Below, piece by piece: positions 1-62,791 of a DNA stretch of 62,791 nt. The DNA comes from an uncultured Clostridia bacterium. GTDB lineage: Bacteria > Bacillota > Clostridia > TANB77 > CAG-508. Numbering within the stretch: position 1 is the stretch's first letter; the number at the start of each line of letters is the position of its first letter. A model generated the notes under the pieces. It did not search any database. It had not been told where the DNA came from and saw only the letters and a program-made list of their open reading frames with translations. The DNA lies in the NCBI GenBank assembly GCA_944388605.1, contig CALXJJ010000008.1:1-62791 (forward strand), given 5' to 3'. Made by a program: the position numbers and the translations under genes.

Positions 1-8567: not shown

Positions 8568-8672
8568 GGAATTATTAAAGAAGCAAACCATTGCTCACCT
8601 TAACTTATTAGAAAAAGGTTAAAATTATATATACATATTTATATATATGGTTGGGTTGGTTTGTTTTTTTTC
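8568..8672 (+). ncRNA. L20-type leader of the infC operon
   Basis: The leader contains GCAAACCATTGCTCACC (about 8582-8598) and, about 60 nt later, GGTTGGGTTGGTTTG followed by eight T (8664-8671). CAAACCA and TGGTTTG can pair over that distance, giving a terminator just before infC. This fits the L20-binding leader known to control infC-rpmI-rplT in low-GC Gram-positives, where free L20 stabilises termination. Structure was judged by eye only. Confidence 0.65.
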
Positions 8673-8706
8673 AAATCAATTTTTTTATTTTATGGAGGTG
8701 TTCTAT

Positions 8707-9222
8707 ATAAAACAAGATTTACTTATTAATGAACAAATAAAAGCAAAAGAAGTTCAAATAATAACAACTGAAGGTGAAAAGATTGGCCCTATTTCTTTAA
8801 GAGAAGCTTTGGATATGGCAGAAGATAAGAAATTAGATTTAGTTTTAGTAGCTACAAACAACAATCCACCAATTTGTAAATTGATGAATTATGGGAAATA
8901 TAAATTTGAACAAGCAAAACGTGAAAAAGAAGCTAAGAAGAAACAAAAAACATTTGATGTAAAAGAAATAAGAATTACACCAAATATTGAACAACATGAT
9001 TTGGAATTTAAAGTAAAAAATGCAAAAAAATTTATTGCAGACGGAGATAAAGTAAAAATAACAGTTCGTTTTAGAGGAAGAGAAATGAATTATATAAAAT
9101 TGGGTGAACAAAATTTAAACAAATTTATTGAAGCTATGTCAGAGGTTGCAATACCAGAAAAAAAACCAATTTTAGAAGGAAGGAATATGTTTATTATCTT
9201 GGCAAAAAAGCCAGTTAAATAA
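8707..9222 (+). CDS. infC: Translation initiation factor IF-3 (AUA start)
   Basis: IF-3 binds the 30S subunit and checks start-codon and initiator-tRNA pairing. Seen: the N-domain pattern LLINEQIKAKEVQII, the linker PICKLMNYGKYKFEQAKREKEAKKKQK and the C-domain RITPNIEQHDLEFKVKNAKKF. Start choice: GGAGGTG at 8694-8700 is followed after 6 nt by ATA at 8707, giving IKQDLLINEQ and a 171-aa protein of normal length. An in-frame ATG at 8692 overlaps the Shine-Dalgarno and has none of its own, and ATG 8647 lies inside the leader terminator. Rare start codons (AUU, AUC, AUA) in infC are known and let IF-3 repress itself. First gene of infC-rpmI-rplT. Confidence 0.93.
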   Translation: MKQDLLINEQIKAKEVQIITTEGEKIGPISLREALDMAEDKKLDLVLVATNNNPPICKLMNYGKYKFEQAKREKEAKKKQKTFDVKEIRITPNIEQHDLEFKVKNAKKFIADGDKVKITVRFRGREMNYIKLGEQNLNKFIEAMSEVAIPEKKPILEGRNMFIILAKKPVK

Positions 9223-9249
9223 GACTTAAATAATAAAGGAGGAAAAAGT

Positions 9250-9453
9250 ATGCCAAAGTTAAAAACTAATAAAGCTGCTAAGAAAAGATATTCATATACA
9301 GCTACAGGTAAAGTAAAAAGAACAAAATCAAATAGAAGACATCTATTAGCAAATAAAACATCAAGAGCAAAATCAAGAGGAAAAGTTCAAGATGCTTATG
9401 CAAGCAAGACATGCGAAGCAGGTATCAAAAAACTATTACCTTATGGAAATTAA
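9250..9453 (+). CDS. rpmI: 50S ribosomal protein L35 (bL35)
   Basis: 67-aa basic protein with the family opening MPKLKTNKAAKKRY, then GKVKRTKSNRRHLL and the C-terminal KKLLPYG. Ribosome binding site AAAGGAGGAA upstream; 27 bp after infC and 20 bp before rplT in the conserved infC-rpmI-rplT order, so it falls under the L20 leader. Confidence 0.97.
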   Translation: MPKLKTNKAAKKRYSYTATGKVKRTKSNRRHLLANKTSRAKSRGKVQDAYASKTCEAGIKKLLPYGN

Positions 9454-9473
9454 TATGAAGAGGAGGAAACAAA

Positions 9474-9824
9474 ATGGCAAGAGTTAAAACAGCAATAATT
9501 ACTCGTAAAAAACATAAAAAAATATTAAAAAGAGCAAAAGGTTATTATGGTGCAAAACATTATAGATTTAGAATGGCTAAACAAGCTGTTATGAAATCAG
9601 GAATGTATGCTTATGTAGGAAGAAAAGATAAAAAAAGTAATTTTAGAAAATTGTGGATTGCAAGAATAAATGCGGCTAGTCGCCAAAATGGTTTAACTTA
9701 TAGTAAATTAATAGCTGGATTAAAGAAAGCTAATGTAACTATAAATAGAAAAATGCTTGCAGAACTTGCAGTAACAGATAGTAAAGCTTTTGCAAAAATT
9801 GCAGAAATGGCAAAAAATGCATAA
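9474..9824 (+). CDS. rplT: 50S ribosomal protein L20 (bL20)
   Basis: 116-aa assembly protein of the large subunit and presumed autorepressor of this operon through the leader. Seen: [26 protein letters not shown] compressed to the usual motif ARVK...KGYYGAKH, then [12 protein letters not shown] and the C-terminal half ending in [15 protein letters not shown]. Ribosome binding site GAGGAGG precedes ATG 9474. A strong terminator follows directly. Confidence 0.97.
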
Positions 9825-9835
9825 ATAAAATAAAG

Positions 9836-9868
9836 AATATCTAAGATGATCTTAGGTATTTTTTTTGT
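9836..9868 (+). terminator. Terminator of infC-rpmI-rplT
   Basis: 11-bp stem AATATCTAAGA / TCTTAGGTATT (9836-9846, 9850-9860) followed by eight T. Confidence 0.9.
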
Positions 9869-9915
9869 TCTATTTTAACACTTCTTATCATAATAATTAA
9901 ATAGGAAATGAAAAC

Positions 9916-10185
9916 TTGCACACAAATTATTTCATAAATTTCAAGCATGAACAAATTAGCTAAAAATCCAAAGTGAAAAATTAAAATTTATGCAAAGTTT
10001 AAAAATTTTAGAGTTGTTCAAAGAACAAATCGGAAAGCCTTAAAATTTATATTAAATTTATCTTTCCTCGTTAGCTTTTTAGTAAATTTGTTCCTAAGCC
10101 AATCTTACGAAGTCAAAATTGTGTGCAGTCGTTAGAGCGTAGCGACTTTTCTACAATAGGAAAGGATAACTTTCCTATTGTAGAA
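9916..10185. repeat. Dispersed intergenic repeat: two module C copies head-to-head plus module B
   Basis: 9916-10019 is a diverged plus-orientation copy of module C (TTGCACACAAATT ... GAACAAATT ... GTTGTTC). 10023-10185 is a well-conserved copy in the opposite orientation: it starts with GAACAAATCGGAAAGCC, includes the GTTCCTAAGCC and GTGTGCAGTCGTTAGAG segments, and ends in module B, a 16-bp palindrome with arms TTCTACAATAGGAAAG (10149-10164) and 10170-10185. It fills the rplT to dipeptidase gap; no gene was found inside. Confidence 0.8.
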
Positions 10186-10216
10186 AAAAATTCCTAGAAA
10201 AGGAATGTGAGTAAAT

Positions 10217-11176
10217 ATGAAAATGATTATAGATGGACATTGTGATAGTATACAAAGAGCTTTTGATGAGAAGAAAAATATAAATGATAAAGAATTACAA
10301 TTTACATTTGAAAAGGCAAAAAAATTTTCTTCATATATTCAAATGTTAGCAGTTTTTGTAAATCCAACATATACAAGAAAAGAAAATGGAGGATTTATTA
10401 GAGCTAATAGTATTATTGATAAATTTTATTCTGAAAAAGGTAACATAATATTAGTAGAAAATGAAAATGATTTAAATAATGTAATAAATAAACAAAAATA
10501 TGGTGCAATATTAACTATAGAAAATGGAAGTGCAATAAGTAGTAATTTAGATAATATATGGAAATTAAAGCAAAGAGGGGTTAAAGTAATGTCAATTACT
10601 TGGAATTCTGATAATGAACTTGGATGTGGTGCTTTAAATAAAGAAAATGATACAGGTCTTACAAATTTAGGAAAAGAATATGTAAAGAAACTAGTAAAAG
10701 AAAATATTTTAGTAGATGTATCACATAGTTCATTAAAAACCTTTTATGATGTAATGGATATATCTAATGATAATGTTGTAGCAACACATTCATGTGTATA
10801 TAAAATATGTAACCATTTAAGAAATTTACGAGATGAACAGATAAAATTAATATCACAGAAAAATGGAATTATAGGAATTTGTTTTTGTAAAGAATTTTTA
10901 AGTAAGAAAAAAGCTAATGTGTTAGATATAGTAAAACATATAGATTATGTAGTAAATTTAGTGGGGATAGATTATGTTGGAATTGGGAGTGACTTTGATG
11001 GAATTAATAAAAATGATTTACCCGAAGGAATAAAAGATGTAACAAATATAGATTTAATAGAAAGAGAACTATATAAGATTGGTTATAAAGAAAATGATGT
11101 AGATAAGATAATGGGAGAAAATTGGATAAGGGTGTTAAATAATATTATGAAAGAAGAACAAATCGAAAAGACTTAA
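10217..11176 (+). CDS. Membrane dipeptidase family protein (peptidase M19)
   Basis: Zinc dipeptidase of the renal dipeptidase family, which hydrolyses dipeptides, including some with D-residues. Seen: the metal motif DGHCD (residues 6-10), TIENGSA with the bridging Glu (about 103), DVSHSS and ATHS with the later metal His residues (about 172 and 194), GIGSDFDGI (about 255) and the closing GENWIRVL. 319 aa is normal. No signal peptide, so it is cytoplasmic despite the family name. Monocistronic by context: an intergenic repeat lies on each side. Its last codons (EEQIEKT) and stop lie within the conserved end sequence of the downstream repeat (GAACAAATCGAAAAGACTTAA). It follows sequence close to the repeat's module B, so its promoter is unclear. 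Confidence 0.88.
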   Translation: MKMIIDGHCDSIQRAFDEKKNINDKELQFTFEKAKKFSSYIQMLAVFVNPTYTRKENGGFIRANSIIDKFYSEKGNIILVENENDLNNVINKQKYGAILTIENGSAISSNLDNIWKLKQRGVKVMSITWNSDNELGCGALNKENDTGLTNLGKEYVKKLVKENILVDVSHSSLKTFYDVMDISNDNVVATHSCVYKICNHLRNLRDEQIKLISQKNGIIGICFCKEFLSKKKANVLDIVKHIDYVVNLVGIDYVGIGSDFDGINKNDLPEGIKDVTNIDLIERELYKIGYKENDVDKIMGENWIRVLNNIMKEEQIEKT

Positions 11177-11290
11177 AATTTGTATAAATTTTAAGTCTTT
11201 CTGTAAATTGTTTTTTGTATAGGAAAAATTGAGTTTTTTCTACACAAAAACATTGCTTCGCTTTAATAGATACACACAAATTTTATATTA
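11155..11290. repeat. Dispersed repeat fragment with bidirectional terminator
   Basis: GAACAAATCGAAAAGACTTAAAATTT is the inverted right end of module C. Together with 11186-11200 it makes a perfect 15-bp hairpin (AAAGACTTAAAATTT at 11167-11181, loop GTAT) that can end transcription of both the dipeptidase and spoVAE. Module A-like sequence (TTTTTGTATAGGAAAAATTGAG) and CATTGC follow at about 11213-11255. Confidence 0.7.
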
Positions 11291-11674
11291 TTGCTTTTTT
11301 ATTTTAGGTTTAGCTATTAAAGAAGCAATATATCCAAAGAAAATTGCAGCTGCAATTCCACCACTAGCAGATTTTACTCCACCAACAAATGCACCAAGTA
11401 ATCCAGATTTTTGGACTTCCTCTATAGCACCTTTTGCAAGATTAGCACCAAAACCAGTAAGAGGAACTGTTGCACCACTTCCAGCAAAGTCTATTAAATA
11501 TTTATATAATCCAAGACCTCCTAGAATTACTCCAGTTGTAACAAAAACAACTAATATTTTTGCAGGGGTTAGTTTTGTTTTATCTATTAATATTTGACCA
11601 ATAACGCATATGAATCCCCCAACAATAAAACAACGAAGTACAAGCATCCAATCTATATTTTGAAAAAACTCCAT
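11288..11674 (-). CDS. spoVAE: Stage V sporulation protein AE (SpoVAE/AEb)
   Basis: Inner spore membrane protein of the SpoVA channel that moves Ca-dipicolinate into the forespore and out on germination. 128 aa with four hydrophobic segments; family motifs GGFICVIGQILID near residue 20, GSGATVPLTGFGANLAKGAIEEV near 68 and GGIAAAIFFGYIASL near 105. Last gene of the minus-strand operon; it starts 19 bp after spoVAD. It ends at the hairpin in the repeat fragment. Forespore (sigma-G) control is expected from the family. Confidence 0.95.
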   Translation of the reverse strand: MEFFQNIDWMLVLRCFIVGGFICVIGQILIDKTKLTPAKILVVFVTTGVILGGLGLYKYLIDFAGSGATVPLTGFGANLAKGAIEEVQKSGLLGAFVGGVKSASGGIAAAIFFGYIASLIAKPKIKKQ

Positions 11675-11693
11675 AATTTGCTCACATCCTTTT

Positions 11694-12698
11694 TTAAATT
11701 TCTATGGAAATGGCATGTGCAATTCCAGGTATACTTTCACCTTGTTGGGTACTAGTTGAATTCATTAGTGCACCAGTAGCAACTAATAATAATCTTCTTA
11801 TTCTTTTTTCCTTTAACTCTTTGAAAAAATATCCAGAAAAAATAGTACCAATACAAGCACATCCGCTACCACCTGAATGAGTATCTTGTTTATTTTTATC
11901 AAACATTAATACACCACAATCATTATATAAAGATTTAATATTATATCCTTTTGATTGCATCATTTCATTTAATATATCTTTTCCAATATGACCTAAATCT
12001 CCAGATATAATTGCATCATAATAGCTTGGTTTCCTCCCAGTATCCTCAAAATGTTGTATTATTGTATCTAGGGCAGCTGGTGCCATTGCAGCTCCCATAT
12101 TATTAGCATCTTTTATACCCATATCAACAATTTTACCAGGAGTGATATGAGTAATATATGGACCTTCACCGACATGACCCAATATACTAGCTCCAGATCC
12201 TGTAACAGTCCATTGAGATGTAGGTGGTCTTTGATTTCCTAGTTCTAGAGGAAATCTAAATTGTTTTTCAGCACTACAAAAGTGACTAGATGTAGCACAC
12301 AATACATATTTTGCTGCACCAGATTCAATAAATACACTTCCTAAACACATACTTTCAACAAATGTTGAACAAGCACCAAAAACACCAAAGAAAGGAATAT
12401 TAAGAGCACGTAATCCAAAGCTTGATGAAATACATTGATTAAGTAAGTCTCCTGCAAAACAAAAATCTATATCTTTAGAAGGAATTCCAGATTTTGATAT
12501 TACTGTGTTTACAGTCTCTTTTATTATTTTACTTTCAGCTTTTTCCCAAGTTTTTTCACCCCAGAATTCGTCAGTTAAACACTGATCAAAATATTTAGCC
12601 ATTGGACCTTCACTTTCTTTTGGACCCACAATTGATGCTGTTTCTAAGATAATTGGTGGAGCATCAAAACTAATAGTTTGTTTTCCTACTTTTTTCAT
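11694..12698 (-). CDS. spoVAD: Stage V sporulation protein AD (SpoVAD)
   Basis: Soluble, thiolase-fold SpoVA component that binds dipicolinic acid at the inner spore membrane. Seen: KKVGKQTISFDAPPII at the start, EGPMAKYFDQCLTDEFWGEKTWEKAE, the FGACSTFVESM region, SSHFCSAEKQFRFPLELGNQRPPTSQWTVTG and the C-terminal GSGCACIGTIF. 334 aa is normal. The ribosome binding site GGAGGTG lies just before the ATG at 12698. Middle gene of spoVAC-AD-AE, 14 bp after spoVAC. Confidence 0.97.
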   Translation of the reverse strand: MKKVGKQTISFDAPPIILETASIVGPKESEGPMAKYFDQCLTDEFWGEKTWEKAESKIIKETVNTVISKSGIPSKDIDFCFAGDLLNQCISSSFGLRALNIPFFGVFGACSTFVESMCLGSVFIESGAAKYVLCATSSHFCSAEKQFRFPLELGNQRPPTSQWTVTGSGASILGHVGEGPYITHITPGKIVDMGIKDANNMGAAMAPAALDTIIQHFEDTGRKPSYYDAIISGDLGHIGKDILNEMMQSKGYNIKSLYNDCGVLMFDKNKQDTHSGGSGCACIGTIFSGYFFKELKEKRIRRLLLVATGALMNSTSTQQGESIPGIAHAISIEI

Positions 12699-12712
12699 AA
12701 AACACCTCCATA

Positions 12713-13156
12713 TTAAATAATAAAACTTGCAATAATTCCTACAATAACAGAAGCAGATATACCAAATACTAAAACAGGACCTGCGACTGTAAACATTTTT
12801 CCACCAACTCCCATAACATATCCTTCTGATTTATATTCAATTGCAGGAGATACTATGGAATTTGCAAAACCTGTTATAGGCACAAGAGAACCTGCACCTG
12901 CAAATTTTCCAATTTTATTAAATATATTTAAACTAGTTAAAAATGCACTTATTCCTATCAACGTTATGGAAACTATTGTACTAGAAGCTTGAGAATCAAA
13001 TCCTTTGTATTTACAAAATTCTAAAATTAATTGTCCTATAGTACAAATAAGTCCTCCAACCCAAAAAGCATTAAAACAGTTTTTTAATATTGGTGAATCA
13101 GGAGATTTTTTATCAACATAATCACTATATTCTTGTTTTGTTTCAATAGGTTTCAA
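12713..13156 (-). CDS. spoVAC: Stage V sporulation protein AC (SpoVAC)
   Basis: Integral membrane SpoVA component that shows mechanosensitive channel behaviour in Bacillus. 147 aa with four to five hydrophobic segments; family motifs NCFNAFWVGGLICTIGQ near residue 27, GAGSLVPITGFANSIVSPAIE near 87 and GYVMGVGGKMFTVAGPVLVFG near 110. AGGAGGTG precedes the ATG at 13156. It starts 11 bp after the dodecin gene, so the four genes probably form one transcript. Confidence 0.96.
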   Translation of the reverse strand: MKPIETKQEYSDYVDKKSPDSPILKNCFNAFWVGGLICTIGQLILEFCKYKGFDSQASSTIVSITLIGISAFLTSLNIFNKIGKFAGAGSLVPITGFANSIVSPAIEYKSEGYVMGVGGKMFTVAGPVLVFGISASVIVGIIASFII

Positions 13157-13167
13157 AATAACACCTC

Positions 13168-13380
13168 CTAATCTCTATCTCTATCAATAATAAAAGATAG
13201 GTCTAAATCTGCATAGTATTCTTCTATTTTCTTACCAGATATTTTGGCTCTTTGATCTAAAATTTTTACAGAAGATAAATAGTCTATAGTTTTAGAAGCT
13301 TCATTTATAGCCTGTACAATTGCATCTTTCCACGAAACGGTGGAAACTCCTGTTATAATTAAATGTTTTTCCATATTCAT
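13168..13380 (-). CDS. Dodecin-family small flavin-binding protein
   Basis: 70-aa protein with the dodecin pattern: a first strand (KHLIITGVST), SWKDAIVQAINEASKT as the helix, then SVKILDQRAKISGKKIEEYYADLDLSFIID as the two returning strands. Dodecins form hollow 12-mers that bind flavins (or CoA). Start at ATG 13380 chosen for GGAGGTTGA upstream; an earlier frame start at 13422 has no such site. Leads the spoVAC-AD-AE operon by 11 bp, so expression in the forespore is likely (inference). Whether it binds flavin cannot be read from the sequence: the Trp of SW is present, the position used for flavin stacking in other dodecins was not checked. Confidence 0.8.
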   Translation of the reverse strand: MNMEKHLIITGVSTVSWKDAIVQAINEASKTIDYLSSVKILDQRAKISGKKIEEYYADLDLSFIIDRDRD

Positions 13381-13468
13381 TAAAATCAACCTCCATTTTC
13401 TTGTTAATAATATAATTTCCATAAATGAAAAAAATATACAGAAAAAATAAAATTGCGTAAAAATAAAT

Positions 13469-13497
13469 TTGAAAAAAAATAAAATATAGTATAAAAT
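13469..13497 (+). promoter_or_regulatory. Promoter of trmB
   Basis: TTGAAA (13469-13474), 17 bp, TAAAAT (13492-13497), 37 bp from the TTG start. Confidence 0.6.
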
Positions 13498-13533
13498 GTT
13501 TTAAAGATTGAAAAAAGTGGAGGATGATAAAAA

Positions 13534-14205
13534 TTGAGAATACGTTTTAAAAAATGGGCAAGACCAGAATTGGAAGCAAGTAAATTTTATATAGATAATC
13601 CAAAAGAATATAAAGGAAAGTGGAGAGAATTATTTGGAAATGATAATAAAATTCATTTGGAATTAGGTTGTGGAAAAGGGTATTTTATATCAGAACTGGC
13701 AGTGAATAATAAAAATATTAACTATATAGCAATAGATATGGTAGATGCGATGCTTGGATGGGCTAAAAGAAATATAGAAAATAGATATGATAAAGAAAAT
13801 TTAAAAATTGATAATATTTTCTTGACAAGATATGATATAGAAAGAATATTAGATATTATTAATAAAGAAGATAAAATAGAAAGAATTTATATAAATTTTT
13901 GTAATCCATGGCCAAGAGGAAAACATAGAAAGAAAAGACTCACACATACTAATCAATTAGAAAAATATAAAGTCTTTTTAGATAATAATGGAGAAATATT
14001 GTTTAAAACAGATGATGATAGCTTATTTTATGATAGTATAAATTATTTTAAAAAAAGTGGATTTGAAATAGAAAAAAAGACAGAAGATTTAGAAAAAGAA
14101 ATTGATTTTTGGGATAAAAGATGTGAAAATATAGAAACAGAACATGAAAAAATGTTTAAAGAAAAGGGGATAAAAATTAAAGCTTGTATAGCAAAACTTA
14201 ATTAA
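13534..14205 (+). CDS. trmB: tRNA (guanine-N7-)-methyltransferase TrmB
   Basis: SAM-dependent enzyme making m7G46 in the tRNA variable loop. Seen: the SAM-binding motif LELGCGKGYFISELA near residue 46, the INFCNPWPRGKHRKKRLTH active-site loop near 126, and a C-terminal IETEHEKMFKEKG pattern. 223 aa is normal. The start is TTG at 13534, 10 nt after GGAGG; no ATG or GTG fits. Divergent from the dodecin-spoVA operon. Confidence 0.94.
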   Translation: MRIRFKKWARPELEASKFYIDNPKEYKGKWRELFGNDNKIHLELGCGKGYFISELAVNNKNINYIAIDMVDAMLGWAKRNIENRYDKENLKIDNIFLTRYDIERILDIINKEDKIERIYINFCNPWPRGKHRKKRLTHTNQLEKYKVFLDNNGEILFKTDDDSLFYDSINYFKKSGFEIEKKTEDLEKEIDFWDKRCENIETEHEKMFKEKGIKIKACIAKLN

Positions 14206-14214
14206 AAGGCACAT

Positions 14215-14252
14215 TCCACAGAAAAAAATTCAAAATAAATTTTTTCTGTGGA
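14215..14252. terminator. Terminator after trmB
   Basis: Inverted repeat TTCCACAGAAAAAAATT / AATTTTTTCTGTGGAA, about 15 bp, spanning 14215-14252. It can serve both directions. Confidence 0.75.
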
Positions 14253-14302
14253 AAAACAAAGAATTTTAAATTTATAATGAAATATCACATTTATTGTTAT
14301 AT

Positions 14303-14370
14303 ATTGCACACAAATTAACAAAAATCCAAATAGAAAGTTTTAACTAGTACAAATTTTAAGGTTTTGCTAT
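14303..14370 (+). repeat. Dispersed repeat, partial module C
   Basis: Starts ATTGCACACAAATTAAC and ends AAATTTTAAGGTTTTGCTATTTGTTC, matching the two ends of module C. The right end overlaps the last codons and stop of the alpha-amylase reading frame on the other strand. Confidence 0.65.
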
Positions 14371-15837
14371 TTGTTCTCTTCATAATTATTTTCTTTTTTT
14401 ATCCAAACAGAAACACTACCACCATTAACATAAAAAACACCATTTCCATCACTATCTATGTACACAGGTTTAGAAATATTACCTGTACAGTCATATAATG
14501 TTTGATTAGCTAATCGTTTCCCTACATTCATTTTCTTAGATCCACCAGCTCCATCTGTTAATATAACAGCCATGCCAGAGTCAGGATGTTCATAATCTCC
14601 TTCACGAGTCCACCCAATAATATTTGGATGATCAAAATAATCAATTTGGTGACCATATGCAAAATATTTCCTTGCCCAAAGTAGTTTTTCTAATTTTTCT
14701 TTCATTGGGTGTACATTTTTTTCTGGAATACCATAATAATCTCCATAAAATATACAAGGCAAACCATCTTTTCTAAGTAAAATAAGAGCATAAGCTAATG
14801 GCTTAAACCATTCATGAATCCAAGATTGTAATGATTGGCCGTATTTCAGTATCATGATTGTCAACAAAAGTAACAGCTTTATCTGGATTTGACTTTACAA
14901 GTGTTCCATCAAAAATTTTCCTCATATCATATGTACCAGAACTATTGCATGCATTGAAAAAATTGTAATGTAAAGGAACATCGAATAAAGACATTAAGTT
15001 ATTTGTTTCTTCTATATACGAATTTAGTAAATTAACATTAGTTGACCAATATTCACCTACTGTAAACAATTTTTTTTCAGTCCAAGAACGTAAATCAGAA
15101 AGCCAATTAGTAAAAAAGTCTGCTCTTATATGCTTTACAGCATCAATTCTAAATCCATTTATATTTGTTATTGATAAATACCATTTTCCCCAGTTATTTA
15201 GTTCATTTACTACATCAACATTATTTAAGTCCACATCTGCACCCATTAAATAATCAAAATTTCCGTTTTCTAAATCTACTTCTTTGTCCCAATGTTTTCC
15301 ATAAAAAATATATATAGATTTTTTCTTTTTATATTCGTCCCAATCAACACCATGAAAATGTGTCCAATTCCATTTAAAATCTGAATATTTATTATTACGA
15401 CCATCAAAATTATATTTAGTCCAAGCAAGAATTTTTTGTGGTTTTGAAATAAATCTAGTTCTATTTGATGGATCATTTTCTATAGCGATAACTTCTTCTG
15501 TACCATCAGCTCCTAATCTATGATTAAAAACAATATCTGCAATAACATTTATATTATTTCCTTGCAAAGTTTTTATTGCTTTTAAATATTCATCTTTTGA
15601 TCCATATTTTGTACGTATACTACCTTTTTGATCAAATTCACCTAAATCGTACATATCATAAACTCCATAACCTACTTCATTAATACCACCTGTACCTTTA
15701 TATGCAGGAGGAAGCCAAATTGAAGTAATACCAATAGAACTTAAATATTGTGCATCTCTAATACATGAGTTCCATAGATTTGACTCTGGTTTTATATACC
15801 ATTCGAAATATTGCATCATTGTTTCATTTGTATTCAC
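14367..15837 (-). pseudogene. Cytoplasmic alpha-amylase (GH13), single-base frameshift
   Basis: Alpha-amylase of the liquefying Bacillus type without a signal peptide, acting on alpha-1,4-glucans. GTG 15837 follows GGAGG by 7 nt. The first frame (15837 to 14812) has TMMQYFEWY, region I DIVFNH, region II GFRIDAVKHI with the nucleophile Asp, region III GEYW with the acid Glu, and region IV FVDNHD. Directly after NHDTE the frame breaks: dropping one A of the GAAATA at about 14844-14846 restores DTEYGQSLQSW and joins the second frame (14867 to 14367), which carries LLRKDGLPCIFYGDYYG and domain C. Intact length would be about 489 aa. All catalytic residues lie before the break, but the last barrel strands and domain C do not. 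Either a young pseudogene or a sequence error. Confidence 0.85.
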
Positions 15838-15965
15838 TAGATAACCTCCAATCAGCTAATAAAAGCTAAAATATAAAAATATTATAACATATTTTCAAAA
15901 AAAGATGAAAAAAAATTAAAAATATATTATAATAGATGTAATTTAAGAAAGGATAGGTATTAAAT

Positions 15966-17042
15966 ATGCAATTTGTAAATAATATAGTAGCATGGTTTAG
16001 GAATTTAAGTATTGAGACTTTAATAGATATAATGGTAGCAATTATTGTAATAATAGTTTTTGGTATTCTTTCTTCAGGATTTTCATATATTTTATTAAAA
16101 ATATTTAATAGGAAGAAAAGTAAAGAATATATAAAATCAACTTCGCTATATTTACCACTAAAAGCGATGTTTGTATTAGTTGGTGTGTTTTTAGCAGTTA
16201 ATATTTTAGCATTGCCAACAGCATGGATGAAATATATATATAAAGGATTTAAAATTGCTATTATATTGATTATAGCTAAAGGTATAGCAGATGCATTTTC
16301 TTCAAATTCTAAAATCTTTAAAAGATTACAACATAAAGGTAAACTTAAAGAAAATAAAGCATTAGCAAATTTCTTTAGTAAAATAATAAAAGTTATTATT
16401 TATATAATAGCTGGTTTTATGGTTGTTAGTGAATTTGGATATAATTTAAATGGTATAATAGCAGGTTTAGGATTAGGAAGTGTTGTTATTGCTTTAGCAG
16501 CACAAGATATTGCAAAAAATTTATTTGGTGGTGCTGCAATAATTTTTGATAAGCCTTTTGAAGTAGGAGATTATATAGAAACAGGAACTATATCTGGAAC
16601 TGTAGAAGATATTACTTTTAGAAGTACTAGAATTAGAAAAGTTGATAATACAGTTGTAACTGTTACTAATTCTGTACTGTCTAATGAGTCTATAAGTAAT
16701 TGGAATAGAATTACAAAAAGAAGATATGAATTTAATATAAGAATTCCACTAAACACAAAACCAGAAATAATAGATAGGATTGTTAGCCGTATGAAATTTA
16801 TGCTTAAAAGTAATAAAAATATAATAGAAGATTCAGTAGAAGTATTTTTTAATCAATTTAATGAAGACTCAATAAATATACTTACATATTTATATACAAA
16901 TATAACAAATTATGATGAATATATGCAATTAAAAAATGATATAAATTTGGATGTTAAGAAATTATTAGAAACAGAAAATATAAAATTATCATATCCAACA
17001 CAAAATGTATATGTGTCAATGGAAAGTTTTGACAAGAAATAG
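15966..17042 (+). CDS. MscS-family small-conductance mechanosensitive channel
   Basis: Membrane channel that opens under osmotic downshock. 358 aa: three to four N-terminal hydrophobic segments (about 15-40, 63-85, 90-110, 137-155), then the MscS pore helix pattern GLGLGSVVIALAAQDIAKNLFGG (about 166-188) and the beta domain FDKPFEVGDYIETGTISGTVEDI, RSTRIRKVDNTVVTVTNSVLSNESISNW. The ribosome binding site is AAAGGATAGG. The last codons contain the -35 box of the gatCAB promoter. Confidence 0.92.
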   Translation: MQFVNNIVAWFRNLSIETLIDIMVAIIVIIVFGILSSGFSYILLKIFNRKKSKEYIKSTSLYLPLKAMFVLVGVFLAVNILALPTAWMKYIYKGFKIAIILIIAKGIADAFSSNSKIFKRLQHKGKLKENKALANFFSKIIKVIIYIIAGFMVVSEFGYNLNGIIAGLGLGSVVIALAAQDIAKNLFGGAAIIFDKPFEVGDYIETGTISGTVEDITFRSTRIRKVDNTVVTVTNSVLSNESISNWNRITKRRYEFNIRIPLNTKPEIIDRIVSRMKFMLKSNKNIIEDSVEVFFNQFNEDSINILTYLYTNITNYDEYMQLKNDINLDVKKLLETENIKLSYPTQNVYVSMESFDKK

Positions 17043-17057
17043 AAAAAGTATTATAAT
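17029..17057 (+). promoter_or_regulatory. Consensus promoter of gatCAB
   Basis: Perfect TTGACA (17029-17034), 17 bp, TATAAT (17052-17057). The -35 box is inside the last codons of the mscS gene. Confidence 0.8.
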
Positions 17058-17087
17058 AAAAAGCATGAAAGATAGGAGTTGATATTA

Positions 17088-17378
17088 ATGTCACAAGTAA
17101 GCAAAGAAGAAATTTTACATATTGCAAAATTAGCAAACTTAAATTTAAAAGATGACGAAATAGAAAAATATATTGATAATTTAGAAGATATTTTAAATTT
17201 TGCAAATGTAGTAAATAATGCTAATTTGGAAGGATTAGGAGAAACAATTGGAGCAAATGAAAATCAAAATGTATTTAGAAAAGATGAAATAAAAGAATTT
17301 AAAAATAGAGATTTATTATTACAAAATGCACCAGAACAAGAAAGAGGAATGTTCAAAATTCCAAAGGTTATACAATAA
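17088..17378 (+). CDS. gatC: Asp/Glu-tRNA amidotransferase subunit C
   Basis: Small subunit that holds GatA and GatB together in the amidotransferase that makes Gln-tRNA(Gln) (and Asn-tRNA) from mischarged tRNA. 96 aa with the family pattern [22 protein letters not shown] and the [13 protein letters not shown] helix, ending FKIPKVIQ. Start at ATG 17088, 10 nt after AGGAG; an in-frame TTG at 17079 overlaps that site. First gene of gatC-gatA-gatB. Confidence 0.95.
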
Positions 17379-17404
17379 TAGTATGGAAGGAGAATGAAAA
17401 TTTA

Positions 17405-18877
17405 ATGGAAAATATAATAGATTTGACAGTTCATGAACTTATAGAAAAATTAGAGAAAAAAGAAATTAAAGTAACTGATATAACAAAAGCATATATAGAT
17501 AGAATAAATGAAAAAGAAAATGATGTACAAGCTTTTGTTACAACTACATGTGAAGAAGCAATGAAAAAATCAGAAGAAATTCAGAAAAAGATAGATAAAG
17601 GAGAAAAGTTAGGAAATTTTGCAGGAATTCCGATTGGAATAAAAGATAATATGTGTACAAAAGGTGTAAGGACAACTTGTAGTTCTAAAATGTTAGAAAA
17701 TTTTATTTCACCATATGATGCAACAGTTGTAGAAAAATTAAATAATGAAGAAATAATAAGTTTAGGAAAACTAAATATGGATGAATTTGCAATGGGAGCT
17801 TCAACAGAATATTCTTATTTTAAGAAAACAAGAAATCCTTGGAATTTAAATACTGTTCCAGGAGGATCATCTGGAGGAAGTGCTTCAGCAGTTGCAGCAA
17901 AACTTGTACCATGGGCATTAGGAAGTGATACAGGAGGATCTATTAGACAACCTGCTTCATTTTGTGGAGTGGTAGGATTAAAACCAACATATGGATTGGT
18001 TTCAAGATATGGTCTAGTTGCATTTGCTTCATCATTAGATCAAATTGGACCAATAACAAAAAATGTGCAAGATAGTGCAATTTTATTAAATATAATTGCA
18101 GGTCATGATGAAAGAGATACAACATGTGAGAATAGGCAAAAAGAAGATTATACTAAAGCATTAATTAATGATGTGAAAGGAATGAAAATAGGTGTACCAA
18201 AGGAATATTTTGGTGAAGGAATTAATCCAGAAGTAAAACAAAAATTAGAACAAGCAATAGAAAAGTATAAAGAATTAGGTGCAGAAATAGAAGAATTTTC
18301 TTTGGATATAGCAGAATATGCATTAGCAGCTTATTATATTATTGCATGTGCAGAAGCAAGTTCAAACTTAGGTAGATTTGATGGAATACGTTATGGATAT
18401 AGAACAAATAAATTTAATAGTTTAAAAGACATATATAGGAATTCAAGAAGTGAAGGATTTGGTGATGAAGTAAAAAGAAGAATTATACTTGGAACATATG
18501 TACTTTCTTCAGGATATTATGATGCATATTATAAAAAAGCTCAACAAGTAAGAACATTAGTAAGAAAAGAATTTGATAAAGCATTTGAAAAATATGATGT
18601 ACTATTAACTCCAACATCACCAACAGTTGCTTTCGAAATTGGAACAAGATCAGATAATCCATTGGAAATGTATTTAGCTGATATTTGTACAGTATCTGTA
18701 AATATTGGTGGATTACCTGGAATATCAGTTCCTTGTGGAGTAGATAGCAATGGAATGCCTATAGGAATGCAATTAATAGGAAATAGATTTTGTGAAAATA
18801 AAATTATAAGAGTAGCATATACATATGAACAAAACACCGATTTTAGAGAAAAATATAAACCAGAATTCAAAAAATAG
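17405..18877 (+). CDS. gatA: Asp/Glu-tRNA amidotransferase subunit A
   Basis: Glutaminase subunit of GatCAB: releases ammonia from glutamine and passes it to GatB. 490 aa of the amidase signature family. Seen: [14 protein letters not shown] with the catalytic Lys (near 80), the Gly/Ser-rich signature [28 protein letters not shown] with the cis-Ser and nucleophile Ser (near 150-180), and [18 protein letters not shown] precedes ATG 17405; 26 bp after gatC. Its last bases overlap an early in-frame ATG of gatB, but the true gatB start lies further on. Confidence 0.97.
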
Positions 18878-18902
18878 AAAATATGAAAGGATAGGTAATA
18901 AA

Positions 18903-20339
18903 ATGCAAGATTATGAAATTGTAATGGGACTTGAAATACATGCAGAGCTTTCAACTAAAACAAAAATATTTTGTTCATGTCCAACAGAATTTGGAGGAGA
19001 GCCAAATTCACATACATGCCCAATATGTATGGCTATGCCTGGAACATTACCAGTATTAAATGAAAAGGTAGTTGAATATGCAGTAAAAGCAGGATTAGCT
19101 ACAAATTGTGAAATATCAAGAGATAGTAAAAATGATAGAAAAAATTATTTTTATCCAGATTTACCAAAAGCATATCAAATATCACAATTTGATAAACCAC
19201 TTTGTGAAAATGGATATGTAGAGATAGAAGATGATAATGGAAATCCAAAAAAGATAAGATTAACAAGAATACATATAGAAGAAGATGCAGGAAAATTAAA
19301 TCATAATGAATTTGGTGGAGGAAGCTTAGTAGATTTAAATAGAGCAGGAGTGCCTTTAATAGAAATTGTATCAGAACCAGATATCCGCTCAAGTGGAGAA
19401 GCGGAGAGATATTTAAGAAAAATTAAGTCCATATTAGAATATATAGAGGTATCTGACTGTAAAATGCAAGAAGGTTCTTTAAGAGCAGATGTTAATGTGT
19501 CTGTAAGAAAAAAAGGAGCTACAGAGTATGGAACAAGAACAGAAATGAAAAATATGAATTCATTTAAGTCAATAGTAAGAGCAATAGAATATGAAGCTAA
19601 CAGACAAATTGATGTAATAGAAGATGGAGGAAAAATAGAACAAGAAACATTAAGATGGGATGATGTGTCAGGCAAAACTTTTTCAATGAGAGACAAAGAA
19701 GATGCACAGGATTACAGATATTTTCCAGATCCAGATTTAGTTGCTATTCGTTTGAATGAAGAATATATACAAAAAATAAAAAATGATTTACCAGAATTAC
19801 CAGAAAGTAGAAAGGCAAGATATATAGAACAATATGGATTGTCTGAAAAAGATGCAAGACTTATAACATCATCTAAATATTTATCAGACTTATTTGATAA
19901 AACTCAAGAAATTTGTAAAAATCCGAAAATAACAGCAAACTGGATATTGTCAGATATATCGAAGATATTAAATGAAAAAGAATTAGAACCAGATAAAATT
20001 CCTTTTACAGCAGAGCAATTAGCTAAAATGATTATATTAATAGAAAATGGTACAATAAGTTCAAGTATAGGTAAAAAAGTTATAGTAGAATTATTTGAAA
20101 AACCAGAAGATCCAGAAGAAATAGTAAAGAAAAATGGTTGGATACAAATATCTGATGAAAATGCAATAAAAGCAGTTGTACAAAAAGTGTTAGAAAATAA
20201 TCCTCAATCAGTAACTGATTATAAAGCTGGAAAGGATAAAGCATTAGGCTATTTAGTAGGACAAGCTATGAAAGAAACTAAAGGAAAAGCTAATCCACAA
20301 ATGCTAAATAAATTATTTGTGGAAGAATTAAAAAAATAG
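18903..20339 (+). CDS. gatB: Asp/Glu-tRNA amidotransferase subunit B
   Basis: Kinase and transamidase subunit that binds the mischarged tRNA. 478 aa: YEIVMGLEIHAELST at the N-terminus, zinc-type Cys residues CSCPTEF...CPICMAMPG, the conserved RIHIEEDAGKLNH, ADVNVSVRKKG, then the C-terminal helical YqeY-like domain from about 330. The start at ATG 18903 follows AAAGGATAGG; a longer frame to 18825 runs into gatA. A terminator built from repeat sequence follows the stop. Confidence 0.96.
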   Translation: MQDYEIVMGLEIHAELSTKTKIFCSCPTEFGGEPNSHTCPICMAMPGTLPVLNEKVVEYAVKAGLATNCEISRDSKNDRKNYFYPDLPKAYQISQFDKPLCENGYVEIEDDNGNPKKIRLTRIHIEEDAGKLNHNEFGGGSLVDLNRAGVPLIEIVSEPDIRSSGEAERYLRKIKSILEYIEVSDCKMQEGSLRADVNVSVRKKGATEYGTRTEMKNMNSFKSIVRAIEYEANRQIDVIEDGGKIEQETLRWDDVSGKTFSMRDKEDAQDYRYFPDPDLVAIRLNEEYIQKIKNDLPELPESRKARYIEQYGLSEKDARLITSSKYLSDLFDKTQEICKNPKITANWILSDISKILNEKELEPDKIPFTAEQLAKMIILIENGTISSSIGKKVIVELFEKPEDPEEIVKKNGWIQISDENAIKAVVQKVLENNPQSVTDYKAGKDKALGYLVGQAMKETKGKANPQMLNKLFVEELKK

Positions 20340-20347
20340 TAAAATTC

Positions 20348-20394
20348 ATTGCATACAAATTTATTAGGAAAATTTGTGTGCAATAAATTTTTTT
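20348..20394 (+). terminator. Terminator of gatCAB
   Basis: 15-bp stem ATTGCATACAAATTT (20348-20362) with AAATTTGTGTGCAAT (20370-20384), one G-T pair, then seven T. The arm sequence is the TTGCACACAAATTT motif of the dispersed repeat. Confidence 0.85.
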
Positions 20395-20622
20395 GTTGAA
20401 TAGGAAAAATCGAGTTTTTACTATTCAACAAAAAACGACATTGCACAGAAAAATCTTATTTATACAATAGGAAAGTTATCCTTTCCTATTGTATAAAAGT
20501 CGCTACACTCTAACGACTGCACACAATTTTACTTGCGTAAAATTGGCTTAGGAACAAATTTACTAAAAAGCCAACGAGAAAATATTAAATTAGTACAAAT
20601 TTTAAGGCTTTCCGATTTGTTC
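20393..20622 (+). repeat. Dispersed intergenic repeat, full A+B+C copy
   Basis: Reference copy. Module A: palindrome TTGTTGAATAG / CTATTCAACAA (20393-20403, 20421-20431), beginning within the T run of the gatB terminator. Module B: 15-bp palindrome, arms 20461-20475 and 20481-20495, loop TTATC. Module C: from AAAGTCGCTACACTCTAACG through GCACACAATTTTAC, GGCTTAGGAACAAATTTAC and AAGGCTTTCCGATTTGTTC to 20622. No coding frame. Other copies match it over long stretches in either orientation. Confidence 0.85.
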
Positions 20623-20650
20623 TTTAATTGTAAAATACATAAATTAATTA

Positions 20651-20902
20651 TTATTTAGAGATTTGTTTTTGAATTGTATCAAAAGCAATACCAAATATAA
20701 TAAAAAAACAAATAAAAAACAAACTAGTTTTTAAAAGAGAAAAACCTATAGTGTATAAAATTGGTGAAAGAAGTATATAATTATATGTAAGTAAAATTAA
20801 AATAGATATTATTGTTAATGATAAAGAGAACTTTAATCCTTTTTTTACAATAGAAATAATATGGTTGTCTTTTATTTTTAACATATTTATAAAATTATTC
20901 AT
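20651..20902 (-). CDS. Small two-pass membrane protein, unknown
   Basis: 83-aa protein, not recognised. After a short basic N-terminus (MNNFINMLKIKD) it has two hydrophobic segments, about residues 29-50 (LSLTIISILILLTYNYILL) and 53-76, then a short charged tail. Start at the ATG 20902 because AGGAGG lies 7 nt upstream; the frame itself extends to 20926 without such a site. Monocistronic, between the dispersed repeat and the rpsT terminator. No function is suggested by context. Confidence 0.65.
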   Translation of the reverse strand: MNNFINMLKIKDNHIISIVKKGLKFSLSLTIISILILLTYNYILLSPILYTIGFSLLKTSLFFICFFIIFGIAFDTIQKQISK

Positions 20903-21056
20903 TAAAACCTCCTTGTTTAAGCTCATATTTTTGAATTATAGTAAATAGCATTTCCATAACTTGAAAATATACAATACACAAAAAATTTAATATGTATGAA
21001 TCATTTATAAGAATATGTTAACATAAATAAATAATGAAATCAAATGAAATAAATGG

Positions 21057-21081
21057 AAAAAAGACGTTTAAAACGCCTTTT
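21057..21081 (-). terminator. Terminator of rpsT
   Basis: On the minus strand AAAGGCGTTT pairs with AAACGTCTTT (one G-T pair), followed by six T. Confidence 0.75.
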
Positions 21082-21134
21082 CAATATAAAAATATTGTTG
21101 TCATTGACAATAAAAAACTGTGCACAATTTTTTA

Positions 21135-21401
21135 CTATGCCATTGCAGTGTTTAGTTTTTTGGCTAATTTAGATTTTTTTCTTGCAGCTGAATTTTTAAC
21201 AAGAACACCCTTTGTGCAAGCTTGATCTATTTTTTTATTAGCATTAGCAAGTAAAGCTTTTGCTTCATCAATGTTTCCTGCTTCTACAGCTTGCTCAAAT
21301 TTTTTAACAGCTGATTTATAACCAGATTTAATCATATTATTTCTTAAAGTTTTCTTCTCAATAATATTAACACGTTTAATTGCTGATTTTATGTTTGGCA
21401 T
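21135..21401 (-). CDS. rpsT: 30S ribosomal protein S20 (bS20)
   Basis: 88-aa, Lys-rich helical protein of the small subunit. Seen: [21 protein letters not shown], the A-rich middle ([24 protein letters not shown]) and the basic [20 protein letters not shown] end. AGGAGG precedes the ATG. Single gene with its own promoter and terminator. Confidence 0.97.
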
Positions 21402-21440
21402 TTTTGCACCTCCTTAGGTTAATAATATTTAACGCATAAT

Positions 21441-21469
21441 ATTTTATCATAAAAAAAAGAAAAAATCAA
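21441..21469 (-). promoter_or_regulatory. Promoter of rpsT
   Basis: Minus strand TTGATT (21469-21464), 17 bp, extended -10 TGA-TAAAAT (21446-21441). Confidence 0.65.
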
Positions 21470-21594
21470 TACATATGCCTAAAATTACCAGTTTAAAAAA
21501 ATAAATAATGCACAATATATATAATGAAAAAGCAAATAAAGTTTTTTCATAAAATAAATAAAACAATTTACATGGTAATTAGGAGGTGAAACAC

Positions 21595-21807
21595 ATGGCA
21601 CATTCATCAAACAATAGCAATTATAGTGTAGTTCCAGAAGCTACAGATGCATTAAATAAATTCAAATATGAAGTTGCAAGTGAAGTTGGTGTTAACCTAA
21701 AAGAAGGATATAATGGTGATATATCTTCAAGAGACGCTGGTAGAATCGGTGGAAATATGGTTAAAAAATTAATACAACAAGCTGAAAATCAAATGATAGG
21801 AAAATAG
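21595..21807 (+). CDS. Alpha/beta-type small acid-soluble spore protein
   Basis: DNA-coating spore protein that protects spore DNA and is degraded at germination. 70 aa: VPEATDALNKFKYEVASEVGVNL contains the region cut by the germination protease (YEVASE), followed by the second conserved block GDISSRDAGRIGGNMVKKLI. Start at ATG 21595, 8 nt after AGGAGG; an in-frame GTG at 21586 lies inside that site. Forespore (sigma-G) control is expected from the family; I could not fix a -10/-35 pair by eye. Confidence 0.95.
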   Translation: MAHSSNNSNYSVVPEATDALNKFKYEVASEVGVNLKEGYNGDISSRDAGRIGGNMVKKLIQQAENQMIGK

Positions 21808-21835
21808 TTACTATATTATAGTAGTAAATCCTATA

Positions 21836-21878
21836 AAAGGACCTCCTTAGATATACATATTTAAGAAGGTCTTTTTTC
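21836..21878 (+). terminator. Terminator after the SASP gene
   Basis: GACCTCCTTA (about 21840-21849) pairs with TAAGAAGGTC (21862-21871) with one mismatch, followed by six T. Confidence 0.7.
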
Positions 21879-21938
21879 GGTAGAGTATAATCTGGTGGTG
21901 GAATACAAAAAGTATTTGCACACCAGATTATATACTAC
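21879..21938. other. Long inverted repeat of unknown role
   Basis: TATAATCTGGTG (21886-21897) pairs perfectly with CACCAGATTATA (21921-21932), and GGTAG/CTACC can extend it. Loop of 23 nt. It directly follows the SASP terminator and is not part of repeat modules A-C. It could be a structured transcript end, an operator or a trimmed mobile-element end. Confidence 0.55.
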
Positions 21939-21961
21939 CTATTCCTAATATATTGGATCCA

Positions 21962-22069
21962 TTGCACACAATTTTGACTTTGCAAAATTTGGCTTAGGAA
22001 CAAATTTACTAAAAAACCAAAGATGAAAATGTAAAAATAGTATAAATTTTAAGATCTTTTAATTTGTTA
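21962..22069 (+). repeat. Dispersed repeat, module C only
   Basis: Begins TTGCACACAATTTTGACTTTG, contains TGGCTTAGGAACAAATTTACTAAA, ends near AATTTGTTA at 22069, four bases from the hpf stop codon on the other strand. Confidence 0.75.
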
Positions 22070-22072
22070 AAA

Positions 22073-22600
22073 TTAAGCTTCAGGTTCTACTAAGCCGAAA
22101 TTCTTACCATCTTTTAGTTTATATATAATATTAACTTTACCACTATCTATATTAACAAATGCCAAAAATTTATTTTGAGCATTTTCTAAAAGTTTTAATT
22201 TTGCATCTTCAACATCCATAGGCTTTATATCATATGAAATAATTTTTATTACTTCATTTTCAATATTAGAAGTAGTAGAATTAGAAGCTGTTAATCTGAT
22301 AGAATCTGTCATGTTTTGTTTATCCTTTTTTGTTTTTGCTTTTCTAATTTGACCTTCTAATATATCTATAACTTTATCAATTGATGCATATAAATCTTTA
22401 TTAGATGAATTAGCTCTAAAATTATCCTTTCCACATACAACAGCTATTTCAGCAACTTGTTCATTTCCTTCTGTTTTTATTGTAGCAGAAACATCAAACT
22501 CCTCTCCAAAATATTTTATTAATCTTTCTGATTTTCTTGCAATATAATCTTTAATAGACTCTGTTGCTTTAAGTTCTTTTCCTGTTATTTTTATATTCAT
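22073..22600 (-). CDS. hpf: Ribosome hibernation promoting factor, long form
   Basis: Binds the 30S decoding region in resting cells and pairs ribosomes into 100S dimers. 175 aa, so the long form: N-terminal domain MNIKITGKELKATESIKDYIARK...(1-105) and C-terminal dimerisation domain (about 118-175) with VIKIISYDIKPMDVEDAKLKL and the closing NIIYKLKDGKNFGLVEPE. The start at ATG 22600 follows AAGGAGCG. Own promoter; the 3' end abuts a repeat copy. Confidence 0.95.
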   Translation of the reverse strand: MNIKITGKELKATESIKDYIARKSERLIKYFGEEFDVSATIKTEGNEQVAEIAVVCGKDNFRANSSNKDLYASIDKVIDILEGQIRKAKTKKDKQNMTDSIRLTASNSTTSNIENEVIKIISYDIKPMDVEDAKLKLLENAQNKFLAFVNIDSGKVNIIYKLKDGKNFGLVEPEA

Positions 22601-22649
22601 AACAATCGCTCCTTTCATAATTGCTTCATTCTTTAGTTAATATAAATTT

Positions 22650-22678
22650 ATTATATAAGATTTTTGAACAATTTTCAA
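22650..22678 (-). promoter_or_regulatory. Promoter of hpf
   Basis: Minus strand TTGAAA (22678-22673), 17 bp, TATAAT (22655-22650). Confidence 0.7.
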
Positions 22679-22709
22679 TACAAAATAGTAAAAAAGTACT
22701 TTTTGTTAC

Positions 22710-22738
22710 TTGCACAATAAAACAAGGTGTAGTATAAT
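22710..22738 (+). promoter_or_regulatory. Promoter of the HAD phosphatase gene
   Basis: TTGCAC (22710-22715), 17 bp, TATAAT (22733-22738). Confidence 0.65.
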
Positions 22739-22794
22739 TAATCGGATATTCATTTTATGATGAATAATTTATAAAAAAATGAGGAGAATGATAA

Positions 22795-23664
22795 ATGTAC
22801 AAATTAATAGCAATAGACTTAGACGGAACTTTACTAGATTCTTATGGAAATACATCAACAGAAAACATAAATGCAATTAAAGAAGCAAAAGAAAAAGGAG
22901 TAGATGTTGTATTAGCTTCAGGCAGACCAGTAATGTCTGTAAAGAGTATAGCAAGTGAAATAGGAGTGGATTCTTATATTATATGTGGAAATGGAGCAAT
23001 TACATATGACTTAAAAAAGAAAGAAGTTATATATAATAGATTTTTAGAAAAAGATAAAGTATTAAAAGTGATAGATATTTGTGAGGAAAATAGTATATAT
23101 TATTGTATTTATACAGAGGATATGATTATAACAAAATCACTAAATTATAATGTATTATTTTTTAATAAGGAAAATGCAAAAAAAGATCCAAGTAAAAGAG
23201 TAAAAATAAATATAGTACAAAATGTAAGAGAATATATAGAAAATTCAAACAATCAAAAATATTTAAAATTCACGATCTGTGATTCTAATAAAATTATATT
23301 TACAAGTATTAATAAAAAATTAAAACAATTAAAAAATATAGAAGTCTTAGAAGTATCACATATTTCAAGAAAAATGATAAAATCTGGAACTGATGAGGTT
23401 GTATTAGAATATTATTATACAGAAATTACTAATGAGAATGTGGATAAATGGTATGCAATTGAAGATTTAATAAATAAATTGAATATAAAAAAAGAAGAAG
23501 TTATAACAATAGGTGATAATTATAATGATTTAAAAATGTTAGAAAATGCAGGAATAGGAATAGTTATGCAAGGAGCAGCAGAATATATAAAGGAAAAAGC
23601 TAACTATGTTACAGATAGTAATGATAATAGTGGAGTAAGTAAAGCAATAAAAAAATTTGTATAA
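22795..23664 (+). CDS. Cof-type HAD-IIB family phosphatase
   Basis: Cytoplasmic phosphatase of the Cof/YwpJ group that acts on sugar phosphates, flavin phosphates or similar; the substrate cannot be told from sequence. 289 aa: motif I AIDLDGTLLDS (catalytic Asp pair near 8-10), motif II LASGRP near 40, the Cof cap domain, and motif III/IV GDNYNDLKMLENAG near 240. ATG 22795 has a GAGGAG site upstream. Own promoter and a strong terminator: monocistronic. Confidence 0.92.
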   Translation: MYKLIAIDLDGTLLDSYGNTSTENINAIKEAKEKGVDVVLASGRPVMSVKSIASEIGVDSYIICGNGAITYDLKKKEVIYNRFLEKDKVLKVIDICEENSIYYCIYTEDMIITKSLNYNVLFFNKENAKKDPSKRVKINIVQNVREYIENSNNQKYLKFTICDSNKIIFTSINKKLKQLKNIEVLEVSHISRKMIKSGTDEVVLEYYYTEITNENVDKWYAIEDLINKLNIKKEEVITIGDNYNDLKMLENAGIGIVMQGAAEYIKEKANYVTDSNDNSGVSKAIKKFV

Positions 23665-23678
23665 TAATAAAAAAATAG

Positions 23679-23732
23679 CACATAATAAGATTAAATGATT
23701 ACATATGAAAAAAATCTTATTGTGTGTTTTTT
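23679..23732 (+). terminator. Terminator after the HAD gene
   Basis: CACATAATAAGAT (23679-23691) pairs with ATCTTATTGTGTG (23714-23726), followed by six T. Confidence 0.85.
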
Positions 23733-23763
23733 GTACTATAAATAATAGAAAGAAGGATGAAAA

Positions 23764-23913
23764 GTGAAAAGATATTTAAGTAATGAAATAGAGGATGCTA
23801 CAAAATACGGAGAATTTGTTTCTTCATATTTTGCATGGCTTACATTAGGAAAACAAAAAAGAAGAGCAGAAGAATTGGAAAATATGACAAGTAATAACAA
23901 TAAAAAAGATTGA
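23764..23913 (+). CDS. Small protein of unknown function (49 aa)
   Basis: Short frame with GTG start at 23764 preceded by GAAGGATG (7-nt spacing). It encodes a polar protein: KRYLSNEIEDATKYGEFVSS, a hydrophobic-aromatic patch YFAWLTLGKQK, then RRAEELENMTS. A/T-ending codons fit local coding style. It lies alone between the HAD terminator and the ctsR operon. Not recognised. Confidence 0.5.
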   Translation: MKRYLSNEIEDATKYGEFVSSYFAWLTLGKQKRRAEELENMTSNNNKKD

Positions 23914-23993
23914 TATAGTGAGATAATTACATGAAAATCAAGAGTATATAATGAAAAATTGATATAATCAAAAAAAATCGCATAAAAACGAAT

Positions 23994-24021
23994 TTGCAAA
24001 AATAAAAAAATAATATATAAT
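23994..24021 (+). promoter_or_regulatory. Promoter of ctsR-mcsA-mcsB-clpC
   Basis: TTGCAA (23994-23999), 16 bp, TATAAT (24016-24021). The CtsR operator begins 10 bp after the -10. Confidence 0.65.
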
Positions 24022-24030
24022 AATATCATA

Positions 24031-24053
24031 GGTCAAAGAAAGTCAAAGTCAAA
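24031..24053 (+). promoter_or_regulatory. CtsR operator
   Basis: GGTCAAA (24031-24037), 3-bp gap, AGTCAAA (24041-24047): the CtsR heptad direct repeat. A third AGTCAAA (24047-24053) overlaps its last base. The site is at the transcription start, so CtsR would repress its own operon until heat or protein stress. Confidence 0.92.
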
Positions 24054-24067
24054 AAGAAGGTGAGTAG

Positions 24068-24517
24068 ATGAGGATATCTGATATGATTGAACAATTTATA
24101 AAAGAAATGTTTGAATATGACGATTATGTAGAGATTCAAAGAAATGATTTAGCTGAACATTTTAATTGTGTGCCATCACAAATAAACTATGTAATATCAA
24201 CAAGATTTAAACCATCACAAGGATATTATGTGGAGAGTAAACGTGGAGGAGGAGGTCATATAACAATTAAAAAAATTAAAGTGACCAAAAGTAATTATTT
24301 AATGCATATTATATCTAGTATAGATGATAAATTAACAGCAAAAGAAGTAGATATCTTCATAGGAAACTTTTTATCATATAATATAATAAGCGAAAAAGAA
24401 GCTAAATTATTAAAAGTTGCAACAAGTGATAATGTTTTAAATGTATCTCAACCAATACGAGATAATTTAAGAGCGAGAATTTTTAAAAATATGTTATTAA
24501 ATTTAGTAGAAGACTAA
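24068..24517 (+). CDS. ctsR: Transcriptional repressor CtsR
   Basis: Repressor of class III heat-shock genes (clp). 149 aa: the opening SDMIEQFIKEMF, winged-helix domain with VEIQRNDLAEHFNCVPSQINYVISTRF, the glycine-rich wing RGGGGHITI that senses heat, and the C-terminal helical domain with LLKVATSDNVL. AGGTGAG precedes ATG 24068. First gene of the operon with a perfect CtsR box upstream. Confidence 0.97.
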   Translation: MRISDMIEQFIKEMFEYDDYVEIQRNDLAEHFNCVPSQINYVISTRFKPSQGYYVESKRGGGGHITIKKIKVTKSNYLMHIISSIDDKLTAKEVDIFIGNFLSYNIISEKEAKLLKVATSDNVLNVSQPIRDNLRARIFKNMLLNLVED

Positions 24518-24537
24518 ATTTAGAAAGGATGATTATT

Positions 24538-25083
24538 ATGTTTTGTCAAAATTGTGGAAAAGATAATGCAAATGTAAAATATACACAAATTATTAATGGT
24601 GTAAAAAAGGAAATGGTATTATGTGAAAATTGTGCAAAAGAATTAGGTATAGATAAAATGAATTTTAGTATGCCTATTGATTTTTCAAGTTTTTTAGGAG
24701 ACTTTTTTGAAGAGCCAATATCAAATGCTGGATTATTAGGAGGTTTTTATAATGAACCTTTGAAATGTAATACTTGTGGGCTTACTTATGATGATTTTAC
24801 ACATACAGGAAAATTTGGATGTAGTGATTGCTATAATGCTTTTGAAAGAAAATTAGATTCAATATTAAAGAATTTACATGGTTCAAATAGGTATGTAGGA
24901 AGGAGATTGAAAGAAAATAAATCAGAAAATGTAAAAGTAAATATAAAAAATATAGAAAATCAAGAAAAAGAAGAAACCAAATTAGAAAAGATGAAAAGGA
25001 ATTTAAACAAAGCAATACAAGAAGAAAGATATGAGGATGCAGCAAAAATAAGAGATGAAATAAAAAAGATTGATAAACAATAA
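24538..25083 (+). CDS. mcsA: McsA, zinc-binding activator of McsB
   Basis: Activates the arginine kinase McsB and helps release CtsR. 181 aa: zinc motifs CQNCG, CENCA (residues 3-40), CNTCG and CSDC (about 77-102), then a linker and a C-terminal UVR motif (LNKAIQEERYEDAAKIRDEI). The start at ATG 24538 was chosen because AAAGGATG sits 6-7 nt upstream; an in-frame ATG at 24529 overlaps it. 20 bp after ctsR. Confidence 0.95.
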   Translation: MFCQNCGKDNANVKYTQIINGVKKEMVLCENCAKELGIDKMNFSMPIDFSSFLGDFFEEPISNAGLLGGFYNEPLKCNTCGLTYDDFTHTGKFGCSDCYNAFERKLDSILKNLHGSNRYVGRRLKENKSENVKVNIKNIENQEKEETKLEKMKRNLNKAIQEERYEDAAKIRDEIKKIDKQ

Positions 25084-25103
25084 AAAAGAAAGGTTGGATA
25101 AAT

Positions 25104-26117
25104 ATGTCAAATTGGTATTTACAAAATGGTAAGGAATCGGATGTTGTATTAAGTTCGAGAATAAGAATAGCAAGAAATTTAAAAAAATATCCATTTCCAA
25201 GTGTATACAGAAAAGAAGATGCAAAAATGATTTCAGATGAAATAGAAAATGTAACTCCTTCTCTAGGATATGGATTAAAATTTTTAAAATTAAAAGATAT
25301 AGATGATGTAACTAAAATGTCATTAGTTGAGAAACATATAATAAGTCCAGATTTTGCATTAAGTAAAAATGAATATGCAGGACTTTTAATAAATGAAGAA
25401 GAAAATATATGTTTTATGATAAATGAAGAAGACCATATACGTATGCAAGTATTTGCAACAGGATTAGAATTAGATAATTTACTAAAATTGGCAATAGAAA
25501 TAGATGAAAAATTAGAGAATTTTGTAGTATATGCCTATAGTGAAAAATATGGATTTTTAACATCATGTCCAACAAATGTAGGGACAGGATTGAGAGCTTC
25601 TGTAATGGTTCACCTACCAGGATTAAGTATGACTGGTAATATTCAAAAAGTTTTAGATGTTGTCAATAATTTTGGAATGAATATAAGAGGAATTTATGGA
25701 GAAGGAAGCAAAAGTCAAGGAGATATTTATCAAATTTCGAATAATCAATCATTAGGAATAACCGAAGAAGAGACAATACAAAAAATAAAGAAAATAACAG
25801 AAAAAGTTATAGAACAAGAAAGGATGGCAAGAAAAGTATTAGGAAAAAACACTATAGATTTAGAAGATATGGTCTATAGAGCATATGGATTAATTTCTAA
25901 TGCTAGAAAAATATCATCAAACGAATGTAGAAATTTATTATCTCAAATAAAATTAGGTACAGATTTAGGAATTATAAAAGAATTAGATGATTCAAAAGTA
26001 AATAAATTGAATTTATATACAATGCCTGCAAATTTACAAAAATATGTAGGAAAACCATTAAATGGATATGAGAGAGACATTAAACGTGCAGAAGTGATTA
26101 AACAAATAATTGGGTAG
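25104..26117 (+). CDS. mcsB: Protein-arginine kinase McsB
   Basis: Phosphorylates arginine on damaged proteins and on CtsR, marking them for ClpCP. 337 aa of the phosphagen-kinase fold: VVLSSRIRIARNL (near 12-26), INEEDHIRMQV (near 110), SCPTNVGTGLRASVMVHLPGL (near 150), RGIYGEGSKSQGDIYQISNQ-type loop (near 195). 20 bp after mcsA, 15 bp before clpC. Confidence 0.96.
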   Translation: MSNWYLQNGKESDVVLSSRIRIARNLKKYPFPSVYRKEDAKMISDEIENVTPSLGYGLKFLKLKDIDDVTKMSLVEKHIISPDFALSKNEYAGLLINEEENICFMINEEDHIRMQVFATGLELDNLLKLAIEIDEKLENFVVYAYSEKYGFLTSCPTNVGTGLRASVMVHLPGLSMTGNIQKVLDVVNNFGMNIRGIYGEGSKSQGDIYQISNNQSLGITEEETIQKIKKITEKVIEQERMARKVLGKNTIDLEDMVYRAYGLISNARKISSNECRNLLSQIKLGTDLGIIKELDDSKVNKLNLYTMPANLQKYVGKPLNGYERDIKRAEVIKQIIG

Positions 26118-26132
26118 AAAGGAGAGATAAAT

Positions 26133-28565
26133 ATGATGTATCAATTTACAAATAGAGCACAAAAAGCTTTAGAATTAGCAAATGAAATAGCTATAGAATT
26201 AGGACATAATTATATAGGAACAGAACATTTATTATATGGATTGGTAAAAGAAGGAACTGGAGTGGCAAGTAGAGTATTAACACAGCAAGGAGTTACACCA
26301 GAAGATATTGTGCAAAAAATTGAAGAATTAATAGGGAAGAACGAGAATGCTAATATAGAAGAAATAGGTTTTACTCCAAGAACTAAGGGAGTAATAGAAA
26401 ATGCTTTTATAGAATCAAGAAAGAATGGATCACAATATATAGGAACAGAACATTTATTATATGGAATAATGAGAGAAGGAGATAGTGTAGCTGTTAGAAT
26501 TATGATGGATTTAGGAGTGAATTCTCAAATATTATATAATCATTTAATAAATGGTGTTAAAGAAGAAACAATTAATTCAAAAGATAGTGGAAGTAAAACT
26601 AAAAAATTAGGTAGCTATAATCAAACACAAACATTAAATCAATATGGTGTAGATTTAACAAAAAAAGCAATTGAAGGGAAATTAGATCCAGTTATAGGAA
26701 GAAAAGATGAGATAGAAAGAGTAATACAAATTTTATCAAGAAGAATGAAAAATAATCCATGTTTAATTGGAGAACCAGGTGTTGGAAAAACAGCTGTTGT
26801 TGAAGGATTAGCAGAAAAAATTATAGCAGAAGATGTACCAGAAATGTTAAAAAATAAAAGAGTAGTAAGTATAGATATTTCTAGTATGGTTGCAGGAGCA
26901 AAATATAGAGGAGATTTTGAAGAAAGAATAAAAAAATGTTTAGAAGAAGTGAGAAAAGTTGGAGATGTAATCTTATTTATAGATGAGATACATACAATAG
27001 TAGGAGCAGGCTCAGCAGAAGGAGCAGTAGATGCAGCAAATATTTTAAAACCTTTATTAGCAAGAGGAGAAGTACAAGTAATAGGTGCAACAACATTAAA
27101 TGAATATAGAAAATATATAGAAAAAGATAGTGCTTTAGAAAGAAGATTTAGCCCTGTTACAGTAAATGAACCTACAGAAGAAGAAACTATACAAATATTA
27201 CAAGGATTAAGAGATAAATATGAGGCACATCATAATGTTGAAATAGGAGAAGATGCAATAAAAGCAGCAGTAGAATTATCAAGTAGATATATTAATGATA
27301 GATTTATGCCAGATAAGGCTATAGATTTAATTGATGAAGCAGCATCAAAACTAAAAATGAGAACTTATACAAGACCAGAAAATTTAAACAAAATAGAAGA
27401 AAAAGTAAATAGTTATGAAAAAGAAAAGGAAGAAGCAATAAGAGTTCAAGATTTTGAAAAGGCAGCTAAATTAAGAGATAAAGAAAGAGAAATGAAGCAA
27501 AAATTGGAGAAAGAGAAAGAAAAATGGGAAAGCAAAAATAAGAGTTCTGTTACAAAACTTACAAAGGAAGATATTGCAGAAGTAATAGCAAGTTGGACAG
27601 GAATACCAGCAAAAAGAATAACAGAAGACGAAAATGAGAAATTAAAACATTTGGAAGATAATTTGCATAAAAGAGTAATAGGACAAAATGAAGCTGTTAC
27701 GGCTATATCTAAAGCAATAAGAAGATCAAGAGTAGGTTTAAAGGATCCAAATAGACCAATAGGTTCATTCTTATTTTTAGGACCAACTGGAGTAGGAAAA
27801 ACAGAACTTTCAAAAGCATTAGCAGAAGTTCTATTTGGAAATGAAAATGCAATGATTAGAGTAGATATGTCTGAATTTATGGAACCACATTCTGTATCAA
27901 AATTAATAGGTGCACCTCCAGGATATGTTGGATATGATGAAGGAGGACAATTAACAGAAAAGATAAGAAGAAAACCATATTCAGTAATATTATTTGATGA
28001 AGTGGAAAAAGCACATCCAGATGTTATGAATATGCTTTTACAAATATTAGAGGATGGACGTTTAACAGATAGCAATGGAAGAACAGTAAATTTCAAAAAT
28101 ACAGTTATAATAATGACGTCAAATATAGGAGCAAGACTTATTACTGATAAAACAACATTGGGATTTGGAATAAACAAAGAAAGTGAAAAAGAATATGAGA
28201 ATACAAAAAAAGATGTAATGGCAGAATTAAAGAAACAATTTAGACCAGAATTTATTAATCGTATAGATGAAATTATAGTGTTCCATAAATTAACAGAAAA
28301 TGAAACAAATCAAATTATAAGAATAATGTTAGATAAAGTAAAATCAAGACTAAAAGAGCAAAATATAAATATAGATTTTGATGAGAGTATAATAAAATAT
28401 GTAGCTAAAAATGGAATTGATGTAAATTATGGAGCTAGACCTTTAAGAAGGACAATTCAAAACAATATAGAAGATAAAATAGCAGAAAATATATTAGATG
28501 GAAATATAAAAGTAGGAAAAAAATATATTATTTCGGAAGAAAACAATAATATAGTAATAAAATAA
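26133..28565 (+). CDS. clpC: ATP-dependent Clp protease ATP-binding subunit ClpC
   Basis: AAA+ unfoldase that feeds arginine-phosphorylated and other proteins to ClpP. 810 aa: two Clp-N repeats (1-145), Walker A1 GEPGVGKTAVVEGLA (near 213), Walker B LFIDEIHTI, middle domain with a UVR-like stretch DFEKAAKLRDKEREM (about 440), Walker A2 GPTGVGKTELSKALAE (near 550), and the C-terminal D2 small domain. Last gene of the ctsR operon. Confidence 0.97.
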   Translation: MMYQFTNRAQKALELANEIAIELGHNYIGTEHLLYGLVKEGTGVASRVLTQQGVTPEDIVQKIEELIGKNENANIEEIGFTPRTKGVIENAFIESRKNGSQYIGTEHLLYGIMREGDSVAVRIMMDLGVNSQILYNHLINGVKEETINSKDSGSKTKKLGSYNQTQTLNQYGVDLTKKAIEGKLDPVIGRKDEIERVIQILSRRMKNNPCLIGEPGVGKTAVVEGLAEKIIAEDVPEMLKNKRVVSIDISSMVAGAKYRGDFEERIKKCLEEVRKVGDVILFIDEIHTIVGAGSAEGAVDAANILKPLLARGEVQVIGATTLNEYRKYIEKDSALERRFSPVTVNEPTEEETIQILQGLRDKYEAHHNVEIGEDAIKAAVELSSRYINDRFMPDKAIDLIDEAASKLKMRTYTRPENLNKIEEKVNSYEKEKEEAIRVQDFEKAAKLRDKEREMKQKLEKEKEKWESKNKSSVTKLTKEDIAEVIASWTGIPAKRITEDENEKLKHLEDNLHKRVIGQNEAVTAISKAIRRSRVGLKDPNRPIGSFLFLGPTGVGKTELSKALAEVLFGNENAMIRVDMSEFMEPHSVSKLIGAPPGYVGYDEGGQLTEKIRRKPYSVILFDEVEKAHPDVMNMLLQILEDGRLTDSNGRTVNFKNTVIIMTSNIGARLITDKTTLGFGINKESEKEYENTKKDVMAELKKQFRPEFINRIDEIIVFHKLTENETNQIIRIMLDKVKSRLKEQNINIDFDESIIKYVAKNGIDVNYGARPLRRTIQNNIEDKIAENILDGNIKVGKKYIISEENNNIVIK

Positions 28566-28632
28566 TATTGCAAAAATTTAGTATATGTGCTTATAATATA
28601 TGAAACAGATATATGAAAGGAACGATAGATAT

Positions 28633-29682
28633 ATGCCAATATTAGATAAAAATGATAAAAAAATGATGGAAAAGTATGAAAAATTTTTACGTAATAATGA
28701 CCAAGCACATATGCTACAATCTCCAGCATGGGCAAAAGTAAAATCAGATAAGTGGAAAAGTGAATATGTATATTTGGAAAAAAATGGAGAAATTGTTGCA
28801 GGAATGTTAATATTAATTAGAAAATTTGCAAAGTTCTTTTCTATGATGTATTCACCAAGAGGACCTGTTTGTAAATTATCAGATATAGAAACTGTAAAAA
28901 AGTTAATACAAGAAGCTAAACCATTAATAAAGAAAAATCATGTATTTATGTTGAAAATGGATCCTGCTGTTGAATATAATAGTGAAATAGAAAAATTATA
29001 CATTGAAAATGGATTTAAAGTAACTAGTGATTTTAAAGATATATTAGAATTGATGCAACCAATAAGAAGTATGATTTTAAATATAGATGGAAAAACAGAA
29101 GAAGATATAATGAAAGGATATAGTCAAAAAACGAGATATAATATAAGATTAGCTGAAAGAAAAGGTGTAAAAGTACATTATTCGAGAAATGAAGAAGATT
29201 TAAAAAAATTTTATAAGTTAATGGAAATAACAGCAAAAAGAGATGATATAGCTATAAGACATTATGATTATTATAAAAGTATAATTGAAGCTTATCCAGA
29301 AGATTGTGCAAGAATTTATATAGCAGAATATGAAGGAGAACCATTGTCAGGAGCTATAGCAATCAACTATGCAAATAAGGTAGAATATTTTTATGGAGCA
29401 AGTTCTAATGAAAAGAGAAATTTAATGCCAAACTATTTAATGCAAGAAAATATGATACGTTGGGCAATTGAAACTAATTGTAAGTTATATGATTTTGGAG
29501 GAATATTTAACACAACTAAAGAGAATGGATTATACAAATTTAAAGAAGGTTTTTGTAGACAAGAAGGATCAACAAAATTTATAGGTGAAATAGATAAAAT
29601 ATATAATGGATTTATTCATTTTCTTTTTATAAAATTAGTTCCAGTAGTAAAACATATAATGCTAAAATTCAGAAAGAAATAA
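28633..29682 (+). CDS. FemAB/FemX-like aminoacyltransferase
   Basis: Peptidoglycan bridge-forming family: transfers amino acids from aminoacyl-tRNA to the lipid-linked stem peptide at the inner face of the membrane. 349 aa with two GNAT-like domains; LQSPAWAKVKSDKW near 30, MYSPRGPV near 76, GYSQKTRYNIRLAERKGV near 160 and the C-terminal ANKVEYFYGASSNEKRNLMPNYLMQ plus YDFGGI. Start at ATG 28633 (AAAGG 12 nt upstream); an earlier in-frame ATG at 28600 has no site. Ends in a basic amphipathic tail. The amino acid added cannot be told. Confidence 0.85.
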   Translation: MPILDKNDKKMMEKYEKFLRNNDQAHMLQSPAWAKVKSDKWKSEYVYLEKNGEIVAGMLILIRKFAKFFSMMYSPRGPVCKLSDIETVKKLIQEAKPLIKKNHVFMLKMDPAVEYNSEIEKLYIENGFKVTSDFKDILELMQPIRSMILNIDGKTEEDIMKGYSQKTRYNIRLAERKGVKVHYSRNEEDLKKFYKLMEITAKRDDIAIRHYDYYKSIIEAYPEDCARIYIAEYEGEPLSGAIAINYANKVEYFYGASSNEKRNLMPNYLMQENMIRWAIETNCKLYDFGGIFNTTKENGLYKFKEGFCRQEGSTKFIGEIDKIYNGFIHFLFIKLVPVVKHIMLKFRKK

Positions 29683-29730
29683 GTTATTTAAATAAATAGT
29701 TAAAATACATTACAAAAAATGGAAATATAT

Positions 29731-29759
29731 TTGCTAAAAAATAAAAAATGTGATATAAT
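29731..29759 (+). promoter_or_regulatory. Promoter of the 152-aa unknown gene
   Basis: TTGCTA (29731-29736), 17 bp, extended -10 TGA-TATAAT (29754-29759). Confidence 0.65.
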
Positions 29760-29811
29760 ATATGGTGTTGCTATATTTTAAAGCAAATATTATATAAGGA
29801 GAGTGTTTCTC

Positions 29812-30270
29812 ATGGAATCAAATGTAGCAGTAGTAATTGGAACAAATTCTGAAGGTGTTGCAATAAGTGCAACTTTACTAAAAGGTAACCGGAAATTAGG
29901 AAGCCTTAGACTGAAAGGAAATCAGGTGATTACGAATTTAAAAAAACATAATAACCACGAAAAGAAAGTAGGGGTTGAAAAAAAGAGCAAAAAAAGGCAT
30001 GAAAACACAGCATTATGGGGAAAAGTTAATTCTAATTACCTAGGCTTAATGGAAGAATCAAAAAGTGATTACTCTGTAATTACAAAGATTGACGGTCTTG
30101 AAGCACTTTTGCTTCACAAAATTTTACAGTCTGGTCAATTTGTTGTATTACATTATGGAAGCAAAACTCTCACGAGAGAATTTGCTAATATGGAAGAAAT
30201 TAAAGATTACATTTGTACTGAGAATACTGATTGCATTGTTAATACAATCAGCACAGAAGATGTAGCATAA
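29812..30270 (+). CDS. Conserved-looking protein of unknown function (152 aa)
   Basis: Not recognised. Start at ATG 29812 behind AAGGAGAG; the frame extends to 29803 without a site. N-terminal third is beta-like with Gly (SNVAVVIGTNSEGVAISATLL), then a strongly basic stretch rich in Lys/His/Asn (about 45-67), then a folded-looking C-terminal part with DYSVITKIDGLEALLLHKILQ and FVVLHYGSKTLTREFANMEEI. It uses more C/G-ending codons than its neighbours (ACC, CGG, CTT, ACG in the first 50 codons), which may point to a different origin or to high expression. Own promoter and own strong terminator. Confidence 0.75.
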   Translation: MESNVAVVIGTNSEGVAISATLLKGNRKLGSLRLKGNQVITNLKKHNNHEKKVGVEKKSKKRHENTALWGKVNSNYLGLMEESKSDYSVITKIDGLEALLLHKILQSGQFVVLHYGSKTLTREFANMEEIKDYICTENTDCIVNTISTEDVA

Positions 30271-30280
30271 ACACTCTTGT

Positions 30281-30304
30281 CCCCAAGGATTTATATCCTT
30301 GGGG
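30281..30304 (+). terminator. Terminator hairpin after the 152-aa gene
   Basis: Perfect 10-bp stem CCCCAAGGAT / ATCCTTGGGG (30281-30290, 30295-30304), loop TTAT, followed by AACTTTT. Confidence 0.8.
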
Positions 30305-30340
30305 AACTTTTGGCGGTGTAGCAGTAATGGGTATTAAATC

Positions 30341-30447
30341 AATTGCACATAATTTTGACTTCACAAAATTTACTTAGTAACAAATTTACTAAAAAGCCAA
30401 AGAAAAAGTTAAAGTTTGTATTAAATTAGGGCTTCCCGATTTGTTTT
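30341..30447 (+). repeat. Dispersed repeat, module C
   Basis: AATTGCACATAATTTTGACTTC at the left, AGTAACAAATTTACTAAAAAGCC in the middle, GGGCTTCCCGATTTGTTT at the right end; same orientation as the copy at 20393. Confidence 0.75.
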
Positions 30448-30454
30448 TATATTA

Positions 30455-30482
30455 TTGCAATATTTTAAAATTGTGTTAAAAT
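30455..30482 (+). promoter_or_regulatory. Promoter of the LOG-family gene
   Basis: TTGCAA (30455-30460), 16 bp, TGT-TAAAAT (30477-30482), starting just after the end of a repeat copy. Confidence 0.55.
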
Positions 30483-30501
30483 ATATAGGGAGATGAGAAA
30501 A

Positions 30502-31047
30502 GTGAAAATATTTATAGGTGCATCTGCAAGAAATAATATACCAGAAGAATATATAAAAGATGGTGAAAAAATAGCTAAGTATATTGTACAAAATAATGAT
30601 GATATAATAATATGTGCAGATGAAAGAGGAATTGTAGGCAAAATATATAGTGAAGCAAAAAAGAATAATAATAAAATAATTCTTACATTGCCAAAAATTT
30701 ATGAGAAATATGCAATTAATATTAATGAAAAGATAGATAGAATAACAGAAACAATAAATGAAAGAACTCAAATATCAATAAATGAATCAGATATATGTTT
30801 ATTTTTACCAGGTGGAATAGGAACTATGTACGAGATATTAACAGCAATTGAGACTAAACGTGCAGGAGAACATAATAAACCAATACTGATTTTAAATAGC
30901 AATGGTTATTATGACAAATTAATAGACATGATAAACAAAGCAGAAAAAGAAAAATTTTTAAATAAAGAAGATAAAGAAGTATATTGTATAGCTGATAATG
31001 TAGAACATGCTATAAAATATATAAATAATATTAGAATGAAAGGATAA
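30502..31047 (+). CDS. LOG-family (lysine decarboxylase-like) protein
   Basis: Rossmann-fold protein with the LOG signature PGGIGTMYEI (about residues 99-108). Characterised LOG proteins release the base from nucleoside 5'-monophosphates (cytokinin-type), but many bacterial members are untested. The opening KIFIGASARNNIPEEYIKDGEKI also fits the family. 181 aa. I prefer GTG 30502 as the start, 8-9 nt after AGGGAGA; the in-frame ATG at 30493 overlaps that site. 6 bp separate its stop from the kinase-like gene, so the two are likely co-transcribed, followed by pth and rng. Confidence 0.8.
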   Translation: MKIFIGASARNNIPEEYIKDGEKIAKYIVQNNDDIIICADERGIVGKIYSEAKKNNNKIILTLPKIYEKYAININEKIDRITETINERTQISINESDICLFLPGGIGTMYEILTAIETKRAGEHNKPILILNSNGYYDKLIDMINKAEKEKFLNKEDKEVYCIADNVEHAIKYINNIRMKG

Positions 31048-31053
31048 AAATCA

Positions 31054-31584
31054 ATGATTATATTAATAGGAGAGAGTGGAAGTGGAAAAAGTACAATATT
31101 AAATGAATTATCCAAAATAGGATATCAAAAGGCAATTGATTATACAACAAGACCTAAAAGACCAGGAGATGACCAATTACAAGATATGAGGTTTATATCT
31201 AAGCAAGAATTTGAAAATATGTGGAATGAAGGTAAAATTTTACAAAGAGCAGAATTTAATGGAGAATATTATGGGCTTAGTATATACTCTCTTGCAGATA
31301 ATGTTGTTTGTATATCAATTGTAGATTCAATACGAGATATAAAAAGAAGGGCTAAGGAATTAGGAAAAGATGGAATTTCTATAAAAGTATTTTATATACG
31401 TGTTCCATTAGAAGAGAGGATAAAAAGGATGTTAAAAAGAGGAGATAGTATTGATATGGTACAAAAAAGAATATCAATAGATAAAGAAAAGTTTAGAGAT
31501 GTATATAAAGTTGCAGATTATGTGATAGATAATGATAATTTAGATATGGCAGTTGATAAAATATTAGAGATTGCAAGAATATGA
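31054..31584 (+). CDS. Guanylate kinase-like protein
   Basis: P-loop nucleoside monophosphate kinase fold, 176 aa. Seen: Walker A GESGSGKSTI at residues 6-15, the GMP-binding pattern YTTRPKRPGDDQLQDMRFIS (about 30-50, compare TTRxPRxGE-x-DY) and FNGEYYGL. Shorter than typical Gmk (about 200 aa) with a diverged GMP loop, so it may phosphorylate another substrate or be the only guanylate kinase here; the window cannot decide. Shine-Dalgarno AAAGGA lies in the tail of the preceding gene. Confidence 0.75.
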   Translation: MIILIGESGSGKSTILNELSKIGYQKAIDYTTRPKRPGDDQLQDMRFISKQEFENMWNEGKILQRAEFNGEYYGLSIYSLADNVVCISIVDSIRDIKRRAKELGKDGISIKVFYIRVPLEERIKRMLKRGDSIDMVQKRISIDKEKFRDVYKVADYVIDNDNLDMAVDKILEIARI

Positions 31585-31605
31585 TAGAAAAGGAATGACA
31601 GTAAT

Positions 31606-32163
31606 ATGTATATAATAGTAGGTTTGGGAAATCCGGAACAAGATTATGCAAATACAAGACACAATATGGGGTTTGATGTAATAAATGAAATAGCAAAAGA
31701 ATTTAATATTTCAGTTAATAAAAAAAAATTTAATTCATTAATTGGAATGGGAGAAATAGAAGAAAATAAGGTATTGCTTATGAAGCCACAAACATATATG
31801 AATTTAAGTGGAGAAGCGGTAAAGCAATGTATAGATTTTTTTAAAGAAAATATAAATAATGTATTAGTAATATATGATGATATGGATATAGAAAAAGGAA
31901 TGATCAAAATAAGAAAAAAAGGTGGTTCAGGAACACATAATGGAATGAAATCAATAGTAAATATGTTGAACTCACAAAATTTTCCTAGAATCCGAGTAGG
32001 AATAGGTAAACCAGATGATAAAAATGATATGATAAGTTATGTAATAGGTCATATACCAGAAGAAGAAAGAAAAATTTTAAAAACAGGAGTAGATAAAGCT
32101 AAAAATGCAATTATAGAAATTTTAAAAAATGGAATTGATAAAGCAATGAATAAATTTAATTAA
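31606..32163 (+). CDS. pth: Peptidyl-tRNA hydrolase
   Basis: Frees tRNA from peptidyl-tRNA dropped by ribosomes. 185 aa: IVGLGNPEQDYANTRHNMGFDVI with the catalytic His (near residue 20), LMKPQTYMNLSGEAV with the conserved Asn (near 66), VIYDDMDIEKG with Asp (near 92) and KGGSGTHNGMKSI. Starts 21 bp after the kinase-like gene and ends 9 bp before rng. Confidence 0.97.
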   Translation: MYIIVGLGNPEQDYANTRHNMGFDVINEIAKEFNISVNKKKFNSLIGMGEIEENKVLLMKPQTYMNLSGEAVKQCIDFFKENINNVLVIYDDMDIEKGMIKIRKKGGSGTHNGMKSIVNMLNSQNFPRIRVGIGKPDDKNDMISYVIGHIPEEERKILKTGVDKAKNAIIEILKNGIDKAMNKFN

Positions 32164-32172
32164 GGAGTGTAA

Positions 32173-33348
32173 ATGAAAGAAATAATTATACATACTGAAA
32201 AAGATAAACAAATTGTAATGTTAGTGGAAAACGGAAAATTAATAGAAAGATATGAAGAAGAAAATAATAATAAAAGATTAGAAGGCAATATATATTTAGG
32301 TATAGTAAAAAATGTTTTACCTGGTATGCAAGCATGTTTTGTTGATATAGGGGAAAAGAAAAATGCTTTTATGCATATAAGAGATATTATACCTAAAAAA
32401 AGTAGTTTAACAGGTAATAGAGACGAAGATTTAAATAACTATGATATAAAAGATTATTGTAAAACAGGAAAGCCAGTTATTGTACAAGTAAAAAGAGATA
32501 AAACAGATAAAAAAGGAGACAGGATATCAACACATATTAATATAGTAGGAAAATATGTTGTATATATACCGAATTCAAATATAGTTACAGTGTCTCAAAA
32601 AATAACAAATAAAGAGGAAAGAGAGAAATTAATTAATTTTGTTAAACCATTGTTAGGTAAAGATGAAGGATTAATTATAAGAACAATAGGTGCTAGATTT
32701 GATAAAAATGTAATAAAGAATGATATTGATTTGCAAAGAAAAAAATGGAAAATGATACAAGAAAAAGCAGAAGGAAAGAATGTGCCAACAAAACTATTTG
32801 AAGAAGATGGTATTATAGAAAAAGTATTATTAGATTTATCAGAAGATAATATAGAAAAAGTTATTGTAGATGATGAAGGTACAAAAATTATGGTTCAAAA
32901 GATATTAAATAATTTACAATCTAAATTATTTATTGAATATAGTGAAAATGATGTAAGAAATAAATACAATTTAAGAAAAGAACTAAAAGAAGCTGAAGAA
33001 AGGAAAATTTGGCTAAAATGTGGAGGATTTATTACAATAGATAAAACAGAAGCATTAATAGCAGTAGATGTGAATTCTGGTAAATTTACAGGAAATAGGA
33101 ATTTAGAAAAAACAGTTTATCAAGTTAATAAAGAAGCTACTATAGAGATTGCAAAACAATTAAGATTAAAAGATTTAGGTGGAATAATAATAATAGATTA
33201 TATAGATATGAAAGATCAGATAAATAGAAAAAATATATTACAATTATTGCAAAATGAATTAATGAAAGATAGAGCTAAAACGCAAATAATAGGTTTTACA
33301 AAATTAGATTTGCTAGAAATGACAAGAAAGCATATTTTTAGTAAATAA
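32173..33348 (+). CDS. rng: Ribonuclease E/G family protein, short form
   Basis: Endoribonuclease for rRNA and mRNA processing. 391 aa: S1 domain with GNIYLGIVKNVLPGMQACFVDIG (about 36-58), then the RNase H-like and DNase I-like region with both catalytic Asp motifs, AVDVNSGKFTG (near 297) and IIDYIDMKD (near 338). It stops at EMTRKHIFSK, where longer RNase E/G proteins continue into the Cys-x-x-Cys zinc link and small domain. So the Zn link used for oligomerisation is absent; no frameshift is visible. 9 bp after pth. Confidence 0.88.
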   Translation: MKEIIIHTEKDKQIVMLVENGKLIERYEEENNNKRLEGNIYLGIVKNVLPGMQACFVDIGEKKNAFMHIRDIIPKKSSLTGNRDEDLNNYDIKDYCKTGKPVIVQVKRDKTDKKGDRISTHINIVGKYVVYIPNSNIVTVSQKITNKEEREKLINFVKPLLGKDEGLIIRTIGARFDKNVIKNDIDLQRKKWKMIQEKAEGKNVPTKLFEEDGIIEKVLLDLSEDNIEKVIVDDEGTKIMVQKILNNLQSKLFIEYSENDVRNKYNLRKELKEAEERKIWLKCGGFITIDKTEALIAVDVNSGKFTGNRNLEKTVYQVNKEATIEIAKQLRLKDLGGIIIIDYIDMKDQINRKNILQLLQNELMKDRAKTQIIGFTKLDLLEMTRKHIFSK

Positions 33349-33353
33349 AAAAG

Positions 33354-33375
33354 TCCAGGAAATTAATTTCCTGGA
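33354..33375. terminator. Palindromic hairpin after rng
   Basis: Perfect 22-bp palindrome TCCAGGAAAT-TA-ATTTCCTGGA. No T run follows on the plus side; six T follow on the minus side. A terminator or RNA end stabiliser. Confidence 0.6.
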
Positions 33376-33397
33376 AATGAGAAAATGAAAAATAAAT

Positions 33398-33520
33398 AAA
33401 GCTCCAACCCTACCATGGCAGTAAAAACGCAGGGTTGGGCAATCTAGGTATATATTAGAAAATTAGTATAATTTTCTAATATACAAACAGAGAGAAAGAT
33501 TAATTATTCTGTTTTTCTTT
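33398..33520 (+). ncRNA. Candidate structured RNA, unclassified
   Basis: No coding frame. Three consecutive hairpins: CCAACCCT / AGGGTTGG (about 33403-33437), TATATTAGAAAAT / ATTTTCTAATATA (about 33451-33483), and AAACAGA / TCTGTTT (about 33485-33515), the last followed by a T-rich tract (TTTTTCTTTCATTTT) like a terminator. A second copy of TTTCTAATATATA (about 33551-33563) could compete for pairing with 33449-33461. RNase G genes in related bacteria are often followed by an L21 leader and rplU; rplU is absent here, so an orphan leader is possible. The hairpins are seen; the rest is inference. Confidence 0.4.
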
Positions 33521-33564
33521 CATTTTATATATAAGGAAGGTAGCATTAACTTTCTAATATATAA

Positions 33565-33637
33565 TTGTCACAAATTTGCATAAATCAAGAGAAGGAATTT
33601 GAAATTTATGCAAATTTTAGGACTTCCCGATTTGATC
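33565..33637 (+). repeat. Dispersed repeat, partial module C
   Basis: TTGTCACAAATTTGC at the left and AAATTTTAGGACTTCCCGATTTGATC at the right. The right end supplies the last codons of the Cys-rich gene on the minus strand. Confidence 0.65.
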
Positions 33638-33754
33638 TAAAGAAAAACATGAACAATAATAGTATTCGGTGTCTTTTCCTGATGGAACACTCTCTAAAGT
33701 GCATTTACCATCTTTTTGATATATGCAATTTTCAGAACAGTTTATGTTTGTCAA
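33617..33754 (-). CDS. Small Cys-rich protein (45 aa)
   Basis: TTG start at 33754 preceded by GAGGTG (8-nt spacing). Product TNINCSENCIYQKDGKCTLE then YYYCSCFSLDQIGKS. The C-x3-C-x7-C pattern near the N-terminus plus a later C-x-C resembles a small clostridial family often labelled hydroxymyristoyl-ACP dehydratase without evidence; a zinc or metal site is likely. The last residues (LDQIGKS) and stop are encoded by the inverted right end of the dispersed repeat. Upstream of it runs nth, also on the minus strand. Confidence 0.65.
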   Translation of the reverse strand: MTNINCSENCIYQKDGKCTLESVPSGKDTEYYYCSCFSLDQIGKS

Positions 33755-33800
33755 GAAAATCACCTCTATAGTATATTATGTATAGAAAAAATTTTTTTAT

Positions 33801-34430
33801 TCATTTTTTTGAATTTTTACATAAATTTTTTATAGAACATTTTTCACATAATGGATTTTGAGATTTACATATATTTCTACCATGCCAAATTAATATATGA
33901 TTTATGTCATAATAATATTCTTTTGAAAAAAGATTTAAAATATCTTTTTCTATTTTTATAGGATCTTTTTCTTTTGAAAAACCAATTCTATTAGATATTC
34001 TTTTTGCATGTGTATCTATTGCAACACCTTGTGGATTATGAAAAGCTTCTAACATAACAACATTTGCAGTTTTTCTTCCAACTCCTGGTAATGTTATTAA
34101 CTCTTCCATAGTATGGGGAACTTCTCCATTAAATTTATCTAGTAAAATTATGCTTGTAGCTTTTATATTTTTAGCTTTGTTTTTATAAAATCCACATGGA
34201 TGTATTAGATCTTCTATATCCGTTAATTCAGCGCTTGCAAAATCTTTTGGAGTATCAAATTTAGAAAAAAGGATAGGAGTTGTTTTATTAACTCTTTCAT
34301 CTGTGCATTGGGCAGAAAGAATAACAGCAATTAACAGTTCAAAAGGAGTATTAAAATCTAAACTACATTTTGCATCAGGGTATGTATTTTTTAAAATATC
34401 TAATATTTCTATTGCTTTTTGTTTTGTCAT
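33801..34430 (-). CDS. nth: Endonuclease III
   Basis: Base-excision repair glycosylase/AP lyase for oxidised pyrimidines. 209 aa: FNTPFELLIAVILSAQCTDERVN near the N-terminus, helix-hairpin-helix LPGVGRKTANVVM with the catalytic Lys, VAIDTHAKRISNR with the catalytic Asp, and the C-terminal 4Fe-4S motif C-x6-C-x2-C-x5-C (CKSQNPLCEKCSIKNLC). The site for ATG 34430 is AAAGGAATG. Probably co-transcribed with the Cys-rich small gene downstream. Confidence 0.97.
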   Translation of the reverse strand: MTKQKAIEILDILKNTYPDAKCSLDFNTPFELLIAVILSAQCTDERVNKTTPILFSKFDTPKDFASAELTDIEDLIHPCGFYKNKAKNIKATSIILLDKFNGEVPHTMEELITLPGVGRKTANVVMLEAFHNPQGVAIDTHAKRISNRIGFSKEKDPIKIEKDILNLFSKEYYYDINHILIWHGRNICKSQNPLCEKCSIKNLCKNSKK

Positions 34431-34525
34431 ATTTTATCACATTCCTTTCTAAGTATTTAAAATATTATATAATATACACAAAAAAATATCAAATTAATAT
34501 AATATATAAAGGGAGGTAATATATT

Positions 34526-34678
34526 ATGTTTAGAGCTTTAAAAAAAACATGTGGTATTTGCTTGATGGGAATAGGGTTAGGAATATTACTTGTATTGTTA
34601 CTTCCAATTACAGGTTGGCTTATTTTGATAGGGCTTTCAATATTAGCTATAGGTTGTACATGGTTATTATGTAAATAA
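34526..34678 (+). CDS. Small membrane protein upstream of spoVM (50 aa)
   Basis: ATG 34526 is preceded by GGGAGGTAA. Sequence: basic start with two Cys (FRALKKTCGICLMG), then a Gly-rich hydrophobic segment of about 33 residues (GIGLGILLVLLLPITGWLIL and on) broken by a Pro-Ile-Thr-Gly turn, ending CTWLLCK. It could span the membrane once or as a hairpin. Lies 19 bp before spoVM and so probably in the same sporulation transcript. Not recognised as a named family. Confidence 0.7.
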   Translation: MFRALKKTCGICLMGIGLGILLVLLLPITGWLILIGLSILAIGCTWLLCK

Positions 34679-34697
34679 AAAGATAGGGGGAAAAGAT

Positions 34698-34769
34698 ATG
34701 ACGATTGTAGTAAAAAAAGTTCCAAAATGTTTAAGAGGTATAGTTAAATTTATATTTGGAATAAAATAA
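34698..34769 (+). CDS. spoVM: Stage V sporulation protein M (SpoVM), 23 aa
   Basis: SpoVM is a tiny amphipathic helix that settles on the convex forespore membrane and anchors SpoIVA there. ATG 34698 follows a purine-rich site (AGGGGGAAAAG). Product MTIVVKKVPKCLRGIVKFIFGIK: the start, the Lys-x-Pro-Lys turn at about 7-10, the following amphipathic helix and the Gly near the end all match SpoVM (26 aa in Bacillus). Size and spacing fit. Downstream is a hairpin pair. SipL, another SpoIVA partner, is at 4161. Confidence 0.8.
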   Translation: MTIVVKKVPKCLRGIVKFIFGIK

Positions 34770-34782
34770 TACATATGAAAAA

Positions 34783-34837
34783 AAGCGGATATGAGAATAT
34801 CCGCTTAAATATGCTTAGCGCTAAACATATTTTTTTA
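34783..34837. terminator. Back-to-back terminators between spoVM and rpmB
   Basis: Hairpin 1: AAGCGGATAT / ATATCCGCTT (34783-34792, 34797-34806), loop GAGA, with seven T on the minus-strand side: terminator of rpmB. Hairpin 2: AAATATG / CATATTT (34807-34813, 34826-34832) with an inner TAGCGCTA, and T run on the plus side: terminator of spoVM. Confidence 0.85.
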
Positions 34838-34875
34838 ATTATATGAAAACAAAATTCATATAATAAGAATAATTA

Positions 34876-35073
34876 TCATGCTCTTTTAACTTTTCCAGAA
34901 CGTAAACATTTGGCACATACAGAAATTCTTTTTACTGTACCATCAACATTTGCTTTAACTGTTCTAATATTTGGTTTAAATGTTCTTGTACTTCTTCTAC
35001 TTACATGCGAACGAGCAATACTTATTTTATTTCCATAAGATAATTTTTTTTCACATATTTCACATTTTGCCAT
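34876..35073 (-). CDS. rpmB: 50S ribosomal protein L28 (bL28)
   Basis: 65-aa large-subunit protein: MAKCEICEKKLSYGNKISIARSH-type opening, RRSTRTFKPNIRTVKA in the middle, and CAKCLRSGKVKRA at the end, so two Cys pairs (zinc-type) are kept. Start at ATG 35073, 7 nt after AGGAGG; a GTG at 35082 lies closer to that site and is unlikely. Monocistronic. Confidence 0.96.
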   Translation of the reverse strand: MAKCEICEKKLSYGNKISIARSHVSRRSTRTFKPNIRTVKANVDGTVKRISVCAKCLRSGKVKRA

Positions 35074-35114
35074 AAATAACACCTCCTATTGTAAAAATGA
35101 ATAGACTAATAAAT

Positions 35115-35143
35115 AGTTTATCATAAAAATACTAAAATTTCAA
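35115..35143 (-). promoter_or_regulatory. Promoter of rpmB
   Basis: Minus strand TTGAAA (35143-35138), 17 bp, extended -10 TGA-TAAACT (35120-35115). Confidence 0.65.
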
Positions 35144-35187
35144 GTAATAAACGTAAAAAAATCAGCATAAAGTGAGAATATATAAAC

Positions 35188-35217
35188 CCCCAGTTACTAA
35201 AATAATAGAAACTGGGG
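35188..35217 (-). terminator. Hairpin after the 87-aa gene
   Basis: CCCCAGTT / AACTGGGG (35188-35195, 35210-35217), loop of 14 nt; weak T tract (GTTTATAT) on the minus side. Confidence 0.5.
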
Positions 35218-35223
35218 AATTGT

Positions 35224-35487
35224 TTACAGTTCAGAAAATAGGAAATTTATTAGGTTATCAGCGCTAAAAAATTCAAACGAGCTAGATATAGTTACTGGAA
35301 ATTGCTCGCTTGAAATAGAGCCTTTAAATGGTATTATTAGAGCACCATAATTGATAGCCAAAAACATTAAAGAAAAAGTTAAATAAATGACCTCATTCAA
35401 TAGTTCAGGGTTATTAGTAACAACATTAATCTCTAACAACGTTGCAGTTCGTGGATTAGTTAAAACATGAATAAGAGAAGAATCCAT
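35224..35487 (-). CDS. Unknown protein (87 aa)
   Basis: Not recognised. ATG at 35487 follows AAAGGAG by 9 nt, and a consensus promoter lies upstream, so it is very likely a real gene. The product (SSLIHVLTNPRTATLLEINVVTNNPELL, then a hydrophobic stretch LTFSLMFLAINYGALIIPF and an acidic Ser/Phe-rich tail) has one possible membrane-associated helix. Single-gene unit divergent from the pheST T-box. Confidence 0.65.
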   Translation of the reverse strand: MDSSLIHVLTNPRTATLLEINVVTNNPELLNEVIYLTFSLMFLAINYGALIIPFKGSISSEQFPVTISSSFEFFSADNLINFLFSEL

Positions 35488-35561
35488 TAGTAATACTCCT
35501 TTCTAATTGAATCCATAACAAGGTTTCTATTTCAGAACTGTATCAAAAATATAATATAAAT

Positions 35562-35590
35562 ATTATACATTTATATTAAGTTTTTGTCAA
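35562..35590 (-). promoter_or_regulatory. Consensus promoter of the 87-aa gene
   Basis: Minus strand TTGACA (35590-35585), 17 bp, TATAAT (35567-35562). Confidence 0.8.
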
Positions 35591-35633
35591 TATGAAAATA
35601 GTACTCATATTGTATAAAAAATCATAAAAGTAC

Positions 35634-35662
35634 TTGAAAAAATATTTGGATTGTGGTAATAT
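35634..35662 (+). promoter_or_regulatory. Promoter of the pheST T-box transcript
   Basis: TTGAAA (35634-35639), 17 bp, TGG-TAATAT (35657-35662). Confidence 0.7.
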
Positions 35663-35669
35663 ATATGTG

Positions 35670-35932
35670 TTTTGAAAAAATAATAATCCTATGAAAAAGC
35701 TAAGTAGATAAAAAATATTATTATCAGAGAAAGAAGTATTTGCTGTAAGCTTCTTAATAAAATTTATCGAAATTCACTTTTGAGGACTTTATTTGAATTT
35801 ATAGTTAAGTAGAATAAAGCGGTTGCTACGTTATAGCATAATGAGGTCAGCCTTTGCTGATAAAGTTGGGTGGTAACACGGTTTTTATAGTCGTCCTAAT
35901 GTATAATATAATATATACATTAGGATATTTTT
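35670..35932 (+). ncRNA. T-box riboswitch, phenylalanine specifier (UUC)
   Basis: Contains the T-box core GGGTGGTAACACGG (about 35868-35882) and the downstream terminator TCCTAATGTATA / TATACATTAGGA (35894-35905, 35914-35925) with T tract. Stem I shows AGAGAAAG and, on its 3' side, GAAATTCAC in which TTC (35773-35775) is the likely specifier codon. Uncharged tRNA-Phe would favour antitermination. Its target is pheST, but a repeat of about 330 bp lies between. Confidence 0.88.
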
Positions 35933-36264
35933 GTTGAATAGGAAAAACTAGATTTTTTCTATTCAACAAAAATACAACATTGCACAGAAAAATTGCTATG
36001 CAATTTTTCGCGTCGACAAATCTTTACACTTCTTCGAGAACTTAAATATATATAGTTAAGTTAAAAAAGTAGAGAAAAGTTCTCGCGAAGCGAGATTTGT
36101 CGTACAATAGGAAAGTTATCCTTTCCTATTGTATAAAAGTCGCTACGATCTAACGGTTGCACACAATTTTGACTTCGTAAAATTGGCTTAGGAACAAATT
36201 TACTAAAAAGCTAACGAGGAAAGATAAAATTAGATTTCTCTTTGATTTTTTAATAGATTTGTTC
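35931..36264 (+). repeat. Dispersed repeat, full copy with an extra hairpin, inside the pheST leader
   Basis: Module A TTGTTGAATAGG / TATTCAACAA (35931-35969) starts in the T tract of the T-box terminator. Then comes TTGCACAGAAAAATTGC, an extra imperfect inverted repeat (CGACAAATCT 36014-36023 with AGATTTGTCG 36093-36102; GAGAACTT 36036-36043 with AAGTTCTC 36077-36084), module B (36103-36133) and module C to GATTTGTTC at 36264. No coding frame. It separates the T-box from pheS. Confidence 0.85.
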
Positions 36265-36286
36265 TGCACTAAATTTGTATGCAATA

Positions 36287-36328
36287 GGTTTATAGGTAAA
36301 TCCTTTATCAAAAACCTAAATATATTAT
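36287..36328 (+). repeat. Leader motif copy 1 (before pheS)
   Basis: GGTTTATAGGTAAATCC ... AAAAACCTAAATATATT, about 42 bp. A near copy lies before pheT at 37373-37413. Each places an AGGTT/AACCT-type hairpin shortly before the ribosome binding site. Confidence 0.55.
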
Positions 36329-36348
36329 ACAAGGAATGATTAATTTTT

Positions 36349-37368
36349 ATGAAAGAGAAAATATTAAACTTAAAAGAACAAGCAATAAAAGAAATAAGAC
36401 AAAGTAATAGCGAAAAAGATTTAAATGACATAAGAGTGAAATATTTAGGAAAAAAAGGAGAATTAACTTTAATATTAAAAGGAATGGGTACTCTTTTACC
36501 AGAAGAAAGACCTGCAGTAGGTAGTTTGGTTAATGAAGTGCGCGAGAAAATTGAAACTGAATTGAAATTAAAAACTAATGATTTTAAAGAACAAGAATTA
36601 CAAAATAAATTAAAAAATGAAAATATTGATATAACATTACCAAGCAAGAGAACTAAATTAGGTTCAATACATCCTATAACACAAATTATTGAAGATGTTA
36701 AAGAAATATTTTTAGGTATGGGATATGAAATTGCAGATGGACCAGAAATTGAACTTGCAAAATATAATTTTGATAAATTAAATACACCAGAAGATCATCC
36801 AGCAAGAGACATACAAGATACATTTTATATTACAGAAGATATACTTTTAAGATCACAAACATCTCCAATTCAAGCAAGAGTGATGGAAACTAAACAACCA
36901 CCTATAAAGATAATATGTCCTGGTGCTGTATACCGCTCTGATAGCGTTGATGCAACACATTCTCCAGTATTTCATCAAGTAGAAGGTTTAGTTGTAGATA
37001 AAAATATTTCAATGGCAGATTTAAAAGGAACATTAGAAATGTTCGCAAAAAAATGTTTAGGAGAAAAAACTAAAATTCGTTTTAGACCACATCATTTTCC
37101 TTTTACAGAGCCATCAGCAGAAGCAGATGTTTCTTGTTTTGTTTGTGGAGGAAAAGGTTGTAGAGTATGTAAAGGAGAAGGTTGGATAGAATTGTTAGGA
37201 TGTGGTATGGTTCATCCCAAAGTATTAATTAATTGTGGAATAGATCCAAATGAATATACTGGATTTGCTTTTGGTTTTGGAGTTGAAAGAATTGCAATGG
37301 CTAAATTCGGAATTGATGATTTACGTTTGTTATATGAGAATGATATAAGATTTTTAAAGCAATTTTAA
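36349..37368 (+). CDS. pheS: Phenylalanyl-tRNA synthetase alpha subunit
   Basis: Catalytic subunit of the alpha2-beta2 enzyme that charges tRNA-Phe. 339 aa: N-terminal coiled coil (1-90), then class II core with [46 protein letters not shown] (motif 2 region), [18 protein letters not shown] and the motif 3 [13 protein letters not shown]. The site AAGGAATG precedes ATG 36349 at 13 nt. It lies about 420 bp downstream of the T-box because of an inserted repeat. Confidence 0.97.
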
Positions 37369-37372
37369 ATAG

Positions 37373-37413
37373 TGGTTTATAGGTATAACCATTAAAAAAC
37401 CTAAATATATTTA
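37373..37413 (+). repeat. Leader motif copy 2 (before pheT)
   Basis: TGGTTTATAGGTATAACC then AAAAAACCTAAATATATT; matches 36287-36328 in all but a few positions and lies at the same place relative to the start codon. GGTT/AACC pairing gives a small hairpin. Confidence 0.55.
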
Positions 37414-37430
37414 TTAAGGAAGGAAAAATA

Positions 37431-39851
37431 ATGAAAGCAAGTATAGAATGGTTAGAAGAATATAGTGATATTGATGTAAATTCTGCTGAACTGGGAGATA
37501 TTCTTACAATGACAGGTTCAAAAGTAGAAACAATAAATGAAACAGGAGAAAATATAAAAAATGTAGTTGTAGGGAAAATATGTTTTATCGAAAAACATCC
37601 AGATGCTGATAAATTAGTTATAACACAAGTAGATGTAGGAAATGAAAAAATTCAAATAGTAACAGGTGCTAGAAATATAAATGTTGGAGATGTAGTACCT
37701 GTTGCAAAAGAAGGTGCTATTCTTCCAGATGGAAAAATAATAAAAAAAGGGAAATTAAGAGGAGTAGATTCTTGTGGTATGATGTGTTCTATTGGAGAAT
37801 TAGGATTAACAAAAGCTGATTTTCCAGAACAAATTGAAGATGGCATAATGATATTAGGAGAAAAATATGAGAAAGATTTAGGAAAAAATATTGTAGATGT
37901 ATTAGATATAAGAGAAAGTATTATAGATTTTGAAATTACACCTAATAGACAGGATTGTTTTTCAATAGAAGGGATTGGAAGAGAAGTAGCAGTTTCTTTA
38001 AATAAAGAATTTAAGAATCCTAGAAAGAATCTAAATAATATTAATATAAAAAAAGTTGAACAAATAGAAGGATTAAGCGCAAAAATTAAAGATCCAGATT
38101 TATGTTATAGATATATAGCAAGAGTAGTTAAAAATGTAAAAATAGGAGAATCACCAGATTGGATGAAAAAAAGATTAAAAGCTTGTGGTATAAGGAGCAT
38201 AAATAATATAGTGGATATAACAAATTATGTTATGTTAGAATTAGGTCAACCTATGCACGCATTTGATATAAATTCAATTAAATCTAAAGAAATTATTGTA
38301 AGAAGAGCAAAATTAGGAGAAGAGATAACAACTTTAGATGGTATAAAAAGAAAACTAGATGAAGATATGTTAGTTATAGCTGATTCACAAAAGCCTATTG
38401 CTATAGCAGGAGTTATGGGAGGAGAAAATTCTGAAATAGAAGATAATACAAAAACAGTTGTATTTGAATCTGCAGTTTTTTATGGTGGAAGTATAAGAAA
38501 AACTTCAAGAAAATTAGCATTAAGAACTGAGGCATCTACAAGATATGAAAAGGGATTATCTCAAGAGAATGCATTAAGAGCTGTAAACAGAGCAGTAGAA
38601 CTTGTTAAATTATTACAAATTGGTGAAGAAGTTGAAGAAATAATAGATGAATATCCTACTAAACAAGAAACAGCTAAAATTGAACTTAATTCTGAAAAAA
38701 TCAATAAGCTTTTAGGATTAAATGTGCCAAAACAAGAAATGATGAGTATACTAAAAAAATTAGAAATGACTATAGTAGAAGAAAACGGAAAAACTTATAT
38801 AATTCCACCTTTCTTTAGGCAAGATATAGAACAACTAGCTGATTTGGCTGAAGAAATTTTAAGATTTTACGGATATGATAAATTAGAGTCAACTTTAGTT
38901 AAGGCTAATACTACAATAGGTTTAAAAAATAAAGAACAGAAAATAGAAGATAAAATAAGAAGTGTAATGATAAATAACGGACTATCAGAAATTTATACAT
39001 TTTCATTTACAAATTATAATGAGTTAAAAAAATTATGTTTGAATGATGATAATGAATTGATTTTACAAGCAATTAAAGTACAAAATCCATTAAATGAAGA
39101 TTATACAATAATGAGAACTACTACAGTACCTAGTATGTTACAAATACTTTCTAATAATTTTAATAAAAAAAATGAAGAGGTAAGATTATTTGATATTTCT
39201 AGAAAATATAAAAATGTAAATAATAAAATAGAAAAAGAAGAATTACCAGAAGAAGATATTGTTTTAACAATAGGAATGTATGGAGATAATATAGACTTTT
39301 TTAGATTAAAAGGAATAGTAGAAAATGTATTGGAAATATCTGAATTAAATAAATATGACATTATTAAAGAGAAAAACAATTCAATATATCATCCTGGAAT
39401 ATGTGCTAATTTAAAAGTTGGAAATGATATTTTTGCAACTTTTGGTGAAGTACATCCAAAAGTAATAATGAATTATGGAATAAATCAAAAAGTTTATATT
39501 GCAGAAATTAATATAAACAAAATTACAAAATATGCGAAAGTAAACAAAAAATATCAACCAATTCCTAAATTTCCTGCATTAGAAAGAGATATAGCAATAG
39601 TTGTAGATGAAAATGTGGAAGTTGGAACTATAGAAAAAATTATAGAAAAAAAATCTAATAAAATGTTAGAAGAATTAAAATTATTTGATGTATATAGAAG
39701 TGATAAATTAGGCAATAATAAAAAGAGTGTTGCATACAACTTAAAATTTAGAATAAAAGATAGAACTTTAAAAGATGAGGAAGTAAATACTGTAATGAAA
39801 AATATATTAGAACAATTGGAAAAGGAGTTAAATGCAGAATTAAGAAAATAA
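37431..39851 (+). CDS. pheT: Phenylalanyl-tRNA synthetase beta subunit
   Basis: Structural, editing and tRNA-binding subunit. 806 aa: OB-fold tRNA-binding domain (about 40-150: VVGKICFIEKHPDADKLVITQVDVG), B3/B4 editing domain (about 210-380), B5 domain (about 405-475), the catalytic-like core and the C-terminal FDX-ACB domain (about 710-806: KFPALERDIAIVVDENVEVG). AAGGAAGGA precedes ATG 37431. In operon with pheS. Confidence 0.97.
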   Translation: MKASIEWLEEYSDIDVNSAELGDILTMTGSKVETINETGENIKNVVVGKICFIEKHPDADKLVITQVDVGNEKIQIVTGARNINVGDVVPVAKEGAILPDGKIIKKGKLRGVDSCGMMCSIGELGLTKADFPEQIEDGIMILGEKYEKDLGKNIVDVLDIRESIIDFEITPNRQDCFSIEGIGREVAVSLNKEFKNPRKNLNNINIKKVEQIEGLSAKIKDPDLCYRYIARVVKNVKIGESPDWMKKRLKACGIRSINNIVDITNYVMLELGQPMHAFDINSIKSKEIIVRRAKLGEEITTLDGIKRKLDEDMLVIADSQKPIAIAGVMGGENSEIEDNTKTVVFESAVFYGGSIRKTSRKLALRTEASTRYEKGLSQENALRAVNRAVELVKLLQIGEEVEEIIDEYPTKQETAKIELNSEKINKLLGLNVPKQEMMSILKKLEMTIVEENGKTYIIPPFFRQDIEQLADLAEEILRFYGYDKLESTLVKANTTIGLKNKEQKIEDKIRSVMINNGLSEIYTFSFTNYNELKKLCLNDDNELILQAIKVQNPLNEDYTIMRTTTVPSMLQILSNNFNKKNEEVRLFDISRKYKNVNNKIEKEELPEEDIVLTIGMYGDNIDFFRLKGIVENVLEISELNKYDIIKEKNNSIYHPGICANLKVGNDIFATFGEVHPKVIMNYGINQKVYIAEININKITKYAKVNKKYQPIPKFPALERDIAIVVDENVEVGTIEKIIEKKSNKMLEELKLFDVYRSDKLGNNKKSVAYNLKFRIKDRTLKDEEVNTVMKNILEQLEKELNAELRK

Positions 39852-39877
39852 ATATATAATAAAATTTAAAATAATAC

Positions 39878-39906
39878 TAGACTTTTTTAAAAATATGGAA
39901 TAAAAT
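39878..39906 (+). promoter_or_regulatory. Possible promoter of ppa
   Basis: TAGACT (39878-39883), 17 bp, TAAAAT (39901-39906). The -35 has two mismatches. Confidence 0.4.
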
Positions 39907-39973
39907 TATACAAGCTTAATAAATATCTATTACAAAAGATATTCTTTAGAAATGCAGAAAGGAATGAAAAATA

Positions 39974-40504
39974 ATGAATATATGGCATGATATAGATGAA
40001 AATAGAATAAAAAAAGACGATTTTATTGCAATTATAGAAATAACAAAAGGGTGTAAAAATAAATATGAATTAGATAAAGAAACAGGAATGTTAAAATTAG
40101 ATAGAGTTTTATATACAGCTACACATTACCCTGCAAATTATGGTTTTATACCAAAAACATATGCAGATGATGATGATCCATTAGATGTTTTAGTATTATG
40201 CCAAGAAGAGATTTTACCACTTACATTAGTTGAAGCATATCCTATTGGTGTAATAAGAATGATTGATGGAGAATCTGAAGATGAAAAGATAATTGCTGTT
40301 GCAAAGCAAGACCCATTTTTAAACGGATATAATGATATTACAGAAGTTCCAAACCATATTTCAGCAGAGATAATGCATTTCTTTGAAGTTTATAAGCAAT
40401 TAGAAGGAAAACAGACTACAGTGGAAAAAATAATGGGAAGAGCAGAAGCAGAAAAAATCATACAAAAATGTATGGATATGTATAAGCAAAAATTCAATAA
40501 ATAG
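39974..40504 (+). CDS. ppa: Inorganic pyrophosphatase, family I
   Basis: Hydrolyses pyrophosphate from biosynthesis (including tRNA charging). 176 aa: EITKGCKNKYELDKETGMLKLDRVLYTATHYPANYGFIP holds the substrate Lys/Glu/Tyr residues, and DDDDPLDVLV (near 65-75) is the Mg-binding signature. Cytoplasmic. 122 bp after pheT and 15 bp before the TPR gene, with which it may share a transcript. Confidence 0.94.
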   Translation: MNIWHDIDENRIKKDDFIAIIEITKGCKNKYELDKETGMLKLDRVLYTATHYPANYGFIPKTYADDDDPLDVLVLCQEEILPLTLVEAYPIGVIRMIDGESEDEKIIAVAKQDPFLNGYNDITEVPNHISAEIMHFFEVYKQLEGKQTTVEKIMGRAEAEKIIQKCMDMYKQKFNK

Positions 40505-40519
40505 AAAGAGCGTTGTAGA

Positions 40520-41710
40520 ATGATTTTAGAAAGAATAATATTTAGTGTATTATCATTTTTACTATTTATAATAATCTTTTCTAAAATGATAAAAAGAAAT
40601 GATACTAATTATTTAATAATAATAATTTTGCAAGCATTAGGAATATTAATTAGATTTATAGAAATGATTTTTAATATAGAAATTTTATTGATAATACATG
40701 TATTGACATATATAATGTCTATTATTGTTCCAACAATAATTATAGTATTAGAAAAGAAAAAAATACTTTTCCCAGAATTGATATGTATTATGAAGTATTA
40801 TTTATATAGTAATTCCAATAAAAGTAAAAAAATATTAATTGATTTTATAGAAAAATATCCTAACAGTAGTAAAATACATAAAAAATTAGCTAAAATATAT
40901 GAAAATGAAGAAAAATATGAATTGATGGCAAATGAATATCACAGAGTTATTGAAATAAATTCAGAAGATTATAGTTCATATTACTATATGGCATTAGCAT
41001 TGAAAAAAATAGATAAACAATCTGAAGCTATAAATACATTGAATGTTCTATTAATAAAAAAACCTGAATTTTTTGAAGCGAGTGATTTACTAGGCACTAT
41101 TTATTATGAACAAGAGAGATATAAAGAAGCTGTGAATGTTTATCTAGAATCTATGAAATATAATCCTATGAAATATGAAATATATTATAATTTAGGACTA
41201 AATTATTCAATGCTAAATGATTTTAAATTAGCTAATGAATATTATTCAAAAGCAGCAGAAATCAACTCAATACTTTATAAAGCTAAATATAGTTTAGGAC
41301 AAATAGCCTTAATATCTGGAGATTTGGATGAAGCTGAAATATACTTTATGCAAAGTTTAAAAGGAAAAGAAGTAGAGATTGGTTCATATTATTATTTAGC
41401 ACAAATAGCTATGCTAAAGGGAGAAGAAGATAAAGCAATAAATTATATAAATATAGCAATAGAGTTAAATCCTAAATTATATGATAAAATACAGCTAGAT
41501 CCAATTTTTATTAAAATAAGAAATAGAATTAATAAAAATAGAGAACAAGAAGTTGTAACTGAAAATAGAAACAAGTTAAATAAAAAAGAATTGAAAGCAA
41601 TAAAACATTTGGCGAAAACTTATGAATTAGTAGGAAAATTAAATAATGATGATATTAAAATGATGAAAAATATGAAACAAAAAGAAATAGATAATTCTAA
41701 GCAAAGGTGA
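40520..41710 (+). CDS. Membrane protein with tetratricopeptide repeats
   Basis: 396 aa. N-terminus has three hydrophobic segments (about residues 3-22, 29-48 and 52-76), followed by TPR units from about 100 to 345 (for example AEYHRVIEINSEDYSSYYYMALAL-type helices, YNLGLNYSMLNDFKLANEYY, and YYLAQIAMLKGEEDKAINYI). C-terminal basic tail of about 55 residues. The TPR face is probably cytoplasmic and a protein-binding scaffold; no partner is known. Sits between ppa and dpaA. Confidence 0.85.
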   Translation: MILERIIFSVLSFLLFIIIFSKMIKRNDTNYLIIIILQALGILIRFIEMIFNIEILLIIHVLTYIMSIIVPTIIIVLEKKKILFPELICIMKYYLYSNSNKSKKILIDFIEKYPNSSKIHKKLAKIYENEEKYELMANEYHRVIEINSEDYSSYYYMALALKKIDKQSEAINTLNVLLIKKPEFFEASDLLGTIYYEQERYKEAVNVYLESMKYNPMKYEIYYNLGLNYSMLNDFKLANEYYSKAAEINSILYKAKYSLGQIALISGDLDEAEIYFMQSLKGKEVEIGSYYYLAQIAMLKGEEDKAINYINIAIELNPKLYDKIQLDPIFIKIRNRINKNREQEVVTENRNKLNKKELKAIKHLAKTYELVGKLNNDDIKMMKNMKQKEIDNSKQR

Positions 41711-41763
41711 TATATTTTTTACTAAAGAATATAATATAAAAGAAACAGTTGAAAAACCAAGCG

Positions 41764-41795
41764 TCTAATTTGAATATTAATTTCAAATTAAATTG
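41764..41795 (+). promoter_or_regulatory. Inverted repeat upstream of dpaA
   Basis: AATTTGAA / TTCAAATT (about 41768-41790) with an ATTAAT centre, about 30 bp before dpaA. May be a terminator for the TPR gene without T run, or an operator. Confidence 0.35.
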
Positions 41796-41818
41796 AACGT
41801 AGAAAGGAAAGAAATAAA

Positions 41819-42688
41819 ATGATACAAACAATATCAATTATTGGAGGAGATTTAAGAATTGTTAAATTAATCGAAATGCTTTCAAATGATGGATATGAAA
41901 TATGGACATATGCATTAGAAAAGGCAGAAAATCTAGATAAATTGCCAAATGTACACAAATGTAAAACAATAGAACAGGTAACAGAAAAGTCAGATATAAT
42001 AATAGGTTCAATTCCTCTTTCAAGTAATAATACAGATGTAAATACGCCATTTAGTGATGAAAAATTAACAATTGAGAAATTGACTATGAATATTATAGGT
42101 AAGACTTTTATAGCAGGTAGCATAAAACAAGAATTTTACAAATTTTTAGAAGGAAAGAAAATAAAAATAATAGATTTATTAAACCGTGAAGAATTAACAG
42201 TATTAAATACTATTTCTACAGCAGAAGGAGCTATTCAAATTGCTATGGAAGAAACAACAAGAACTATACATGATAGTAATATAATGGTTATGGGATATGG
42301 AAGAGTAGGAAAGATCTTAGCTAATATGTTAAAAGGAATAGGAGCAAATGTATATTGTGAAGCAAGGAAGAATGTTGATTTAGCATGGATTAAAGCTTAT
42401 GGATATACACCAGTTCATTTAAATGAAATTGAAAAAGTACTAGGAAAAATGGATATAATAATTAATACAATTCCACATGTAATTTTAGATGAACAAAAAT
42501 TAGAAAAAATTGATAAAGACTGTTTAATAATTGATTTAGCTTCAAATCCTGGTGGGGTTGACAGAACTGTAGCAAAAAAACATGGATTAAAAACTATATG
42601 GGCATTATCATTACCTGGAAAAGTCGCACCATTGACTTCAGCAGAATTTATTAAGGATACTATATATAATATTTTTAAAGAATTATAG
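41819..42688 (+). CDS. dpaA: Dipicolinate synthase subunit A
   Basis: Makes dipicolinic acid, the spore-core chelator, from dihydrodipicolinate with the flavoprotein subunit DpaB. 289 aa: N-terminal half with SIIGGDLRIVKLIEML, the GSIPLSSNN loop, and a C-terminal NAD(P)-binding Rossmann domain with MVMGYGRVGKILANMLKG (about 160) and LASNPGGVDRTVAKK, closing with SLPGKVAPLTSAEFIKDTI. AAAGGAAAG precedes ATG 41819. In bacilli dpaB (spoVFB) follows directly; here uppP follows after a 159-bp gap and no dpaB is in the window. Mother-cell sigma-K control is expected. Confidence 0.93.
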   Translation: MIQTISIIGGDLRIVKLIEMLSNDGYEIWTYALEKAENLDKLPNVHKCKTIEQVTEKSDIIIGSIPLSSNNTDVNTPFSDEKLTIEKLTMNIIGKTFIAGSIKQEFYKFLEGKKIKIIDLLNREELTVLNTISTAEGAIQIAMEETTRTIHDSNIMVMGYGRVGKILANMLKGIGANVYCEARKNVDLAWIKAYGYTPVHLNEIEKVLGKMDIIINTIPHVILDEQKLEKIDKDCLIIDLASNPGGVDRTVAKKHGLKTIWALSLPGKVAPLTSAEFIKDTIYNIFKEL

Positions 42689-42699
42689 TTTTTTAGAAA

Positions 42700-42790
42700 A
42701 TAATTGACTTTTGGCAATGTGGAAACTACATTCGAGAATGCTTTGGTGTACACAAAGTATGTTCTAAATTTTTCATTTGTTTGCCTAGCG
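42700..42790 (+). ncRNA. Possible structured leader between dpaA and uppP
   Basis: GGCAA (about 42713-42717) can pair with TTGCC (about 42780-42784), enclosing AATGT / ACATT and GCTTTG / CAAAGT hairpins: a three-way-junction shape. GC-richer than its surroundings. No known riboswitch recognised; not part of the dispersed repeat. Confidence 0.3.
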
Positions 42791-42847
42791 AAAAAATAAT
42801 AATATTAATAAATTAAATTTTGAAAAAAAGAAAGGGAAGAAAATAAA

Positions 42848-43633
42848 ATGACAATATTACAAGCATTAGTATTAGGAATAGTACAAGGATTAACAGAACT
42901 ATTGCCGATATCAAGCTCAGCACATTTAACAATATTACCATGGTTGTTTAATTGGACACAAATACCAGAAAGCTTTGATGTAGCCTTGCATTTTGGAACT
43001 TTACTAGCGATAGGAATATTTTTTGCAAAAGATTGGATACAATTAATAAAAGGCGGATATAATCAAATTATAAAAAAAGAAAAAAGTTTTGAAGGAAAAA
43101 TGTTTTGGTATTTAGTAATTGCTACAATACCGGGTGGAATAATAGGATTTATATTAGATACGTTTGTGGGAGATACATTAAAAGGTCCTACTCTTATTGC
43201 TATAGCATTAATTATAATGGGTATAATTTTATATATAGTCGATAAAAAGTGTCCATCAGATACTTCCTATGAAAAAATGAATTTTAAACAAACTTTTTTA
43301 ATAGGATTATCTCAAGCACTTGCTTTCATACCAGGAGTTTCAAGATCAGGAGTTACAATGACAACTGCAAGATTAATGGGAGTAAAAAGAGAATCAGCAG
43401 CAAAATATTCTTTTATGCTATCAGCTCCAATTGTATTAGGTGCCACAATATTCAAAATTAAAGATTTTGTTTTTAATATTCCATTTATTATTGGAGTATT
43501 AGCAAGTTTTATTGTCGGAATAATAGTTATTAAATTTTTATTAAAATATTTGCAAAAAGGTAATTTTAAAATATTTGCAATTTATAGAGTTATATTTGGA
43601 ATAATTATTTTAGCTAAAATAATTATTGGATAA
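42848..43633 (+). CDS. uppP: Undecaprenyl-diphosphatase (BacA/UppP)
   Basis: Membrane enzyme recycling undecaprenyl pyrophosphate to the carrier lipid used for peptidoglycan, giving bacitracin tolerance. 261 aa with about eight hydrophobic segments: GIVQGLTELLPISSSAHLTI at residues 11-30 with the catalytic Glu, HFGTLLAI, FIPGVSRSGVTMTTARLMG near 165. The site is GGGAAG. Followed by a terminator, then a repeat. Confidence 0.96.
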   Translation: MTILQALVLGIVQGLTELLPISSSAHLTILPWLFNWTQIPESFDVALHFGTLLAIGIFFAKDWIQLIKGGYNQIIKKEKSFEGKMFWYLVIATIPGGIIGFILDTFVGDTLKGPTLIAIALIIMGIILYIVDKKCPSDTSYEKMNFKQTFLIGLSQALAFIPGVSRSGVTMTTARLMGVKRESAAKYSFMLSAPIVLGATIFKIKDFVFNIPFIIGVLASFIVGIIVIKFLLKYLQKGNFKIFAIYRVIFGIIILAKIIIG

Positions 43634-43639
43634 CAAAAT

Positions 43640-43688
43640 CGGAAAATCTTAAGAACTAATATGTTTTTTAAGATTTTTCGTTTTTTTT
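43640..43688 (+). terminator. Terminator of uppP
   Basis: 13-bp stem CGGAAAATCTTAA (43640-43652) with TTAAGATTTTTCG (43668-43680), followed by eight T that run into repeat module A. Confidence 0.88.
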
Positions 43689-43752
43689 GTTGAATAGGAA
43701 AAACTCGATTTTTCCTATTCAACAAAAAAACATTGCACAGAAAAATTGCTAT
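43687..43752 (+). repeat. Dispersed repeat, module A only
   Basis: Perfect 17-bp palindrome TTGTTGAATAGGAAAAA (43687-43703) / 43709-43725, loop CTCGA, then CATTGCACAGAAAAATTGC. Starts in the terminator T tract of uppP. Confidence 0.8.
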
Positions 43753-43884
43753 TGTTCTTATATTAGAAAATATATTATATACAAAATCACAATTATCAGA
43801 ATTAATAAATTATAAAAAATAATAATACAAATATTACAAATATTACAAAAAAATTACAGTTGTATTACATTTAAAAATAAAGTA

Positions 43885-43912
43885 TTGACTTTTATAAAAA
43901 AAAAGATAAAAT
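43885..43912 (+). promoter_or_regulatory. Promoter of the pilus operon
   Basis: TTGACT (43885-43890), 16 bp, TAAAAT (43907-43912), about 97 bp before the first start codon. The stretch 43753-43884 holds no gene; it is very AT-rich. Confidence 0.55.
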
Positions 43913-44008
43913 ATTATAAGAAATGATATTGCTTTCCAAAAAACGTCAGTATTATTTCAAAAAAAAAGTATAAAATATAAACAAGAGAAAATAATAGGAG
44001 AAGTTAAA

Positions 44009-45625
44009 ATGCCAAGTTGTTTAGGATTGTATATTGAGAAAAATTTAATTAAATATGCTAAAGTTTCAAAAGAAAGAGAAAATATTAATATAGATTCATT
44101 CGGTATAAAATTTTATGATAAATTAGATGAAGCAATCAAACAAATAGTTACAGAAACATACAGCTTTAAGATACCAATAAGTGTAAATTTATCTGAAGAA
44201 ATGTATGCTTACTTTTATATGTTTAAATTACTAAATAATACAGATTTAAAAAAAGCTATAAAAACAGAATTTGGATCTTTTTGTTATGACAAGAATATGA
44301 ATGAAAATGCTTTTGAATCAAGATATGCTATAATGGATTCTTTAGAAGATAAAGATAAAATTAAAGTGTTATACTGCTATGCAAACAAAAATGAAATTAA
44401 TAGAAAAAATCAACAATTTGAACAATATAAGCTAGGAACAATTTCTCCAATCTCTACAACAATTGCCAATTTAGCAGATGTTAAAAGCAAAGAAAATGTA
44501 GCAATTGTAAATATAGAAGATAAAACAACAATAACAACGATTATAGATAAAAAGGTATATGATATAGATATAATTGAAAAAGGTTCAGTAGATATTTTGG
44601 ATAGAATAAATGCAAAAGAAAATTCATATACAAAATCATATAATATTTGCAAAAATTCTACAATATATACAATGGAAGGAAAGGATTTACAAGAAGAGGA
44701 GAATGAGTATTTAGAAGATATAGTTCCAGTATTATTTGAAATTGCAACAAAAACAAAAGAAATTCTTGCAGAAAAAATAAAAAAAATAGACAAGGTTTAT
44801 ATAACAGGTACAGCATCAGTAATAAATAATGTTGACTTATATTTTCAAGAATTTCTTACAGAATGCAAGTGTGAAATATTAAAACCATATTTTATAACAA
44901 ATAGTGTAAAAATAAACATTAAAGATTATATAGAAGTAAACTCTGCAATTGCATTAGCATTACAAGGATTAGGATATGGAATAAAAGCAATGAACTTTAA
45001 GAACAAAACATTATCAGATGATTTTAAGAAGTTCATATCAATGGAAGCAAATAGTGGAAAAACTAAAGGAATAAAAGGAAGTTTTTTTAAAAACGATTTA
45101 GGAGAAAAATTAGATAAAGCAGAAATTTGGATGGTAAGAACAGCAGTTGGCTTACTAGTGTTAAGTTTAATATATTCTGGTTTTTCAATATTCTTAAATA
45201 GTGAAATAAATAGGAAATCTAATGAAGTAGATGATTTAGTAAGATATACTAATAAGCAAATAGCAAGTATTGAAAAAGATTCAACAGAAGTAATTACAAG
45301 AACAAGAAATTATCAAAAAATGATAGATTCGTTAGATAATTTAAGTGAAAGAGTTACGCAAAAATATGAAAATAAAAATGCTATTCCAACATTGTTAAGT
45401 CAATTAATGTCAATAATTCCTAAAGGAGTAAAAATAACATCTATAGAAAACACATCAGGAAAGAAAGTAGAAATAAAAGCACAATCAGAGCAATATGAAC
45501 AATTAGGGTATTTTAAAGTAAAAATTAAAAGTGACGGAATACTTGTTCCAACATCTGTTGTTTCAACACAAGGAATAAAACAAGGTAATGTTGTAACTGT
45601 TACTATAGAAGGAGAATTGCCATGA
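44009..45625 (+). CDS. PilM-PilN fusion, type IV pilus assembly
   Basis: Inner-membrane platform component of a type IV pilus or related machine. 538 aa: the first about 340 residues form a PilM-like actin-fold (CLGLYIEKNLIKYAKV at the start, VAIVNIEDKTTITTI near 165, VYITGTASVI near 268). A linker with a hydrophobic segment (about 375-395) follows, then a PilN-like periplasmic-type coiled coil and domain (ALSQLMSIIPKGVKITSIEN-type pattern near 460). PilM and PilN are usually separate genes; here they are joined. First gene of the operon; overlaps the PilO-like gene by 4 bp (ATGA). Confidence 0.82.
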   Translation: MPSCLGLYIEKNLIKYAKVSKERENINIDSFGIKFYDKLDEAIKQIVTETYSFKIPISVNLSEEMYAYFYMFKLLNNTDLKKAIKTEFGSFCYDKNMNENAFESRYAIMDSLEDKDKIKVLYCYANKNEINRKNQQFEQYKLGTISPISTTIANLADVKSKENVAIVNIEDKTTITTIIDKKVYDIDIIEKGSVDILDRINAKENSYTKSYNICKNSTIYTMEGKDLQEEENEYLEDIVPVLFEIATKTKEILAEKIKKIDKVYITGTASVINNVDLYFQEFLTECKCEILKPYFITNSVKINIKDYIEVNSAIALALQGLGYGIKAMNFKNKTLSDDFKKFISMEANSGKTKGIKGSFFKNDLGEKLDKAEIWMVRTAVGLLVLSLIYSGFSIFLNSEINRKSNEVDDLVRYTNKQIASIEKDSTEVITRTRNYQKMIDSLDNLSERVTQKYENKNAIPTLLSQLMSIIPKGVKITSIENTSGKKVEIKAQSEQYEQLGYFKVKIKSDGILVPTSVVSTQGIKQGNVVTVTIEGELP

Positions 45626-46314
45626 AAAAAATATTATTAAGTATTTTGCTAATTCTATTATGTGTACTTTTATATTTTGTAATATTTAATGGAATAAGTA
45701 TTGGAAACTTTGAAATTTCTAGTGCAGAACAAATTTCAAATGATAATGATAAATTGGATGAATCAATAGAAAAACTTAATACATTATCAAGAGTTACTTA
45801 TGAAGAAAAAAATAATGAATTAACAAAACAAATAAAAGAATTATCTGATAAAAAAAATGAATATTTAGATAAAGCAAATTTGAGTTCACCAGAAGAAATA
45901 AAATTAGCAACACAGGAAGAAAGTTATAAAATGGAATATTTATGGACAAAATTAGGAAATTATGCTACAGAAAAAGGTGTAAATTTAAGATTCGAAGTAG
46001 TAAATGGAATTGATAATTATAAAAATTTGAATTTTACATTAACAGGAAGTTATGTAGCAATAATAGATTATATCTCAGCAATAGAAAATGATACAGAACT
46101 TAATTTTACTCCTGTGAATTTTAAAATGGTTAATAATACAGGTGATACTTCACAAGGTAAACTTCAAGCTACATTTACAGTTGAATCAATACCAATTGTT
46201 ATAGAAAAAGTAGAATCTAATTCTACAGATGAAAACTCTGATGACAAAAATACAGTAAAAGATGAGGAAGATAAAAAGGAAAATACAAATACAGTCCAAG
46301 AAGCTGAGTCATAG
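45622..46314 (+). CDS. PilO-like pilus assembly protein
   Basis: 230 aa: one N-terminal membrane segment (about residues 4-23), a coiled coil (about 40-90) and a ferredoxin-like domain with LNFTLTGSYVAIIDYISAIEND (about 135-160), the PilO pattern. The C-terminal about 35 residues are acidic and polar. Overlaps the PilM-PilN gene, as expected for partners of one complex. Confidence 0.75.
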   Translation: MKKILLSILLILLCVLLYFVIFNGISIGNFEISSAEQISNDNDKLDESIEKLNTLSRVTYEEKNNELTKQIKELSDKKNEYLDKANLSSPEEIKLATQEESYKMEYLWTKLGNYATEKGVNLRFEVVNGIDNYKNLNFTLTGSYVAIIDYISAIENDTELNFTPVNFKMVNNTGDTSQGKLQATFTVESIPIVIEKVESNSTDENSDDKNTVKDEEDKKENTNTVQEAES

Positions 46315-46326
46315 GAGGGGATAAAT

Positions 46327-46770
46327 ATGGTTAAATCAATATTAAAAGAAATAATTATATTATTGCTGTTGTGTGTTGCAATTATATTAGTATTAGGTGT
46401 AATTTTCTATGAGGATATACCATCAACTAAAGTGTTACCTTCAAAAGTGGAAGCGTATAAAACACCAAATAGTATTGCAGAAGAAATAAATACAGAAGTA
46501 AATGGATTGGAAAAAATAAATATAGTTTATGAAGTAACAGATTCTGATTTGAATATATATAAAAGTAGCAAAAGTTATGTTCCAGGAAAAGTAGATCCAT
46601 TTTCTGATGATATTTCAGAAAATGTAAATACTACAACAAATAATAATAATGCAAATAACAGTTCTAATAATAATAATACAAATAATAATTCTAATAATAG
46701 TGCTAATAGTAATTCTGAAGATAATAATACTTCTGAAGAGCATTTCTATAATAGCACAGGAACAAAATAA
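46327..46770 (+). CDS. Membrane protein with Asn-rich tail in the pilus operon
   Basis: 147 aa: one membrane segment (about residues 9-30), then an extracytoplasmic part with SKSYVPGKVDPFSDD (about 85-99) and a low-complexity Asn/Ser tail of about 40 residues. The DPF motif and position after the PilO-like gene recall PilP, but the beta domain of PilP is missing. AGGAGGGG precedes the start. Unrecognised beyond that. Confidence 0.7.
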   Translation: MVKSILKEIIILLLLCVAIILVLGVIFYEDIPSTKVLPSKVEAYKTPNSIAEEINTEVNGLEKINIVYEVTDSDLNIYKSSKSYVPGKVDPFSDDISENVNTTTNNNNANNSSNNNNTNNNSNNSANSNSEDNNTSEEHFYNSTGTK

Positions 46771-46833
46771 TTTAATTAGGTTATATTTATATTAAATAAA
46801 TATATACAAAAAAATAATAAGGAGGAATTTTTT

Positions 46834-47079
46834 ATGAGAAATCAAAGAGGTATTACTTTGATAGCATTAGCTGTAACAATTATTGTGTTAATTATATTAG
46901 CAGGTGTTACAATCACATTAGCTATTCAATCAAATGGTCTTTTCAGAAAAGCTGAAGAAGCTCAAAAGTACCAAGAAAATGCAGCTGCATATGATGATCA
47001 ATTAACAGAAAATGTTGAATATTTCGTTGATGATTATGTTAACGATGTAACAGCAAATCAACAAGCATCGGGAGACTAA
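46834..47079 (+). CDS. Pilin-like protein (type IV prepilin N-terminus)
   Basis: 81 aa: short leader RNQRG, cleavage site after Gly, then ITLIALAVTIIVLIILAGVTI, a classic pilin hydrophobic helix, followed by an acidic short head (EEAQKYQENAAAYDDQL). Mature position 5, normally Glu, is Ala here. Likely the major pilin of this operon by its strong site (AAGGAGG) and a terminator-like hairpin after it (read-through needed for the rest). Confidence 0.85.
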   Translation: MRNQRGITLIALAVTIIVLIILAGVTITLAIQSNGLFRKAEEAQKYQENAAAYDDQLTENVEYFVDDYVNDVTANQQASGD

Positions 47080-47094
47080 TATTTGATCTATATA

Positions 47095-47131
47095 AAGGTT
47101 ACCTAAAGAGTAATAAATTTTAGGTAACCTT
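47095..47131 (+). terminator. Hairpin after the pilin gene
   Basis: Perfect 13-bp stem AAGGTTACCTAAA (47095-47107) / TTTAGGTAACCTT (47119-47131), weak T tract. Probably an attenuator or mRNA stabiliser giving more pilin than downstream products. Confidence 0.7.
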
Positions 47132-47154
47132 ATTTAGAATACGAGGGAATAAAA

Positions 47155-47952
47155 ATGAATTTAATATTATATATTTTAATATTTATGATAGGTACAGTAT
47201 TTGGAAGTTTTTTTACATTAGCTATTTATAGATTACCTTTAGGAAAAGATATTATTCATGAAAGATCTTTTTGTCCAAACTGTAACCATAAGTTAAGATT
47301 TTTAGATATGATACCAATATTAAGTTATATTTTCTTAGGAGGAAAATGTAGATATTGTAAAAATAAAATAAAACCAAGATATTTAATACTAGAAGTTTTA
47401 TCTGGGATAACATTTTTGTTGTTTGCAATTTCACTAGATTTAAATATATATGATTTATCAGCAAGCAAGTTAATATATGTATGTTTAGGACTTTTATATA
47501 TAGCAGGATTATTTATTATAGCAGGTATAGATAAACAAAATAGGACAATTCAAGTATCAGTTTTGTTATATGAAAGTATTATTTCAATATTATATATGAT
47601 TTATCTATATGTAGTAGAAGAAGCTAATATGTATAGATATGTTATATATTTGTGTTTATTCTGTTTATTAGAATTATATAATATAAGATATATAAGAAAA
47701 AACGGTAAAAATAATTATATATTTCAGACTGCACTATTATGTCTATGTATGTCACTATTTTGTGGGGAAGGACCTTTTATAATAAGTGCAATATTAACTA
47801 TATTAGTATTTTTAGCTATAGTTTTAGTGAAAAAATTGAAAAAGCATACATATAATTTAAAACAAATTATGAATGGTACTTCAGTAGTATATATATTATG
47901 CATTTGTAATATAATATCATTAATTTTAACAAATTATTTAATTTACAAATAG
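47155..47952 (+). CDS. Prepilin peptidase (PilD-like)
   Basis: Membrane Asp protease that cuts prepilin leaders and methylates the new N-terminus. 265 aa: N-terminal segment FMIGTVFGSFFTLAIYRLPLGK, the cytoplasmic four-Cys zinc site CPNC ... CRYC (about residues 40-67), and about seven membrane segments. The first catalytic Asp region is AGIDKQNRTI (near 123). Where family members carry GxGD, this protein reads GEGP (near 204), so the second Asp appears replaced; an unseen shift could move it. Confidence 0.85.
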   Translation: MNLILYILIFMIGTVFGSFFTLAIYRLPLGKDIIHERSFCPNCNHKLRFLDMIPILSYIFLGGKCRYCKNKIKPRYLILEVLSGITFLLFAISLDLNIYDLSASKLIYVCLGLLYIAGLFIIAGIDKQNRTIQVSVLLYESIISILYMIYLYVVEEANMYRYVIYLCLFCLLELYNIRYIRKNGKNNYIFQTALLCLCMSLFCGEGPFIISAILTILVFLAIVLVKKLKKHTYNLKQIMNGTSVVYILCICNIISLILTNYLIYK

Positions 47953-47964
47953 GAGTGTGAGATT

Positions 47965-48390
47965 GTGAGAGCGAAAAAAGTAATTTTATCAGAAAGAGCA
48001 GTGACAGGAACAGACATAGTTGTTGCTATGGTAATATTTGTTATGTTTATTGGTTTATTTTCAACTACTTTTATAAAAGTATATAAAGCATCAACTTTCG
48101 CTACTGCAAGTTCAAATGCTATAGGTTATATCTCTCAGATACTAGAGCAAGTAGAAGCAATACCATATGATGGAATTACAAATGGTACAAATGATGAATT
48201 AGCAGAATATATTAAAGAATTGAAAATACCAGAAATGTATAAAGTTAGTGTTGATGTTACAAAATACAATCAAACAGCAGGAAATACAAGTAAACAAGAT
48301 ATAATAAAAATTGTAAAAGTAAAAATAGATTATTCCTTGCAAGAGCAAAATGAAAATATAGAAATAAAAAGATTAAAAGTTAAAGTATAA
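47965..48390 (+). CDS. Pseudopilin-like protein (PilV/GspI type)
   Basis: 141 aa, GTG start at 47965 with GGAGTG upstream. After a short leader (RAKKVILSERAVTG) comes a hydrophobic helix TDIVVAMVIFVMFIGLFSTTF and a polar C-terminal domain with EQVEAIPYDGI, common in minor pilins. The cleavage site is atypical and the usual Glu is absent. 12 bp after the peptidase. Confidence 0.7.
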   Translation: MRAKKVILSERAVTGTDIVVAMVIFVMFIGLFSTTFIKVYKASTFATASSNAIGYISQILEQVEAIPYDGITNGTNDELAEYIKELKIPEMYKVSVDVTKYNQTAGNTSKQDIIKIVKVKIDYSLQEQNENIEIKRLKVKV

Positions 48391-48445
48391 ATATAACAAT
48401 TATTTTCTAGTATATTTGCATTAAAAGAAAGGAATGATAATAATA

Positions 48446-48883
48446 ATGAAACAAGAAAAAGGTATAACATTAACTTCTTTATGTGTGTTTTTAGTTGTAT
48501 TAACAATTGTAATGGGTTCATTAGCAGTATTAACAAATTTTTTTAATGAACATTTTAGTTATATGCATAATTCAGGTAAAAATGCAGGAGAATTTACAAA
48601 ATTTAATTTAGCTTTTTTATCAGATGTACAAACATCTAACATAAAAGTAAACTCTATAACAAATAGTCAAATTGAATTTTCTAATGGTAGTAAATACACA
48701 TATAAAAATGAAAAAATTTTTAGAAATGGAGAAGTATTAGCAAACAATGTAAAACAAATGAGTTTTACAAAAGAAGATAAACAAGTGGATAATTCAACTT
48801 TAACAATAGTAAAAGTAAGTATTCTTGTTGGAGATAAATATAGTTTTAATAAAACAATAGAATATACTTTAAAAAATTATTAA
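48446..48883 (+). CDS. Pilin-like protein, minor
   Basis: 145 aa: leader KQEKG, site after Gly, helix ITLTSLCVFLVVLTIVMGSL, then a beta-rich head (SQIEFSNGSKYTYKNEKIFRNG) as in minor pilins. Mature position 5 is Ser, not Glu. ATG 48446 preferred, about 11 nt after AAAGGAATG; in-frame ATG 48434 sits on that site. Confidence 0.75.
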   Translation: MKQEKGITLTSLCVFLVVLTIVMGSLAVLTNFFNEHFSYMHNSGKNAGEFTKFNLAFLSDVQTSNIKVNSITNSQIEFSNGSKYTYKNEKIFRNGEVLANNVKQMSFTKEDKQVDNSTLTIVKVSILVGDKYSFNKTIEYTLKNY

Positions 48884-48908
48884 TACGAAAGAGAGGAATG
48901 TGATAAAT

Positions 48909-50537
48909 ATGGATGGGAAAAAAAGACAACCTTTAGGTGTTGAACTAGTAAAGAGAGGTATAGTTACTGAAGAAGCTATTGATAAAGCTTTAGAGTATCA
49001 GAGAACTCATACAAATAAGAAATTGGGAGATATTATTTCTATATTAAATCTTGCTGACAAAGCTAGTTTGATAGAAGCGATAGGAGATATTTTAGGCGAA
49101 AAAACTATGCTTTTAACTGAAAAAGAAGTTAAAATTAATGTTATAGATTATATATCTTTAGATGTAGCAATGCAAAATAAAGTCGTTCCTTTTGATATTA
49201 TAGGTGGAAAAATAAAAGTATGTTTTGCAGATACATCTAATAGAAGGGCTGTAGAAACAGTAAGATTGTTGATGCTTAATAAAGGATTAGTAATGGATAA
49301 ATATATAACATTTGAATCTAATATATTTAATATATTAGAGAGTCTTACTGGTGAAGCATCTGATACGATTAATACTAATAGAGATATATCTGGATTGATA
49401 GATACTATTATAAAAACTGCGATGGAAAAAAGAGCAAGTGATATTCATATAGAACCAGAAGAAGAGAATGTAAGAGTAAGATATAGAATAGATGGAAGAC
49501 TTGTAAGTGCAGCAACTATAGAAAAAGAAAAACAGCAACAAATAATAGGAAGATTAAAAGCTATTTCTAATATGCATCAAGAAAAGCAAGATTCACAAGA
49601 TGGAAGAATATTATTATATCCTGATTATAATATCCGTGTTTCTTCACAAAGAAATGTATATGGGGAAAAATTTGTTTTAAGATTATTAAAAAAGAATTCA
49701 GATGTAAAAAGATTATTTGAATTAGGATTCCCACAAAATGATAAATTAGTAAAGGACGCATTTGAAAAAAGAAATTGTATAACAGTTATAGCTGCACCAA
49801 CTGGAGAAGGAAAAACAACAACATTGTATAGTATAATAGATTTACTAAATAGTGCTGATTTAAATGTTACTACAATAGAAGATCCTGTTGAAATAAGAAT
49901 ACCAGGATTAAATCAGATAGAGATTGACCCAAGAATAGGGTTTACAAATTCATTAAGAACTGTATTAAGACAAGATCCAGATATAATTTTAGTAGGAGAA
50001 ATAAGAGATAATGAAACAGCAGAAATAGCATTACAAGCAGGGCAAACTGGACATTATGTTTTATCTACTATTCATACTATAGAAGCAGTAGAAGTAGTAA
50101 CAAGATTAAGAAAAATGGGAATTTCAGATTATGATATATCTAGTACATTAGCAACTTCAGTATCACAAAGATTGATGAGAAAAATGTGCCCATATTGTGC
50201 AAGAGAAAGAGATTTTACAGATGAAGAGATTAAAATAATAAATCAAATAGGAGAAAAATATAATTATACATTTAATTTAGATGGAAAGAAAACATATACT
50301 CCAGTAGGTTGTCAAAAATGTAACCAAACAGGCTTTTATGATAGAATAGCTGTATATGAAATACTACTTGTAACTGATAAAATTAAAGATATGATAGCTT
50401 CACATAGTTCTACAATAGATATTAAGAAAGAAGCTATGAAAGAAGGATTTGAACCATTACCAATAGATGGAATTAATAAAGTTCTTAGTGGAATAACAAC
50501 ATTAGAAGAACTTAATAATAAGTTATTAATATTTTAA
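48909..50537 (+). CDS. pilB: Type IV pilus assembly ATPase PilB/GspE
   Basis: Hexameric motor that drives pilin polymerisation. 542 aa: N-terminal GspE domain (1-150, LGDIISILNLADKASLIEAIG), linker, then ATPase with Walker A PTGEGKTTT (near 300; Glu where most have Ser), Asp box TIEDPVEI, Walker B ILVGEIRD, His box, and the zinc site CPYC ... CQKC (about 430-475). ATG 48909 chosen because AGAGG lies about 12 nt upstream. Confidence 0.95.
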   Translation: MDGKKRQPLGVELVKRGIVTEEAIDKALEYQRTHTNKKLGDIISILNLADKASLIEAIGDILGEKTMLLTEKEVKINVIDYISLDVAMQNKVVPFDIIGGKIKVCFADTSNRRAVETVRLLMLNKGLVMDKYITFESNIFNILESLTGEASDTINTNRDISGLIDTIIKTAMEKRASDIHIEPEEENVRVRYRIDGRLVSAATIEKEKQQQIIGRLKAISNMHQEKQDSQDGRILLYPDYNIRVSSQRNVYGEKFVLRLLKKNSDVKRLFELGFPQNDKLVKDAFEKRNCITVIAAPTGEGKTTTLYSIIDLLNSADLNVTTIEDPVEIRIPGLNQIEIDPRIGFTNSLRTVLRQDPDIILVGEIRDNETAEIALQAGQTGHYVLSTIHTIEAVEVVTRLRKMGISDYDISSTLATSVSQRLMRKMCPYCARERDFTDEEIKIINQIGEKYNYTFNLDGKKTYTPVGCQKCNQTGFYDRIAVYEILLVTDKIKDMIASHSSTIDIKKEAMKEGFEPLPIDGINKVLSGITTLEELNNKLLIF

Positions 50538-50550
50538 TGGAGGATAACAA

Positions 50551-51666
50551 ATGATAGATATAGATTATGTATTAAAGAAAGCTATAGAAAAAGATGTCTC
50601 AGATGTTCATTTAATATGTGGATTAAAGCCAATACTTAGAATTATGAGAGATTTGGTTTTTATAGAAAAAGGTGATATATTAACTGAAGAAGATATGTAT
50701 GAAATATATGACTACTTTGTAAGGGGAAATGTTGATAAAGATGAAGTCTATAAAAAGACAAAAAAATTAGATGCATCATTTGAATTTTCAAATATTCGTT
50801 TAAGAGTAAATATATCAATGGCAAATGAAATACCAGTATTTACATTACGTTTAATAAAAAACGAATTACCAAGATATGAGGATTTAGGAGTACCAGATAT
50901 AGTCAGAAGAATGTTAAATCAACCACAAGGATTAATGCTAGTTACAGGAAAAACAAATTCAGGAAAAACAACAACTTTAAATGCCTTAATAAATGAAATT
51001 AATGAAACTCAGAATAAAAAAATACTTACATTAGAAAATCCTGTCGAATATGTTCATAAAAGTAAAAAATCAATCATAGTTCAAAAGGAAATAGGTAAAG
51101 GTAGAGACTGTTTATCATATAGTGATGGAGTTAAAAACTCTTTAAGAGAAGATTGTGATATTTTAATAATTGGAGAAATAAGAGATAAAGAAACAATGGA
51201 TGCTGCTATAGAAACAGCAGAAGCAGGACATTTAGTTATAGGAACACTTCATACAAAATCTTGTGCAGAAACAATTGATAGAATGATAAATTTCTATGAT
51301 ATTAGTGATCAAGCGAGCGTAAAATATTTAATATCCTCACTTCTAAAGTTAGTTGTATCACAAAGGCTTTTAAAAGGTAGAAATGGTAAATTAATATTAG
51401 TCCCAGAAGTTATGGTTGTTGATAATATTGTATCAGGAATAATTAGAAAAGATAAAATAAGTGTTTCAGAGATAGAAGACGCAATACAAAGTAATTCAGA
51501 AAAAGGAAGTGTATCTTTAATTAATTCTATATCAGAACTATTTGTAGAAGATAAAATAACATTAGAACAAGCAAAAGCACAAATAGAAGAGAAAAATATT
51601 GAAACATTAAATAGAACTATTATGCAATTAAAAATAAAGAGAAATCAATCTCATACAAATATGTAG
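50551..51666 (+). CDS. pilT: Twitching motility ATPase PilT
   Basis: Retraction motor paired with PilB. 371 aa: N-terminal PAS-like domain with SDVHLICGLKPILRI near 15, Walker A TGKTNSGKTTTLNAL near 130, Walker B ILIIGEIRDKETM near 207 and the AEAGHLVIGTLHT motif near 225. Tail is more basic. Its presence points to a retractable pilus. TGGAGG precedes ATG 50551; 13 bp after pilB. Confidence 0.94.
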   Translation: MIDIDYVLKKAIEKDVSDVHLICGLKPILRIMRDLVFIEKGDILTEEDMYEIYDYFVRGNVDKDEVYKKTKKLDASFEFSNIRLRVNISMANEIPVFTLRLIKNELPRYEDLGVPDIVRRMLNQPQGLMLVTGKTNSGKTTTLNALINEINETQNKKILTLENPVEYVHKSKKSIIVQKEIGKGRDCLSYSDGVKNSLREDCDILIIGEIRDKETMDAAIETAEAGHLVIGTLHTKSCAETIDRMINFYDISDQASVKYLISSLLKLVVSQRLLKGRNGKLILVPEVMVVDNIVSGIIRKDKISVSEIEDAIQSNSEKGSVSLINSISELFVEDKITLEQAKAQIEEKNIETLNRTIMQLKIKRNQSHTNM

Positions 51667-51681
51667 AAAGGAGATAAGAAA

Positions 51682-53037
51682 ATGCCAGAATATGTGTATA
51701 AGGCTGTAAATAAAAATGGTCTTGTTGTAAAAAATAGAGTAGAAGATTCAAGCAAACAAACTCTAATAAAAAGACTAAAAAATAATAATTTATTGCCAAT
51801 AGATATCATACAAGTTGCTTATGGAGGCAATAAGAAAAATCGAACAGCAAAAAAGCATATGACAGATATTGATGATATTATGAGAACTGCAAACAGTAGT
51901 AATATATTGCAGGGAAGAGTCAAAAGTAAATTTACAGTACAAGAAAGAATAAATATTGCACTTTCAAGATCTGAAAAAATAACTAATAGAGATTTAATAA
52001 TATTTACACAAAATTTTTATTTATTAAAAAAGGCTAATTTTAATAATATTCATGCTTTACAAACTATTGCAGATAGTACTGAAAATCTATCTTTAAAAGG
52101 AATTATACAAGATATATTAGCAGGTGTAGAAGCAGGAGAATATATGTATACTACAATGGAATATTATGCAAATGTATTTCCATATATATATATAAATATG
52201 GTAAAAGTTGGAGAGCTTTCAGGAAACCTTACAAAAGCTTTTGAACAAGCAATAAAATATTTAGAGAGCACAGATGATATAAAAAGTAGAGTTAGAAAAA
52301 TAGTTATACCAAATATAGTACAGTTCGTATTATTAATTATATTATTAGTTGTAGCAACACATTATGCAATACCAGCTATAGAAGGTTTATATAAAGCCGT
52401 TGGAACAACAGCTACATTGCCAGCTGCAACAGTTGCATTCCAGAAGTTTGTTTATTGGTTTGAATCAATTTGGTATATACCAGTTGGAATATTACTAGCA
52501 ATTATAGCAGGAATATTTTATTATGTTAATACACCAAAAGGAAAATATAATTTTCACTATTTTAAATATACAATGCCGATATTTGGAAAATTAATTTTTT
52601 CAATTGATTTTTCGAGATTTTTAAAATCAATGTTATTAAATTTAGAAAATGGTATGAGAATACAAGATTCTTTGGAAGTAAGTAAAAGTGTTGTAGAAAA
52701 CTTTGTTATGTTATCTATGATAGAAACATCAATTAATAATATATTAATGGGTAATTCATGGATTGAGCCATTTGAAAAATCAGGTTTGGCGTCACCAATG
52801 ATTATAGAAATGTTAAAAATAGGTATGCAAACTGATTTAACAGAAATGCTTAGAAAATTATTAGAGTTTATGGATATGGATATAAACCATACTTTAGAGA
52901 AGATAATGAAAGTATTGCCAGAAATAACATATTCTTTTGTTGGAGCAGTATTAATATTCTTTACAATAGTAATATTGGTACCATGTATAGAAGTTTATAT
53001 GGGTAACTTTATGCTAACAGCAGCAGGAATAAGTTAA
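51682..53037 (+). CDS. pilC: Type IV pilus inner-membrane platform protein PilC/GspF
   Basis: Polytopic protein around which PilB turns. 451 aa: cytoplasmic start with MPEYVYKAVNKNGLVVKNRVEDSS, a 60-residue linker, and two GspF repeats (about 108-230 and 310-430) with membrane segments near 210-235, 260-285 and 415-440. FTQNFYLLKKANFNNIHALQ and the second-repeat pattern FSRFLKSMLLNLENGMRIQDSL show the family. Last gene of the pilus operon. Confidence 0.94.
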   Translation: MPEYVYKAVNKNGLVVKNRVEDSSKQTLIKRLKNNNLLPIDIIQVAYGGNKKNRTAKKHMTDIDDIMRTANSSNILQGRVKSKFTVQERINIALSRSEKITNRDLIIFTQNFYLLKKANFNNIHALQTIADSTENLSLKGIIQDILAGVEAGEYMYTTMEYYANVFPYIYINMVKVGELSGNLTKAFEQAIKYLESTDDIKSRVRKIVIPNIVQFVLLIILLVVATHYAIPAIEGLYKAVGTTATLPAATVAFQKFVYWFESIWYIPVGILLAIIAGIFYYVNTPKGKYNFHYFKYTMPIFGKLIFSIDFSRFLKSMLLNLENGMRIQDSLEVSKSVVENFVMLSMIETSINNILMGNSWIEPFEKSGLASPMIIEMLKIGMQTDLTEMLRKLLEFMDMDINHTLEKIMKVLPEITYSFVGAVLIFFTIVILVPCIEVYMGNFMLTAAGIS

Positions 53038-53124
53038 TTACAAATGAAAAATAGGAGTAAATCTTTTTCAAAAAATAATATGAAAAGGACAATGCCTATT
53101 TTTTCATTTATAGGAGGAAATATT

Positions 53125-54009
53125 ATGAAATTAGGGATAGATTTTGGAGGAAGCCATATAGGAATAGGAATAGTGGAAAATGGAACAATAATAAGAAAGA
53201 AAGATATAAATATACAAGTAAAAAATATATCTGAAGTATTAGAAAAATATATACCAATATTAATAGATGAATTAAAAATAGTATGGAATGATATTGATTT
53301 AATAGGATTAGGAATTCCAGGAGATGTGAAAAATGGAGTATCATATAATTTAGTTAATTTAGGTGAAAATGAAATAAATATAAAAGAAGAAATAAGAAAG
53401 GTTATTCCACAAAGCAAAAATATTAAATTAATATGTAGGAATGATGGAAAATGTGCAGGTTTAGCAGAAAAACAATATGGAAGTTTAAAAAATTACAAAG
53501 ATGCAATATTTTTATGTTTAGGTACAGGAATAGGTAGTGCAGTTTTTATGAATAATAAGTTATTAATTCCTAAAAGACATACAGGATTTGAACTAGGTCA
53601 CATAATTATAGAAAAAAATGGAATTAGTTGTAACTGTGGAAGTAAAGGATGTTTAGAAAGATATGCTTCAATGAAATGTTTTAAAGATGAAGTTAAAAGA
53701 TGTTTAAATACGCAATTAGATGGTAAAGAATTATTAAATATAGTATTAAAAAATGAAAATCGTGTAGAAAAAATAATAGATAGCTATATAGATAATTTAA
53801 GTATTGGAATATCAAATATAATAAATATATTCGAACCAGAGGCAATTTCAATTGGCGGAAGTTTTAAATATTACAAAGATATATTATATAATAGATTATT
53901 ACATAAAATGTATAAGAAAGAATATGTTTTTAATAAAACAGATATTCCAGATATATTATTGGCAGAACTAGGAAATGATGCAGGAATAATAGGAGCAACC
54001 ATAGAATAG
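53125..54009 (+). CDS. ROK-family sugar kinase
   Basis: Cytoplasmic hexokinase-fold enzyme that phosphorylates glucose or a related sugar. 294 aa: phosphate-1 motif KLGIDFGGSHIGIG at the start, CRNDGKCAGLAE (catalytic Asp), LCLGTGIGSAVF, and the zinc motif GHIIIEKNGISCNCGSKGCLERYAS. Start at ATG 53125, 8 nt after AGGAGG; the frame runs on to 53044 without a site. No DNA-binding domain, so a kinase rather than a NagC repressor. Stop codon is inside a 26-bp palindrome. Confidence 0.9.
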   Translation: MKLGIDFGGSHIGIGIVENGTIIRKKDINIQVKNISEVLEKYIPILIDELKIVWNDIDLIGLGIPGDVKNGVSYNLVNLGENEINIKEEIRKVIPQSKNIKLICRNDGKCAGLAEKQYGSLKNYKDAIFLCLGTGIGSAVFMNNKLLIPKRHTGFELGHIIIEKNGISCNCGSKGCLERYASMKCFKDEVKRCLNTQLDGKELLNIVLKNENRVEKIIDSYIDNLSIGISNIINIFEPEAISIGGSFKYYKDILYNRLLHKMYKKEYVFNKTDIPDILLAELGNDAGIIGATIE

Positions 54010-54060
54010 AAATATAAATAAAGAATGTGCATATTGCACATTCTTTATTTATATTTCTAT
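54006..54060. terminator. 26-bp perfect palindrome, bidirectional terminator
   Basis: 54006-54031 and 54035-54060 are perfect inverted copies (loop TAT), sharing the ROK stop codon and the CCA end of tRNA-Gln. T-rich tails on both sides (ATTTATATTT). Confidence 0.8.
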
Positions 54061-54134
54061 GGCTGGGGTACTGTGATTCGAACACAGGAATGTCGGAGTC
54101 AGAGTCCGATGCCTTACCGCTTGGCGATACCCCA
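54060..54134 (-). tRNA. tRNA-Gln (CUG anticodon)
   Basis: Minus strand, 75 nt with encoded CCA. Acceptor TGGGGTA / TACCCCA with discriminator G; anticodon stem TCGGA / TCCGA with loop CTCTGAC, so anticodon CTG (reads CAG). T-loop TTCGAAT present. Charged through Glu-tRNA and the GatCAB encoded here, if no GlnRS exists. Confidence 0.96.
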
Positions 54135-54148
54135 ATATATAGAAAAAT

Positions 54149-54177
54149 ATTATACAATTATTATTATACAATAGGAA
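54149..54177 (-). promoter_or_regulatory. Possible tRNA-Gln promoter overlapping repeat module B
   Basis: TATAAT (54154-54149) lies 15 bp before the tRNA; a -35 at 17 bp would be TTCCTA (54177-54172), within the module B palindrome. Weak -35. Confidence 0.35.
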
Positions 54178-54245
54178 AGGATTAGTTTCCTATTGTATAA
54201 TAGTTACTTTACTCAAATAGTTGTACATAAATTATTTCACAATAA
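54164..54245 (+). repeat. Dispersed repeat: module B plus decayed module C start
   Basis: 15-bp palindrome TTATACAATAGGAAA (54164-54178) / 54186-54200, then TAGTTACTTTACTCAAATAGTTGTACATAAATTATTTC, a diverged match to the start of module C. Confidence 0.65.
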
Positions 54246-54275
54246 CTCTACATTAGCCATTTCAAAATGACTTTT

Positions 54276-55760
54276 TTACTTTGAATTTTTTCTATAATAA
54301 GCATATGCTATAAAAGAGAAAGATACTAAACTAAATAATCCTATATACATTAAAGTATTATTAATACCTGTTTGAGGAAGTGGTGTTGGTGCTACAGTAT
54401 TATCAACAATATTATTACTTGGTGGAGTAATAGTATTATTGATAATAACATTATTAATTGTATTATTATCGGATGGTTCTTCTGGAATTTCTTCTTTAAC
54501 AATCACTTCAGGTGAATCTGGTGTATTCTGAGAACCATCTTCTCCATCTATTGTATAATCTATTTTTAAATCTTCATTTGTTGGCAATACTTTGTCAACA
54601 ATTTCTTTACTATAATCATCCTTTAATATTAATTTATAACTTAATGTTGCAACTTCTCCTGGATTTAATACTTCTACATTCCAAGTAATAGTATTATTTG
54701 TTTTATCAATTTCAGCAGAAACATTTCCAATATTAGGTGATGCTACATATTCAAAATTAAAGTTATCAACAATTTCTTGAGGGAAAGTATCTGTTACAAC
54801 AATATTTTTAACACTATTATCTACAGTTACAAATAATTCATTATAAATATTGTTTGTAATAACATCTTCTATTTGGTCATCTGAAATATAATGAAAAGAT
54901 CCATATGTTGGATTTTCAGGAGTTCCAAAAACTTCTTGTGCTAATTCTTGATATGTTTTATTAGTTGATGTTTCTAATTTATTATCAATTCCTGTCATCA
55001 TAGTTATTAAATTTATATTACTTGATTTTAAAGAATTAATTGTATTTATGGTTCTAGTTGCTGTTTCTCCAGAAAATCTGCCATATATTCCCCCAACTGC
55101 ATTATTTGGTACTCCATCTGTTAATAAAATTATGTATTTTCTGTTTTGCTCAGAAGAAAACGTAGTTTTAGCAACTTGAAGTCCAGCATCAATATTTGTT
55201 CTAGGTCCATCAGAAACAATATTATCTATTGCAGATAAAACTGCAGTTCTATCATTTGATAATCCGATTTGAAGTTTAGCATCATTTATTGTTCCTTCTG
55301 TTTCACCTTCAGCTGCATTTAAACTAGAAAAACTAACAATACTAATATTTATAGATGGATTTTTATCAAACAATTTATTGACAAGAGTTTTAGCAGATTG
55401 AAATACTAAATCTTTTCTGGTTGTTCCATTTGCAGGTCTAGTCATTGAAGAAGAATCATCAATAACTAAAGTGACTTCTGATGGTAATTCTTTAACTTCT
55501 TCACTTGCAGTATTTTTTAAAGTTAATTGGATGGTAACTGATCTTTCTTGGCTATTAAATTCAATTAGTTTCTTTTCCAATGTTGCTTTATCTTCTATTT
55601 CAATAAAAGCCGAGTTATCAGAAACTAATTCAAAGATAGTATTTATTTTTGAATCTGATGAATCTGTATCATATAAAGAGGCCATTACAGGACTAAAAGT
55701 TATTATAATACTAAGAATAAATACTATAAAGAAGCTTATTATATATTTATTATGGTTCAT
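54276..55760 (-). CDS. LPXTG cell-wall-anchored VWA-domain protein
   Basis: 494-aa surface protein. Seen: signal peptide (about 1-27, ending SPVMA), a beta-rich segment, a von Willebrand A domain (about 100-300) with the metal site DDSSSM and IDAGL..., then a DUF11-like repeat segment (VVTDTFPQEIVDNFNFEYV, NNTITWNVEVLNPGEVATLSYKL), a Pro/Asn/Thr-rich wall-spanning stretch and the C-terminal sorting signal LPQTG (near 460) followed by a hydrophobic helix and RKNSK. Sortase A would link it to peptidoglycan. Resembles pilus-tip or adhesin proteins; no sortase or backbone gene is near. Start at ATG 55760 behind AAAGGAACG. Confidence 0.88.
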   Translation of the reverse strand: MNHNKYIISFFIVFILSIIITFSPVMASLYDTDSSDSKINTIFELVSDNSAFIEIEDKATLEKKLIEFNSQERSVTIQLTLKNTASEEVKELPSEVTLVIDDSSSMTRPANGTTRKDLVFQSAKTLVNKLFDKNPSINISIVSFSSLNAAEGETEGTINDAKLQIGLSNDRTAVLSAIDNIVSDGPRTNIDAGLQVAKTTFSSEQNRKYIILLTDGVPNNAVGGIYGRFSGETATRTINTINSLKSSNINLITMMTGIDNKLETSTNKTYQELAQEVFGTPENPTYGSFHYISDDQIEDVITNNIYNELFVTVDNSVKNIVVTDTFPQEIVDNFNFEYVASPNIGNVSAEIDKTNNTITWNVEVLNPGEVATLSYKLILKDDYSKEIVDKVLPTNEDLKIDYTIDGEDGSQNTPDSPEVIVKEEIPEEPSDNNTINNVIINNTITPPSNNIVDNTVAPTPLPQTGINNTLMYIGLFSLVSFSFIAYAYYRKNSK

Positions 55761-55796
55761 AAATTATCACGTTCCTTTCAACATCTTACAAATATT

Positions 55797-55825
55797 ATTA
55801 TAATATAAAAATATAGCTTTTTCAA
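55797..55825 (-). promoter_or_regulatory. Promoter of the VWA gene
   Basis: Minus strand TTGAAA (55825-55820), 17 bp, TATAAT (55802-55797). Confidence 0.7.
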
Positions 55826-55860
55826 TAGTATGTTAGCAAAAGATTAGAAAAAAATATCAG

Positions 55861-55889
55861 TAGACTTTTTAAATATTATGTGATATATT
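55861..55889 (+). promoter_or_regulatory. Possible promoter of dxs
   Basis: TAGACT (55861-55866), 17 bp, TGA-TATATT (55884-55889). Confidence 0.5.
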
Positions 55890-55949
55890 ATATAAGTCAA
55901 CTTTAATAAAGCAAATGAGAGTATTGCTTAAATGGAGGTTTTTATACAC

Positions 55950-57809
55950 ATGTCACAATTTTTAGATAATATAAATGAACCAAAAGATTTAGAAAAGCTT
56001 AATTATGATCAAAAAGATGAATTAGCAAAAGAATTAAGAGATTATGTAATAAAAGTAGTATCAGAAACAGGTGGACATTTAGCATCTAATTTAGGTGTTG
56101 TAGAGCTTACAATTGCACTTCATAGTGTATTTGATGGAAAAAAGGATAAAATAATTTGGGACGTAGGTCATCAAACATATATACATAAAATACTTACTGG
56201 AAGAAAAGAAAAAATGAATACATTAAGGCAATTAAATGGAATTTCTGGATTTCCAAAAACAAATGAATCAGAATATGATTCTTTTAACACAGGTCATAGT
56301 AGCACATCCATATCTGTAGCAATGGGAATGGCAAGAGCAAGAGATATTATGAAAGAAGATTACAGTGTTGTTGCAGTAATTGGTGATGGAGCGTTAACAG
56401 GAGGAATGGCATTAGAAGCTTTAAATGATGCAGGAAGCAGTAATAAAGATATAATAGTAATTTTGAATGATAATGAAATGAGTATATCAAAAAATGTAGG
56501 AGGACTTTCAAGATTTTTGGGATACATGAGAAGCAAAAGATTTTATACACAATCAAATAAAAAAATAAAAAAAATTGTAAGAAAAATTCCTAAAATCGGA
56601 GAAAAACTTATACATCTTACAAGAAGAGTAAAATATGGAATAAAGCAATTATTTATTTCTAATATGTTTTTTGAAAATATAGGTTTTACATATTTAGGTC
56701 CAATGGAAGGTCATGATATAGAAAAGATTGAAAGTATGTTAAAAATGGCTAAAAAAATAGGTGGACCAGTACTAATACATTTGGTAACCAAAAAAGGTAA
56801 AGGATATAAACCAGCAGAAGATGATCCAGAAAGATTTCATGGAACAAGTAGTTTTGATATACAAACAGGAAATCCAAAAAAGCAAAAAGAAATAGATTAT
56901 TCGAAAGTATTTTCAGAAAAGATAGTTGAACTTGCCAAAAAAGATGAAAGAATAGTTGCAGTTACAGCTGCTATGGCAAGTGGAACAGGTCTTAAAGAGT
57001 TTAAAAAAGAGTTTCCAGAAAGATTCTTTGATGTTGGAATAGCAGAACAGCATGCTTTAGGCATGTGTGCGGGATTGGCAAAATCTGGATTAAAACCTAT
57101 AATATCATTGTACTCATCTTTTTATCAAAGAGGATATGATCAAGTAATACATGATATAGCAATTCAAAAATTACCAGTTGTAATGTGTGTTGATAGAGCC
57201 GGAATTGTAGGAAATGATGGCGAAACACATCAAGGACAATTTGATATGGCATTTTTTCAGATTGTTCCTAACATTACAATAATGGCACCTAAAGATTTTG
57301 AAGAACTAAAGCAAATGTTAGAATATGCATTTAAATTAAATAAACCAGTTGTAATAAGATATCCAAGAGGGGGAGAAGGAAATACAAAATTTATTATGCA
57401 TTCTCAAATTGCAGAAGGTAAGGCAGAAGTTATTAAATATGGAAATGACGTTAGTATTATAGGAATAGGCAAGATGGTAGAAAAAGCAAAAGAAGTGGCA
57501 GAATTATTAAAAATAGATAATATTGATGCAGAAGTTGTTAATGTAAGATTTTTAAAACCTATAGATGAAAAACAGATAATAGAATCAATTAATAAAACAA
57601 AAAAAGTTGTAACAATAGAAGATGGAACTATTGTAGGGGGATTATACTCAAAAATATGTGAAATAGCAAATAAATATAATATTAACAAACATATATTAGG
57701 TTTTGCTTATCCAGATGAATTTATAAGACATGGAAGTGTTGTGGAATTAGAAAAATTATATGGACTTGATAGTAGTAATATATATAAAAAGGTAAGGGAA
57801 AGTTTATGA
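55950..57809 (+). CDS. dxs: 1-deoxy-D-xylulose-5-phosphate synthase
   Basis: First enzyme of the MEP isoprenoid pathway: pyruvate plus glyceraldehyde 3-phosphate to DXP, TPP-dependent. 619 aa: TGGHLASNLGVVELTIALH with the His, DVGHQTYIHKILTGR, GHSSTSISVAMGMA, TPP motif VIGDGALTGGMALEALNDAG ... NDNEMSIS, the DRAGIVGNDGETHQGQFD region and the C-terminal transketolase domain. Start at ATG 55950, 10-11 nt after GGAGG; in-frame ATG 55932 overlaps that site. Overlaps ylmH by 4 bp. Confidence 0.96.
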   Translation: MSQFLDNINEPKDLEKLNYDQKDELAKELRDYVIKVVSETGGHLASNLGVVELTIALHSVFDGKKDKIIWDVGHQTYIHKILTGRKEKMNTLRQLNGISGFPKTNESEYDSFNTGHSSTSISVAMGMARARDIMKEDYSVVAVIGDGALTGGMALEALNDAGSSNKDIIVILNDNEMSISKNVGGLSRFLGYMRSKRFYTQSNKKIKKIVRKIPKIGEKLIHLTRRVKYGIKQLFISNMFFENIGFTYLGPMEGHDIEKIESMLKMAKKIGGPVLIHLVTKKGKGYKPAEDDPERFHGTSSFDIQTGNPKKQKEIDYSKVFSEKIVELAKKDERIVAVTAAMASGTGLKEFKKEFPERFFDVGIAEQHALGMCAGLAKSGLKPIISLYSSFYQRGYDQVIHDIAIQKLPVVMCVDRAGIVGNDGETHQGQFDMAFFQIVPNITIMAPKDFEELKQMLEYAFKLNKPVVIRYPRGGEGNTKFIMHSQIAEGKAEVIKYGNDVSIIGIGKMVEKAKEVAELLKIDNIDAEVVNVRFLKPIDEKQIIESINKTKKVVTIEDGTIVGGLYSKICEIANKYNINKHILGFAYPDEFIRHGSVVELEKLYGLDSSNIYKKVRESL

Positions 57810-58600
57810 ATGAAGAAACTAATTTTAATATTGGTATGGAAGAAGATAAAATATTGATTTCTAAAGTACTGGATAAGTTCGAAATGGCAAAAAATAAAAT
57901 ACAAAATACTAATTTTTTAGATTTAAGACAAATAAATATTGTAAAAAATGTACTAATTAAATTAAAAATTGAAAATTATATTTTATATGGTGGATATGAG
58001 CAATCAGAAAGAAAATGTTTGATTATGTATCCAGAAAAACTTAAGGATATTTTTACAAATAATCAATTTGATTTTAATTTAATAATTAGTGTGATAGATA
58101 TAGAAATACCAAAAGAAAATGTGATGACACATAGAGATTATTTGGGTGGAATAATGAAAACAGGTGTGAAAAGGGAGAAAATAGGAGATATAATAGTTAG
58201 AAATAATGGTGCAGACATAATAATTTTAAAAGAAATAGAAAAATTTTTATTAGATAATTTACCTAGTTTAACAAGATTTCAAAAAAGTATAATTAATAAA
58301 ATTAATATTGAAAATATTAGTCCTGTGATACCAAAAACAGAAAATATAGAAGTAATAGTAAATAGCATGAGATTAGATTCTATTGTTTCAGAAATACTTC
58401 ATTGTTCTAGAAATAAGGCAAGTGAAAAGATAGAACAAGAAAGAGTTTTGTTAAATTTTAAAATAGAAACAAAACTTTCTAAGGCAATAAATTATAATGA
58501 TATGATAACAATAAGAGGAAAAGGAAGATTTAAAATAGGGAAAATATTAAGAACTACCAAAAGCGGAAAAAAAGTTGTTTTGGTAGAAAAATTTATATAA
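57806..58600 (+). CDS. ylmH: YlmH-family S4-domain RNA-binding protein
   Basis: 264 aa: N-terminal about 85 residues, a middle domain with THRDYLGGIMKTGVKREKIGDIIV (about 112-135; the clear YlmH signature), and a C-terminal S4 RNA-binding domain (about 185-245: MRLDSIVSEILHCSRNKASEKIEQERVLLNFK). In Bacillus YlmH binds stalled 50S-nascent chain complexes (RqcP2-like) and lies in the division cluster; here it overlaps dxs (ATGA), so it is co-translated with it. A TlyA methylase, usual after dxs in clostridia, is excluded by the missing methyltransferase domain. Confidence 0.88.
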   Translation: MNEETNFNIGMEEDKILISKVLDKFEMAKNKIQNTNFLDLRQINIVKNVLIKLKIENYILYGGYEQSERKCLIMYPEKLKDIFTNNQFDFNLIISVIDIEIPKENVMTHRDYLGGIMKTGVKREKIGDIIVRNNGADIIILKEIEKFLLDNLPSLTRFQKSIINKINIENISPVIPKTENIEVIVNSMRLDSIVSEILHCSRNKASEKIEQERVLLNFKIETKLSKAINYNDMITIRGKGRFKIGKILRTTKSGKKVVLVEKFI

Positions 58601-58654
58601 ATAAAATCAATACATATAAAAATCACTTCATAATTTTTAATATTAGTAAATCTT

Positions 58655-58756
58655 TTATAATATAGGAAAATCGAGCTTTTCCTATATTATAATGAATATC
58701 GCTCTGCTCTAACGATTGCACACAATTTTACTTATGTAAAATTGTGTGCAATCGTT
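58655..58756 (+). repeat. Dispersed repeat: module A-like palindrome plus module C start
   Basis: TTATAATATAGGAAAA / TTTTCCTATATTATAA around TCGAG (58655-58692), then GAATATCGCTCTGCTCTAACGATTGCACACAATTTTAC. The tail is a perfect 21-bp palindrome (58711-58731, 58736-58756, loop TTAT). It could end transcripts from both sides (ylmH and the transglycosylase). Confidence 0.75.
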
Positions 58757-58781
58757 AATAAACTAAAAAATCATATTGCTT

Positions 58782-59501
58782 TTATTTTTCTACAATTTGG
58801 GGTAATGAATCAGAAATTGAATCTGCTTCCTCCTGAGTAATATAACCATATTTTACTAATGAATATATGACTTTTTCTTGTCTTTTTTTAGTTAAATCTG
58901 GATTAATAGTTGGGGCATATACACTTGGAGCGTTTGGTATTCCAGCCATCATTGTAGATTCATTTATGTCCATGTCTTTAGGTTCTTTATTTAAATAACC
59001 TTTACAAGCTTCCTTAATTCCATAATAACCATCGCCATAATATATTGTATTCATATATAATTCTAAAATATCATCTTTAGAATATAAATTTTCTAAGTCA
59101 TTTGCTAAAAAAATCTCAGCAATTTTTCTAATTGCAGGTGAGTCATTATCTTCTATAAAATATAAATTTTTTGCAACTTGTTGTGTAATAGTACTTCCTC
59201 CTTCTACAAGTTCCATTGCTTTAATATTTGAAACAATTGCTCTACAAATAGCTATTATATCTATAGCACCATGTTCCTTGAATCTATGATCTTCTACTGC
59301 AATAATAGCTTTTGGAAAAATATCAGGTACTTCTGAGAGTGTTATATAATTTTCGTCAGACTTTATATCAGTTATTTTATCATTTATACTAGTTTCGGAG
59401 ATAGCTTCTTTATACATATTATATCCTTGATACAAAAATACAGAGCCAATTACTAATAATGCTACAAATATTACTATAAATATTTTAAAAAATAATTTCA
59501 T
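58782..59501 (-). CDS. Monofunctional peptidoglycan glycosyltransferase (GT51)
   Basis: Polymerises lipid II into glycan strands. 239 aa: N-terminal membrane anchor (about 7-27), then GT51 with AVEDHRFKEHGAIDIIAICRA (catalytic Glu, near 73), VEGGSTITQQVAKNLYF (near 103), and the second Glu region LELYMNTIYYGDGYYGI. No transpeptidase domain. ATG 59501 follows GGAGGTA; in-frame longer start at 59513 lies on the site. Single gene. Confidence 0.93.
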   Translation of the reverse strand: MKLFFKIFIVIFVALLVIGSVFLYQGYNMYKEAISETSINDKITDIKSDENYITLSEVPDIFPKAIIAVEDHRFKEHGAIDIIAICRAIVSNIKAMELVEGGSTITQQVAKNLYFIEDNDSPAIRKIAEIFLANDLENLYSKDDILELYMNTIYYGDGYYGIKEACKGYLNKEPKDMDINESTMMAGIPNAPSVYAPTINPDLTKKRQEKVIYSLVKYGYITQEEADSISDSLPQIVEK

Positions 59502-59632
59502 AAATACCTCCAATTTTCAAATTATATAATTATTATACAATAAAAAAATGGAAAAAGATATTAAAATTGTATTAAAATTATATTAAATATGTTATACTAA
59601 TATGGATATCAAGCAAAAGGAAGTGATAAATT

Positions 59633-59773
59633 TTGAAGGAAAAACATTATGAAGATTTAGATTTAACAGATAAAGATAAATATGAAGAATTAAATAATTT
59701 ATTTGATTTAGATTCTTTATTTAAAGATGAAGAGCAAGATGATGAACAAACTGAAGAGAAAAAAGATAAATAA
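59633..59773 (+). CDS. Small acidic protein (46 aa), unknown
   Basis: TTG start at 59633, 9 nt after AGGAAGTG. Product KEKHYEDLDLTDKDKYEELN then NLFDLDSLFKDEEQDDEQTEEKKDK; about half Asp/Glu/Lys, probably disordered. A/T-ending codons. It precedes glgP by 75 bp, but glgP has its own promoter. Not recognised. Confidence 0.5.
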   Translation: MKEKHYEDLDLTDKDKYEELNNLFDLDSLFKDEEQDDEQTEEKKDK

Positions 59774-59778
59774 AATAT

Positions 59779-59807
59779 TTGACAAACACTAAATTTTAAT
59801 GGATAAT
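59779..59807 (+). promoter_or_regulatory. Promoter of glgP
   Basis: TTGACA (59779-59784), 17 bp, GATAAT (59802-59807). Confidence 0.7.
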
Positions 59808-59848
59808 ATATATGGATAAAAGAAAAAAGATACAAAGGAGGAAATAAA

Positions 59849-62791: not shown

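What the first reader, a model, noticed from the sequence alone, without database searches (positions are those of the whole stretch)
20348..20622. A modular family of dispersed intergenic repeats across the window
About a dozen related copies: 9916-10185, 11155-11290, 14303-14370, 20393-20622, 21962-22069, 30341-30447, 33565-33637, 35931-36264, 43687-43752, 54164-54245, 58655-58756, 62443-62476. Three modules occur alone or together: A (palindrome TTGTTGAATAGG...), B (palindrome ACAATAGGAAAG...CTTTCCTATTGT) and C (about 125 bp from TCGCTAC..CTAACG to GATTTGTTC). Palindromes with high identity in both orientations suggest a MITE or REP/RAYT-like mobile family with the transposase elsewhere, or an RNA-based function. 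I cannot name it as a known family.
Basis: partly seen in the sequence, partly recalled or inferred. Interest (0 to 1): 0.72.

Follow-up and report, generated by a model that had tools for sequence, protein, structure and literature searches.

The report
Hairpin mobile elements behind gene terminators
Small non-coding hairpin-rich DNA elements (about 165 bases) have multiplied across the genomes of uncultured gut Clostridia by inserting, always the same way round, just behind the stop signals of genes, and part of each copy mirrors the sequence it landed next to.

Summary
The repeats are real, but A, B and C are not free modules. B plus C is one element of about 165 nt (left hairpin SL1, small SL1b, SL2, long right hairpin SL3). 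A is the SL1 of a sister element of about 175 nt. The genome holds up to 143 model matches to the C-type (47 above 165 bits, nearly full length); the family occurs in 81 of 292 genomes of the same bacterial family. Copies sit 3' of intrinsic-terminator hairpins and their T-tract, in one orientation, SL1 against the T-tract (stable left-flank fold 48 of 63, right flank 13 of 63, control T-runs 18%). An orthologous gap is filled in some genomes and empty in most. The inner arm of SL1 is complementary to the LEFT HOST FLANK, also between copies with identical bodies: arm changes arise independently and match their own flank (15 of 17). So an arm inside the element is rewritten to fit each target, most simply by hairpin template switching. 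No terminal inverted repeats; exact empty sites were not obtained. The enzyme is unknown: Y1 transposase and reverse transcriptase are both patchy among element-rich genomes. It works most like a non-autonomous IS200/IS605-type or group IIC-intron-like element; membership in either is not shown.

The parts
20456..20625 (+). Full C-type element: SL1 20459-20497, SL1b about 20498-20518, SL2 20524-20545, SL3 20550-20624
   Evidence: (fold -46.1 kcal/mol, z -7.4)
20493..20498 (+). Inner arm of SL1 (ATAAAA), the part complementary to the left flank in most copies
20348..20389 (+). Hairpin (TTGCATACAAATTT..AAATTTGTGTGCAA) followed by a T-run: terminator-like target directly left of the A-type copy
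   Evidence: sequence
20390..20455 (+). A-type element, cut short (SL1 plus start of body)
10020..10189 (-). Full C-type element, reverse orientation, about 30 nt upstream of the ORF at 10217; its left flank is a short hairpin plus TTTTTTC, arm AGAAAA matches
9916..10019 (+). SL1-less, diverged relative (TTGCACACAA ... GTTGTTC)
   Evidence: by eye
11155..11290 (.). Diverged pieces: SL3-like end (GAACAAATCG..) and A-type SL1-like hairpin
14303..14377 (+). Short form lacking SL1 and the SL2 hairpin
21962..22070 (+). C-type body without SL1
30341..30448 (+). C-type body without SL1, about 40 nt behind a terminator-like hairpin (CCCCAAGG..CCTTGGGG)
33565..33637 (+). Short diverged relative (SL3-like)
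   Evidence: by eye
35682..35901 (+). T-box leader whose terminator is the target of the A-type copy that follows
   Evidence: Rfam RF00230, 121.9 bits
35928..36102 (+). Full A-type element between the T-box terminator and the ORF at 36349
36096..36266 (+). C-type element directly behind the right end of the A-type copy
43684..43752 (+). A-type element, cut short, directly behind the terminator of the ORF 42848-43633
54164..54245 (+). SL1 with diverged remainder
58655..58756 (+). SL1 plus start of body and a long SL2-type palindrome, no SL3
62443..62476 (+). Short remnant
   Evidence: (D18), by eye

Best explanation
A family of non-autonomous, non-coding mobile elements (about 130-200 nt; SL1, optional SL1b, SL2, SL3; no terminal inverted repeats) that is inserted in one orientation immediately 3' of a hairpin plus T-tract, above all intrinsic transcription terminators, and also behind the SL3 end of earlier copies (...TTTGTTC|T). 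Shown: copy number, architecture, orientation, target class, presence/absence. Inferred: it moves as single-stranded, folded DNA through an enzyme acting in trans, in the manner of IS200/IS605 elements: the T-tract target pairs with an A-rich inner arm of SL1 (ATAAAAG, 5' of the SL1b/SL2 hairpin) and the right end TTGTTC pairs with GAACAA at the 5' foot of SL3. Shown: the inner arm differs between copies with otherwise identical bodies and then matches each copy's own flank. Inferred: this rewriting is template switching in the SL1 hairpin, which copies the flank into the inner arm. Insertion behind terminators spares genes, which would explain the high copy numbers tolerated.
For: Sharp ends and 92-100% identity to the query among 30 aligned copies; 143 matches in own genome; 81 of 292 family genomes, 24 of 39 genera. 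Left-flank fold mean -12.5 vs shuffled -4.1 vs right flank -4.6 kcal/mol; <= -6 in 48 of 63 left and 13 of 63 right; control T-runs 40 of 224 intergenic. Upstream ORF in the element's direction in 48 of 63. tRNA genes lie just upstream in L016, L018, L042, L130; T-box in the window. Flank-arm complementarity: pos 2 57 of 63 vs 41.8 expected, pos 3 54 vs 46.1, 0 of 5000 permutations each; 41 further copies, pos 3, 4, 6: 40, 40, 36 vs 15.6, 25.4, 23.4, 0 of 2000 each. Guide G with flank C: 10,1,3,49 (Fisher 2e-8); the 7 G copies among 51 need 7 independent changes. Identical bodies, different arms each matching own flank. SL2/SL3 compensatory pairs: 15 of 28 pairs of the consensus fold. SL1 loop inverted in 3 of 63 copies, a known by-product of template switching (PMC8604942, passages read). 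spoVS gap: C-type in G000, A-type in G019, partial in G115, no match in 25 of 28.
Against: No Y1 transposase in the window's genome (97.9% complete) and in 6 of 17 element-rich genomes, G000 included; no Y1 element with these ends found. In IS200/IS605 the left guide lies 5' of the left hairpin; here SL1 stands between target and A-rich arm. 15 of 63 left flanks have no stable fold; some copies lie a few bases behind a stop codon without hairpin. 10 of 24 copies whose target asks for an arm change were not rewritten, and these are not younger (p 0.50 and 0.24), which does not favour slow post-insertion rewriting. No base-exact empty site was obtained, so the left boundary (about T|ACAATAGG) and absence of target duplication are estimates.
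Confidence: 0.5

Rival explanations
1. RNA-mediated retro-insertion in the manner of group IIC introns: a folded element RNA pairs its A-rich arm with the terminator T-tract and is copied into DNA by a reverse transcriptase in trans (a group II-type or the resident DGR reverse transcriptase).
For: Same target class and same orientation as group IIC introns, which use a DNA hairpin such as gene terminators plus a short pairing (PMC3898094, passages); DGR retrohoming also uses a DNA hairpin (PMC3240598, abstract and outline). Conserved folds. The window's genome has a DGR reverse transcriptase.
Against: No RVT_1 match in 3 of 16 element-rich genomes (G117, G159, G179); reverse transcriptases also occur in genomes without detected elements. 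The only one in the window's genome is part of a DGR. No Rfam group II match in the element. No adenine-only substitution pattern noticed in the alignment (by eye).
Confidence: 0.17
2. Moved by another, untested recombinase (for example an IS110-type bridge-RNA recombinase, or a serine or tyrosine recombinase), the folded element being the substrate or encoding a guide RNA.
For: No terminal inverted repeats; guide-like complementarity to target; neither Y1 nor reverse transcriptase is found in all element-rich genomes.
Against: No such enzyme searched for; no recurrent gene next to elements in different genomes. Nothing known of bridge RNAs predicts an arm directly continuous with the end hairpin (recalled).
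Confidence: 0.2
3. Guide-led targeting without rewriting: copies inherit the arm and can only enter targets that match it.
For: Arm and flank match in most copies.
Against: Copies with 0-1 body differences carry different arms, each fitting its own flank better, e.g. C21:4410 vs C6:25457 (1 difference, two arm changes); every one of the 7 G arms is a separate change on the body tree, equal to the highest of 98 variable body columns.
Confidence: 0.1
4. A fixed cis-regulatory RNA or extended terminator rather than a mobile element.
For: Position behind terminators and, in the window, between a T-box terminator and its gene; conserved folds.
Against: Present/absent and of different subfamilies at the same orthologous gap; tandem and nested copies; a copy in reverse orientation in front of an ORF (10020-10189).
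Confidence: 0.03

Closest known systems
IS200/IS605 family and its non-autonomous derivatives (Y1 HUH transposase)
   Same: Hairpins at both ends, no terminal inverted repeats, oriented insertion 3' of a T-rich target, a target-pairing A-rich stretch at the left and a pairing pair GAACAA/TTGTTC at the right end; 4 of 8 IS200-type loci inspected in this bacterial order also lie directly behind a terminator (by eye).
   Different: No transposase found with these ends; guide arm separated from the end by SL1 and rewritten; 3-4 hairpins.
Group IIC introns
   Same: Insert 3' of intrinsic terminators, 5' end against the T-tract, short pairing with the target.
   Different: No ribozyme domains (no Rfam match), no intron-encoded protein, far smaller.
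REP/BIME with RAYT (TnpA-REP)
   Same: Dispersed intergenic palindromes at over 100 copies, modular.
   Different: No RAYT in the window's genome; RAYT-size Y1 loci of relatives do not carry these hairpins; target and orientation rule differ.
Pneumococcal BOX, RUP and SPRITE
   Same: Modular folded repeats, clustered and inserted into one another, probably parasitic (PMC3049150, passages).
   Different: SPRITE resembles a terminator itself; here the element sits behind host terminators and has a flank-matching arm. BOX/RUP have terminal inverted repeats (same passages).
Quasipalindrome template switching
   Same: Arm homogenisation and spacer inversion (PMC8604942 passages; PMC8794818 start of abstract in listing).
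   Different: Here the donor of the change is host sequence next to a mobile element.

Membership tests
IS200/IS605-type element (non-autonomous) | Y1 HUH transposase mobilises it, encoded by an element with the same ends | tested here: not met
   0 matches in G000; absent in 6 of 17 rich genomes; 8 IS200-type loci have other ends (62, 94). MAGs can lack short multicopy IS genes, so absence is weak.
IS200/IS605-type element (non-autonomous) | Subterminal hairpins, no terminal inverted repeats, oriented insertion 3' of a short target | tested here: met
IS200/IS605-type element (non-autonomous) | Left guide just 5' of the end hairpin pairs with target; right guide 5' of hairpin pairs with right end | tested here: inconclusive
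   A-rich arm pairs with flank (38, 80) but lies 3' of SL1; GAACAA/TTGTTC nearly invariant (82)
IS200/IS605-type element (non-autonomous) | No target duplication, exact joining | tested here: inconclusive
   No base-exact empty site (77, 79)
Group II (IIC) intron | Ribozyme domains, domain V | tested here: not met
   No Rfam group II match
Group II (IIC) intron | Inserts 3' of intrinsic terminators in one orientation | tested here: met
Group II (IIC) intron | Intron-encoded reverse transcriptase available in the genome | tested here: not met
   Only a DGR reverse transcriptase in G000 (23, 26, 40); none in 3 of 16 (68)
REP/RAYT | RAYT gene in the genome flanked by the repeat | tested here: not met
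Classic MITE | Terminal inverted repeats | tested here: not met
   Left end TACAATAGG, right end CGATTTGTTC
Classic MITE | Target site duplication | tested here: inconclusive
Known Rfam RNA | Match above a curated threshold | tested here: not met

The most novel reading that the evidence does not exclude
A self-retargeting mobile element: at (or soon after) each insertion the target's T-tract is copied into the element's own guide arm, so that every copy becomes re-matched to where it sits and can leave again or seed new sites of that kind; the enzyme is of a kind not yet linked to such elements.
Probability: 0.15. Interest if true: 0.85.

Novelty: new variant of a known kind. Interest (0 to 1): 0.55.

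Why it matters
It adds a widespread, so far unnamed family of terminator-targeting non-coding mobile elements to the genomes of uncultured gut Clostridia, and a natural experiment with up to a hundred or more copies in one genome for how a hairpin arm is rewritten from neighbouring DNA. It also bears on why several unrelated mobile elements (group IIC introns, IS200-type elements of these same bacteria, and these) converge on terminators. Copies placed between a T-box terminator and its gene may alter the leader. I found no description in print in the searches; only open-licence papers were searched.

Tried and rejected
Resident reverse transcriptase as mobiliser: the only RVT_1 protein of G000 belongs to a DGR (Avd, MutS-I-like ORF, variable protein); a C-type copy lies about 1 kb behind it, read as chance. 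RAYT-size Y1 proteins of relatives: their flanks carry other hairpins. Recurrent neighbour genes as mobiliser: all-against-all of ORFs around elements gave only ORFs inside the element and shared host genes. Phage and plasmid records: no match; the one viral contig hit (L288) is a chance match inside a coding region. Larger, ORF-bearing versions: none seen in the loci read, not searched systematically. Empty sites: the second copy of G294 is absent in G194 together with flanking sequence, so not clean; the G182/G054 difference is another repeat family; L183/L271 is near-clean at 78% identity only. Age test of rewriting: no difference. Truncation polarity as a sign of reverse transcription: SL1-less copies mostly do not abut a terminator (by eye); no conclusion.

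Rows dropped before counts: flank analysis used 71 of 143 R1 matches (those of at least 89.7 bits, less C2:30501, not fetched), of which 8 lacked a recognisable SL1, leaving 63; tree and pair comparison used 51 of 63 (at least 140 bits); the family-wide test kept 41 of 93 rows after the hairpin filter and removal of duplicates; model searches used 80 of 102 genome contigs stretches, plus L288 or the window. In one search only 9 candidates per genome were scored, so copy numbers there are lower bounds.

Full report
What is there. The window is contig C8 of a 1.31-Mb, 38-contig genome (26% GC in the window, 97.9% complete) with no congener held. Oriented alignment of 30 copies shows a discrete element with sharp ends: left TATACAATAGGAAAG, right CGATTTGTTC, then unrelated flanks. 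A covariance model of it (R1) gives 143 matches at E<=0.01 in the genome (150 of 3149 candidates scored; 47 above 165 bits).

Anatomy. The C-type folds as RNA far better than shuffled sequence (z -7.4 and -7.6 on the two strands): SL1 (perfect 17-bp hairpin, core ATAGGAAAG..CTTTCCTAT), SL1b (GTCG..CGAC), SL2 (CAATTTTAC..GTAAAATTG) and SL3 (AGGAACAAAT ... ATTTGTTCT). Across 35 copies from many genomes, 15 of 28 predicted pairs show at least one double change that keeps the pair, notably in SL2 and in the inner part of SL3, while GAACAA/TTGTTC at the foot of SL3 is nearly invariant. No Rfam family matches above its threshold.

Where it sits. In 71 of the 143 matches read with 70 nt of left flank, SL1 typically abuts a stem-loop plus T-run, that is an intrinsic terminator on the same strand. 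For the 63 with intact SL1, the 53 nt left of the element fold at -12.5 kcal/mol on average (shuffled -4.1; right flank -4.6); 48 of 63 are at or below -6 against 13 of 63 on the right. T-runs elsewhere in the window reach that value in 40 of 224 intergenic and 16 of 132 sampled coding cases (18% and 12%). The nearest upstream ORF points the element's way in 48 of 63. tRNA genes lie just upstream in the loci L016, L018, L042 and L130, and the A-type copy at 35928 follows a T-box leader and lies before the ORF at 36349. Several copies lie directly behind the SL3 end of another copy (...TTTGTTC|TACAATAGG or ...GATTTGTCC|TACAATAGG), so the end of one element is itself a target. The copy at 10020-10189 sits on the reverse strand just in front of the ORF at 10217, behind a hairpin plus T-run that is unlikely to end a transcript; this suggests that the structure rather than termination is recognised (inference). 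The same rule is visible in other genomes of the family (left -11.9 vs shuffled -5.2 in 41 copies; right -6.4 in 92; sequences).

Mobility. At the spoVS gap (identity of the gene confirmed by Pfam) a C-type copy is present in G000, an A-type in G019 and a partial one in G115, and neither model matches in that gap in the other 25 of 28 genomes, apart from a weak reverse-strand hit in G294, which by eye holds a remnant. Different subfamilies thus entered the same terminator independently.

An arm that follows the target. Outside the SL1 core the left arm is host flank and the right arm is element. The two are complementary more often than in permuted pairs: position 2, 57 of 63 against 41.8; position 3, 54 against 46.1; none of 5000 permutations reached either. 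In 41 further copies, from other genomes, positions 3, 4 and 6 (counted from TAGGAAA) give 40, 40 and 36 against 15.6, 25.4 and 23.4. In the own genome a G at arm position 2 goes with a flank C (10, 1, 3, 49; Fisher 2e-8). Copies with identical bodies carry different arms that fit their own flanks: C2:47950 and C1:42380 (G, flank C) against C20:3798 and C26:16365 (T, flank A); C21:4410 and C6:25457 differ by one body position and by two arm positions. On a body tree of 51 copies the seven G arms need seven changes, equal to the most homoplastic of 98 variable body columns (mean 2.1). Of 17 copies with an unusual arm base at positions 2-6, 15 match their own flank. Inheritance of a guide cannot easily give this; the arm is rewritten from the flank. 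Hairpin template switching is a known way (arm homogenisation with spacer inversion; PMC8604942, passages), and 3 of 63 copies indeed have the SL1 loop inverted. Against a slow process after insertion: 10 of 24 targets that ask for a change were not rewritten, and these copies do not look younger (p 0.50 and 0.24). Whether rewriting belongs to insertion is open.

Mechanism. The layout is that of a single-strand transposon: a target that pairs with an A-rich stretch near the left end, and a right end TTGTTC that pairs with GAACAA at the foot of SL3. PMC6006769 (passages) describes IS200/IS605 ends in a similar way, with the guide 5' of the hairpin foot. Here the A-rich arm is 5' of SL1b/SL2, but SL1 lies between it and the target. 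Four of eight IS200-type loci of this bacterial order also lie directly behind a terminator (by eye), so the niche is shared. But Y1 transposase is absent from G000 and five more of 17 element-rich genomes, and reverse transcriptase from 3 of 16; G179 lacks both. Incomplete assembly may hide short multicopy IS genes, so this does not exclude Y1, but membership is not shown. Group IIC introns share target and orientation (PMC3898094, passages) but not anatomy. I put an IS200/IS605-like route first, a retro route and an untested recombinase as rivals.

Verdict. New variant of a known kind: a non-autonomous, multi-hairpin, terminator-targeting element with a flank-matched arm.

Noticed in passing
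G000:C31, locus L071 3236-5876 (-): A diversity-generating retroelement: reverse transcriptase (334 aa), bAvd (PF22296), a MutS-domain-I-like ORF, a 201-aa variable protein and a likely template repeat with an AAC-rich stretch behind the reverse transcriptase.
   Followed up: partly
L059, L060, L063, L291: IS200-type TnpA elements of the same bacterial order often lie directly behind intrinsic terminators, one behind a tRNA gene's terminator.
   Followed up: partly
window 35682-36349; also L041: Elements inserted between a T-box terminator (35682-35901) and the downstream ORF; L041 looks like a second such case before an aspartyl-tRNA synthetase-like start (by eye, not above the Rfam cut-off in the fragment).
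   Followed up: partly
L361 1953-2260 (G294) and many places in G194/G294: Another dispersed repeat of up to about 290 nt at 83-96% identity with many copies in two congeners.
   Followed up: no
L381 about 2562-2756 vs L380, L382: A different palindrome-like repeat (GTTACACTTCAGTCTAAGATATATG ...) present in G182 and absent, or nearly so, at the same place in G054 and G131.
   Followed up: no
L348 about 900-1010 (G208) vs L345 (G159): A further small repeat inserted into SL1 of an element in one of two closely related species.
   Followed up: no
window 20348-20389, 58699-58757; L056: SL2-only palindromes (TTGCACACAAATTT..AAATTTGTGTGCAA) occur as separate short repeats.
   Followed up: no
G000:C9:23540 (-): An SL1-less copy that begins at TTGCACACA directly behind a terminator T-run, unlike most SL1-less copies.
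   Followed up: no
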